Shown here piece after piece: positions 1-64,000 of a stretch of 64,000 nt of DNA (positions are counted from its first letter, which is position 1; the number at the start of each line of letters is the position of its first letter). A program made the position numbers and the translations under genes. This DNA comes from Odiellus spinosus (lineage: Eukaryota > Arthropoda > Arachnida > Opiliones > Phalangiidae): NCBI GenBank assembly GCA_963920705.1, contig OY987232.1, forward strand, positions 20,385,868 to 20,449,867, in the 5' to 3' direction. The notes under the pieces were generated by a model. It did not search any database. It was given only the letters and a program-made list of their open reading frames with translations, and had not been told where the DNA came from.

Positions 1-2628
1 ACACGAATAAGAATGAATTAAATGAAAAGATATTTTCAAGTCGACTTTGTCAAATGGTTCGAAGTTAAGGCGGATTGATTCCCTTCGTTAGACGCGGGAA
101 CTAATAAAGTAGTCCGTAGAAAGCTACCCCCGAAATGATATAGCGGAATAGTGAAACCAGTTCGAAAAGGCACCGAAGAAAAAAGTCGTTCTTAGAAGCG
201 AGGGTCAGTCCGACGCAAACTCCGCATTCCCTGGGAAATGACGTCATCTAGTTAGGAATGCCTCTTAATGTACTCGAGATTCTATCAAATCCTTTAACCA
301 GTTTCGTACTTAAAGGCCTAGTTCTTACTTCTGGCTGTCACCCTGGAAACAAACTCGCCCTCCAGGCTTTCTCTAGCCTCGCTACCCAAAGGGGAAGCTC
401 GGAAGGCGAGCCCACTTCCAGCGAAACAGGCGGAAGAAATCCTAGGCCTTTAACTAGTTGGACTTAACTTGTCGTACTTAACTGCCAGTCGAAAGGAGCT
501 GAAATAAGCCGAGTTAAATCGTATTTAAAATAATGAGTAAAATTTCCAATTTATTTCCCGCCAGCGCGTAGGTTAAACCTCGCTTTAATTAGTCATTAAG
601 GAATTGTCGACCCGGGCTAATTGTCGCCGAGGGTTTTTTTTTCGTTTTAGCTTATTTATTTTGAAGCGAGCTTACGTCCTATTGAAACGTTATATAATAG
701 AAAAACATTCCCCCAACAAGGAGACTAATAAGAGCTTGTCAATTTTAGGTTGTGTCTCCTCTAATATCTTTGTCGACTTTCCTTTCGCGTTTAAAACCGT
801 CGCGCCAGATGCGAAAAACATTTAGCGAGCGACATTAATTGGTGGTATTATAAAATAACCTTGGAACCGACAAAAACAGCCGTTAAAAACAACCCGTTTC
901 TATCGAAAATGGTGCCTTTTCAAAGTTGCGACGAAGTATCCTTTTGCCAACCTTGGAACCGAGAAAAAGAGTCGTTAAAAAGCCCGTTTGTACGGAAGAT
1001 GTTGCCGTTTTCTAAGGTTGTGATGAAGTATACTTATTGCCAACCTCGAAACCGCGCGAAAGAGCCGTTAATTCTAAGCCTTTTCCAAGGTTGCGAGGTT
1101 GAAGCGAACCAACTACCAACTAATGTTCTTCGGAAAGAAAAGAGACCGACTGACCAGCTTGCGAAACTGCTTCGGGAACCAGTTTCTTACAGATTCGGTT
1201 TCCAGATTCGATAGACGAATTTGCTATAAATCGATTTCTAAAGATAAAGAATCAACGCGTGGCGCTTAAATCGATTCCTGGCGATTTAAATATCGATTTG
1301 ATTTAACCGTTTAAGAAACGCTAACTTGTTTGTTGGGGGGTGTTGGCCCGAAATGAAAGTCTTATTCGTTTTCGAGCGTGGGACTTTATTTTGAAACTTT
1401 CGCTTCGACGTCTCGGAATTTCTCTTCGTTTCCCGGGAGGGTCTCGTCCAAATAATTTAAACAGCCTTAATAAATTCTCAGGCTTAACTCTTATAATGGC
1501 TCTCAACCAAGCGACCGCTTCCACGTTTATCTCCGTAGGTGTACGTTACCGGGAGTTGGAATTTCATTCTGATCTCTTATACTCGGCCGTCTTTGATGAT
1601 TTTGACCTAAATAATTGTTAAATTTTTGATGTAGCGCTTATTTAAACTGTCACCAGTTAGGTAGAACACGTTACATTCGGTTGATATCGGAATGTCAAAC
1701 TCGATGAACTCGCTTTTAGTTCAAAATGAATAAATTAATTTTAGTTTTTGTTTCCCTTTAAATCAAATATAATCATCCCATTTTATGTCGCTGGGAATTT
1801 CCACCGGGGGCATTTTGTAGCTCAAATACTCCTCTTTAAGATAGAATCAATGTTTTAAACCTAACCATTCCCGATAAATAACTTTTAAATAAATAAAATT
1901 CACCCCATTTTTGTCAAAAATCGAGAAATTTCATATTCCCGGTATTTTCCATTTTACAATTTAAATCTTTGAGCGGGGTAATCTTTTGTTTTTGTTCGTA
2001 TTTCCCCGGAAGAATTAGGATCAAGGAGGGTGTTTCATTGTTTATTTTTATCTCATTTCCGTTTCCGAACTTCCGTTTCCTCCGATTTTCTCGAATACGT
2101 AAACAAAATAGTTCTTCAAATTGCCTAAATGATCTTAACATTGGGCAAATTTCTGTTCATTTAAGGGTCAAAGAACTTAACACCATTTGAAAGTTAAACC
2201 CGAATCTTTCCCATTAATTAATTAATAACTAATTAAATAAAATTATTTTTTCGGAAATTTAATTGGATTTTAGTGTCAAACTAATTTAATCAATTTTAAA
2301 AATTTGCACACGTTTATTGGGTGATGTTCGTTACCAGGAGTAAATGTTTTTTTACGAGACGCGATAAAAATGTTCGGAACATCCGATTAAGTCCGTTCAA
2401 AGTTCATTCGTAACGAACAATTTTCAATTTATTAATTAGAAGTATTTTTAATAATTAAATTTAATTGTTGTTTTTTTTTGGTCAATTGATTTTAATTTTA
2501 AAACTTTGACTGTATTAATTCTCAGCCCTTTTCTCTGGCTAAAAAATGACGAGACGAAGACGCGTCCTTGAAGAATGAATGTTCCTGGTTAGTTAGTCGT
2601 GGACAGGGACTAGTTCGTAAGCGAAGAC
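1..2628. other. 5' flank of the ephexin gene, no gene seen
   Basis: No conserved coding sequence was recognised here. A short direct repeat of about 96 bp (units near 853, 948 and 1045, each with a TTGGAACCGA-like or CTCGAAACCG-like start) keeps a 117-codon frame open at 861-1214; this looks like repeat-driven openness, not a gene. The region is AT-rich. The last 100 bases before 2629 would hold the 5' UTR of the downstream gene. No TATA box was convincing. Confidence 0.6.
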
Positions 2629-5600
2629 ATGCCCGTGTCTTCGTACAGACGCGACTTACCGGAGTTGATTCGCAGCTCCGACGAGACCTATTCGCGAGGT
2701 CTAGCGGCCATTTCCAGGTCGTCTAGGGTCAGAGATTACGATCAGGCAACCAACGACGATCAGTCTACCAGCCTCGAGTCCTTGCGGTATTCCTTGCGCT
2801 ACAAATCTCGCAGGTAATTATGAAAAAAAAACTTGTCGGCTGTTGAAAAGAGTAGGACAATCGAACGATTCCCAATTACTTCGAGTTGTCAGTGGCGTCG
2901 TTTTTTAGTTGGGGCTCTTAAAGCATAGACGCGATACAGAGCCATTGTACGCTGTTAGAAAGCGATTGAACAATTAGAATGAACCCTGCCTGGACTGTCT
3001 GTCTTGGTCAGTTAACCGGGGGTCAAAATGGGAATAGTAATTAGTAGTTGGCGTGGTTTGAAAGTTCGATTAACCATTTTATTCGTTACTTAAGTATATT
3101 CCGAGGCTAAAATAAAATGTACTAAGATAGTAAAGTTCGCTAAGTTTAAGAGTGTTCGTGTTGGTTTCGCGTAATTTTAGTTTCACGTCAGCTAGTCTGG
3201 GTTTTTCTCGTCGAACTGACGATGTCGGCGGCACTATTCGCACTCGTCGCGAGTCCGTCGGATCCGGCGCAACCTCAACTAGGACATCAACTTCTTCATC
3301 GTCGCCAACCGGATCCCCTAACTCCTCTAGAGCGGCGGCGACTACGAAGGCTGTCGATTCTACCTGCTCAAGGACGTCCAATGGTAAGACCTATTAACTA
3401 CTTTAATTCAGTCGAATATTAGCCTATTTAGTACTAAGAGAGGTCCAGAAATTTAGTCTAGAATAGGGTCCGATGGGTTTTAATTCGTACAGAAAGGGTC
3501 TGATGGGTCAGAATTTGACCAGAAAAGGTCGTATTTCGTCTTGAAACGGTTTGATAGGTCGCGATTTGTTCCGTAAGGATCTCACTGCTCAAAATTAGTT
3601 TAGAAAGGTTTTGAAATGTCAGAATTGGATCTGAAAGGGTCCGAGGGCTCGGAATTCATTCTGAAAGAGTCTGAAAGGTCAGAATTTATTCTGAAAGGGT
3701 GTGAAAGGTCAGAATTTATTCCGAAAGGGTTTGAGGGATCAGTGTTTGATCTGAAAACGTGGGAGTGGTTCGATATGAGATCGAAACTGAATTAGTCTGG
3801 TTGGATGTTAACCAGTGGGTTTCAATCGCACCTCAGGCGTTTCGAGTTCGCGAAAATCGTCGCCAGCGCCTGTCGGGTCCCGCGATTCCTCATTATCTCG
3901 CGTCGAGAAGAAGAAAGTTGAAAACGAAAGAGTTGGTAGTTTAATTTCGTCTCCGAAATGGTCTCGTATCAAAGAAACATTCGAAGGGGACAATTTCGGA
4001 GGAGGAGGAGTTGAATCTCGAAGCGACGATCGCTCCAAATTACGTCGAAATCATAGTCAATCTACGTCATCTTTACCTCAAATGTCATTATCACCCAAAC
4101 GTCGTAATCCAATCGACGCTTCTAACCCTCCTAACAGGGAACCAGCGACCTTTTCGCGGGTTCCCACTTATAGACATTCGACCAACATCGGGTTAAACGC
4201 TTCGAAACGCGCCGCGGACGTTGATCGGACCATAGACTTTAAAACTAAAACTCGCGATTCCAAACGGGTTAGCGGTCGATTACCCAACTTATCGACAACC
4301 GAATTACATCGATCAGATCGAAGGTCCACCGCTAGTGAACATTCATTAGAGTCTAAGAACGGATTTAGTCGAAATAGGACCGAAATGGACGATAATTTCG
4401 ATAGAAATCGAACTAAAATCGATAAAAATACTGACGAAGAATATAGAAAAAGCTCCAAAAACTCGAAAGACGCGTCGGGTCCGACCTATTCCGACGATGA
4501 GAGTCGAATTTCTAACAAGACCGATATTTCGATGGCTAGAAAAACGACTGAAACGAATATTAGCTCACCCGAAAAAAAACAACCGGACAGTTTCGAAGAA
4601 AAAGTCAAAGCATTGCGGCGAAGAATCGCGTCGACTGCCAGGGATTACGATTCCGTAATTAAAGATAACGAACGAGTCGTTGAGAAGAACAAAGCCTCTT
4701 TAACGCGATCTTGTTCGTTGAGATACGAAAATGATCGGGATTCCAACACGGACGATGATCGAAGGAAAAAAACTCCAGTTTCTTATTCGTCCGAATACGA
4801 AATTCCGACTGAAACGAACAAATTACGTCACGATCGTGAAGAAAATTCTAGCGTGAAACTTCATTCCAGATTTGATCGTCTCGATCGTACGACGATTCGA
4901 AATTCATCACGCGATTCTGATCGATTGGAAGCCGGAGATAATTCTAGCGAAAGTAATCGCGATCAAAATCGGGAAACTCGTAGAAAATCGACCGAGATTT
5001 CGACGAGAGAAAAAACTACTTCAAGATTTGATCACGATCAAACTCGGGACAGTACCAGAAAATCGTCTCTTACTTATTCGATCGATAAAAAATCGTTATC
5101 ACCGATTGAACAACTCGAAAATCGTGATCAGAATCGGGAATCGAAAAGAAAATCAACTCGAAACTTAACGGAAGAGACGATACTTCGTAAAACGAGGGAG
5201 AAATCGTACTCTAGATACGAAGAAGACCATGATCAAAGCGACACCGATCAACGAACATCGTCTTCCAACGAAACGACCAGGGATTCGGTTTTCCTCGCCG
5301 ATAACGAGAATGACGTCATCGAACGCGTTGCGTGTCGATCCGAATTTGGCGACCTTTCAACCCGTAGAAGTTTACCAAAAACCCTAGATTTAGTTAACGG
5401 TTCGACGGCTTGGAAAAAATCCAATACCGGTTCGTGGATGAAAGTTGAACTTAAACCGGAAGCCACTACTAATTGTAACGTCAGCTCCGCCCAATCGAGG
5501 GTTGCCCTACTAGCCCAACAATTTAATCATCTCGGAACGGGCAAAAATGCCTCAACGACTGAAAAATTCACTCGTTCGATTTCGGTCCCGCTTCGTACGA

Positions 5601-8600
5601 ATCCCAATTCCAAAACAACCGGCAAGAAATCGGATTTGAAGTACGACTTATCGCCTCCTAAGTACCAGACAACGCGAGTGTTTAAAGAACGATGTTTGTC
5701 CTTACCATCTTCCCGCGAATCTTCGGTTAATTCGTTGAAAACCAGTTCTTCTCCGAACGAATCTTCTATGGACGAAGACGGACTCAAACAAGCCTTGAAC
5801 GCGGGTAGGAAGTTGAGCCTCGTCAAACAAGTCGTGCAATCCTTCGAAGAACAAACATCGGCTTCGAACAGTAGCGAATCTTCGAGTTCAAGTCGCGAGA
5901 ACACGCCAACCACCTCGAACGGTCGCGGGAAAAACGGAAATTTTAACAAAAACGACTCGAAAGCGAACTCCGAGGTTTCCAAAACTGCCAACGGGACGTC
6001 GGAAGCCAACGCCAATAACGAAGATAAGAAATTAAAAACGAGACAACGTAACCCCAAAAACGTACCGACGATGGTCAAAAAACAAAGACCCGATCTACCT
6101 CCGCCCAGAAAACCATCGACCCCTAAACGACCTCTGTACGTAAACGCGCCGCGCACCGAAGATTCGCTTTTGGCCGAGTTAGAAGAATGGTTAGTTCAAA
6201 AATACGACTCCAAAGACAACGGAAATTCGACGATGGTCAAAGCCGTTCCTAACCAATCTTTCTTATGGAAAGATTTGGGACCCGAGCTAAGTAACGGCGC
6301 TTGTCCCAAAATGGATGGAGGCGAGCAGCGAGCTACCGGGAACTACTACTCGTTGCCATTCGCGCACCCCAATTCGCCGATCAAATCCAATCAAGAGGAT
6401 CACATCTACATGGAAGCGTCATTCGTTAAACCACGATCAGATTCGAACGACGTTAAAGTCGCCGATAACGCCAGTTCTTGCGACAGCGACGAAGGATGGG
6501 TCGATATAAGCGACACGGAACTGGAAGGCGGCGGGGACCCCAGCAGTCCTCGAGTAAGAGTTCGAACTAAAAGCATCAGTTCCCAAGCCGGTTCCGGTTC
6601 CCGCAAGTCCTGGAGAGATAGTGTTCGAGAATTGGCGGCGGCCGGACCGCGTTGCATCTTAGACGACGAGACGTGGAACCATAAGGATTATCAAGACATC
6701 GTCATCTGGGAATCGGTGGAAGGCGACGATTCTTCTCTTAGCTCAACGTCTGATCATTTTTACGAAGCCTTGTACGAAGAAATCGTCGATAACGGCCGGG
6801 AAAACGCCACCGACGTTAAAAGAACGAATAGTTTCGGACTTAAAAGCATCGTGGAAAGCCCCGTCGATAACAACGACGCGTTGCCTAGCCCGGCGCCCCC
6901 GAACCAAGGCCCGAAATACGATAACGTATCTGGTTTAAAGAAGAGGAATTCTTTCGCGGAAACGAGCGTAACTTCGCCCGTCGAAGAAGCGTCCCGATTG
7001 AAACGCAACTGGTCCTTAACCAAGAAAGATATTCATTTGGAATTGGACGCGAAATTGAGCAAGAACAAACCTAGTAAAAGCGCCTGTAATCTCTCGGATA
7101 TTACTCCTACCACTACCACCGCCGTCAAACCAGTTACTTCGCCCGGAAATACTCGCGCTTCTAAAAGAAAAACCTTGATTAAATTCATATTGAGGCAGAA
7201 AAAAGCTAACGCGGTTCCGGCAACGACTCTTCCGGTCAATCCTGGACCCAACACCACCACCAAAAAATCGCGTACCAGAAAGAAAGGCTCTATGTTCTAC
7301 GTCAGATGGTCCACCGTCAATAGAGACACCAGACAGAAGTCGCAGTCCGAAAATGATATCGCCGCCGGAGAAACTAATTCAGAGGTACTTTTTTAAGGAC
7401 ATTGGTCTAAAATATTAATCTAACGAAAAAATGTCACGATTTCTTCGTATCAGGTTGATTCCGGTAACGGAACTTCCTCGGAAAGATTAGACAGTAACAC
7501 GTCGCCCACTCACGGCGGCGCGACGATAAAGAGACGTCCATCGGACATTAGAAGACCTAGTTCTCCTCCGCCATTACCTCCAGTCGCTTCCTCCACCGTG
7601 GTCAGATCGCGCGAAGGAACCAAATCCTTAGAGATTCTACGACCATCCTTATCTAGAATACCCTTTGATGAAAAAACAAAGTCCCTGGATTCGGTCGTGT
7701 CAGTAGCGGCCGCCGGAACTAGCGACGAATCTAATCGGGCAGTTGACGCTACTGGTAAAAACGACCAACAGCTGACCAGAAACGGGACCGATTCCGAGAG
7801 AAGTTCGTCTTCAAGTACCGGTAATTAAGATCGTTTCGTAATTTATTTATTGACGAATGTTTGTGAACCCGCGTTGGTAATTACTTTAGGTACGCGGACT
7901 TGTAGTTCTTCGTCGTCTCGCGTTGCAACGGACAGTCCTTTCTCATTGTCCCCGAAATGCAGGAGTTCCGTTGCTAGCAGCCATTCTTCGCACTCTGGTG
8001 CCGGAAGTTACATGAACGTCGAAGATCTGGCGTCCAAACCCAAGAATCTCGCTTTAGCTTTGACCAATGACTCGGACAGTCTTTGCAGTTACTTACTTAT
8101 AAGCGCCGATTTAAAAGAGGTAAGACGACCCATATCCTAATTTCCTCGAAGATGTCATCGATGATTCTTTTTCTCGTCAGCCTCTTAAGTCTCCATTCGA
8201 AGAAGAACCGTTGTATCAATTTTACCACAAAGACGCCAAGCAACGCGCTACCTTATGGCAATCCATGTCCACCATGGAAGAAGACGAGCAAATGTACCTC
8301 GAAGAATACAGCGACGACTTCAGCGACACCGAATCCGAAGAAGACAAGTTAAAAGACGACGACCCTGACGATGAAAATGAATGCCCCAAATCTCCCGGTT
8401 TGTCCACTTTGAAGGCTTTGTACCCTCCTAGTCGCGGCGGAATCCCTTCGGCTATGGAGTTACTGAGGCAAGAAGGCGGCGGAGGACAACGGACTTTGTG
8501 GTGCGAAGTACCAGAAGTCAGAAACAGCGGAATCCTTGATAAAATTTCCCCCCAAGATCGGAAGATACAAGAAGCCATGTTCGAAGTCATCACTTCCGAA

Positions 8601-10414
8601 GCCTCGTATTTGAAAAGTTTAAACATCTTGATGGAACATTTCACGCAATGTCCAGAATTCTCCGAAGATTTCTCGGTCAATTGCGTTCTTGGTCGAAGGG
8701 AAAGACACATCTTATTCTCAGACGTTGCTCCCGTACGAGACGTCAGTGCCAGGTTAGTGTACCACTAGGAATTAAATCTTACGCTAACGGACATTGTTAT
8801 TGATAAGTATGGTACCTTTGCAGACTTCTAACCGATTTAGAACGTAGATGGCAGGAAAATATCGTATTGACGAATATTTGCGATATTCTTTACGAACACG
8901 CTAGCAAATTCTTTGGCGTTTACGTCAAATATTGCGCTAACCAAGTTTATCAAGATAGAATTCTCAAAGAACTCAAGTAAGTTACGATTATTAAATAGGC
9001 CTTATCCACTAGGGATTAGTTCGAATTAAACGTAATTAAATGTACGATTTTAAAATCCGAATTTCAGAGCAACGCGACCCGATTTCATCGAAGTGTTACG
9101 ACGATTGGAATCGAACCCTATTTGCCAAGGCTTAGACATGTTATCGTTCTTAATGTTGCCTATGCAACGTATTACGCGTATGCCCCTATTGCTGGACGCC
9201 ATTTACCACCGTCTGTCTCCGGAATCTCCTTACCACGGTATTTGCAAACTGACCTTGGCGACTTTGAACAAAGTGGTGGCCGAGTGCAACGAAGGTGCTC
9301 GAAGAATGGAACGCATGGAAGAAATGCTCGTTATCAGTCGGCAACTCGATTTCAGGGATTGTAAGAGCATTCCGCTCATTTCCGCCTCTCGCTGGCTCGT
9401 CAAGAAGGGAGAACTCACCAGAGTTTCCTTCGATTCGTCCAATGTCAAACGAACATTCGGAAGGACGAACAAATTCGCTAAAAGCCCCGTTTATTTCTTT
9501 CTATTCACCGATCTACTCGTCGTTGGAAAGAAGAAAAAGTAAGTTTACTATACATTTAATTATCTTAATTGTTAAATCGTATTCATCCGTCCGTCCCTTT
9601 GCTATTTTTAGCGAGGAATCTTACGTGGTTTTGGATTACTGTCCTCGTAATATGGTGCAAGTGTTTACTTTGGAAGAATCGAACGTTCAAATTCCCGAAA
9701 AACTTCCCGAGGGTTTGAGGAACTCGTTCCAATTGACCATGTTGCAAAATAACGAATTTAAAACGGTCGAAATGATTCTCAGTTGTCCCTTAGAGTAAGT
9801 TCAAACCAGTTCCTCCGTCGCTTGCGGACCAGAAGCCATTATTCTCACCTTTTTGTTGTCGTTCGTGTAGGAGTGATCGTACGCGATGGATGGAAGCCGT
9901 AACCCCACCCATTTCTGAAAATCCTGACGAGAAAATTTACGAAGAGTGGGGTAAGTTTTCCTTGTTTGAGATCAAAAAGGAGTTGCGATTACATTTTTTG
10001 CTTTGTTCTTTTTAATTTAGATTGCCCTCAAGTCCAATGCGTTTATCCGTACTTCGCTCAACAACCGGACGAACTAAGCCTCGAAGAGTCCGATGTCGTT
10101 AATGTTCTCAGAAAAATGCCTGATGGTAAGTAAGCTTAATAATGTAGCTCCTTTACCCAAAGATTAGGCGAATTATAAAAATATGTAGAGGTTATTTGAA
10201 GAAAAATATTCTATTTGATTGTTCAGGTTGGTACGAAGGCGAAAGACTGCGAGACGGTCAACGCGGTTGGTTTCCAGCCTCGTTTTCCGTCGAAATCATC
10301 AGTTCTCATATTCGGGCGCGCAATTTGCGACAAAGATATCGTCTACTGATGTTGTCGCAAGCTTACGTCGAAGAACAACGTAAAGCCTTCGTGAATCGAG
10401 TCAAATCCAAATAA
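2629..10414 (+). CDS. Exn: Ephexin-family Rho guanine nucleotide exchange factor (DH-PH-SH3)
   Basis: Exons: 2629-2813, 3181-3383, 3837-7384, 7454-7820, 7890-8119, 8181-8752, 8824-8976, 9068-9538, 9612-9794, 9871-9950, 10021-10125, 10227-10414. All introns are GT-AG and all phases agree, giving 6285 nt (2094 aa plus TAA). The start ATG has an in-frame TAG six codons upstream. Residues 1 to about 1630 are low-complexity, rich in Ser/Arg/Asp/Asn, with proline-rich [12 protein letters not shown] and PPPLPPV stretches. The DH domain (about 1640-1845) starts at [20 protein letters not shown] and contains the [19 protein letters not shown] helix. The PH domain follows (about 1850-1990, from [14 protein letters not shown]). 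An SH3 domain (about 2000-2056) spans CVYPYFAQ to GWFPASF. This order and these motifs are those of ephexins (vertebrate NGEF and relatives, fly Exn), which activate Rho GTPases downstream of Eph receptors. The assignment to the family is firm; the particular paralogue and GTPase preference are inferred. The N-terminal region is much longer than in vertebrate ephexins. Confidence 0.93.
3437..3752. repeat. Degenerate tandem repeat in ephexin intron 2
   Basis: About ten diverged copies of a unit near 31 bp, reading like GGTCAGAATTTATTCTGAAA followed by GGGTCTGA, fill most of the 453-nt intron between exons 2 and 3. The last three copies are the most alike. Confidence 0.75.
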
Positions 10415-11669
10415 AAACGCCACCCTTCGAAAAACTGTCGAACTTTCATTCTAGTCCAGTCATCCGTAAAATCTTCCCCGTAGAAATCGTGAGTAGTTAA
10501 GCCTAATTCATTTTTTACAACTTCTCTACCGTAACCGAAACCAAAACAGAAGCATGCCTTTAAAAAAACGAACGTATATTTTTGAATACGAATATTTTTC
10601 TCTACCATCGAGTATCGAATACCGATTCGAGTAATCGTGTTCGAGTAATTAATGTTAAACAATGTCAATTAATTTAATATCATTTAAGTGCATACCGATA
10701 CTTAAAACGATAGAAATTCAATAATTTAATTATGCAAATTGAATTTCGCCATCAATGGACAAATTATATAGTTTTGGAGTTTAGTTTTGAATTAATCGAG
10801 ATTAGATTTGAGTTAATCGCGATTAGGTTTTGAATTAATCGCGATTAGGTTTTGAATTAATCGCGATTAGGTTTTGAATTAATCGCGATTAGGTTTTAAT
10901 TACTCTTCATTATCTTTAAATACAATCCTAATTTTATTTTAAATTACAATCTTTACAAAAAATAGTAATTTAAATAATTTCTAATTACTAATTGTTTCGT
11001 ATTTAGTAATATTTAAATACGTTAATTAAACATAACCAAAGTTCAAGAGATAGTAATGTCATTTAAAAATCCAATTTTAAAGGGTTAGTTACGTAATATT
11101 ATCAAATCTAATTTAATTTAATCACATTCACGGATATTTCGTCCAATCATTGGTCTAATAAACCAATTTCAGCCAATTAGATACGTAGAAACCTTGACAA
11201 TCTTTATCCAATGATACTAATACGTAAGGATAAACTATCAACGTCATTTTTATATCAAAAACCATATTTTTTACTAATAATAATAATAATACTAATTAAG
11301 GGGCCAAAGTCTACTAAATTACTCAAATAGTAATGGCAGTGAAGGTTAAAGTTCACGTAGCTTCAATATTGGCTGCCATTCAGTCATTGAACAATTTATT
11401 TCAAGTTTTTTTATAATTTTAAATGAATTTAAATTGTACATAGTTATGTCTGTGATAATTTTTACTTTTACTTATTTTATTAATATAGTTCTAATAATTA
11501 TAATAATAATATGACGTTTCTCGTGGTGCTTCTGTCTGTCGTAACGTTAATTAATTAGTTAAATCAAATTGAGCGCTTTTTTTTTTTACCTATAGGGATT
11601 ATAACACTCCTTAGTTTCCACCCCACGTCCCGATATAATTAAAGCTCCTATCTGCGTTTCGTTTTCTAC
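10415..11669. other. Ephexin 3' flank, no gene seen
   Basis: AT-rich sequence after the ephexin stop codon. A 22-bp tandem repeat lies at about 10772-10896. I found no coding signal and could not place the polyadenylation site with confidence. Confidence 0.6.
10772..10896. repeat. 22-bp tandem repeat
   Basis: About five copies of GTTTTGAATTAATCGCGATT plus AG. The unit contains the palindrome AATCGCGATT. It lies in the 3' flank of the ephexin gene. Confidence 0.85.
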
Positions 11670-11671
11670 TC

Positions 11672-12074
11672 TCTTTAAAGGGACTATCTGCGTTTTCTAA
11701 AGCCCCTTTAAAGTCTCCTTTTCTTGCTTAGCAGACGACGTTGTGCGTAACAAATTGTACAGTCAAAGCTAGGCTGAGTGCAGAAGGGAAGATGATTTTC
11801 AAGGGGCAAATTTCGAAGCAGATAGGACCTTTGATTGGCAAGTCAATGGCTTCGTGTTTCGCGGAAAGAATGTAGAGGGCGTTGATGACGAGCGTAAAGA
11901 TTTCTTTAAGGCCAGGCTATCTGCTCTGAAACTAGCCCCTTTAAAATGTTCTTTCCTCACGCACGCAGCCTAGCTTTGACTGTACAATTTGTTTCGTACA
12001 ACGTCGTCTGCTAAGCTAGAAAAGAAGGAGACTTTAAAGGGGATTAGAAAATCGCAGATAGTCCCTTTAAAGAA
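11672..12074. mobile_element. Foldback/MITE-like element with long terminal inverted repeats (family B)
   Basis: The left arm (about 11674-11840) and right arm (about 11915-12073) are inverted copies of each other over some 155 bp. Both begin CTTTAAAGGGACTATCTGCG and both contain TTAGCAGACGACGTTGT and CAAATTGTACAGTCAAAGCT. There is no transposase frame inside, so it is non-autonomous. Related copies or fragments occur at 37505-37913, 38638-38795 and 44222-44380. The superfamily is not assigned. Confidence 0.8.
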
Positions 12075-12671
12075 AGCCACGTTGGTTATATTCCCTTTAC
12101 GTATGAGCCTCATTTTTATCGCTAAGCTGCGTACTAAATTAACCAATGTTTTGTTGACTTTTTTTTTGTTAAGTGCCGTAATGTTTTAATTAATTTAATT
12201 ATTAAATGTGCCAGTTTCCTGGTAGGACTTCCATAATTCAAAAGTGTATTTGTCAAATCAACGTTCCAATTTTTTAAATAAATATTTCGCAAAAAATAAA
12301 CGATGAAATTCGCTCTTTGTATCTCGATAAGAAACGATCGAAATGTTTAACTCTGTACGTAATAATTTCGCTAATTTATTATAGTACTTTTACGATTACG
12401 CTACATTCTGATATGTAATCCATTTTCAAATTTTCGATTCAGAAACTCTTTATTTCCTGCCCCTGCTTGAGACAGAACTGAACTGAGCCGTTTTTAGATT
12501 TAACGTTGGAAGATGAAGTACGGCCAACTGTACTCGACATTTAACATGAAAAATCAACTTCACGTAAATATTGACCGTGTTTCGCTCCAGACTCCAGAGT
12601 GAAGGATATTGACTGGCGTGCCGGCCTCTATACGATTACGATAGAAAACACCGTAGGCTCTGATTAAAAGC
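12075..12671. promoter_or_regulatory. Upstream region of SF3B4, likely promoter and 5' UTR
   Basis: About 600 bases without coding signal directly upstream of the SF3B4 ATG. I see no clear TATA box at a useful distance. The region is called regulatory only from its position. Confidence 0.4.
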
Positions 12672-15600
12672 ATGGCGGCTGGACCGATTGCCGAGCGAAA
12701 TCAAGGTAATTACTAATTATTTCGATGTTATAAGTAGCTTTTTAATTAATGTTTGCGTTATTCAACGTTTAATAAAGAGGTTAAGATTCCTAAAAAAGGG
12801 TAGGGTTTGTTTTCAATCGTATTTACGCGTAAATATTGGCTTGGAAATTGAATTTCGACCGAGGCTTAGCAAGTTCAAAGAAATTGAATGATGGCTAAAA
12901 CTGTGTTTTACTTTTAAGTTTTATTCATCTTGCTGTTGGAAAATTAACAATATATTAATTTGAATTAAATTTTAACGTAGACGCGACCATTTACGTTGGT
13001 GGTCTGGACGAAAAAGTATCCGAAACTATCTTATGGGAACTTTTTGTGAAAGCCGGTCCAGTTGGTACGTATTTCTCTCTTTTAAACTCTTTGAACTCGT
13101 TCTTCAATTAACGTTGGCGAAATAATTTGTCAGTAAACGTGCACATGCCGAAAGATCGTATCACCGGTCTTCATCAAGGATACGGTTTTGTGGAATTTAT
13201 GGGCGAAGAAGATGCGGATTACGCTATCAAGATCATGAACATGATCAAATTGTACGGGAAACCGATTAGAGTCAACAAAGCTTCGGCTCATCAAAAGAAT
13301 CTCGATGTCGGCGCCAACATTTTCATCGGGAATCTTGATCCCGAAGTTGATGAGAAATTATTGTACGATACTTTCAGCGCTTTCGGCGTCATTCTACAAA
13401 CACCCAAGGTACTTTCGAAATTCAAATTGGGGGGGTTAAGTCAAAGAATAACCTATTCAAATGATTAAAACTGTTGTTTTATTAGATTATGAGGGATCCG
13501 GAAACGGGGAATTCTCGAGGCTACGCTTTCATCAATTTCGCTAGTTTTGAAGCTTCGGATGCTGCCATTGAAGCTATGAATGGACAGTATTTGTGTAATC
13601 GACCGATCAGCATATCGTACGCTTTTAAAAAGGATGCCAAAGGAGAAAGACACGGATCCGCCGCTGGTAAATCTACCTTCTTTTCCATCTTTACATTGCA
13701 ATTTCCAACTTTTCAGGTTTAATATTTACCTTTTCAGGTTTAATATTTACCTTTTCAGGTTTAATATTTACCTTTTCAGGTTTAATATTTACCTTTTCAG
13801 GTTTAATATTTACCTTTTCAGGTTTAATATTTACCTTTTCAGGTTTAATATTTACCTTTTCAGGTTTAATATTTACCTTTTCAGGTTTAATATTTACCTT
13901 TTCAGGTTTAATATTTACCTTTTCAGGTTTAATATTTAACTTTTGAGGTTTAATATTTAACTTTTGAGGTTTAATATTTAACTTTTGAGGTTTAATATTT
14001 AACTTTTGAGGTTTAATATTTAACTTTTGAGGTTTAATATTTAATTTTAGAGGTTTAATATTTAATTTTAGAGGTTTAATATTTAACTTTAGAGGTTTAA
14101 TATTTAACTTTAGAGGTTGAATATTTAACTTTAGAGGTTGAATATTTAACTTTTAAGGTTGGATATTTAACTTTTGAGGTTGGATATTTAACTTTTAAGG
14201 TTGAATATTTAACTTTTAAGGCTGTAATATATTTTTAACGTTGAAAATTTAATTTTCTAATTTCAGAACGGTTGTTAGCGGCTCAGAACCCTTTGTCTCA
14301 CGCGGATCGTCCTCATCAACTGTTCGCGGACGCTCCGCCTCCTCCGATGATCACTGGAATGTTGCCACCGATGCCCCCGCCTCCTCCTCCGCAGATGGGA
14401 GGAATGGCCATGATGGGAGGAATGCCCCCGCCACCCGGAATGCAGATGGGAATGCCACCGCCCCCTCCACCTATGAGACCGCCCATGTTTGGCCAAGGAG
14501 CCCCGCCGCCACCACCCATGCGTAAGTTTAATTCCCTTTAATAAGTTGAAGGAAAAATATTGGAAAGATGAAGAAGAAATTACGTCGAATGAGGTTGGGG
14601 AGATTTTAAATTTGGTTTTCTAAGGTTGGGCAAATCTGATGATCGTTTAAAGATCAGGGAATGAAGAAATTTGGTTTATTAAGGGGTCGAGAAATTAAGA
14701 AATTGGTTTAAGAAGGTGCGGCAATCGCGAAATTAGGTTTAATTAAATCAAGGAAGAATGAAATTGGGTTTAAGAAAGTCGGGGAATTAAGAAATGAGTT
14801 TAGGAATGTTGGGGAATAAAGAAATTGGTTTAACATGGTCGGGGAATAAAGAAATTTGCTGTAATACGGTCAGGAAAGAATGAAATTGGGTTTAATAATG
14901 TCAGGAAATAAAGAAATTCGGATAAAGAAGGTCTGGGATTTAAGAAATTGCGTTTAAAAAGATTTGGGAATAAATAAATTTGGTGTAATAATATCATGGT
15001 AGATTATAAATGAACTTCTAAAGGTCAGGCAATAATGAAGTTGGGTTTAATAATGTCAGGGATTTAAGAAAGTCAGCGAATTATAAAATTGGTGTTTAAA
15101 TAAGATCAGGGAATAAATAAGGTGTAATAAAATTGGATAGATTAAAAATGAACTTGATAAAGGTTAAGAAATGTAGAAATTTGATTTCAAAAAGTGAATT
15201 ATTAATTTGATTTTAAAAATGTTTTTCAGCGATGCAAATGCCGCCTCCTCATCCTCCCAACTCCATGATGCAACAAATGCAACAATACGGAGGGATGGCT
15301 CCGCAACACGGCATGCCCCAACACATGACAACCTCCGGGGGAATGGCCCCTCCACCTCCTCCTCCAATGGGTAATACTAAAAATTAATTCCACTCTTAGA
15401 AACTAATTTTCATTCCTAACTACCTTTTTAATCAAAATTTGAAACCTTTCCTGGACTGCTGATCAAAAAAAATACCAATCGCGGTCTTCGAAAGAATTAA
15501 CGGGGTTCGTACGCAACCTGGAAAAGTCAGGGAAATAGAAAATGGGTCCAAAAGGTCGGGGAAAAGTCAGGGAAATCTATTTTTTGGGTAAAAGTCAGGG

Positions 15601-16845
15601 AAAACGGTGATGATTTGTAGCAGTTGCGAATAATATTTTTAGCTGAAATGTTTTATGCGGGATTTTCTTTTTTCTCTCGACACTTTTCAATTTAACGCGC
15701 AATTTCTTTTTCTACTAGGCTTAGTCATCCCCGTCATTCGTGTTGATTCCCATCTTCTGTCAAATCTTATAATAGAGAGTGCGTGTTGAAAATATTACAA
15801 TAGGAAGATACTCGGGAAATTTATCGAAAATGGTCAGGGAAAACCTGGAAAAGTCATGGAAATTCAATTGGAAAATTTTGTACGAACCCTGATTAACTTT
15901 CCTTCGAAAACCGCGAACCGAATGACCGTAAAAAATACGGTTTCTTATTGAAAATTTGAATCCTAAGACTGCGAATTAAGAAATTGGAAGTTTATATTGA
16001 TTTTCATTGTTTGTTTCGTCATTGTTTCAGGTATGCAAATGTTCCAAGGACAAGGAATGTCCATGAATCCGCAACAGATGCAGATGCCTCAACATCCGGG
16101 AATGAATTTCATGCAACAGCAACAAATGCAAAGGCAGCAACAAATGCAGCAACAGCAACAACAACAACAACAACATCAGCAAATGGCCCAACATCAACAA
16201 CAGCAACATCAGCAGCAGATGCAACAAATGCAGCAGCAGCAGATGCAACAACAAATGCAGCAACAACAACAACAGATGCAACAGCAGCAATTGCAACAAC
16301 AGCAATTGCAACCTCCTCCTCCTCAACCTCCGCAATTTCAAATGCAAACTGGTAAGAAATTCATTCTTACAGCTTTATTACGCATTTTCAGGGGAACATT
16401 TTTTCCCATTTGCACTTTTTTACGGGTTTTTTAGCCATTCTTACGGGTATTTAACAGTTCTAAGGGTATTTCAGTTCATACGGTTTTTTAGCGGGTGTTA
16501 CGAGTTTATTAGTGGTGCTTAAAGTTTATTAGCAGTTCTTATGGGTTTTTAGCCATTCTTACTCATTTATTAACCGTTCTTACTCATTTATTAGCAGTTT
16601 TTATGGGTTTTTATAGCGGTTCTTACGGGGGTTAGTGGGTTTATTAGTTTTTACAACTAAACGATCCTATTTTAACATTGATGGTGCCCCTTAAAATTTC
16701 ATTTTCGTAGCTTTTGTTAATTTAAAAATTTCGCATCTGATTGAGATTAATTATTTTAGGATCTCGTCCTCCCCCGCCAGCGGGTCCTCCTCCCCCTCAA
16801 ATGCACCAACCCCCTCCGCCTCCTCCCGGACCTCCTCCCTCTTAA
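12672..16845 (+). CDS. SF3B4: Splicing factor 3B subunit 4 (SF3b49/SAP49), U2 snRNP
   Basis: Exons: 12672-12705, 12981-13064, 13134-13408, 13486-13666, 14267-14521, 15230-15370, 16031-16351, 16760-16845; 1377 nt, 458 aa, all GT-AG. The start [20 protein letters not shown] is almost the family N-terminus. RRM1 (about 13-90) has RNP2 IYVGGL and RNP1 GYGFVEF. RRM2 (about 100-180) has RNP2 IFIGNL and RNP1 RGYAFINF. Next come [20 protein letters not shown] and [18 protein letters not shown], both near-universal in SF3B4. The protein contacts pre-mRNA near the branch site as part of SF3b and acts in the nucleus. The tail departs from vertebrates: exons 5 and 6 are Met/Pro-rich, exon 7 (16031-16351) is almost all Gln and Met, and exon 8 is Pro-rich. 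Introns 4, 5 and 7 hold tandem arrays and intron 6 holds a transposon. A possible AATAAA lies at 17078. Confidence 0.97.
13713..14230. repeat. 21-bp minisatellite in SF3B4 intron 4
   Basis: About 24 tandem copies of AGGTTTAATATTTACCTTTTC. The first half is nearly perfect. Towards the 3' end the units drift to versions with CTTTTGAGG, TTTTAGAGG and CTTTAGAGG. Because the unit is seven codons long, one frame stays open; that open frame (13580-13939) runs past the true donor at 13667 and is not coding. Confidence 0.97.
14560..15190. repeat. Degenerate tandem repeat in SF3B4 intron 5
   Basis: Many diverged copies of a unit of roughly 28-35 bp built around GGGGAATAAAGAAATTGGTT TAA fill intron 5. 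Copies have drifted in both sequence and spacing. Confidence 0.7.
15501..15891. mobile_element. MITE-like element in SF3B4 intron 6, GGGTTCGTAC ends
   Basis: The ends CGGGGTTCGTAC (15501) and GTACGAACCCTG (15880-15891) are inverted copies with one mismatch. The 5-bp direct repeats ATTAA flank them at 15496-15500 and 15892-15896. The interior has several GTCAGGGAAA motifs, shared with the GGGTTGCCA family elsewhere in the window. No transposase frame is present. Confidence 0.75.
16370..16640. repeat. Degenerate tandem repeat in SF3B4 intron 7
   Basis: Diverged units of about 25-30 bp built around TTCTTACGGGTTTTTTAGC, repeated roughly nine times just after exon 7. Confidence 0.65.
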
Positions 16846-17887
16846 ACAACATTACCAACATTTTTCAATCAATTCGACACCATCTAGTGAACCGCAGTTT
16901 GTAAAACTTTTTTTTAAAACAGTAAAAGATCTTACCGCGATTGGTTTTCTTCACATTTGACTCAATTTTGTCAGAACTTATCGGGGAAATGATTATGGTT
17001 GGATAGGATCGGGGAGAAATGAAAGAATTTTGATAGAAACAAAATTCTAAGCCGCTAGAATGTAGGAAAATACTAGAAATAAAGGGTTAAGATTAGAGCC
17101 TAACGCTGTTATAGCAAATCTATTAAGAATTAGGGAATTACTAGTTTCAGGACCAATTTTTAACGGACAAACTTTGCTTGTAACGAAATTGGTCATAAAT
17201 CATAATTATTATCAGGGCCATCGTTATCCCTTTGAAGAATAGGCCTAATATGTTAAATAAGGAAAAAATAAACGCCAAACTATGATTAAATCCATTTAAT
17301 AACGAAGTTGAAATCGTACAATGTTAAAAATCGGTGGTTTTGATTATTTGAAATCTTTGATTTTAGTAAAATTCACTTAATTTTAAACAACTTTGGTATA
17401 AATTATGGTTTTTTAATTATATTTAAGCTCGTTAAGACACGCAAAATATTTAATATTAATAGGAGAGATATGAAATTTATAATAGATATTAATATATTAT
17501 GACATTAATCGAAGTTTAAAACTAGTCTTGACCAATCACCTTAGTTTAACCCAAAATAATATCGTGATTTTTAGTTCTGATCTTATTTTTTGGACGCAAA
17601 AATTAGAAATATTTGGCGCGAAAAATAAGAAATATTTGGAGCAAAATTAAAAATATTTGGCGCGAAGATTTTAAAATTTCAAATCTTTGGCTAACAAAGT
17701 TGTAATGAAAAATTAAGAACTGATAATTTAGAGGCGAAATTAATTTAATTTAACCATGACTAGGTTTAAACGTTATAATTAAATATTATTATGACTTAAA
17801 TCAATGACTAAATGATACAATTATTAAACTTTTAAATCTAAACCCTGACTTTCAAAATTCGTAACGAGTTATCTAACAATTAGGATT
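16846..17887. other. Intergenic stretch between convergent SF3B4 and PRXL2B
   Basis: AT-rich sequence that should hold the SF3B4 3' UTR on the plus strand (AATAAA at 17078-17083 and near 17265) and the end of the PRXL2B 3' UTR on the minus strand. There is no coding signal. A short local repeat built on AAATATTTGGCGCGAA lies at about 17605-17670. Confidence 0.6.
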
Positions 17888-17958
17888 AAAACCTTTAAAA
17901 CTTCGACAATATCGCGTTAGACAAAACGTTTATCGATATTATTTCATGGCAAAGGCTT
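17888..17958 (-). promoter_or_regulatory. SECIS element (form 2) in the 3' UTR of the PRXL2B selenoprotein gene
   Basis: Read on the minus strand from 17958 down to 17888. Helix I pairs AAGCCTTT (17958-17951) with AAAGGTTT (17896-17889), eight pairs with one G-U. An internal loop (GCCA / GTTTT) follows. The core quartet is UGAA (17946-17943) opposite CGAA (17905-17902), so ATGA sits on the 5' side and GA on the 3' side as in all eukaryotic SECIS elements. Helix II is nine pairs, ATAATATCG with CGATATTGT, one G-U. The apical bulge ATAAA supplies the unpaired adenines, 12 nt after ATGA. A ministem CGTT/AACG with loop TTGTCT makes it form 2. It starts about 84 nt after the stop codon. SECIS elements recruit SBP2 and the selenocysteine elongation factor to recode UGA. 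The structure was read by eye, not computed. Confidence 0.93.
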
Positions 17959-18041
17959 AAGAGATCGACGTTAGATTAACTTTATTACGAAAAATCTTCG
18001 GTTTCGTGTTTAGTTTAAGAGGAAATTCTTCGGGGAAATGC

Positions 18042-20585
18042 TTAAACAGCGTCACCCTTTTGGGAATCGCTATCGACGGGCGATAGAGACTGGGCTAGAC
18101 CCAATGCCTTTAAAATTTCGCAGTTTTCAACGTGATCGGCTGGCGAAACTTGTTTGAAAGAGAGTAAAACTTCCCCCCCTTTAGCTACGACTAGAACGCC
18201 TCCGTTTTGGAGACCATCCCCTTTCATATCGCCGCCGATAGTTTTGTCAGCTCTCGCCTAGTTTAAAAAAGCGTCAAAAAACAATGTCAATAATAAGGGA
18301 TAATGTAGATGAACGTACTTAATCGCGATTAAATCAATTAGAACGTTCTTAATGGCGATTAAAACGCGTTTCTAATTTATGCTCACCTGGGCGATCAAGG
18401 TTCTCGAAGCTCTACCTAATAAAGATGCCAAAACTCCCATAAGACTGAATCTGAAAACAAATTAGAAAGATTCAGTTTTCTTTAAAGAGAAAATGCAACG
18501 TGAAAACGAGGGTTTTAAGGTAGAGGCCTAATCCACTATTAAACAAACAAAACAGCCGCCATGTGGTGAAAAAAACATTTACCAATAATATATATTAACC
18601 GCGAACTCGTTTCATTACTAGGAAAATAGGCTTAGCAAGGATCTACGGAATTTCGGATCTCTTCAACGAGTGTCTGACCAATCACGCGTTTGTAAACGTT
18701 AAAATAAAACGCGGGATTTACTCTCAACGCGTTAACCCCTGAAAAGATATCCGTGGATCCTTGTTAAGCCTACATTCGTAGTAAGATAAAACGATTTCTA
18801 GCTAAATTTTGGTCCGTAACCTGGTTTTTTAGTGGAAAAGGCTTTAGAACAAAAATGAAAACCACTATTGTGGCGGTTAATTCAAGAACATATTCTTTTC
18901 CAACTCAAAGAGAACGCTTGGTTGCGAATAGGGATAGTTCTTTATGCCCTTTAGTGTCAAATAAGTTACTCGAACATCAAAATTTAATACAGGAAGTAAT
19001 TGAAATATTTTGAATATTTAAGCCTTGGCTTAATGGGCGCCGAGAACCAAGCCCCAAATTCGACTCCATCTATTCGTTCTCTACGAGAAGTGAATATAAT
19101 CTTGATTAAGTCTAACCTTTTAAAACCCAATTTCTGATAACTCTCTTTCTTCTCGTCTAAATAAAGCTCTAAAATAAATAAATATTGTATTAAAAATGAG
19201 AGAAATTTTAAAAGCAAATATTTTCCCGAATGGATTTTACCTCCCTGGAAGAAATTTCCTTTTTGGAATTCTTCGAGACCGAGCTGCTCGAGACCGACGC
19301 CAACGAGCCGGATTCCCTGGGTGTCCAGGTCCGGCTTGATAGCGCTGATCTGTCGAGCCCCGATACGACAAAAGGCTCATCCAAATCGACGCATGAAAGT
19401 GATCACGCACGGAGAGTTGGACCAAAAAGTATCCATTGTCACTGACTAATAAATAAATTACAATCTTATATTATAGTAGCCAGAACGAATTTTACGATTC
19501 AAACGCTTGAGGTTTATCGTTTTCGTTTAAGTGGTAAATTAAAATTCCCGCCCTTTTTCCCAGCATTTCCTTGCAGGGTTGCCAGGAGATTGCGAGCGTG
19601 GTTCAGAGAGGATTAACTACAAAAACCAAACTGCTAGCATTTCTCTCTGCTTCAGTTTGCGCTCGCAAATTCTTGGCAGCGCTGGGGAAACGACATATTT
19701 AACTCCTTTTGTGAAAAACAAAACTGAAAAGTCATGAGAAATGGTCTAAAAAGAAGCTTATTTCCAGGGAGGGACTGGGGCCTTAAATATCACGTGGCTT
19801 CATTGTCGGAGCGTCGTCTGCTACAAATGTAACAAGCCATGCGAGAGCGAGATTTGAAGTTTTTTTCTTCCGTTCTTCAGAATTTCCTAAGCCTTGTCAT
19901 TAACAGCAACTTTTCAGTATGATTATGAAGTGAGTTCAAAATCAAATTGTTCTATCTCAAATTTTAACTGTAGTGATAAGACAAACATCATTGGGGCCGG
20001 AATACAATAGATAAGATTTACAAGAATACGAGGATTATAAGGAGATAAAGATTCAATAGCTTCAAGTACTTGCTTCCTAAACCACTACTTGGTTTTTTTT
20101 TTCGAAGTACTCTAAGTTACGTACCACGTATCAACTTTAACTTTACAATTAATCACTCTTATCCGCAAATCTTAGCGTTTCTAACGCGAGGTTCCTTTCA
20201 TCTCCTAAGAATCTTTCGCCGAGTGAGAAATTTTAGTTTATTTTAACACCCGTTACTCTCTTAAGCTGAGCTTTACATTCATTGTTGCAAGGGTTTTTAC
20301 TAGAGGAAAGATCAAAGTTGAGAAACTTTTTATACAAATACATTAAAACTCAAAAGCTATAGGACCTACGAAGAGCGGGTTTAACGGGTGAATCTCTTAA
20401 ATCCGTCTCTCGGAACGGGCGGTAGCTTTCAAATCAATAGGAAATGAAAGTACGGCCGTAATAATTATGTAATAATTGCGAAGGAAGAGCAGCGGGTGTA
20501 ATTATAAACGTATATTTAATAGTTTTACCTCTCCAGTTGCGACTGATTTAACCAGCAACTTAGCTATTCTAGAACTTTCACTCAT
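18042..20585 (-). CDS. PRXL2B: PRXL2B-like selenoprotein (selenoprotein U family), UxxC redox protein
   Basis: Minus-strand exons in order: 20585-20529, 19445-19241, 19168-19117, 18450-18387, 18257-18042; 594 nt, 197 aa plus TAA, close to the usual length of about 198 aa. All introns are GT-AG and all phases agree. The start MSESSRIAKLLVKSVATGE has an in-frame TAA five codons upstream. Exon 2 reads MRRFG-U-AFCRIGARQIS: TGA at 19377-19379 (residue 42) sits at the first Cys of the family CxxC, and Cys45 is kept. Further family motifs are GIRLVGVG, LGLEEF, GELYLDEKKESYQKLGFKR (joined across exons 2 and 3) and KGDGLQNGGVLVVAKGG. Family members have a thioredoxin-like peroxiredoxin fold; vertebrate PRXL2B reduces prostaglandin H2 or prostamide. 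The recoding is supported by the SECIS at 17888-17958. With TGA read as stop the protein would end after 41 residues. Enzyme activity in this animal is inferred. Confidence 0.95.
18627..18772. mobile_element. Short inverted-repeat element in PRXL2B intron 3 (family D)
   Basis: TAGGCTTAGCAAGGATCTAC GGA at 18627 and its inverted copy TCCGTGGATCCTTGTTAAGC CTA ending at 18772 form 23-bp ends with two mismatches around a 100-bp core. A related pair lies at 28778-28945, and a right-hand end alone at about 26825-26852. Confidence 0.7.
19560..19692. repeat. Foldback repeat in PRXL2B intron 1
   Basis: GTTGCCAGGAGATTGCGAGC G on the left pairs with CGCTCGCAAATTCTTGGCAG C on the right, and the outer CCCAGCATTT pairs weakly with AGCGCTGGGG. 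It looks like a small palindromic transposon remnant. Confidence 0.55.
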
Positions 20586-20836
20586 TATTGCTTTAATTTA
20601 TTTAAATAGGAAAATTCTTTCGACGCCGAGATGTTCACTCTAGCCCTAAAGAGACTATTTATATAATACAGGGAGGAAAAATATTGTAACGTCACGTTCC
20701 TTTGATTAGAAGCTACGAGCTACTGAAATCATCACTGCTTACAGGTTAGTTAAAAATTTGTTTGATTTACCATTTTCTCTAATACCTCCAAAGAGATCTG
20801 CTAAAACGAATTATACCCAATTTATATATTGACTTG

Positions 20837-20911
20837 GTTCAGCTACTCGTACCAAAAAGATCGCCTCCGTAGAAAACACAGGATCGGGTACTTTGGTACT
20901 AGTAGCTGAAC
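20837..20911. repeat. Inverted repeat upstream of PRXL2B
   Basis: GTTCAGCTACTCGTACCAAA (20837-20856) and TTTGGTACTAGTAGCTGAAC (20892-20911) are inverted copies with one mismatch and a 35-nt loop. It lies about 250 bp upstream of the minus-strand ATG at 20585, so it could be a small mobile remnant or part of the promoter. Confidence 0.6.
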
Positions 20912-22261
20912 GCGTTAACGTTACGAAGCCAAATATAATAATTTTTATATTAGAAATGATGAAACTAGAAGCTCTATTATGTGTAATAGTGGATTTTTTT
21001 TATATAAAATGCTAATAATTCTTCCCACCCCGTCTTTGAGAGAGATGTGAAGTTAAATAGGTAGGGTAGTTAGAACAATTAATATTATTCGAGACCGAAA
21101 CGTCATAATCGCGTTGTTATGTCCAGCCGTCGTTTATCTCATCCACCTGGGTGTCGTCTGCTCCGACGTCTCCTTAAAATAAGTTGAACGACGGAAAGTT
21201 GGGAACTAGATTAAAACGTTAAAATTGTTTTCAAATAATTAATTCTTAGATATTATTCCCCAATTACTCGTTTAAGTTCGCTTTTTATTCGTGCCGAAAG
21301 TTGGGAAGTCTATTTTACGAATTGAATCTAAGCGCCTCAAATTGATATTTAACAAACCTGAAAACTACGGGGAAAAACTAAGGATTTATTGTTTGGTGAC
21401 CTTAACAACGAGCTAGGAGTAAGTAATGTCTTCAATTGCTTGAAGTAAGAACTCATTATTCAAGTACTTATAAACCTGGGAATACCGCTTTAGCCTTAGG
21501 TATCGTAATTGCGTAGCTTGTAGCCAATTTATCCACACGCTTGCCTCTTTCTGATAGGTTTATACCTAGACTCGTGGCGCGCTCCTATGAGGTATTTCCT
21601 GGTGGATTGGCCCTACTTAAGCGATAAGGAATCGATAAAAGAAATCACTCGTTGCTAGGTCGCGTTCTCCGAGGTTTAAAGGTGTCTGAATATCTAATAA
21701 TAATTAAGGAACCCTGTCGTATGGAACCACTATGACAACCTCTAAATCCCAATTAACCCCCCGATTACTGGTGGCAAACTTAGAAACCCAGCGCATAAGA
21801 GACCAATTCAATAAAATAGATTTTAATTTCGCAGACAAATTTATTTAATCAGAAATCAAATATAGTTTTTTTTTAATAGAAATAATTAGTACTAGTTAAT
21901 TCAGCTACGTAATTTCATTACAAAGCCAAGTAAGGCGGTTCTGGATACGATTCGGCAATCTCTGTAGTAAATGAGGAAAATCTTTGCCAAATTCTAGGTC
22001 AATTTGCTTTTGAAAGTATCCAAAAAGTAACTTACGATTTGAGAGTAACAAACCTTCGCGTTAGCCCCGTTGGAGGGGCAGAAGCGATTGCGCTTTAAAA
22101 TTGGCTCAAATTTCCATAAATCAATTTTCCACGTATTAATATATTCGTAAATTATCACGCTTTAAATATGTTATTGTTTTTCAGTTACCATTATCTCCTT
22201 TTGGTTTCAAATGATTTAGCATTTTATTTATTTCGAGGGTTACCTATTAAAGAGACGCGCT
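20912..22261. other. Upstream of PRXL2B, no gene seen
   Basis: AT-rich intergenic sequence. At about 21640 there is a fragment ATCACTCGTTGCTAGGTCGC that belongs to the foldback family seen at 38340-38590. No coding exon was supported. Confidence 0.5.
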
Positions 22262-22530
22262 CAGGGTTGCCACGGGTCAGGGGAAAACGAGGAAAAATCA
22301 GGGAATTTGAAAATGAGCAAAAAAAGTCGGGGAATTTAAAGATCTTTCAAGAAGCCAAGAAATTATAATCATTCCGTGTCAGTTGTATAGATTACAACAA
22401 AGATACGCGCGCAACGCAGTTTGGTGAACGCAATTATATCAAAAATAAAAGGGTTAAAAATTGGGTAGCATTATCCGAAATGGTCAGGGAAAATCCTTGG
22501 AATAGGTCAGGGAAAAATACCCGTGTTTTA
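22262..22530. mobile_element. Copy of the GGGTTGCCA/GTCAGGGAAA family, right end lost
   Basis: It begins CAGGGTTGCCACGGGTCAGG and repeats GTCGGGGAATTTAAAGATCT TTCAAGAAGCCA, as the 37582 and 40999 copies do. The inverted right end is not found, so the copy is truncated or decayed. The long frame at 22168-22368 crosses it and is not a gene. Confidence 0.75.
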
Positions 22531-22782
22531 TTTTTAACGATTTTGAGTGAAAATATTTAATATAAATTTCTCGATTCAGCTTTGATAATTATCGAGCAAC
22601 CTTGCTTTTAAAGGGAGAATACAACCTAAGAAATAGTTTTTTTTTTCATTACCAACAAATATTAAACTAGAAATGTGCTTCTAGAAAAACAAACCTATTA
22701 GTTCTAAGGAAAATTCTTATTTTTAAAGCGAAAATGAAAAATATTTAACGTTCGTTTTTAATTTAATAGGATATTGAATTTC

Positions 22783-23078
22783 ATTTCGGATTGGTATCAT
22801 CTTCTTCAAATCGGATTGGTGTCATCTTCAAATCGGATTGGTGTCATCTTCAAATCGGATTGGTGTCATCTTCAAATCGGATTGGTGTCATCTTCAAACC
22901 AGATTGGTGTCATCTTCAAATCGGATTGGTGTCATCTTCAAATCGGATTGGTGTCATCTTCAAATCGGATTGGTGTCATCTTCAAATCGGATTGGTGTCA
23001 TCTTCAAATCGGATTGGTGTCATCTTCAAATCGGATTGGTGTCATCTTCAAATCGGATTGGTGTCATCTGCTCCAAAT
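22783..23078. repeat. 22-bp minisatellite
   Basis: About 13 nearly perfect copies of TCGGATTGGTGTCATCTTCA AA. The unit lacks stop codons in all three forward frames and is not a multiple of three, so three overlapping long frames appear. None is coding. Confidence 0.97.
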
Positions 23079-23216
23079 CGGATATCTGGGATTGTATTAT
23101 TCGCTGTAAGTACCAGAACCATTTTCTTGCCATAGTAGCGTGGCTATTTTCTATTTTGCTTGTGTGGTGTATTATTATCGCGAAAAATCCAAACGGGAAA
23201 ATAACGCGATTAGTAG

Positions 23217-23516
23217 GCATCGAACGCTAAACCTCGAAAGAAGTTTTAATTACCAAATATATCGAACGCCAAACTTCGAAAGAAGTTTTAATTACCAATA
23301 TATCGAACGCGTAACCTCGAAAGAAGTTTTAATTACCAAATATATCGAACGCCAAACTTCGAAAGAAGTTTTAATTACCAATATATCGAACGCTAAACCT
23401 CGAAAGAAGTTTTAATTACCAAATATATCGAACGCCAAACTTCGAAAGAAGTTTTAATTGCCAATATATCGAACGCGTAACCTCGAAAGAAGTTTTAATT
23501 AATATATCGAACGCGT
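23217..23516. repeat. Tandem repeat of about 41-43 bp, alternating two subtypes
   Basis: About seven copies of ATATATCGAACGCCAAACTT CGAAAGAAGTTTTAATTACC A. CCAAACTTCG and CTAAACCTCG or CGTAACCTCG variants alternate, which suggests growth by a dimer of roughly 84 bp. Confidence 0.9.
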
Positions 23517-24093
23517 AAAGTAATTGTAAGAAATCGCGATTTGTGAAAGTAATTATAAGGATTAGCGATTTCAAGAAGTAATTGTAATGGTTCCGGCTGA
23601 GGCGGCACTCCAATCGCGGGATGAAATTAATACGCGAAAGTTTAAAATTAAGAATACTTAATAAACGAACGCGCGAAATATTTATACAAACCACTAAACA
23701 AGGCAAATGCTGAAAAATGAGTTCAGGCTTATTCGGTCGGCTCCGGGCTCTTTCTATTACTACGAGTTTTACGGGGCTCTACCGCGTTGCGCCACTTTCC
23801 TTCGTAAGGAGAAACTCCGCGGCCAAGTGTAGAGTGACTCAGTGTCCAGAGGTCACGGTGTTAGGATCGTTAAAATGGTTTTTCTTAAAGGGGCAGTGAC
23901 GCTGAAATAATGTAAACTGTTACGTAATTGTAAGGATTGGCGATTTCTAGAAATAATTGCGAGGAAAGAGAGAATGAAACCTAACGAGTGAATTTTTTTT
24001 TTATCTTTTCCTCCTCGTTTAAGTAGCCGCCTAATCCAACTGTAAACAAAAATTACAAATCAATATTAAACTAGAAATCAATTACAACTTTTT
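23517..24093. other. Intergenic sequence, no supported gene
   Basis: A 60-codon frame at 23717-23899 (plus) lies in a slightly GC-richer patch. It has no recognisable domain and I do not call it a gene. A family-C repeat fragment (GCCTAATCCAACTGTAAACA) lies at 24031. Confidence 0.5.
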
Positions 24094-24496
24094 TCCCTGG
24101 TCACCATGGCTTAGACGGTTCTCTTTAATTTGCACCACTTTGAATTTGTAGCTAAGACGGTTCTCTTTAAGAATTTAGCCACTATTCAATCCTAGCCTTT
24201 ATCGATAAGTCGCCAGCTCAGTTTTAGTTTCAAATGAAGAAATTAATTTTTTGGCAAGGCACCCTTGGCTCTATAGCTTCCCTTTAAATATATATATATA
24301 TATATATATTTTTTTTCGCTCTCTTTGATGAGGTTTAGAATTGGCACCACTTTGATTTGGTAGCTTAGACGGTTCTCTTTAAGAATTTAGCCACTATTCA
24401 ATCCTAGCCTTTATCGATAAGTCGCCAGCTCAGTTTTAGTTTCAAATGAAGAAATTAATTTTTTGGCAAGGCACCCTTGGCTCTATAGCTTCCCTT

Positions 24497-24535
<39 letters not shown>

Positions 24536-24640
24536 TTTCGCTCTTTTTGATGAGGTTTAGAATTTGCACCACTTTGATTTGGTAGCTTAGACGGTTCTCT
24601 TTAAGAATTTAGCCACGATTCAATCTAAACTAAATAAATC
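24094..24640. repeat. Tandem repeat of about 212-222 bp with internal (TA)n
   Basis: Two and a half copies. The marker AGACGGTTCTCTTTAAGAAT recurs near 24155, 24367 and 24589. Each full unit also carries TTTATCGATAAGTCGCCAGC and an (AT)n tract of different length, which explains the spacing change. Confidence 0.9.
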
Positions 24641-25426
24641 TGAACTATTTATCACGGTCAACGGGTCTTCAAAAATCGTGCCCAAACAAAATATTATTCC
24701 TAAGAAAATTTTCCGAAAAATTTGCGGATTGTTGAAACGATTAGTTGCAACAATTACAATCTTAAAACGCTACAAATTTCTCGTAATAAAACGAGTTTAT
24801 CAATGGAGAGATTGAATCTTTCTTAGAGTGGGGGCGTTAAGGGGGCAGAGATCTTATATTTACAATCGCGAGGCACCGCTTCTATAGACGGGGAATTTGG
24901 GTGGATACTTTAGTGACCCCAACCAGAAAGACGCTTATTATATATATATACCTGAACTATGAGAGGGGAGGAATAGAGGCGTTCGTAGTGAACGACCTAA
25001 TAACCGGATCATTTCTATATAATATAGTTTGTTAGTAACGTTAGAAAAAGCGGTTCCCACGGTTAAGGCTCGTGAACGCCGCTTATTATACGGCTTCTTT
25101 GAAAATAAAGCTTTTCTTTTCACGAAGAGCGAGAGAGATGAAAAAAAAAAAAAAGTTTAAAAATGTTTTAATTCCCCCGCTGCTCCCTGGACCGGCCCGT
25201 CGCCGCCGCCGCCGCAGACGGTTTACAAATTCGGATCAATTTCAAAATGCAACGCCATTAAACCTTAAGCCTACTTTTTCATCCTGACAAGATTCTTTTA
25301 AAGAGACCAACTGAAAGAAATTAACTTCGTAATAGAATTTTTAAATCATTAAAATGTAATTGGCCGCGTAACGATGTCCGATCGTCTGTCCTTCGATTGG
25401 GAACGCTGAAGTTTGCCAAACTTATC

Positions 25427-25890
25427 TCAACCGCGATCGACTTGGCGAAGAGCGTTGTTTGCCACGGTTAGTCGAGTTAAATAGACGACTATGTTACGTT
25501 TATCCATAAAAAAAATAATATCTTCCGCTTGTACTTTAGGGACGTGGTAAAGTGAAGCGTAAATTCTTTCGTAGGAGATGCAATCTGTGGTTGGTTGGCG
25601 TATTTGGTTGGCTTCTTTCGCTGGTTCGGTTGGCAACGGCTGTTGTTCCCTTAAATCTTCGTTCGTAGGTAGCCTAAGGTAGAGAGACAACGGTACCCGT
25701 GCCTGGGATATCGCGTCCTTGCCGCCCGTGTAATGAGAAGTTTTTTAGCCCGCGGCGAAATCTTCTTATCATTGGGTGGATAATGTATTTTACGTTCAAG
25801 CGGTATAGCCAGATTACCAGCGTCATTCGCGCTCTCCTCCTTGTCCAACCAAGACGCGATACCATCTCGCGTGATAAGATAATATTAATT
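25427..25890 (-). CDS. Unrecognised minus-strand open frames, possible decayed gene or exons
   Basis: Two overlapping minus-strand frames look protein-like. One runs from about 25890 to 25651 and includes DGIASWLDKEESANDAGNLA and KIHYPPNDKKISPRAKKLLI. The other runs from about 25757 to 25427 and includes LRLPTNEDLREQQPLPTEPA and KVQAEDIIFFMDKRNIVVYL before a stop. They could be one frame split by a frameshift, two exons, or chance. I recognise no domain, and no clean splice pair joins them. Confidence 0.25.
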
Positions 25891-26340
25891 CGCTAGTTCG
25901 GCTTAATCGCGGGAATAAGTTCCAAAGAACAAGACGCGAAAACAACGCTATGGTTTTAAAGAAGACGCGAAAAGTCGGTAATGAGAGGCGGTAATTGATT
26001 ACGTTCTTCGATTCATTAATATTAAGGCTGCTAATTGGATAACTCGGCCGTGTGTAAGAGTGATATCATTGGCCGCGATAATTGGAGATTGTCATAACTT
26101 GGATATAGTGTCGCGGTTGCGTTTTAATTCTAATGGATAGGTCATCGCGCGAATTCGCGACCATTGTGACGTCATTTTCCCGTTCGTGTTAATACTCGGG
26201 TATAGTTCTAGCAAATTGACGCGAAATTTAAATGGTGGAAAAGCAGTTTTATTTCAAATTAGAAACTAAAAAATACGTTTCAAACGCGATTAATCCTGAG
26301 AAGGGTGTTTGCTACGGATTAGTGGAAATAGGTTTAACTT

Positions 26341-26521
26341 ATGTCCGTTAGTGGTGGCATGGCGGAACGTCAAAATGCATCCACCGGTGCCAAGTCGATA
26401 GAATTGGATGATGAAGGATCGCTTAATTTGAATTCTTCGGTCGTTGATCTGTTGGGAAAGCAGGCGGCCTTCGGGGCATTCACTCGAGCTTTCGCCAAGC
26501 AAAACAACCTCTTCGAACAAG
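26341..26521 (+). CDS. Candidate first coding exon, unrecognised
   Basis: It starts with ATG and reads MSVSGGMAERQNASTGAKSI, then a region ending AFGAFTRAFAKQNNLFEQ, before a GTCAGA donor in phase 1. Residue composition is protein-like. The phase fits the kazrin exon at 43770 (which needs two bases), so it could be an alternative first exon of kazrin, or the start of another gene. No homology was recognised. Confidence 0.3.
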
Positions 26522-28135
26522 GTCAGACGAGCTACTCCTACTTACGCTATATTATCTCCCAATACCATTCGGCGCGAAAACTAACATCGGGGTTTGTTTT
26601 GTTTTTCCCCCAAAATTTATCCCGAGACCTTGACGTAACTAGGACTGTCTTTCGCGTAAGGAAAGTAACGTTTTTATTCCTCAAGACTCCGTCTGATATT
26701 GTTTTGATAATGAACCCTTACAAATATCGTAGTCATTGATTCGACACGTTCGATTTCACGCCCAATTAGTCGCCAACTAAAACCAATTATCTCGCGTGAT
26801 TGGTCGAGAATTTAAACCATCTCCGTAGATCCCCGTTAAGCCTACTTTCGACAGAACGTGATGCCAAAGTTTAGTCTATATATATTTATTGAATTCTTAA
26901 TTATAGTATCAAACAGTAGATAAAAATAGAATTGGAATTCGGGGCTTCCCGGCCACGTTTAGGAATTTGGCGTTTCCATTTTGAGCGAGAAAAATTGGTC
27001 GATAGCGTTCGTTTTTAAGAATGTTGGATTGTAGAGTAGGCTCCGGAAGTACTACTCGTAGTCTCCCGCAAGGTCGCGACCTTTTTAGACTAGTGGATAG
27101 TACTACTAGACGATAGTAGTTGTAGTTAAAGGCGCGCGGTCTCGGCCCACTGTCTTACGTAAGTTATACTACGAATGTTAGGACCATCGAGCTACCTATT
27201 TAAGCCAACACTCACGAAGTAGTCTATTCGGAAGTACTAGTACTTGGCCAGTTAGTTTCTTCACGGTGGCCATCGTGTAAACACTCAACCGATAACAACA
27301 TCTGATATCATAAGCCTTTTAATTCTTCACCCGTAAGTTTGAGTTCCCCGTAGAGCCCCGGAAGGGGCTCTTTTCACTTTCTCCCTCGTAGATTCGATTT
27401 ATATTAATTTAGCGAGAACATTCTTTGGTCCAAGCGATGGATCCAAGTCGTACGAGGGACAGAGAGAGGGAGATGACTTTTGGAAAATAGTTTCGTCGTA
27501 TTTCATTTTTAAGGGAAATCAATATAAAAGAAAATGTCTCTTAGAAAACCTGGTAATCTCGGGGAAATAAATGAGAGGTCAAAAGATCCAGGGAAAATTA
27601 AGGTTTAAGTCCAAGTATTTGGTCATCAAATGGACTATAAAAAGCACTCCAGGTTGTCCCAATGTTATTACTCCGTTTTTATTGACAGAAGTGGACAGGT
27701 TAGTGGCTCGCGTCTATCTTAATATTTTCGGTGGTCTTGGACGTGGAAATTTCAGGGAACTGTGTTTGTGGAAAAACTATTTCATCGACATTAAATGTTG
27801 ATATAAACCTGATAGAGGCGGATAGGGACGCCTTCCTTATTGGAAATCGTACAAGTTTTAAGCGTATTGGGTAGAGGTTAACCTATCTGCAACTGGTTTT
27901 CCCAACGACAGCCGTAAATACCTTTGTTTCGGTAATGATTGATGATGTTGACAGCAATAAATGGCCCCCTTATATGGTTTTTATCTCTTGGTTCTTATGA
28001 AACAGGTGTTTAGCGGGTAAATCCTCCCGAAATACGGCAGTTATTGCCACGTTATTTGCTCACGCGTTCTTATAGTTAAGCTCGTTCCATTTTAATCGCC
28101 TCGAATTTATTAAAGCCACTATGAAAAGGATTATC

Positions 28136-28189
<54 letters not shown>

Positions 28190-28690
28190 TTATTTTCGAG
28201 CTAAGAACATCTGGGCAAAGATATTATTCTAAACCCTACTTAATTCTACACGAAACTTTAATTAAAAATAGTAAATTGCCTAAACTATATTATCGTTGAA
28301 TGTTACGTGGAAAACCCTTCGTAATAAATAAGTAAAATGAATCTTCCAAAAGTGGTACTCGAACCCTAGGTGTTTCTTATCAGAAGATATTGGTTTATTC
28401 TTTTCACGTTTCCTTGGCGTCACGAAATCAAGGATGAATCGTGGCTCGCGAAGAAGACGAAAAAACTTTAATAAAACTCGAACCTTCGTTCATTGTAATC
28501 GGGCATCGTGAACTGTCTCGAAAAGGATTTTGTTCGAAGCGAAATACTGGTTTATTTGGATCCCCTGACGAGTTTGGGGTAGCTGGATGGGCGCGTTTAA
28601 ATACAATCCTCTAAACTCGCTCCAATTTCGAAATTTTACATTTTAATGACTATACATAAAACCACATTCGTTTTGTTCAAATCGTAGCGA
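26522..28690. other. Intergenic sequence, no supported gene
   Basis: Nothing conserved was seen. A family-D right end lies near 26825-26852 (CCGTAGATCCCCGTTAAGCC). A run of about 50 T lies at 28137-28187 and may mark the tail of a minus-strand retroposed insertion or a slippage tract. A 76-codon frame at 27571-27801 has no recognisable domain. Confidence 0.5.
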
Positions 28691-28696
28691 GATAGG

Positions 28697-28980
28697 GCCC
28701 TAATCCACCGATAAAAACCGCTTACCAATACCAAACAAATATTAAACTAGGAATAATTTTAAAACTTACCACCAAAATAGACTTAGCTGGATTCGTGAAG
28801 ATCACCCGAATTGCCTCCGCGTAAGGTCTAGCAACCAATGAGCGAAGGCCCGTCGTCCACGAGACTTACGATGGCGTTCGATTGGACGCTAAACCTTATA
28901 AGCGAGGAAGTCAGCCGAGGAAGTCCACGAATCCCGCTAAGCCTTTTTTCGGATAAGATTTAAAGCTAGTGGATTGGGCT
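28697..28980. mobile_element. Composite inverted-repeat element (families C and D)
   Basis: The outer ends GCCCTAATCCACCGAT (about 28697) and AGCTAGTGGATTGGGCTGC (about 28963) are inverted copies. Inside lie family-D ends, TAGACTTAGCTGGATTCGTG at 28778 and CACGAATCCCGCTAAGCCT ending at 28945. Other family-C starts, all reading like GGCCTAATCCACTA with AAACAAATATTAAACTAGAA nearby, occur at 18529, 24031, 38397, 50024 and 55642. Confidence 0.6.
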
Positions 28981-29549
28981 GCTATTTAAAACTCGAAGGA
29001 ATCCATCGATAAATCACACTCGTTGTTAGCTGTTGCATTATCCCTTTAAGGAAACTAAAACTTATTTTGAGTTTACGTAAAGCTATCGGGATTAGATTAT
29101 TTGGATCTTTTTAGCTAATTATATCTAGGAATAGATACAAAACTCGCGTTTTGTATCAACGCCCTAATCCAAAAGCGTAGCAATTCTTCTTAATCGCGGT
29201 CCCTTAATCGTAAGTTCGTAACATTCCTACTCGGTGTATAATGCACCGATTTATATATAGGGGTTGTTTTTAGCGCGGGAAAGCTTACGGCTAGTTTTTA
29301 ATCGCTCCGATAGAAAGTCACGATCAATCGATTAATTTTATCCCGTACCAAATTAACGCCGATTTCGTGATAATTATCAATTTGAAGCGAGAAATATTTA
29401 ATACCACGTTTGAATAATTTTCTAATTAATTTCATTTATCTCGTAATCGACATCCGAATACCCAAGATTTACCATATTTACCAACCGATTAGCGATTTCA
29501 CAATCGACTAACGATAATTCAGGCTTAGGAATTATTTTGTAATTCGAGC

Positions 29550-29700
29550 ACTCGATAGAATTAAATGAATTTTTATCGAGTACTCGATAGAATTAAATGA
29601 ATTTTTATCGAGTACTCGATAGAATTAAATGAATTTTTATCGAGTACTCGATAGAATTAAATGAATTTTTATCGAGTACTCGATAGAGTTAAATGAATAT
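29550..29700. repeat. 32-bp tandem repeat with a palindrome in each unit
   Basis: Between four and five copies of CGAGTACTCGATAGAATTAA ATGAATTTTTAT. Each junction holds the perfect palindrome ATCGAGTACTCGAT. Shorter related units (GGTCGAGTATTTATCGAGTA) continue to about 29860. Confidence 0.92.
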
Positions 29701-29994
29701 TTATATTTCCCAATTATCGATTTCTTATCTAGTATTTCTCAGTTAATTGTCGATTTTTTTATCTAGTATGTCTCAGTTAATTGGTCGAGTATTTATCGAG
29801 TATGTCTCAGTTAATTGGTCGAGTATTTATCGAGTATTTCTCAGTTATCGAGTATTTCTTGGATGTTCGTATGAAGATTTTAATTCTTCTAAATATCGGT
29901 CACTCGCTTTGCCACGATTTTTTTTTCATCGCGGCACCAAAACTTATTCGCGTAAAATCGGGAGTCGTGCGTTTATGAGATTAAAAAGAAAATG

Positions 29995-30300
29995 AAATTT
30001 TGAATGTTGGTTCCCAGCTCCCTCCCTGGTCCGCCCCCTATCGGCCTTTTATCCCCGAATTTTGCTCTCCCGGGCCGAGCACGCGTCTCGAGTTCATTCT
30101 TATTCTCCGTGTTGGGGTGGCAGATGGTCCATCTTCGGAGTCCGAGACCCTGACTCGAACCCCCTGAGGGCGACCCGGAGATCAGCTGCCTCTTTTCCCC
30201 CTTGGGGTCAGAAGGGGGCGTGGCCGATGGAGCTCGTGATGCGTGCCGATTAACCGAATCCAAAAACACGATGACCCCCCTTAGCTAGGAGAACATCAAA
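29995..30300. other. GC-rich island in AT-rich DNA, function unknown
   Basis: About 300 bp with much higher GC than its surroundings. Both strands have frames of 60-100 codons with no recognised domain. The minus strand has GGTTCGAGTC, which resembles an RNA polymerase III B box, but no A box or tRNA fold was found. Confidence 0.4.
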
Positions 30301-30464
30301 TCTCATTGGGAACGTTTTTCGTGAAAACAGTTTATCGAACGCCGAGAAAACCAATAAAGTTTCAACCGAAAACTTTCATTTTCTATCAAAGGCTTCTTTT
30401 AGAGATCGTTTAGACTTCAGAGGATCGTTCGCGTACGACAAAATTGCCAAAAACAATGAGATTT

Positions 30465-30722
30465 GATTATTAATTTTCCATAGAGAAAGTTTAATAGAGA
30501 GTTTAATGCTATTTGAATATTAATTTTCCATAGCGATAGTTTAATAGAGATATTTGGGATTTGGATATTAATTTTCCATAGAGAAAGTTTAATAGAGATT
30601 TTGAGATTTGAATATTAATTTTCCATAGAAATAGTTTAAGAGATATTTGGGATTTGAATATTCATTTTCCATAGAGAAAGTTCAATAGGGATTTTAGGAT
30701 TTGAATATTAATTTTCCATAAT
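30465..30722. repeat. Tandem repeat of about 48-50 bp
   Basis: Five copies carry TTAATTTTCCATAGAGAAAG followed by TTTAATAGAGATTTTGGGAT. Spacing between TTTTCCATAG marks is 47-50 bp. Confidence 0.85.
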
Positions 30723-31603
30723 AATTTTAAAATGACGTTTCTGGTAGGAACTCGACTTTGCTTTTCCAATCATTTCCCTTAAAGTGGTACAAGGTCGATG
30801 TTCATTGGCGGGTTAAGATCACGTTCCCTCGCATCGAGCCGTCTTAACCATTTGTCTTAGCGATTCCCGTAATGGTTACTCATTAACGAGAAACCGGGGA
30901 AGAAAAATCGAGGTTAACCTAACCTACAACCCTAACCTATAACGCTCGACACTAAGCCAACAGGTAGCTCCTTTCTTAAAGAGTTCTAAATGTTGTATCG
31001 GCGATTAACCCGAGTCCTCGTATCGATAGCGATGTCCAGTTACTCGGGATTCGTTCGTGTTACGCCGCGTCAAAGCGAGAAACCTTCCAAAACTTAAATA
31101 CTTAAATCCAAATTTCTTTTATTCTCGTATTTCGTTTTTAAAAGCGCGCGGTGTCGTTATCATCTTCGTCTTCGCCTCGTAACTCGTCCGCAATTTTCTC
31201 TTCCATAATGTGGCTATTTGTATCAAAACCTAAGCGGGTAAAACTTTATCCCCGCTCTCTTTGTTTTAAAAACAATGGACACCAGCGATTACCTTAACCT
31301 TAACTTAGTCTCTCTAATGAAATATTTTCTTTTTAAATAATAGCGTCGTAATTCTTAAGGGAGCATTTATTTGAAGGGCTCCGCGGAATTTCTTCCTTCT
31401 AAAGACAGCTCCAGTTCCATTAATAGTACCGTTGCGAAATGACATTATCTAAAAGAATTTGAGTTATTTGGGCGAGGGGTTAGCTCGTTCAAAGGCAAAT
31501 TAGTCGAAATTCCATAAACTATTAGAATAAAATGAAAGACCACGGAAAATTAATTTCCCAAGCTGACGCGAAATGATCGCGTCGCTTTTTGTCCTCCGAG
31601 ACT

Positions 31604-31864
31604 TTAGCCACGGTCACACTAGCGTTTCTTAATCGATTTGAAAACGGTCAAATCAATCCGATAAGGGCCTCGCGTTCACGCGTTATCGGTTATAAATCGA
31701 TTTATCGTAGCTTCGTCTATCGGTTCAGTTGAAACCGAATCGTTAGGGAACAGAGAGAAATCGAATTAAATCGATTCGAGAAAAGACGGTTTCCCCCCTT
31801 CGCACGCGACTCTCGCGAAACGTTTTAAATCGATTCCAAGCTGCCTAGTGTGAACGCGGCTTTA
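31604..31864. mobile_element. MITE-like element with GCCRCGKTCACACTAG ends
   Basis: Left end GCCACGGTCACACTAGCG at 31607 and right end CTAGTGTGAACGCGGC ending at 31860 are inverted copies with two mismatches. TTTA flanks both sides (31603-31606 and 31861-31864) as a possible 4-bp target duplication. The interior is rich in ATCGATTT and its reverse. There is no transposase frame. Confidence 0.7.
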
Positions 31865-32848
31865 GATTAACGAGACTAGCCCTTTATCTAAGGAATCTTT
31901 CTTATAAAAAGCGAGGCATTAGGAGATCGGGAAATTATTATCGAATCGCGTCGCTCGTGACGGTACCTATCCTCGCGCTGTTCCTCTATTGGCCCAGGGT
32001 CCTTAACCAAATCTAGCGTTTCCGCGCGTGTGTTTGTATTCAAGCTAGTCATCCCGCGAAATGTTCGCTATGGCTTGATTCTCGTTTCGAAACTGTCTAG
32101 TCTTTATAATATAGCCTCGGTCGGTCCTTAGGTAACTCGGAATATTGCCCCCTCACCAACCAAAATGGACCTCCATATATGTCGAACTCGATAATCTCCA
32201 AAATTTGAAGTGAAGAATCAAATTTCTCTAATGGTAATGCCAATGATTGACAAACCTTTCTTTTTCCAAATTAGGAAGAAACCCCAATTTGTTTCGTCAC
32301 TTTTAACGCGCGTTGTCTGCTGGTAATTAAGCTTTCAACCTGCACGCGTCTTTAGAGAGAAAGGTCGTGAAACTAAATTTAACTCTTTACATTTTACGAT
32401 TAATTAGTTTAATTATTTAAAAGCTAATTTTTGAAACTTGTCGTATTTCCCCGGGTTCGTTTTAATTACGCTCCAATTAGTTTTCAATTAATAAGTTTCT
32501 ACCCGCGGGTTAAGTCTCGCGGTTAGCTTAATTAAGTTAGGTTAACTTGAGTCGGGTAAGAAGGAAGCTACCGAAGTTGGATTACTTCGGGTCAAGATGG
32601 ATCGCTGTTCGTTGGATTATTGTAAGGATTATAGATTACGTTTGGAGGGATAGAACCGAGACTCTAATGTCGCGTTCATTAAGCGAAAACGAAAGGTTTG
32701 TCGGTGTTAATCGTGGCGGCCAAATTGATTCCGTTATAAGTTGTCGCTGGTGGTTTTTCGCTTTTGAGTCTCCCTTTGGCGCGGTTTCTCATATAATTGT
32801 CGTCGGCAGGAGGGCCGTTGCCCCCCCGTCGCCACGGAAACGTCGCCC

Positions 32849-33278
32849 ATGCGCCGTTCCCCTTCTCCATCGAGTTCGTCTTCGTCGACGAATTCCGGCT
32901 CCGAAAGCGAAGACGAAACGACTACGGAAGACGAAGATGCTTTCCCGGTCGAGGCCGCCGAGTCCTCGCTGCCCATTGCCGCCCGGAATAGACTAAGAAC
33001 TGTAGTCCCTGGGGATTCGGTTACGTCTTCGTCGTCGGAGTCGAACTCGGACATCCGCGCCTCTCAAGGTCGCGCTTCTCGAGTGATGAGGACCGTAATG
33101 GTGGTGGAATTCAAAGTGGTAGAAGTCACCCATATCTCCATCAGAACCAGGAGAGCGCCCGGAAGTAGCGCGGCGGCGGCGGCGGGACAATTACGAGGTA
33201 GTCAGGATTGTACCACCACCGACGACGAGTCCGAGGCTCTAGACGAAGCCGAGGCCATCGATAACGAGTTAGCCCGGG
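32849..33278 (+). CDS. Candidate 5' coding exon of kazrin, Ser/Glu-rich
   Basis: It starts at the first in-frame ATG after a TGA at about 32766 and reads MRRSPSPSSSSSSTNSGSES, then acidic and Ser/Thr-rich sequence ending EAIDNELAR, before a strong donor G|GTAAGG in phase 1. The kazrin exon at 43770 begins with two bases of a codon, so the join gives ...NELARAIQSLDSLNDQIVQF without a break. The join crosses about 10.5 kb of repeat-filled DNA. The exon itself looks real; its link to kazrin rests on phase, strand and position only. Confidence 0.5.
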
Positions 33279-36200
33279 GTAAGGATAACCTTTAAATGAT
33301 GTTTATCGACACCCCCCACCCCTTCCCGCGGACACTTAAGAACATTTAAGTAATTGCGGTCTTAGTTACGGGGATAAGAGTTTGTTTCCCTCTAGCTTAA
33401 GTACAAATCTCACTCACTCCGAATTGGAACATTGTTTTTGACTATATTAAGCCTAAATCAAAGACCTTTAGAAACACCAAAATCTCCGTAGTAACCCTTT
33501 AAAGGTTTTATTCGCGTTCCGATGATGTACCGCTGTACTTTATTGCCAGATCCGAGGCTTAACTAGACTTTTCCATAATCGCTTTTGGAAAAGGTCAAAT
33601 TGTAAAACATTACTTCGGGGAACGTCAGCGAAATTAATATTTCCTTTCAGTAGGAAGATTACCTTTTGGGTGAATTGGAAAACAAAAAAACTTTTTTCGG
33701 AGTTTTGAAATATTCCGAAACTTGCTGAGTCTCGCGGCCACTTAGTGCTGTTTACCATAAAATTGAGGCCCCAAACTAAACTAAACTGAACCCCGCTCCT
33801 AAACCAAACTCTCCGCGCTAGAAAAATTTTTAGAATGTCGTTTTTTTTCCTCCTTACTTAGAAATAAAAATAGTTTCGAGAAGTTATTCGGCGTGTACTT
33901 TGAATATCTTCTTCGCTCCAATACCCGCGCGGCGTTTACGACCAATTATTTGTTTTAACTTTATTTCTTATAAAACTTTGAAACATTCCTCGGGAAACTC
34001 GGAGACAAAATTTAAAACCCATCTATCGCTCCTAAGCTCGAAACTTATCTTTTTGGCGACTTCAAAATATGTCCTGGTCACCAAAGAGATAAGTTCGAAA
34101 TTGAACGGAGATAAGTATCGAAACATATCCCTGTTCAATTTCGAGACTTAATTCTTAGGCAAGTAGGAGACTATCTCCGAGTCTCTTAGGCAACTTCCAG
34201 AAATTGAGACCTAATATCTCTTTGGCCACTTTGACATTGAGACCTAATATCTCTTTGGCCACTTTGACATGGAGACCTAATATCTCTTTGACATTGAGAC
34301 CTAATATCTCTTTGGCCACTTTGACATTGAGACCTATCTCTTTGGCCACTTCGAAGCCTAACTGTCGGTTCAATTCGAGTTCGATTAACAAATATCTGTC
34401 GGCCATCAACTTCGAACCACGATAGTTACCATTCAAAAATCGAGTTTCTCTTATAATTTTATCTCCGGGAAAGTAAAAGGTAAACCAATTTCTATAAAAT
34501 CTCGGAGATTGTAAATGAAACTTCGGGGTCACGGATTTGACCTCGTGACCTCTGTAAGCGGTTCTAGCGGCTGTTGGGTTCTAAATAGCGTTGGCTATGA
34601 TTCCCCGTCGGATGCCTTAAGGAATTTCAATCGAAGTCTTAATCCGAGACGAGAGGGATGGTATAGGGTCTTCGGCAGCCCGCGTTTGCCGTGGTTGCTT
34701 CCCCCTATCTCTCCGAGCGGCGTATTGTTGAGTTTCGTTGGCCTCGTGACCCGCAAAGCTAGCGCGATCGATAATGGGGTGTGGATTCCAAACTTGAAAA
34801 GTTCAAACCCGAGAAGCGCGCTCGACTAACCGAACACGTTATCTCTATAATAGCCCACCCCTGCCCGAGAACAATCTCAACAAAGGCCCCTTTAGAAATA
34901 ATATTAGGAGACCATATCGTCCGAGAAGGACTAAGATTAGATTAGATGAGATTTTTAACAATTTTGCAGCTAATCGTGTTCAGTATTTGTCTTTTATCAA
35001 TTTTATATTCTAAATAAGAAGGGCGTAGGGTTATAGATTGGCGATTTGATTCGAGGCGAGAAGTTTATTCTCCAATTTTTGAGAATTGTACGAGAAACGC
35101 GAAACATTTTTACTTGGAGCCCATTTTTAATCGTGTCGGCTTTCATTCTCCCTTTGTATCGCTTTTACTTTTCTAACTTAAAAAAAACGGCAAACGTAAA
35201 ACAGGAAAGTCGAACGAGTCTGACATTTAACCTCGTTAGTTAGCTAAATTAGTTTCGCAATTTCCGTCAAAGTAATTAGTTAAAATATTCTAGATATAAT
35301 AGCAATTTTATTTTTACCGGTTTTATTTTTTTTCGGTATCGAGTTCGCGAAAACAGCCGTGATTTCCGCGCTTTAACTTCCCAAAGTTCCCGATTTAAAA
35401 TTAAAAGAAGCGACGTTTGACGCCTTTTAAGGTCACGTCGAGTTAATATCAAGCGTGGTAGCGGTTTAGATTTCCTTGAAAATAATTCCTTTATTCTTTT
35501 AAGACTAGACGAAAATATTTCCAAATATTCTCGATGTCTTTTCGTATTTCGTCGCGTGTTGACAGCGAAGCGAACGAACTTTCGCTTCTCCACCCCCTCT
35601 CTTAGGCGCTCGATCTTCTCGCTACGGGAGGCTACGTAATAACCCAGTTATTCCACAGGGAGTCCCGCGTAATTCTAGCGACGATCAACTACTAAAAACC
35701 TCCCTTATACGCGACTATAGCTAGAGATTACGTAAATCTAGATTCTAAAACCTAAATAAATCCCGCGACACTGGGACGTCAGCTAGGAGGAAAATTACCT
35801 TCTAGAGTATTCCTACCTCTAACGTACACTGGAGTAGTTACTGTAATAAACATAATTTGGGTGGAAATTATGGAAAAGTTGTACAAAATTGTTATTATTT
35901 GTAAATTGTTAACAAATTTCCCAAGATCTCGTGAGCGGATTTTAAATAAAATATTTAAGTTTAAAAATCTACAAGACCCAACAGTTGTTATAAACCAAGG
36001 GAGACTAGAAATAAAACCCTAAACTTTACAAATTATCAAAATGAGGCTTAAAACCCCTCCAGTATCCGAAAAGTCGCGTTCGCGTATATCCTCCTTGCTA
36101 TTTCGCGATTGGCCGCGGCCTCTCCCCGTTAAAACCCTAGCTGAGTTTAATCGTAGCAGCCGTAGAGAGCGGTTCTGGGCTTCTTAAGCCTTGGCCGCGA

Positions 36201-37504
36201 AATTCAAAGCCGCGATTGTTGTAGAACGGCTTAATCGAATCGCGCGATTATTAATTATCTTATTTCCTCGTTGATTTTTCGGTCGAATTTAATTTCGCGA
36301 AGTTAAGTTTGTTCGTGTTTCGTGGTTCGTGAACGGGTGTCGAAAGTGTTTTGCGCGATACGGGCGAGTCCGGATTTCGCCACGGGAGATTTTAACGATT
36401 TTAAAAACATCCCGAGAAAGCGTGAGATCACGAGGAGGGGGGGGGGGGGGGGCTCTAAGCCTCGGCGTGATTAGCATTATCCAAATAACGGATTAACTAC
36501 GGATTAACCGATGGATTATTGATCAGTTTTATTTGATTTCCAGGTGAGGAATTTTGTAAACGCACGATTTTAATTTTACTAAGAGCGTCTGTATTTTGGC
36601 GTATTCAACGTTTGGTAGGGTTTTATTCTTGACAGATCACGGGTGGTCCTAAACTCCTATTGTTCGTGGCATTTCGTAGTGGAAAGACTATTTTGAATTA
36701 TAGCTTGGGTTATTTATTTGTTAGACTCGGATTAGACGAAAACAAACTTTACTATTAATTAGTTCTATAAGTGGAAGTATGGACGAGGCTTAAATTGTAC
36801 GCTTTACGGCAAAAAAAAAGTAATATCGTCTGCTAAACAGGCTCGAAATACAACCAATAAACGGTGATTTAAACAGCGCCGAACATTAACCTGTCAGATA
36901 ATTATTTTTAATTTTTTTAAACTTAACCGTTGTCCAAACTTACACCGATTGACCCTAAATTACAATTGCCAAAAGTTTAACTAGTGTCAAAGGTCATCTT
37001 TACAAATTTTTCGATATAGAAATGAATCTATACGAGGTTGGCATTCCGCGTTATATCCTGATTGGAATTAATACGGTCAAAAGCGGGGAGCTGCCTATAA
37101 CCCGTTAAATATGTTCCCAATTCCAGAACTGTATAAAAAGGGGAATGACACTTAGCGTTTGACTGTATTACCTTCAATGACGAAATAGCGTTGTTTGTCA
37201 ATAAGCCGCCTTTTTGTCTCTATTTTTTCCGAAGTAGTAATATTATTAAAACATTCGCGGAAATTATGTCATTATTATTATATTTTTAGTAGGATATAAA
37301 TTTTAAATAAGTCAAAGACCTTTATCCTATTTTTATTTCCACCTTCGTTCGAGTATTTGTACAAATACGACTTGATGAAAACGCGAAAATGTTTAATTTA
37401 AATCGTCGTTTAAGTAGCGACTCGCCATGAAATTTAATAGACAATGAAATGAAAATATTACAAATCACGCGATGATTATAAATTGTGTTTATGACAAAAG
37501 TTTT
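33279..37504. other. Probable long kazrin intron 1, first part
   Basis: No coding exon was supported. It holds a 33-bp tandem repeat at 34200-34352 and a run of 16 G at about 36437-36452. The rest is unremarkable AT-rich sequence. Confidence 0.5.
34200..34352. repeat. 33-bp tandem repeat
   Basis: Four to five copies, some shortened, of TTGAGACCTAATATCTCTTT GGCCACTTTGACA. Length differences are deletions of whole sub-blocks. Confidence 0.88.
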
Positions 37505-37913
37505 TCCCCCCTTTAAAGGCAGCTTCTATTCTAGCTTAGCGGACGACGTTGAGCCTAACAAATTGTACAGTCAAAGTTAGCGGGGTTGCCATAGGTCAGG
37601 GAAAACGGGGAAAAATCGGGGAATTTGAAAATGAATCAAAAAAGTCGGGGAATTTAAAGATATTTTAAAAAGTCAGGGAATTTAAAGATATTTCAAGAAG
37701 CCAGGAATACCACGTTATTGGAAATATTTATTTTTAAGTAATATAAAAAATAAAAAGTTTAATTTTGGGTAGTATTAGGTGAAATGGTCTGGGAAAATCG
37801 TTGGAAAAGGTCAGGGAATTTCAATCTGAAAAAACTGCGCCAACCCTGGCTAGGCTCCGCGTATAAGGGAATAATAATTTTTAAGGGGCAATTCTAGAGC
37901 AGATAGGGCCTTT
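37505..37913. mobile_element. Family-B element interrupted by a nested insertion
   Basis: The left piece (37505-37581) carries TTAGCGGACGACGTTGAGCC and CAAATTGTACAGTCAAAGTT. The right piece (37849-37913) continues GCTAGGCTCCGCG and ends with AGAGCAGATAGGGCCTTTA. Removing 37582-37848 restores the order seen in the intact copy at 11672-12074. Confidence 0.75.
37582..37848. mobile_element. GGGTTGCCA-family MITE nested inside a family-B element
   Basis: Starts CGGGGTTGCCATAGGTCAGG and ends CGCCAACCCTG. GTTAG (37577-37581) and GCTAG (37849-37853) flank it and differ by one base; the uninterrupted host has GCTAG once, so this is a 5-bp target duplication. The interior has GTCAGGGAATTTAAAGATAT, shared with the 22262 and 40999 copies. 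Confidence 0.82.
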
Positions 37914-38334
37914 AAACTGTCCAACTTGATTAAAAGTTAGGCGAAGGTTATTTCTAGAAATTCTCGAATATATTTCGTGTCTTCGACAAATGGTACGTTT
38001 CATTCGAGTTGTTAATGTCGCTATCTTTAGAGTCGCGCGGATAAAAAACTCCCAAAAATGATAAAAATAGATCAACCTCTTAGCAACGCGCTATTAATTT
38101 AAACTAAAAGGAAAGAATTTAAAAGATTGGAACCGCAAAAAAAATAAAAAAAAAAAAAATGACTAAAAACATCAATTCATATTTGAAATCCATAAATCGG
38201 GGAAATATCGGGGAATGTCTTGAAAAGTTTTCCCTAAATCGTGGAAATCGGCTGATTTATAGGAATTAAATTATTTAATGACACCTATTTGTTAAAACCT
38301 ATTAAACCACTAAATTGGTAGTTAGGCTTAAAGG

Positions 38335-38590
38335 GAGAATGAAACGGCTAACGAGTGATTTTTTTTATCGATTCCTTCGAGTTTAAATAACAGAGCCTAA
38401 ACTAACAGTGAAACGCGTCATTTACAAACAAATATTAACACTAGAAAGATATTGAGGGCTCCCCAGAGTACCTTTAAATACCAAGGATAATAATCTGAGG
38501 TATTATCCTTGATAATACCCTATAAATACCTATAATTCCCTGGTGATCGATAAAAAAATTACTCGTTGTTAGGTTGGATTCCTCCTTTAT
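38335..38590. mobile_element. Foldback element
   Basis: AACGAGTGATTTTTTTTATC GAT near 38353 is the inverse of ATCGATAAAAAAATTACTCG TT near 38545, and the outer sequences also pair partly. It contains a family-C segment (AACAAATATTAACACTAGAA). Similar fragments lie at 21640, 23970 and 28990. Confidence 0.6.
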
Positions 38591-38637
38591 GGTTTTTGCA
38601 AAGCCAGTTGGTGTATATGGGGGAAATTCCCTTCTTT

Positions 38638-38795
38638 GGGGCCAAATCCGCTCTAAAATATGCCCATTTAGAATAATCTTAATTCGCTTAGCTTTGACCT
38701 TCGCTTTAAAATCTTAGACTGTACAATTTTTTACGATTCAACGTCGTCTGCTAAGCGGGAAAAAGACTGACACTTTAAAGGTGATTTAAATTTAA
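38638..38795. mobile_element. Family-B solo arm
   Basis: It matches the right arm of the 11672-12074 element: AGACTGTACAATTTTTTACG, then CAACGTCGTCTGCTAAGC, then ACTTTAAAGG. No left arm adjoins it. Confidence 0.6.
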
Positions 38796-39465
38796 AAGAA
38801 ATGTTGCGCGAAGCTCGCGTATGATTGAATCATTTTCTACCCCTTTATGATATTTAATTTTATTTCACGTATAAGCGTGTTGGATAACGTTTTTGGTTAC
38901 TAGATAAGAGTGTTGACCTTCCTCTAGCTTTTTTTCGTGAATTTGGGAAGCCTGGGCTAAATGTTTTACGAAGCGAAACGGAATGCTCTCAATTTAATCA
39001 TTTCGTTTCTTCGCTGGGTTTCTTTCGGCCTCCGTCGTTTCAATCCCTTCGAGTTGTTTTTAAGAACGTCGCCGGCTAGAAAAAGACCCACCACCAATTA
39101 TTTAAATTATTTAAGGTCAGGAGAAAACCCACTTCGGTTTAACGATAGTTTTTTTGGAAAGACAAGATTTTAAATTATAAACTTTAAAATCGAGTTCCAT
39201 TGGTTTGCGAAATTCCATACGTTACTTTGGTAAGCGGCACGATCGCGTTCCAATAAAACTCTATCTCTTTATTCTATTTAAATCCAATCAGCGAAGGTCC
39301 GATAGATTCCGCGGGATTCGAGACACACTCTCTAATTATCGAGCTGAAGAGTCAAATCACTCGTGGCAGACAGGGGTGATGACTATTATGTATATTTTTA
39401 AGTCTACCTGGACCTTCGCTGACAGTATTACTATTAAGCTAATGGGCGTTGTTTACTTTTACGTA

Positions 39466-40220
39466 ATAGGGAGTCAGCACTTAGGGACCCAAAAAAAAAT
39501 ATCATACGTCATAAGCTGAGAGTATAGTAGCGCCATCTAGTTAGATTTACTTAAGACACCGGCGCCAGTCTGCTAAATTTTGAATTTTTTTAGGCCGCCA
39601 TTTTGATGGAGCGTCGTGATTACTGAGGCTGCTAATTTAGATGTTAAGCAGTGCAAACTAAGTTATTTTGAAACCTTAAATGAAGACATTAAAAAAAGAT
39701 ACAGATAAAAAATAAGTTTTATAAATATTTTATATTGATCATAAAGTTTTGAAGGTGCACCTAAAGTTTATCCATTTAATAACAATGTTTATATAACATA
39801 TATTTATTAATTTACCTGAGATAAAATGTTTAGAACAAATTCTGGTATACTGTGTTATTAAATCTGGTCCAAGGCTTAGCTTTCTGAGCCACAGATGACG
39901 TCGTTTCCGAGATAACTCTTGGCATTTCGTACCTTGATTGTTTATCACACACGGTATTCTAAAGAAACTAAGCTTCTCTTTCGTGCTAATGCTTTTACAG
40001 CTTCTTAAACAACACACCCTAACCATTCCTTAACCTCTGGTCATGCACTGCCGAGTTATTCTTTTCTTTACCAAGGGTCCAAGATGGCGTAAAGCTGGGC
40101 GGTGGGGGGAGTAAGGGAAAAAATGTATATTTTTGTCTACTAGGTGGCGCTTTGAATTACCCCGCGAAAGTAAGTTTCAAATAACGTGACGTCACTACCA
40201 GATCTCTGCTGACTCCCTAT
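39466..40220. mobile_element. Non-autonomous transposon-like element carrying a THAP exon
   Basis: Ends ATAGGGAGTCAGCA (39466-39479) and TGCTGACTCCCTAT (40207-40220) are perfect inverted copies of 14 bp. About 50 bp further in, AGCGCCATCTAGTTA on the left mirrors ACTAGGTGGCGCTTT on the right, so the repeats extend imperfectly to some 80 bp. If the true ends are GGGAGTCAGCA, TA flanks both sides as a possible duplication. The only coding sequence is a minus-strand THAP exon. No transposase catalytic domain is seen. Confidence 0.75.
39816..40026 (-). CDS. THAP-type zinc finger, single exon within a mobile element
   Basis: The minus-strand frame starts MVRVCCLRSCKSISTKEKLS and ends TRICSKHFIS at a CAG|GTAAAT donor in phase 1. 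C6 (or C5), C10, C64 and H67 make the C2CH zinc set, with W46 and the CSKHF block as in THAP domains. THAP domains bind DNA and occur in P-element and related transposases as well as in host proteins. No downstream exon was found inside the element, so the protein is probably a fragment: a leftover of a transposase, or a lone DNA-binding domain if the frame reads through (95 codons to a stop at 39739). Confidence 0.7.
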
Positions 40221-40998
40221 AAAGTCATAGACTTTCGATAATATTAAATTGGAATGGCTTCGTTGGCATCAATCGTTCTTAAGCGCTTATACTACTTCTT
40301 GGTGAGATGTATTCTAGCCGCGTCATGACGTAATTCCTAAAATGCTGTCGTAATGGCGCGATCACTCGCGTCGCTCGTATAACGTAAAAACCTTCAACTT
40401 AATGGTGTATTTTAGCTTATCCGCCAATCTGACCCGTTCACCCGCGTGTAATAAGGCTGTTTTTGAATCGCGGGCTTATAGTTCCTTTTAGTCTTACGGC
40501 TTCATATTTCGTAAATTCTTACTCGAAACTTGTACGTGTATATTTATTTCGTGGGTTTTTCAGTTCAAACAGTTTTTATATTAACGGTATTATTCGCACC
40601 TGCCTAAACGGGCTATTTTTTGATAGCTATTGAAGCTCTTTTGGCTCCACCTCCAGCAGGGTGTAACTATTACCGTAACCTCTATTATTAATCTCGTTGC
40701 TGGCGTTGTAATGGTTGGAAAAATACGAAAAATTAGTAGTCTCGTATGGTTAATTGAAAAACGCTAAACCCAAGGTGGAAAAATTTGAAAAAGTCTTAAA
40801 GGGAATGAATTTATTTACGATCTTCGGGCCTTTTTTTCAATCGTGTTACTGGAGGCGTAGCTAATTCTACGGGCTTAACCATCTTGTTCGAGTCTTATAT
40901 CCTACCGTAATTGAAGCCCCGTTTTCAATCGAGATTTTTTAGGGCAAATAAGTATTTTAATTTGTTTTACCTTTCTCAGTTTCCTCGTTATCTTTAAA

Positions 40999-41379
40999 CA
41001 GGGTTGCCACGGGTCGGGGAAAAGTCGGGGAATTTGAAAATTAACCGAAAAAGTCGGGGAGAAGTCGGGGAATTTTAATATATTTTAAAGAGTCAGGGAA
41101 AAGTCGCGGAATTTAAAGATCTTTCAAGAAGCCAGGAAATTACAATCATTATCCGCGGATAAGATTTGAAGCTGACCGTGTCATTTGTATACGTGTAGAT
41201 TAGAACAAAGATACGCGTGCGGAAAGTTTGGCGAACGCGATTATATAAGACAATAAAAGATTAAAAATTGCGAAGTATTAGTTGAAACGGTCAGGGAAAA
41301 TCGGTGGATAAAGGTCAGGGAAAAACCTAGAAATGTCAGGGAATTTGAAATTGAAAAAAAAAACTGTGCCGCAACCCTG
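40999..41379. mobile_element. GGGTTGCCA-family MITE with target duplication
   Basis: Starts CAGGGTTGCCACGGGTCGGG and ends GCCGCAACCCTG. TTTAAA flanks it on both sides (40993-40998 and 41380-41385). The interior shares long matches with the 22262 copy, including TACGCG with GGTCAGGGAAAA motifs. The minus-strand frame at 41241-41531 crosses it and is not supported. Confidence 0.82.
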
Positions 41380-41848
41380 TTTAAAGGGAGACGAGTTTCG
41401 AGGAAATGTAGGATATAAATTCCCAAAACGCGAAAATCTTTCACGTTCATTACAATAAATAAATACGATAAAAATGTACCTTTTCGAAACGTTCTAAATA
41501 TAACGGGCTGTTTTTGTTTTAAGTGGTTCATTGGACCGAATACGAAACTAGCGTTCCCTATTTTGAATGGGGGTTTGATGTCTCGACGCGTGCCGAAATC
41601 ATGACGGCGTGAAAACCAGGAAAATGTAATTTTGCCGACGTTTCTTCTCCTTTGAATCTCTTCGCGCCGTAATTTGGGGGCAATTTTTAATTTTACCGAG
41701 TTCGTACTAAAGCTTAATTAGAGTCCCATTTCGCCGCAGTCGCGCGCGCGTGAACGGGAAAAATCGATTCGCGAATCGATTTCTCCTCACCGGTTTCGAT
41801 TCGGTACATTTTTCGTAATTCCCGTAGCCAAAGCTACGGTACGTTACT

Positions 41849-42188
41849 CCAGAAGCCGATGAAACCCTCCTTTGAAGTCTACTTCTCTAATGTTCCATAT
41901 AGCGCGCCTCTCTGTATGGGTAAAATTCACGATTTTACGAGATCGGAGGGGTCCTACTTCATACCCCCCTGTCTACGGAAAATTGGAAATTCTCTCTCTA
42001 CACAAACGACGACGTTGTTTTAACGAACTCCGAGGCTGCTAGAGATATTCGCTCGACGAACTCCCGCTCCGAAAATATCTACCGTCAGGGGGCGTACGAA
42101 TCACGCTTTTTGAAACTAACCCATCTGGGGGGGGGTAGACGAGACCCGGGAGTAATAGACTTCAAAGGAGGGTTTCATCGGCTTCTGG
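41849..42188. mobile_element. 340-bp MITE with perfect 33-bp inverted ends and 5-bp duplication
   Basis: CCAGAAGCCGATGAAACCCT continuing to 41881 is matched exactly in reverse at 42156-42188. TTACT flanks both ends (41844-41848 and 42189-42193). No coding frame is present. The perfect ends suggest a recent insertion or maintained ends. No second copy was noticed in the window. Confidence 0.9.
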
Positions 42189-43769
42189 TTACTCTTACAT
42201 TATGAAAAGGAAAAGCGTTATACACGTATAAAGCGAAATTCGGTTATAACGAAATATTTCAGCTTCCCTTTTCGTTATATCTCGATATACTTCTTAGACA
42301 AACTCGCGATTGGAATAAAGTTTGACGTTCATTTTTAGCTTCTTCGTTATAACGACCTTAACCAATCGTCTGCCGTTCTAAGGCTTAGCTACCTTATAAA
42401 CAAATTCCGATATAACGAATCGATTCGGTAAACCAGCAAAAAATCGTTTCAGAAACGAGAGAAATGAAATTAATGTAGACAAATTTTGGGTTTATTTTGT
42501 AAGGACATAGTTTATTGATATCGAACGAACGCTGATTTGAATGAATTAAAAAAAATCACGTTAGCTTCAAAATAAATATTTTAAATTAGTTCTTCGTAAA
42601 ATGAAATTAGAAATTGGTCCATTTGTTCGCGAAACGTGACGTTAAATAAAATCCTAATCTGCTGTCTCGAAAATCCGAGTGCTAGTTCCGAAAAACGAGT
42701 TAGTTTGTTGGAATTATTTAAAATAATAATTAAAAATTCAAAATTATTTCTCTCCCCTCTCTTTCGGCGGTTATGTTAGGGTTTGCCGGGCCATAATTTT
42801 TAGAAAAGGAGCTGAAATAAGCCGAATTTTATCTCGGGCGCGTAAATGCCTTCTTGGTAGCCCGCTCTTTTAGGATTGATCAGGTTCATTCCGCGTCATT
42901 TCTCTATTAGTTGGCGGTTAGTTCCTCCCTCGAGGTACGCCACACTCTCGACACACTCTCGACACACTTTCTTTCCACCCTAATTACCATTTCATTATAA
43001 AGCCCCGTTGACGCGAGATTCTTCACTTTTACTGTCAAGCCCAGTTTTCAATCCAAAATTAAATTTTTCGTCGTAATTATACAATTGAAATTTACTTTAA
43101 TTATGACGAAAATGTTTCTTTTTTGGCCCAAAAAAAATTCTGGTCTAAAAAGACAACGATACTAATTAAAAATAAATACGATTTGAAAAGCGTTTAAACC
43201 CAATTTGAGATTGAAATGAATAAATCTTTGGGTAAAATATAAATTTTTTTTTAATCCACTTCTAAACTTGACGTCGGTTTCTTAAATCGATATCCGCTAG
43301 GCATTTTCCGGTCAACGGAAATTGAATTTACGATTTATAATTATATTTACGACACGATGGCACCCGTTGTTATTCCCTCGTTGGAGTTAATACTTGACGA
43401 AGGCTAAGAGTTGTTATTTCGTCATATTTCCAGCCGGAATTATTCCGCTCTCCCGACTCGTAATAACTTTTCCGTAAAACGTCAATTTTGACGAGCGAAT
43501 CTTTTCGATTGAAACGTTTTAAAATCATCTATAGCGAAATTCGAGATGGGTTCATTTAAAGGGGCAATGTATGGAAAATATTATTGGATAAAATTGATAT
43601 AGGTATTCTTGCCATTCTAATTTAAACTTTACGTCAATGGACTTCGCGTGGAGTTATTGAAGATTAACGCGTTTTCTAAGGGCTTACACTTACTGTTCGT
43701 TCATAAATTTTTGGTCCATCAATATTTTTTTAATAACTTATTATTTATTTTTTAATTTGCTTCCTTTAG

Positions 43770-46700
43770 CTATCCAATCTTTGGACTCGTTGAACGACCA
43801 AATAGTACAGTTCATATTTTCACCAGCGGCGTCGTTGGCGTCGATATCGGGGGTCGGCGGTCATTCGTCGGAGGGTGTCTGCCCCCGTCTAGAGGACGCT
43901 CTTGTTCCGATCGCGACTACGTCACTAGAGGAGGATGACCGCCAATCGAGCGCCACGCCTCGCGACTCTGACGTCATCGAGAAAGGGCGGACTCCGCAAC
44001 CATCTACTCATGATACTTTACTTACAGCGTCAAACTCCGCGGTAATTTACTCTTAATTACTTTGTTAGATAGATTATCGTTTCTCGAATTGCCCTCTACG
44101 AAGTCCCACAATTTTGAATAGGGGTTTCTCTTTGGTTCGGGTATTTGCCCCATTAACCCGAAAACCACTTTTCCAATTACCCGAAACTACTCGCGGGTAG
44201 TAGAACATTATCCTCAATTTAAGGCCCTATCTGCTCTGATACTTGCACCTTTAAAATGTTTTTCCCTTACGCGCGCTTTGACAGTACAATTTGTTACGTA
44301 CAACGTCGTCTGCTAAGCTAGAAAAGGAGGCGACTTTAGAGGGTATTTGAAAATCGCGGATAGTCCCTTTAATAATTTTTCCCCTATCACCTAGGCATAA
44401 ACCGATAGCTAGCGCCGTTAGAAAGAAGACATTCCGTAGATTAATTTAAAGTCACCCTGCTTACAATTTCGTTTCTCGTTAGGTATTCGACACGTTGTCC
44501 TAATTATTACCCGTCAACCGTTTCGTGTATTAATTATTTCTACATTTTGTTTATAATCTTTCGCGTTTATTTTCACATTGGCGTATTTGTAGTCATTTCT
44601 ACCCTCGAACCGAGAGGAACAGCGCGAATCTCTGTCGTCTTCCATGGCCCTCATGCGACGTCTACTCGTTGACGCCCAGGCCAAATTCAGACGCATGATG
44701 GAAGAAAATAAAGCTCTGGCCTCCAGAATTGACGGAGACATTCAAACCGCCCACCAAGAGGTTAGGACCAATCAAAATCAAACTTTACGATCGACTGTAA
44801 ATAAATCTAGAAAGTTCATTTAATCTTCAGGTTTCTTTACTACGAGCCGAATTAGCGGACACGAACAAACGAATCACCCAAATTACCAATTGCGTTTCGG
44901 TAACGGATGTTTCTAGCCCAACATCGTCTACCCCGATTAATCGCGAAGAACCAATAGGGATGAAAGTGGTTGAACTGTCATCGGAACCAGTTTATCGCGG
45001 TTTCGATCGCGATAACTGTACATTATCGAACGGTAAAGGAGGCTCCCGCAGCCCGGATCGGACGAAAGCCACGAATGTGGTCGAACCTTTAGTGAAAAAA
45101 CCCCCTTTGAAATCGACTAGCCTTCGTAGACACGGTGGCGGTGTCGTGGCTACTGGAAAAAAAAATCGGTCTTGCGCTAATACCAACAGCCCGCGGTCTT
45201 CGGGTGACAAAATGGTGACATCTAGAAACGGCGAATGTGTCGATTCGGTCATCGGTACCGTCGATTTGATGACGGGTAAAAGTCAAGACGCTGATGACGA
45301 AGACGGAGATTGCGATAGATGCAGGGGTAAGTACGAAAACATTACTTCCTTAGGTACTTCAGTAATTGTACTTCCATTAACGCGTGTCTTAATGGTATAC
45401 TTAGTTTGTCCTCATCGTGATACGGCGAACGTAATTCTTCCATTGGAGGAGAAATTGAACAATTTAGAGGAACAGAACGAACATTTGAACGAGCGAATCG
45501 GTAGTCTTCAAAAGGAATTGGACATCATGCATCGAGTCACTCAGACTGAACAGGCCAACGGGGACAAGGACAATTACCCCTCGGAGTTAGATACGGCTTT
45601 GGCGACGCCCGAGACAAGTTCCGTCGATATTCCCACCGCAGTCGCTTCTTCATCGTCTTCGTCGTCAGTCACCCTCAAGAACCCCGAAGTAGAACGACTC
45701 GAAATCGAACTCAAACACGCCAAAGACGCCTTAGCCGGTGAGTCAAGTACTTCTACTTAAATTTAAACACATAGAGTAGCTGGAAAAGAATATTTTCCTC
45801 CACGACTAATCCCAAAATTGGTTCGGGTCTATTGGTAAATTGACCTTTCATGTTGAAGATAGATGACGCCAATAGCTAGAATAGGGGACGATGTTTAGTG
45901 GGGCAAGTCTCTTTTAAGATCTTAAGTTGCGCGGTTGAAATTGCAAAGTGTCGTATATCTTTATTATATTTGTTAAGCAATACTTATACATTCATTTATT
46001 ATATACTTATGTCTTCACAAATGTGAAATGACTTCCTGTTAGAGTTTCTTGTCGTCTGCTAGTTTGCTGTTAGGCTCTGTTTGTCAATAAAGTCAGGTTA
46101 TATAATCAATTATTAATAAACTAATTATTAAGTTTGAGGAAAACCTTATTTATTTTTCACCATCTAAAGATTAAAATAAACGATATTAATAAAATTAACT
46201 TAATTGATCACTGTGAAATGGAGCGAATGGACCCGAATAGATTTTAATTCCTTCTCAATCTTAACCGGATTAAATTTTAATTCCCGAATAGCTTTGAAAG
46301 CGGATCGTAAAAGATTAAAAGCCGAGAAATTTGACCTTCTAAATCAAATGAAACAATTGTACGGCACGTTGGAAGACAAGGAGAAGGAATTGCGCGACTT
46401 CATTCGCAATTACGAGCAGAGAATGAGGGAAAGCGACGATAATCTCAAGCAAGTAAGTACTTACCATTCATTCGTAAGCTTAATCGAAATTAATCAATCC
46501 GGGCCTTGGCGCCAGTTGGTGAGAGAGCGCGAAGATTCTGAACGGGAAAAATGGAACATTTTGAAACACGCCAGAGACGAAGCTGAGAGATCGGTGGCCT
46601 TGTGCGCCCAATTGGGAATCAAGGAAGCCCAAGTTAAACAACTTCAGGAGGAACTTATTTGCGTTTGTTTCATTATTTGTTTCCTTAAACGCTAAAAACC

Positions 46701-49700
46701 CTAGAAGTAATATTTCGTTACTTGTTAGATCCGCGAAAAACTTGGTTACATTTCGGACACGGATGTCCGTAGTCGATCGAACGGATATCGAAGTCCGAGC
46801 GCCACTTCGACTCACACGCACGGACGAGATAGCAGCGATACTCCGACGCCGACACTCGGTGGTTCGGAACCCACCTCTTCTTACGACGGAACGCCAACAA
46901 TTACGGTTGACAGAGATTCGGGTTGCAGTCCGGGACATCACAGCGCGCGGGGTCATCATCACCATCACCATCGAGACAAAGACGCTCGACGGCCGTCTTT
47001 AACGGGTCTGTCTCGATCGGCTGAAGAAATCTACAATAGCAGTGGTAGTTCCGATACGGGAGCTACCGCCTCAGCCACCAAGAAGAGACGCGACAAGAAC
47101 TCGACTTGGGGTTCCATCTCCAGAGTTTTTTCCAGGAGCAGACAACGGAAGTCGCTCGATCCGGGCTTTTACGAAGGTACAGGTACGTCCCCTATTGGAA
47201 AATGGAATTCCCCTTACCAAAAAAAAGTTAACCTTAAGAGGTCTTGGGTCAATCTATGTGAATTCGGCTTGAGGAAAAAGGGTCTAATTTTAAATTTCAA
47301 TCATTTTTTTTTTTCTACGGATATATAAGAAGGGTTGCCACAGATTTTTCATATCAAAATTCCCTGACTTTTCCAGGTTGTCCCTGACCATCTACACCGT
47401 TTTTCCCTGACCAATTTAAAGCTTTAAATTAGTACAACTCCAAGGTTGCTAGAGATTCGTGTGGGAGCTCTAACCTGCGCGAATCACCTCTCCCCAAAAA
47501 TAGGTCTTCTGTTTAGACAGTATTCCGTGAGAAAGTATTCATTAAAAAAACGTGCTTTTCTCAATAGGGACTTTCTCCGGTCTAACTGAATCCGTACTAT
47601 GAGATTACACTATTTTATTTTTGGATAATATGAAAATTCCCTGACTTTTCCCTGACTTTTTAGACCAATTATGAAATTCGCTGACTTTTCCATGTTTTCC
47701 AGGTCTGTGGCAACCCTGTATAAGAGTAAGAAACTGATATTGACCATGTTTCAGACTCCAAAAAAAAAAAATTATTTCTCAAGTTATAATTTTTTTAATT
47801 GTTTCAAAATTATAGGAGTTTATTAATTTTTAATTTCTTAAAAAAAAAAAAAAAGAAGCATTTCATGTCGTTGAAACATTTTTGTTTTGAACTGGTACCG
47901 CTTCCCATTTGATGTTTCTGGGTAATCTACGCTAAATTCGTAATTAAGACATAGGAAAGGGCCTCAATCCTAATTTGAAGCTATAAAACCCTGGTTAAGA
48001 AATACAAAGACAGATGATTAAATTTGGGAAAGGGAATGGGGTCTCATAAGGGCCAAATTTGAAATTCAAAAACCACCTTGGAAAATTCAGAAAAATTAAT
48101 ATTTTTGGCCCAACAGTATATCTACTTCAATTTATAAATGGGATCAATGAGAAACAATTTTGAAGTGCAAATATTTTTTTATTTTTCATAATTGTACGAT
48201 TTTATTTATTTTGAGTTTCTTTAAAACCTGGAAAAGTCAGGGAAATTCAATTCGAATTTTTTTTACAAATCCTGATAACCTTAACTAATAAAACTAAGTT
48301 AATAGTGAGTCTGAATATTTTTACATTGTAAAAAAAGAAGTTTATATCATTAGCGAGCGGCAGCGAACAGCAGAGGTCATCGTGGTCTCCTCAAAGTAGT
48401 TTGTGCGCGAGTCCCTTGACGGAAGACAGTTACGCCGAGAAGTTGAAATTGCTGGAAGAAGCTCGAGGTCAGAGGATGGACAGGTGGAAAGCGGCGACTG
48501 TCTTGGCCTGGTTGGAAATCACTTTGGGAATGCCGCAGTACGGAGCCATGTGCGCCGAAAACATAAAAAGCGGAAAAGTAACCCCCAATAAATTCAAATT
48601 AAATTTGATTAACTAATTTCAATCTCTTTTAGATTCTTCTGGAACTTTCGGATCCCGAATTAGAAGCCGGTTTAGGCATCGCCAATTCCATGCATAGACG
48701 GAAACTACGTTTAGCCATCGAAGAACATCGCGATCCACCGTCGAAGTAAAGGTTTTCATTTTGATTCTTTCCTCCTCATCTAAATCTAATGTTTCTACGT
48801 TTTTGGCCTCGCAGCCCTTATCCGAAGATCAGTCACTTGACTCACGCTTGGGTTGTCGAGGAATGGCTTCCCAGTTTGGGTCTCATGATTTACGCCGATA
48901 ATTTCGTTCGCCAACTCATTGACGGTCGCGTTCTCGAGACCTTATCCAAAAAGGATTTGGAGAAGAGTCTTGGCGTCACTCGCAAGTTCCATCAAGTCAG
49001 CCTCACGCACGCCGTGCAATTACTCAGAATGGTCAAGTTCGATAAACAAGTACTTGCGCTATTTTCTTAATACTTAATAGGATTTTCTTAGAACTTGGAG
49101 TAGTTTTTAAACTATTCTAAGTACTTAGACTACTTTGAAAAGTACTTAGACTACTTTGAAAAGTACTTAGACTACTTTGAAAAGTACTTAGACTACTTTG
49201 AAAAGTACTTAGACTACTTTGAAAAGTACTTGGACTACTTTGAAAAGTACTTGGACTACTTTGAAAAGTACTTGGACTACTTTGAAAAGTACTTGGACTA
49301 CTTTGAAAAGTACTTGGACTACTTTGAAAAGTACTTAGACTACTTTGAAAAGTACTTAGACTAGTTTGAAAAGTACTTAGACTACTTTGAAAAGTACTTA
49401 GACTAGTTTAAAAAGTACTTATACTAGTTTAAAAAGTAATTTGACTAGTTTGAAAAGTAATTTGACTAGTTTAAAAAGTAATTTGACTAGTTTAAAAAGT
49501 AATTTGACTAGTTTATAAAGTACTTGTGGTATTTTCTAGATCACTTTTTACTCAATTTCAGTAAATTCTAAGTATTTAAAATACTTTATGAAGTATTTGC
49601 GATATTTTTTGAAGACAAACTTTTTATGAAGTAGTAACTGTCGTTTCGTTTGGCGTTGTAGTTGCTTCAACAGCGTCGATCTCATTCGGAGAGTATGGAC

Positions 49701-52700
49701 GTGGATCCGTTGGTTTGGACGAATCAGCGTTTTATCAAATGGGCTAAAAGTATCGATCTGTCGGAATACGCTGACAATTTGCGGGATAGCGGCGTGCACG
49801 GGGCCCTGGTGGTCTTGGAACCTTCGTTTCAAGCGGATACGATGGCAACAGCCTTGGGCATCCCGGCGTCCAAAAATATCATCAGACGACATCTAACTAC
49901 CGAGCTCGAGAATTTGGTCCAACCGGCCAGGTACGCTTAGTTGTTAAGTCACTAGAAATCTTTAGTATTAATTTGGGAAGTTTTTTCCTGCGGGAATCTT
50001 TTGAATCCTTATTGTTTAAATAGGCCTAATCCACTATTTAAAAAATTTACAATCAAATATTAACGGGTAAATGAAAAATGCTAAATCACTTTCTTGATTT
50101 TACGTTTTTCCGAATCTACGTTATCGAAAACCTAAGAAAAATATCAACTCTTATTTTTAAGCATCTCCTAAATATGATAGAAAAGGTTTTAGAGATCGGA
50201 CTTAGTTGTCTGCTACTTAAAAAAGCATGGAGCCCCTGTGTTTGAATTTGAAATAAAACAAAATTGGCAAAGTTTTCTATAAAATGTTCTAAAATTTATT
50301 TAATTCAGGGCTCCCTCCAGGTCCTTAAAATACCTAAAACCCCCTACTTTTTTTTTTTGAGGTCCTTAAATGACTGTAAAATTGTGATTTTGGTCCCTAA
50401 ACCACCATATTTCTAGTAAATTTGGGTCAAAGTACCATCAGCCTATATAATTATCTCGAAAAAATGTTATAAAATTAAAGTTAGATTTGTGATAAAATGT
50501 TTTGGAAAAAAAACCTACTTTAAAAGTAATTTTTTGAAAATTCGAGATCTCATTTCTTTTTAATTTGCTTCTTTAAATTAGTTAGAAATTGATGAATTTT
50601 GGTCTCTACGCGATTTCAGAATGTCTTTGGAAGCGGAAGCTCTAGTGAACAGCAAACGAGGTAAATCCACGAGTTCGTTGCATTCTTCGTCTTCGGGATC
50701 TTTGGGTCGAAATTTCCTTCGCTCTTCGTCTTCAAAAGGAACTCTGGATCGACCGGACAACAAACGAAGGTCCAGCATGAGGGTCAGTACGCCTTTTTCG
50801 ATATTCCACTTGGTTCCTACAATTAGAGCTCTGATTAGGGAGATATAGAGTTGGGGGTGGGGGCGTGTTTTTACCAATCAAGGCGTCATTATGACGTCAT
50901 TGGCTTGATTATTTAGTTGCTGTTAATGTTCGGGCGTCCTTGGCGATTTTCGTCATTTTAAATTAAACGCGTCGACGTAACGAGAGAGACGGTAATCCCC
51001 CGTTTACTCGTGTGTTTCGTTCAGTTTGCCGCTTGGAAAAGTTCTCAGGTAAGACGGAACTACGTTATTATTACGTTAATTAACGCCAACGACATCATTA
51101 ACACCAGTGTTTTGCCATTTCCATTTTGCCAAAATTGGTTTATTGATTTTTTATTTGTTTACCGAGTGTGACGTAACTGAACAAAATTATTTTTTATATT
51201 TACGAGATTTTTTCATTTAATTGTTTCTTGCTTTAGTTATCCAATTATTTATTAGTTATTTCTACATTTTTCATTTTATCATTTAGTTTATTAGTTTAGT
51301 TTTTTAATTACTCTAATATTTCTCGTAATTTTTGTTTAATTTGGTTATTTATTTATTTAATTTTTTTTCAACCTTCTCCTCATCCTCCTGTTATCTTTGG
51401 CAGCTGTTCTAACTCTTGTATTTGTTTTTTTCTGGTCGTCGGGGTCTGTTTCGGATGTTTTATTTTCAGTTGAGTGTCTCTTAAGGCGTCTTTCTCTATC
51501 TTTGGTCCATGCCAGCCCGGGCTTGTGTTAGAGCATGGTAACTAACCAACTAACTAACTAATATCGGTCGAGTCTGTTAAAACCCTCCTTTTCGCTTCTG
51601 GGGGGGGGGGGGGGGGGGGTGGCTGGGTTTCAAACTCGTATTCAAAACTTATTTAAAGCCTTTATTTACGAAGACTTCCTATATTGTCCTACGATCGAGA
51701 ATATTTGATTGAATTTGGAACTCTGCCTTTCCCCACTCCCCAAGTTGGCTTTTAATTGGCTCGCGCTGATTTTAACAAAATAATTATCTGTATAGCTTTA
51801 ATTTCTATAATTTAAGAGCTTATTTCAGCCTTGAGCTTATTTCAACATAATTCGAGCTCATTTTAATTTAATTCGAGTTACTCGATTTTAATTAGAGATT
51901 AAATAAAAGTTGAAGCTTAAATCCAGCTTAATTCGATTTTAATTAGATTAAATAAAAATTGAAGCTTAAATTGATTAAATTGAACCTAATTCAAGCTTAA
52001 TTCGATTAAATTGAACTTAATTCGATTAAATTGACCTTAATTCAAGCGTAAATCGTTTAAATTGACCTTAATTCGAGTTTAAAACGATTAAATTGACCTT
52101 AATTCGAGTTTAAAACGATTTAATTGACCTTAATTCGAGTTTAAAACGATTAAATTGACCTTAATTTGTGCTTAAATTGAGATTTATTATTGAATTATTT
52201 CAACTTAATCTTTTAAGCCTAAATTATCCCGAAATAAGCTTCATTAATTAAAATGTAGTTTAATTCTAGCTTATTTGATGTGAAATAACTGAAATCGATC
52301 TTATTCGAGGTTTGATTTCGTAACCAATAATGCGTTTCATTCTTTTTAGAGCGAACGAACAAGGTTAATACGATTTAGTCCAACTAGCAATTACTAACAA
52401 TTCCCCAATTTTATTTGAATTACTTAAATAATTAATAAGAGTGTGCGCAATCAATTAATGCAATTTTAATTTAATAAGGTCGTAAGGTCAATGAATAATA
52501 TTTAATTTTTTTTGTTGGATATTTTTTGCGCGGGTGATTTGCAGGGCTCGTTGACCCGCGCGTTGGGTTTGAAGTTAGAAGCTGAATTATCATCCCATCA
52601 TCATCCAATAGACGATTCGTCGAATGAGCAGCAGCCGCGGCATAATTCGACCCCCGAGCTGACCAAAAAGACCTTGATTACGACGGACGATTTAACGCTC

Positions 52701-52865
52701 GTTCGGTCGAGAACCTCCGCGAGTGCGGCTTTGCTTAATTACGGACCTCAAAGACGATCGCTGAGCGCCAGTCGCGTCAAATTAGGTCAAAGTTCAACGG
52801 GTTCTTCGAAACCAGCGAGCAATTCGGGTGGCTACTTGGAAACGATGACCGTTACTCCCGTTTAA
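43770..52865 (+). CDS. KAZN: Kazrin, coiled-coil and triple-SAM scaffold protein (5' end open)
   Basis: Exons: 43770-44041, 44593-44760, 44831-45326, 45405-45737, 46292-46452, 46516-46662, 46729-47182, 48354-48577, 48633-48745, 48815-49049, 49662-49930, 50620-50782, 51025-51048, 52545-52865. Phases agree throughout; with 32849-33278 the product is 1269 aa. The coiled coil has kazrin-like EENKALASRIDGDIQTAHQE, LKADRKRLKAEK and LRDFIRNYEQ. A linker has WGSISRVFSRSRQRKSLDPG. Three SAM domains follow: DRWKAATVLAWLEITLGMPQ (first), AWVVEEWLPSLGL to LEKSLGVTRKFHQVSL (second), and DPLVWTNQRFIKWAKSIDL to MATALGIPASKNIIRRHL (third). Liprins share the triple SAM, but MDRW, the SAM3 wording and the coiled-coil motifs fit kazrin. 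The C-terminus TVTPV resembles vertebrate EVTNV and a class I PDZ ligand. Vertebrate kazrin links cell junctions, endosomes and the cytoskeleton. The donor at 46662 (TGC|GTTTGT) is weak. Confidence 0.92.
44222..44380. mobile_element. Family-B solo arm in a kazrin intron
   Basis: AGGCCCTATCTGCTCTGA at the left, then GACAGTACAATTTGTTACGT, CAACGTCGTCTGCTAAGC and GCGGATAGTCCCTTTA match the right arm of 11672-12074. Confidence 0.7.
47330..47718. mobile_element. GGGTTGCCA-family MITE in a kazrin intron
   Basis: Starts AAGGGTTGCCACAG and ends CTGTGGCAACCCTG. TATAAG flanks both sides (47324-47329 and 47719-47724). Interior motifs CCCTGACTTTTCC are the reverse of GTCAGGGAAA in other copies. Confidence 0.82.
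49070..49530. repeat. 21-bp minisatellite in a kazrin intron
   Basis: About 20 copies of ACTTAGACTACTTTGAAAAG T. Variants with TTGG, TAGTTT and TAATTT cluster, so units have spread locally. It fills most of the intron between the second and third SAM exons. Confidence 0.95.
51025..51048 (+). CDS. 24-nt kazrin microexon
   Basis: TTTGCCGCTTGGAAAAGTTC TCAG codes FAAWKSSQ in phase 0. It is preceded by TTTCGTTCAG and followed by GTAAGACGG. Both neighbours (50620-50782 and 52545-52865) are also phase 0 at the junctions, so it can be included or skipped without changing the frame. Confidence 0.65.
51990..52165. repeat. 31-bp tandem repeat in the last kazrin intron
   Basis: About five copies of CGATTAAATTGACCTTAATT CGAGTTTAAAA, with shorter relatives from about 51840. 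A run of 20 G lies at 51601-51620 in the same intron. Confidence 0.85.
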
Positions 52866-54553
52866 ATAAACGTAAGCGAAAAAAAAAACAACTATGGCCA
52901 TAAATAGATATATAAACTGAAGAAAAAAGCGCGCAGACTTTTATTAAACTCAAAAACTTAATATCGGTGCTGAACTTGATTAGTTTTAATTAAAACGCGG
53001 GTACCCTTACTTTTAATTCTATAATTTTTTATTTTTGGCCTAAATGTACTTGACGACGATAAAAAAGGCGCTATTACGTTAAATGTAAGATGAAATAAGG
53101 CGGCCGCGTAATTAACTTGGAAATAAAAATTCAAATCGGAGATCTTTGCCACGCCGCTCTATTCCCGTATCTCTTAGGTTAGATAAACCGGAGAACAAGC
53201 GTTTTTATCAACACTTCCCCCTTTCCACCACACTTTGTGACTGGAGCTCGTTAAATTCATTTAATTTGTTAAAATATGATGGTTTTCTACTCTTATTTGA
53301 AAATGGCAATTTTGGTAGATGGCGCTAACTTCGCTAATAATTGACAAGAACAGTGATGGAACATGTATATCTCATTGCTGGTCATTCTGCCTATTATCTT
53401 GCCTCATTTCCATGTCACTTTTTCTCCCCAAAGAGGTAAATTTCTTTATAGCGTAGCGTTGTTAAGATCCCCGATTTGGCGCATATATTATCGAAAGTTG
53501 GTAATTAGCGCCTAGTCGTTCAAATTCTCGATAATATTATTGATACGGGTGAAGGGTAGATTTTTAATCGCTCGGGAAAAACCTACGTTTTCATTAAAGT
53601 TAGGCCTATTTAATAATAGAAACCAGCCTCTTTTAATACGAGTATCAAGAGATGGGCCGGGCTATATGTATCTTTAGAACTATTTAAGACGCTGGTGTCT
53701 ATTGTTAAATTTGACTTCAATTTGGGGTCGAACTCGCCTCGAGCTACGCGAGTATATTAGTCTCGTTTAATTATCATAACCGTACGATTGAAGGCCTGTG
53801 ATATTGTATAAAGTGCGAAAATTAGAAAAACCATATATATATATATATATACGTATAAAATAATCTGCCAAATTAAAAAAAAGGAACCTAGAGGATTTGA
53901 GCGTGTTAATACGCCTAAGAAAATTAAGCCAAAACATTTCGTTGGTTATGACTGATGGACTTTGAAACTAAGTTTTAAAAACTAACCTTATCAAATTGCC
54001 ATCATCGATCATTTCAAAGTCGATAAATTGGATCAATCAAATGGATTTAAACTGTGAAGGAAGCGGTTCGTTACCGAAATCAATAAATGCTTGGCTCTGT
54101 TGAAGAATAAAACTATCCCCGAACGAATGGAAATGTTTTTAATTTAAATCTAAGCATTACTCGTTGCAGTAGGGTAGAAAAAAAAAATATATAGTTTCAT
54201 TGTTTTTAAACGAAAAAATTTGGACAAGAAACGACCGTGAAACTTGAGTAGTTGGATTAAAATAAGTAAAGCTTCGTAAGGTTATATCAATTTGATTAAA
54301 TTAATAGTAAAAACAATTAAAAAATCACGGGTCATAAAAAAATGTGAGATTTTCAAGCAGAAAATTCGCGAAAAGAAATTAACTTTGTTCAATTTTACAG
54401 AATATTCGATAATTTTCCAAAAATTTCAAGGCTCTTCTACATTCGCAAGCTCGACCGTCTCATAACGCTTGATTTTAGTTCTCAGACATTCGTCGCTCTT
54501 CCTCAAACGTGGAACGAAAATATCAAACCCGTTCTTGTTTTTGATTCAAATTG
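52866..54553. other. Kazrin 3' flank, no gene seen
   Basis: AATAAA overlaps the stop region at 52865-52870, with ATTAAA near 52945. The rest is AT-rich with an (AT)n tract at about 53834-53851. No coding signal. Confidence 0.55.
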
Positions 54554-54619
54554 ATGGCCGTGTTCCAGAAAGTAACTCCTCGTGACGGGTACATTCGGAT
54601 TCTACAAGTTCTTGAACTG
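54554..54619 (+). CDS. Candidate first exon, unrecognised
   Basis: ATG after an in-frame TGA four codons upstream. It reads MAVFQKVTPRDGYIRI and ends LQVLEL before GTGAGAG, phase 0. The frame would also continue open for some 25 codons. No partner exon or homology was recognised, so it may be chance. Confidence 0.2.
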
Positions 54620-56811
54620 GTGAGAGTCGTTTCATTTTCAAATTTTAAACAACTCGAATTGTTACGGGTATTTCTAAACAAGTGTCCTGACAATTAAGTA
54701 GAAAGATTAAAACTAGCCAATTTGTATCCTAGCTAAGCCTAGTTTATAAACAGGAAACAATTAAGACCACCAAACTCAATTTAGATCCTAGTTAAGACCA
54801 ATTTCGAAACAATTATACGCTATTTCAAAATCAACTTTTATATTTAGGTTTTATAAAATTTAGTTTTGATCTAGGTATTTGTTTAGGACGTAAGGATTTA
54901 TCTTGTTTTCAAGTTGAAAAACTTGTCCCTTGCCCTTTAACTTGTTTTAAAATAAAGGCCTTAGGATTTGTCTTGTTTTCAAGTTGTAAAACTTGTCCCT
55001 CTTGCCCTTTAAATCAAGTGATTTAAAATAAAAGGCTAAGGAAACTTTAGCCGTATCTTAAATGTGAATTTTTGAACGCAACTCCAAACCACTAAACAGT
55101 ATGACGGAGATATTAAAACTTAGTCATGTTTAAAAATTCAAATAGACCAAAATAGGTCAAATTAGGGCGAATGTTAAACCTAATCATTATAAAATTAAAC
55201 AAATTTAAGTCGATTTAAAAGTAATTTAAAATTGACGAAAATGTCTGAAAAACTAAGTTAAATAATCAAAAAGTACGAAATTCTTTAGGAATCTAATCAC
55301 GTGATGAGGAAGGGGAGAGCTTAAACTAATTTAATTAAAATTAAAATTATAGTTAAAAAAAACGTCATATTGTCCATTTTATTTAGAAAAGATCCCATGA
55401 TAAGTAACAAATTTTTAAAAATATTAAAATTTTGCATTTTAACCCATGTTATAGAGATTTATGGTATGTCTGCGCATATATTATAACACTGGCAGAGCTC
55501 GGGCAATCCAGTCACTACGTAGTGGACTAATGTATTCTTGTTTTATATCATAGCTTTGGATACTACTAGTGGAATTTCAACCAGTGAATGCGGTATGAAG
55601 ACGCAAGAGGAAGCTTAATCTTTTAATTCGATATCCTTGAAAATGGACCTAATCCTCTAATTAAAATTATTTGAAACAAATATTAGGCTTGAACCAAAAG
55701 ATACGTTATGAATAACAAGTTTACCAAGTTGGAATGTTTGGTATATCGTAAATACGGGCATCGAAACTCGTGGCTACATCCTAAAAGATAGGGGAAATTT
55801 CAAAGGTGAAAAATTGCGGCGATAATCAAAGTAGAAGGTTCAGTATTAAGCTAGAATTCAATATTTCACTCGCAAAGTAGTTCTATAAATTATCCATGGA
55901 GTTTGATAAGTGGTTACTAAGGTACCTCTGGGTAACGAGCGAGATTGGCCGGAAACTCGTTAACAACGAGATATCAAACTCCTCGATGCTTGTTAAACGT
56001 AGTCTACTCAGCAAGAAAAATTAAAGATTTGTAGCCCAATCAAGAAGAAAGGGTTTTGAGTTAAAATAATTTAGTGGAGCTTGGTAAATATAAGTAACTT
56101 GAAAAGATATTTCTGGTTATAGTGTTAGTTCTACACTCTCCTTAGGATTAAATAATGATCTAAGTCATTGATAACTTTAATTGTTTTGCTATAACGTTTT
56201 TCGGGACCTTTATTGACTTAAACAACTCTCTGAAAATATGTTAGCTATCTAAATAATAAATGCAAATTAATGTGAGTATAAGGATAACCACTAACCTATA
56301 AAATGCTATTTTGTTGTCTGCTAAAAAGTGTTGGTCCTCCACCTTTTCAAACCGAAAGAAAGCGTCTCTGTTACTATGGCGACGGGGGCGGAGCTTAAGG
56401 GTATTGTCAATGGCTTCTAGACTTATAATTTCATAAATTGGTTTTAAGCCCCGCCTTTTTTGCAATGGGCGACATTTTTATTGATTGAGCAGACAATGTT
56501 TATAGTTTTAGAGCACGCGATTGGCTAAAAACGTTAGGAAAAAGAGTGACGTTTACAGTTTTTACACGGTGGAGGACGGAGGTCTCAATGCTCTATATCT
56601 CCATCCAATTACGTGGCCATCTTGTTACGCTTATTTGATTAAGCAGACGATGTTTACAATTATGGAGCTTCACTATTGGCTAGAATAGATACTCCAAATT
56701 GGGTATGGAGTATAAATATAAACATGAGTAATTGCACTGACAACCCGATACGGCGAGTTGGATTTTTGAAACGTTAACGTAATTTATTTATTAACACGGT
56801 GTATTATAAAC
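54620..56811. other. Intergenic sequence, no supported gene
   Basis: AT-rich. Contains two local direct repeats of TTGTTTTCAAGTTGAAAAAC near 54903 and 54970, a family-C start at 55642, and two diverged copies of a segment with GATTAAGCAGACGATGTTTA near 56486 and 56638. No conserved coding sequence. Confidence 0.5.
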
Positions 56812-56928
56812 ATGGAAAAATGGGAGCAGATTCCCTCATATATTCCAGCTACGTTACACACTAAGGCGAATGATCAGTTTTCGATCGACAACTGGATTTC
56901 TAACATGGGAAAGGCTCGTAGCTTCTAA
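56812..56928 (+). CDS. Small open frame after a TATA box, possibly of mobile origin
   Basis: A 38-residue frame, MEKWEQIPSYIPATLHTKAN followed by DQFSIDNWISNMGKARSF and a stop. About 100 bp upstream lies GGAGTATAAATATAAAC, then GCACTGAC 20-30 bp later, a plausible core promoter. No family was recognised. It may be the 5' part of a decayed transposon gene. Confidence 0.25.
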   Translation: MEKWEQIPSYIPATLHTKANDQFSIDNWISNMGKARSF

Positions 56929-57114
56929 TCTTTTTAAAGAAATAATTAATTAGTATTTTTATCTGTACAGTTGAAACCCTCTAGAATGGAAAGTTTCGGG
57001 ACATTTAGGAATTTTATCGGACTATGACCAGTGTGAATCGCTTATTTCCATCCTCGACTCTTCGGAGAGCAGACGTACTTATGACGCAATGTCCGAAGAA
57101 AAGTTTATCTTGAC

Positions 57115-57407
57115 CAGGCTGGGAAATAAGGATTATTTTTAAACTGGACTTGTGGCCAGTAGAGCCCAAGCAGTTTCATTAAAAAACTGGACATTGGCCA
57201 GTAACAATTTTCATGAGCTTGACAATCTGTCATTATGACGTAGGACTATGACGTCACTATGACGTAGGCTAAGAAACAAAACAAAATTTTGGAATTAGTT
57301 AACTGGCCTTGTGGCCAGTAGACCCCCAAGCATTTAATTTTTAAACTGGCCCAGCTAATTTTTAAACTGGACTTTTGTCCAGTAAAACCGCCTTATTTCC
57401 CAGTCTG
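57115..57407. mobile_element. hAT-like MITE, 293 bp, 8-bp target duplication
   Basis: Ends CAGGCTGGGAAATAAGG and CCTTATTTCCCAGTCTG are inverted with one mismatch. ATCTTGAC flanks both sides exactly (57107-57114 and 57408-57415). CAG-starting ends and 8-bp duplications are the hAT pattern. Inside, CTGGACTTGTGGCCAGTAGA-like blocks recur several times. No transposase frame. Confidence 0.9.
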
Positions 57408-58017
57408 ATCTTGACAGGTGTTTTTTAAATTGACCTATTTTTGGCCTAAAGTCCTTCTTTGAAGCGAGCTTTATTGTTTTTTATCAATGGATATAAAGTA
57501 ATATCTTTATCAGATATTTGGTTATTTTCAAATTATCCGTCGTCACGTCCAGCCGGTGTTTCTTAGAGGGCAATGGAAGAATGGAGCGATGGACCGAAAG
57601 AATTATTAGGATGGAAGGAGTACCTTGGATTTTTAGGGAAAGGTTTAATGTAATATTTGAGCAGTCAAATTAAAGACTGTGTTTAATTCCGCGTTGCCCT
57701 TATGTGGTCAATTAGTAACCACTCGATACCTTGTTCTTTTCACGTTTAATCAAAACAAAGGCCTAGTTTTGACTAAACGAAAGACAAGTGCATTTTTAAA
57801 CTAAATATCTATCTGCAGCGGATATTTAGTTTTCACCCTTTGACCCATAGCTAGTTTCAAATATATACGGAGTTTATAACTGTTTGTGGTATAAATTTTT
57901 ATTCTTTATTTTGTGTGAATGGTTTAGAGTTTGCGCAAACTCACTTTTAGTGTATTATACTAGTTCCTAATAGAATAATTACTAATTGACTTTGGTAGTT
58001 GGGTTTTTATTTCTCCA

Positions 58018-59215
58018 GTTCCTGTCAGCGGTCCCTCGCAGTTTGCCGATGCCATCAGCTCTCCTCTGTGCCGTCGCATTCAGTCCAGAGATGTTCGTTG
58101 TTCGACCGAATCGTCTAGATGTCATCGAGTTGAGTGGAGCTTCCGTATCTTCAGTGAGGGACTGATAACAGGCAATAATCGTTTCAAATGCCATTTCAAA
58201 TCTACCAGATAGTAATTTGTGCTTTTTTTCTTCAATTTGCAGGAGGCCATCAGCGAGTCACGCCTGTCCATTCAGTCCGAGCGCCTTCCAACTCGAGAGA
58301 GACATTCAGTGCCTGACGTTCATTCACGCCTGTCCATTCAATCCGAGCGGAAACATTCAATGCCTGACAATTCATCTCGGCCGTTGAGTGGAGCTTCCGT
58401 ATCTTCAGCGAGGGACTGATAACAGGCAATAATCGTTCCAAACGTCATTTCAAATCTACCAGATTGTAATTTGTGTGCTTTTTTTAAATTTGCAGCAGGC
58501 CATCAGCGAGTCACGCCTGTCCATTCAGTCCGAGCGCCTTCCAACTCGAGAGAGACATTCGGTGCCTGACGTTCATTCACGCCTGTCCATTCAATCAGAG
58601 TGCCTTCCAACTCGGAGACATTCAGTGCCTGACAATTCATCTCGGCCGTTGAGTGGAGCTTCCGTATCTTCAGCGAGGGACCGATAACAGGCAATTATCG
58701 TTTCAAATGTCATTTCAAATATACCAGATTGTAATTTGTGCTTTTTTTCTTCAATTTGCAGGAGGCCATCAGCGAGTCACGCCTGTCCATTCAGTCCGAG
58801 CGCCTTCCAACTCGAGAGAGATATTCAGTGCCTGACGTTCATTCACGCCTGTCCATTCAATCCGAGCGCCTTCCAACTCGAGAGAGATATTCAGTGCCTG
58901 ACGTTCATTCCGCCTGTCCATTCAATCCGAGCGCCTTCCAACTCGGAGACATTCAGTGCCTGACAATTCATCTCGGCCGTTGAGTGGAGCTTCCGTATCT
59001 TCAGTGAGGGACCGATAATAGGCAATTATCGTTTTAATTGTCATTTCAAATCTACCAGATTGTAATTTGTGCTTTTTTTTCTTCAATTTGCAGGAGGCCA
59101 TCAGCGAGTCACGCCTGTCCATTCAGTCCGAGCGCCTTCCAACTCGAGAGAGACGTTCAGTGCCTGACAATTCATCTCGACCGTTTGCCGAAGGTCATCA
59201 GCCGTAAGTCCGGAG
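58018..59215. repeat. Tandem array of exon-like units of about 255-330 bp
   Basis: Four units begin at about 58240, 58495, 58760 and 59091, each after CTTTTTTTCTTCAATTTGCAG or a close variant, with GAGGCCATCAGCGAGTCACG. Each contains one or more copies of a block of about 66 bp (CGCCTGTCCATTCAGTCCGA, then CCTTCCAACTCGAGAGAGAC), then GGAGCTTCCGTATCTTCAGC. Divergent partial units flank the array. One frame reads EAISESRLSIQSERLPTRE and RHSVPD repeatedly, but all frames and the reverse strand are partly open, so coding status is unclear. Confidence 0.85.
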
Positions 59216-60188
59216 ATGTTCGGTGTCCGAAGTCAGCGTCCCTTTGGCGCCGGTGTGCGAAGCTTCGAGACGAACAAGGACTTTGTGCGAGGGAAGTGGT
59301 GTTTTTTATGGTTTGATATGAGGGTTTTTAATTTTAAAAATTTTGCGAAAAAGAGCTCTTTTTTTTTTGTGGCACCGCTAGAAATACAAGGTTAAGTCCC
59401 ATAATTTTGTATTTCTGGTGCCACCCCCTTATTGGCCCCGCGTAAGAATGTGTTGAAATTGTAATATAAAAATATGTATTAATGTTACGTTTGATCTGAT
59501 CAAGGTAAGAAGATGGCGCCACGAGACGAGTAGCCACGTACGGTGACCAGATCCGACACGAGATGGCGCCACAAACCAGTGAGCCTCCTTGACTTCAACG
59601 AGACCCAGTGGGATTGCAGACCGAACTGAACCGATCTCTTTGACCCGGCGCCATTTAGAGTAGAAATATTTCCATTGTATTTATCTATTGTATAAGGAAA
59701 ATAGTGCGCTAAATAGTCTTTGTATAATTTAATTTTTAATCCGTTAAACTTGCGCTAGTTGAAGGGTAAACGAATCCTTACATAATTTTTAATCACTTGT
59801 TAAACTTGAAAGTACAATAAATGCTTAGAACTGAAAAATAAATGAATTTATTCCAATTGAACAATAACGAATCCTTACATAATTTTTAATCACTTGTCAA
59901 ACTTCAAAGTAGAATAAATGTTTAGAACTGAGAAATAAATGAATTTATTCCAATTGAACAATAAGCCTATTTATTCCCCAATGATGATTTAACTGAGGGG
60001 AAACAATGTAGCGATTCGTCGCTGACACTGTTGCAAACTGCCAGCTGTCGAAGCAATTCATTCTAAGAAGTATTTATCAGAGCTCGTAGGTTTTTAATTT
60101 TACATTATTTACATCGTTTTTTCTTCGTTCCAGTTGTCTCCCGAGAGACCTGGTCGCGAGATTACATCAGGTTGATTCTTCGCTAAAC
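59216..60188. other. Intergenic sequence, no supported gene
   Basis: Contains a direct repeat of about 110 bp (ACATAATTTTTAATCACTTG near 59780 and 59876, each followed by AATAAATGAATTTATTCCAA). No coding signal was accepted. Confidence 0.5.
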
Positions 60189-62627
60189 AATTGTCACGAG
60201 TGTATTTCATGGACTGGAAGATTCCTGTTCGATATATGCCCATGACTCCTAATGTGACAAGTGGAATTGCACTGACAGTACTGGCAATCTTTCATCAGTC
60301 TAAGGTACGTACAACAATCATTTTGACAATTGCTAATTAAGAATTGTTTAATTAACTAGAGGTTTTTCTTTATTGCGGATGTTTTACTCTAGAAAAAGCT
60401 TGGAAACTTCAAAGAAGGGCAAATCTAAGTAGAAGCCAATGAGTCTGATCAATCCAAATTGATAATCGATCATTGATGCAACCCAAGCTCCGTTCGCGTT
60501 CTCTCCCTGTTTATCCCATTAAGATAAAGAAATCGATAACGCCGGAAAGGAACGGTTTCCCTCAAAGTATCGCGGAACGGGTTATAGTTTAATCAAAGCT
60601 GAAGTTCAGTAGTTTTCATCCGCTCGTGACAAAGTTCAAGAAGTGCCGCATTTTGTAACAAAGTAATCGCGGAATGACTCTCGTAAAAAGTGACAATTGA
60701 TCTAAAATTTCACGAATACTGACGTGATGAATCGGATGTGAACCCGAAAAAGGACGCGAAAGTGAGTGAATAAACTTGGAACTGTTTAAGAAGCATTGAT
60801 GAGGAAAGAACTGGAGAATTTTCAAGCCACGAAATCCGACGAAAAGTTTAAAAAAGTAGGCGAATTTAGTTTGCCCCTGCAAATTTTTGCACGTTAATCA
60901 CCTTACAGACCTCTAATTAGTTTAATTAGTGCCTTAGTTAATTCTTTCAGGGATTTTTTTGCAATTTGGGTGTGGAAGATGGTTCATAAATCCTTAATCT
61001 TAACTTAGAATCGTTCCTACTCTCACGTTAATCACCTTACAGACCTCTAATTAGTTTAATTTGTGCCTTAGTTAATTCCTTAGGGACTTTTTTCAATTTG
61101 GGAGTGGAAAATGGTTCCTAAATCCTTAATCTTAGAATCATTCCTACTTGCGCGTGAATCGCCTTAGTTAATTCTTTTAGGGACTTGTTTCAATTTGGGA
61201 GTGGAAGATGGTTCCTAAATCCTTAATCTCAGAATCATTCCTACTTGCGCGTTAATCACCTTACAGGCCTCTAATTAGTTTAATTTGTACCGTGGCTAAT
61301 TTTATTTCTTAATTGGAGTAGGGACTGTTTTTATGAATATTTTAGGGTCAGTCACCCTGTTATCAGACAGTTTTTGTTAATTTTTATTTTTTTACTCAAA
61401 GTAAAATGGCAAAAGTTAGTTTTTTGGAAAGACTAAAACCCCAATTACGTGTTAGGTTAGTTTTAAGAGGCTCGACGCGATTTAGATTTTGTCTTCACAT
61501 TTTTCTTGATAACTATGTTACAGCTTGCTATATAGCTATCAATATTTGACCAATCATAATTCATTATGTGGGGAATGAGGTTATATCCTTCATTTGATCT
61601 AGAAATGATCGTACACTGAGTTATGAATTTTCAAAAATTATGTTTATTCACATAGGAAACTTAGTTATTTAGATTTGATATTTGTATTTGCATTTTGCTT
61701 GATAACTATGTTATGGCTTGCCATATTTCTATCAATATTTTACCAATCATAGTTCATTATGTGGGGAATGACGTCATATCCTTCATTTGATCTAGAAATA
61801 ATCTTACACCGAGTTATGAATTTTCAAAAATTAGGTTTATTCACTTAGGAAACCATGTTTTATTAGATTTGGTATTTGTCTTTGCATTTTTACAATGGGT
61901 ACCCCTTGTAAAAAAAAGAATTATTATTTTTTTACAGGGGGTGTATTTTTACAGGGGGTGTATTTCATGAGCGTATTTCGTGGACTGGAAGGTTCCTGTT
62001 CGAAATATGCCATTGACTCCTAATGTGACAAGTGGAATTGCACCGACAGTACGGGCAATCTTTCATTAGTCTAAGGTGTGTACAACAATAATTTTGACAA
62101 TTGCTAATTAAGAATTGTTTAACTACAGCTTTTTGTTCATTGCAGATGTTTTAATCTACGAAAAGCTTGGAAATTTCAAAGAAGGGCAAACCTAAGCAGA
62201 GTCGGATCAATCCAAATTGATAATTGATCATCGATGTGACCCAAGCTACGTTCGCGTTCTCTCCCTGTTTATTCCATTAAGATAAAGAAATCGATAACGC
62301 CGGAAAGGAACGGTTTCCCTCAAAGTATCGCGGAACGGGTTTTAGTTTAATCAAAGATAAAGTTCAGTAGTTTTCATCGGCTCGTTACAAAGTTCAAGAA
62401 GTGCCGCGTTTTGTAACAAAGTTCTCGCGGAATGACTCTCTCGTAAAAAGTGACAATTGATCTAAAATTTCACGACTACCGACGTGATGAATCGGATGAA
62501 CCCCGAAAAAGAACGCAAAAGTGAGTGAATAAACTTGGAACTGTTTAAGAAGCATTGATGAGGAAAGAACTGGAGAATTTTCAAGCCACGAAATCCGACG
62601 AAAAGTTTAAAAAAGGTAGGCAAATTT
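60189..62627. repeat. Segmental duplication of about 660 bp with smaller repeats between the copies
   Basis: 60189-60870 and 61962-62620 are diverged direct copies; both contain CCTAATGTGACAAGTGGAAT and GATAACGCCGGAAAGGAACG and end with AAATCCGACGAAAAGTTTAA. Between them, about 60893-61285 has three copies of a unit of 120-140 bp (CACGTTAATCACCTTACAGA), and 61487-61890 has two copies of a unit of about 200 bp (ATTCATTATGTGGGGAATGA). A frame with a GTACGT donor at the start of the first copy is broken in the second. Confidence 0.85.
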
Positions 62628-63013
62628 AGTTTTTTTTTAATGACAAATTAAATTTGTTGTGGCATTTACCACCCGATTAGACTTTGTATTTTCTCGAAAA
62701 GTCTAAGCGGACTGTTGGATAGTTTTCATTTCTAGGTTCATTTTGAAATATCGTATAAACATTATAGTTAATTATTTTCGCTACAGCTTTTAACTTTAAC
62801 GCAAATTTTAACTATCTTTTCAGGGTTATACGCTATTTCAAAAACAACTTTTATTTTACAAAATTTGAGTCGGTGTTCACTACAGCTTTTAAATGAAAGT
62901 GATATTTCGCTACTTCTTTAGTCTCTATATGATATTTTGAAATCTGTCTTTAGTAGAACCGTCAGTGTTTTCTAAATTTAAAAGATTATATGAATCAGTT
63001 GTAAAATGTTTGC

Positions 63014-63115
63014 AAATTTTTCTTGCCCCTGGAAATTTTTCTTGGCCCCTGGAACTTTTCTTGACCCTGGAAACTTTTCTTGCGCCTGGAAATTTTTCTT
63101 GCCCCTGCAAACTTT
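63014..63115. repeat. Tandem repeat of about 20-22 bp
   Basis: Five copies of TTTTTCTTGCCCCTGGAAA with small changes, directly left of the pentamer array. It keeps a short minus-strand frame open that is not a gene. Confidence 0.8.
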
Positions 63116-63304
63116 TGCGGGTCAGGTCAGGTTAGGTCAGGTCAGGTTAGGTTAGGTTAGGTCAGGTCAGGTTAGGTCAGGTTAGGTTAGGTCAGGTTAG
63201 GTCAGGTCAGGTTAGGTTAGGTCAGATCTAACCTAACCTGACCTGACCTGACCTAACCTAACCTGACCTGACCTAACCTAACCTAACCTGACCTTACCTG
63301 ACCT
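63116..63304. repeat. Head-to-head TTAGG/TCAGG pentamer palindrome
   Basis: From about 63118 the plus strand is built of GGTTA and GGTCA pentamers up to the centre CAGATCTAAC near 63228. From there it is built of CCTAA and CCTGA pentamers to about 63303. The two arms are inverted. TTAGG is the ancestral arthropod telomere repeat and TCAGG is the form known from some beetles. Here the array is internal and short. Confidence 0.92.
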
Positions 63305-63479
63305 AAAAATTAGAAAAAAAAACACAAAATAATATGTTTTGTTTCCGGAAGTTGGCATAGATAGGCGGTGAATTGCGCTTCTTTCGGCTAATCCCACTCA
63401 AACTATAATCTTAGCATATTTCCATTTTTATTTCCGTTTTTATTTCCGTTTTTATTTCCATTTATAAAAATTTAATTTT

Positions 63480-64000
63480 AATTCAGATATCCATTTTAAT
63501 GTAGATGTCCGTTTTAATTTAGATGTTCATTTTAAGATGTTCCTTTTAATTTAGATGTTCATTTTAATTTAGATGGCTATTTTAATATAGATGTCCATTT
63601 TAATTTAGAAGTTCATTTTAATTTAGAAGTTCATTTTAATTTAGAAGTTCATTTTAATTTAGAAGTTCATTTTAATTTAGAAGTTCATTTTAATTTAGAA
63701 GTTCATTTTAATTTAGAAGTTCATTTTAATTTAGAAGTTCCTTTTAATTTAGAAGTTCCTTTTAATTTAGAAGTTCCTTTTAATTTAGAAGTTCCTTTTA
63801 ATTTAGAAGTTCCTTTTAATTTAGAAGTTCCTTTTAATTTAGAAGTTCCTTTTAATTTAGAAGTTCCTTTTAATTTAGAAGTTCCTTTTAATTTAGAAGT
63901 TCCTTTTAATTTAGAAGTTCCTTTTAATTTAGAAGTTCCTTTTAATTTAGAAGTTCCTTTTAATTTAGAAGTTCCTTTTAATTTAGAAGTTCCTTTTAAT
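63480..64000. repeat. 18-bp minisatellite running off the window
   Basis: Degenerate units to about 63595, then more than 20 regular copies of AAGTTCCTTTTAATTTAG. The first regular block has CATT and the later block CCTT at the same place, so the two subtypes are not mixed. The right boundary is outside the window. Confidence 0.95.

Follow-up and report, generated by a model that had tools for sequence, protein, structure and literature searches.

A probable selenocysteine form of PRXL2B in the genome of Odiellus spinosus

The genome of the chelicerate Odiellus spinosus very probably carries a functional selenoprotein gene, the selenocysteine (Sec) form of PRXL2B (SelU family; SelU3). It lies on the minus strand of the window analysed here, a stretch of 64,000 nucleotides at C8:20385868-20449867 of a 443 Mb genome, and the following features were assigned to it:

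20529..20585, minus strand: exon 1 (57 nt), with ATG start, GT donor and open frame; homology starts at residue 5
19241..19445, minus strand: exon 2 (205 nt), holding the UxxC motif
19377..19379, minus strand: in-frame TGA, codon 42, the Sec position and first of CxxC, from gene model and alignments
19117..19168, minus strand: exon 3 (52 nt), from the gene model
18387..18450, minus strand: exon 4 (64 nt), from the gene model
18042..18257, minus strand: exon 5 (216 nt), ending in the TAA stop
17878..17963, minus strand: SECIS element, form 2, in the predicted 3'UTR, from Rfam SECIS_1, a motif scan and folding

The five exons give a spliced coding sequence of 594 nt, corresponding to 197 codons and the TAA stop, and recomputation of the boundaries led to GT-AG ends for all four introns and to agreeing reading phases, as the preliminary description of this locus had proposed. 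The TGA at 19379-19377 is codon 42 and the sole internal stop. Local translation reads RRFG-U-AFCR with the second cysteine (Cys45) retained, compared to RRFGCVVCR in the solved prostamide/prostaglandin F synthase (PDB 9us9), so that codon 42 corresponds to the first cysteine of the CxxC motif, again in line with the earlier assignment of the TGA to the active-site cysteine. In the alignments, the in-frame UGA takes the place of the redox cysteine of the homologues.

For the searches, codon 42 was translated as Cys. The protein gave 79.2 bits with Pfam AhpC-TSA_2 (PF13911; cut-off 27) and matched 9us9 over residues 5-185 (E 3.8e-48; 83 of 180 aligned residues identical), a match that spans all five exons and both sides of the TGA; a chance homology is thereby excluded. 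In another solved chain, 9usa, both motif positions are S, as might be expected from a mutant of the catalytic pair. The only NCBIfam match was SelL_rel_redox (SelL-related redox protein) with 69.1 bits, below its cut-off of 120, and database matches were either named as prostamide/prostaglandin F synthases or were uncharacterised, unnamed or hypothetical proteins. The AhpC-TSA_2 domain and the full-length homology suggest membership of PRXL2B, an assignment to the branch that is based on search matches.

Position 42 was compared in 104 database relatives: Cys occupies it in 75 and Trp in three, and the other 26 lack a residue at this site. Among the latter, 24 start past this position, four of them exactly at residue 43, where they read MFCR or MYCR, and two lack the motif inside the protein. 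Relatives without the motif that carry an organism name are from Liolophura, Mactra, Ladona and Darwinula (a chiton, a clam, a dragonfly and an ostracod, respectively); the named arthropod relatives with Cys at position 42 are insects. The Trp residues look as if TGA had been translated under a code with TGA=Trp, and both these and the late-starting entries may be read as a UGA misread by gene callers, while some of the short, late-starting relatives may be contigs that simply end there.

A hairpin located about 80-165 nt past the TAA stop, on the same strand as PRXL2B, shows the components of a form-2 eukaryotic SECIS: an ATGA from 17947 opposite GA, helix II of 9 bp, an AUAAA bulge that holds the AA motif, helix III of 4 bp and helix I of 9 bp. 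Rfam SECIS_1 (RF00031) matched 17955-17892 with 64 of 64 model positions and 31.2 bits (gathering score 35); the E value of 7.8e-05 holds for a search of 141 bases and corresponds to about 0.035 when scaled to 64 kb. The element was listed in this 141-base search only, being absent from an Rfam E-value search of 3.6 kb, and no Rfam match of any kind, SECIS included, was obtained for the whole 64-kb window at gathering score. From the 3.6-kb search, an isrG match (E 0.0005, 16215-16303) was dismissed as a CTG-rich low-complexity stretch. When both strands of the window were scanned for the motif (quartet, helix II, AA, helix I) and compared with 15 dinucleotide shuffles, the SECIS site was the sole match on either strand at the three stricter settings, with one match at the strictest compared to a shuffle mean of 0.13 (two of 15 shuffled windows reach one); the loosest setting gave two sites, no excess over the shuffle mean of 1.4. 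Even at that setting, the chance of a match within some 300 nt of one strand is about 0.3%. As the scan was written after the element had been seen by eye, these figures serve as a guide only. Folding led to an MFE of -16 kcal/mol (z -2.17); among 200 shuffles, 6 folded at least as well. Taken with its position, this places a SECIS in the predicted 3'UTR. The SECIS is flanked by two polyadenylation-type signals on the minus strand: a canonical AATAAA at 17986, which follows the stop codon and precedes the element, and an ATTAAA past the element at 17749.

Whole-genome searching with the PRXL2B protein gave four matches at E 0.001, all of them exons of this gene, and located no second exon like exon 2, which was matched with 94% identity. 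This match holds one TGA and one TAG, the latter being the intron acceptor end. As all four matches are exons of an intron-bearing gene, the locus cannot be regarded as a processed copy that accompanies a functional Cys gene. The search works exon by exon and does not show distant paralogues; it therefore speaks against a close Cys copy and not against PRXL2A or PRXL2C. These results bear on a pseudogene reading, in which the TGA would be a normal stop that has inactivated a Cys gene now in decay. An in-frame TGA does resemble a nonsense mutation, and TGT or TGC becomes TGA by a single base change; however, the 197 codons hold no other stop or frameshift, all eight splice sites are intact, the stop falls exactly at the Sec/Cys position of the family, a SECIS follows downstream, and no other PRXL2B copy was found in the genome. 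Such decay is very unlikely.

The genome also encodes the components for decoding UGA as Sec. Three tRNA-Sec genes were detected with RF01852:

C5:19545703-19545788 and C8:16919279-16919364: two identical tRNA-Sec genes (80.4 bits each)
C7:15851696-15851779: third, divergent copy (61.4 bits)

ARAGORN called both 80.4-bit genes as tRNA-Sec with anticodon TCA and made no call for the third, which shows changes in the acceptor stem. Several copies appear unusual for an animal. The other 50 of 53 matches to the model were weaker (51.2 bits or less) and lie on contig C1; the one locus among them that was scanned is a tandem tRNA-Ser array near 8.33 Mb, with 19 genes in 3 kb at a spacing of about 160 nt. 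SepSecS was detected on C14 with five matches above cut-off (best 115.7 bits), two of which run over stops that were taken for intron ends. On C2, eEFSec gave 106.2 bits with Pfam and E 2.8e-66 with PDB 5izk for its exon, and the Pfam search had no hit in any of 14 control genomes. SBP2 on C7 was one of 11 matches in an L7Ae search (30.3 bits), with PDB 7zjw_B (SBP2) as best structure match (E 1.9e-20); another of the L7Ae matches is not SBP2 and reads like RPP38.

Selenophosphate synthetase (SPS) was represented on C12 by four matches, none of which exceeded the family cut-off singly. The same search also gave hits in 13 of 14 control genomes, but PDB comparison identified Selenide, water dikinase 1 (E 9.1e-56). 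The SPS gene reads FADLRG-TGA-GCKVPQE near 21354592 and thus has an in-frame UGA itself, at the SPS active site. A SECIS-like hairpin lies 3' of its coding end (z -3.20; 1 of 200 shuffles as good), called from folding and from a motif scan relaxed to 7 pairs in helix II and 4 in helix I, and not recognised as SECIS by Rfam. This relaxed scan gave two matches in 7 kb of one strand when one mismatch was allowed, and one further match when two were allowed.

Absence of tRNA-Sec, SBP2 and eEFSec had been named in the preliminary description as evidence that would speak against Sec, and a search for SPS had been suggested; all three factors are present, as are SepSecS and an SPS with in-frame TGA. 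The selenocysteine reading proposed there is supported by the SECIS past the stop codon of PRXL2B and by the presence in this genome of tRNA-Sec, SepSecS, SPS with its UGA, eEFSec and SBP2.

Two further explanations have to be weighed against it. One is an error in the reads or the assembly that hides a TGC or TGT codon of an ordinary Cys enzyme. A single base difference would suffice, but such an error would not create the SECIS downstream, and in a genome that uses Sec, and with Sec forms of the branch already published (see below), a TGA is what would be expected; we regard an error as extremely improbable. The other is a relic Sec form, in which UGA and SECIS persist and the main product is short or alternatively started, without the active site. 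It could draw on the AATAAA at 17986 ahead of the SECIS, as polyadenylation at this signal would remove the element and switch off Sec insertion, but conservation includes the exons preceding the TGA as well as the resolving Cys45, and a protein lacking the active-site segment would probably not function, which leaves hardly any probability for a relic.

For a functional Sec-PRXL2B, the established mechanism of eukaryotic selenoproteins applies, in which the SECIS binds SBP2, leading to eEFSec, Sec-tRNA and insertion of Sec at UGA. The hairpin 3' of the PRXL2B stop codon would accordingly bind SBP2, which would bring eEFSec with Sec-tRNA(UCA) to the UGA of codon 42, where Sec would be inserted in place of termination. 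The protein is predicted to be a thioredoxin-fold, peroxiredoxin-like enzyme, and we infer, as for its expression and substrate, that Sec42 would be the attacking and Cys45 the resolving residue, with a selenenylsulfide where the Cys form has a disulfide. This selenoprotein would be overlooked by ordinary annotation, and the locus exemplifies a type of gene for which standard annotation yields a model truncated at the active site.

Several other genes were observed in the window. Exons of a kazrin are located at 44593-49940 on the plus strand, with a SAM domain at 48765-49070 (Pfam), and its nearest named relatives among the matches listed are horseshoe crab kazrins. In a midpoint-rooted maximum-likelihood kazrin tree that combined the window with 24 relatives picked from the best 120 of 639 (25 rows in all), the window falls inside a group of 16 rows, starred at 99/98, with sea spider, horseshoe crabs, pseudoscorpion, ticks, spiders and other transcripts; the fork excluding the sea spider is unstarred (91/94). 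This placement indicates a chelicerate, probably a euchelicerate. An ORF of 1194 codons at 3812-7396 (plus strand) lies upstream of RhoGEF exons (Pfam RhoGEF 9054-9542), and the only database relative found for it is a 2038-aa protein with RhoGEF and SH3 (51% identity over 57% of the query). A gene at 13112-16904 (plus strand) with Pfam RRM_1 and a proline/glutamine-rich tail appears to converge on PRXL2B and resembles SF3B4. Short repeats at 13690-14150 and 49104-49400, with KLNIKP-like and LDYFEKY-like translations in the list of ORFs, are probably intronic.

Sec forms of this branch have been published before. Jiang et al. (2012; PMC3473315) list eight invertebrate SelU3 proteins from seven species, of which three, all from deuterostomes, are Cys forms, leaving five Sec forms by subtraction, and equate SelU3 with prostamide/prostaglandin F synthase. 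The six genomes surveyed there are from a sponge, a placozoan, a sea anemone, a limpet, an annelid and amphioxus, and the text does not contain the word arthropod. In Mariotti et al. (2012; PMC3316567), every Sec-containing vertebrate SelU is placed in SelU1 and no support is reported for an early Sec state of SelU2 or SelU3, which revises an earlier view (PMC2397514). For the centipede genome, 20 predicted selenoproteins, each with a SECIS, are reported (PMC4244043), so that a non-insect arthropod appears to keep many of them. In the literature searched (main texts, best matches), no report of a chelicerate Sec-PRXL2B was found, and mention elsewhere is possible.

The novelty implied by the preliminary description was therefore overstated, as judged from the published SelU3 forms (PMC3473315). 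It had also left open whether Sec is ancestral or regained; as Sec forms of the branch are described for other invertebrates in the same source, ancestral Sec is much likelier. Most likely, Sec-PRXL2B goes back to an ancestor early in animal history, and insects and deuterostomes each replaced Sec by Cys separately. We lean, with somewhat less confidence, towards a broader scenario, in which Sec was ancestral in animal PRXL2B and kept in non-insect arthropods generally, insects and deuterostomes changed to Cys independently, and many invertebrate entries (chiton, clam, ostracod, transcripts) were cut short or lost the motif by reading the Sec codon as a stop. If Sec is ancestral, insects would have replaced it by Cys after their split from chelicerates. 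That the Odiellus protein joins the already known Sec forms of the branch, with Sec most likely kept in a chelicerate and Cys in insects, is well supported; it extends the known range of Sec-PRXL2B to a chelicerate, with UGA, SECIS and decoding machinery all from one genome.

In comparison with known systems, the solved PRXL2B/FAM213B structures (9us9, 9usa) share the length class and the CxxC region with the Odiellus protein, but 9us9 has Cys at the first active-site position where the Odiellus gene has a Sec codon. Vertebrate SelU1 (PRXL2A) of fish and birds is a Sec form within the same wider family, yet a different paralogue from PRXL2B of Odiellus. Closest are the invertebrate SelU3 proteins of PMC3473315, which by the authors' naming belong to the same branch and, as predicted for Odiellus, have Sec for Cys, although the hosts in that survey include no arthropod, whereas the gene described here is from a chelicerate.
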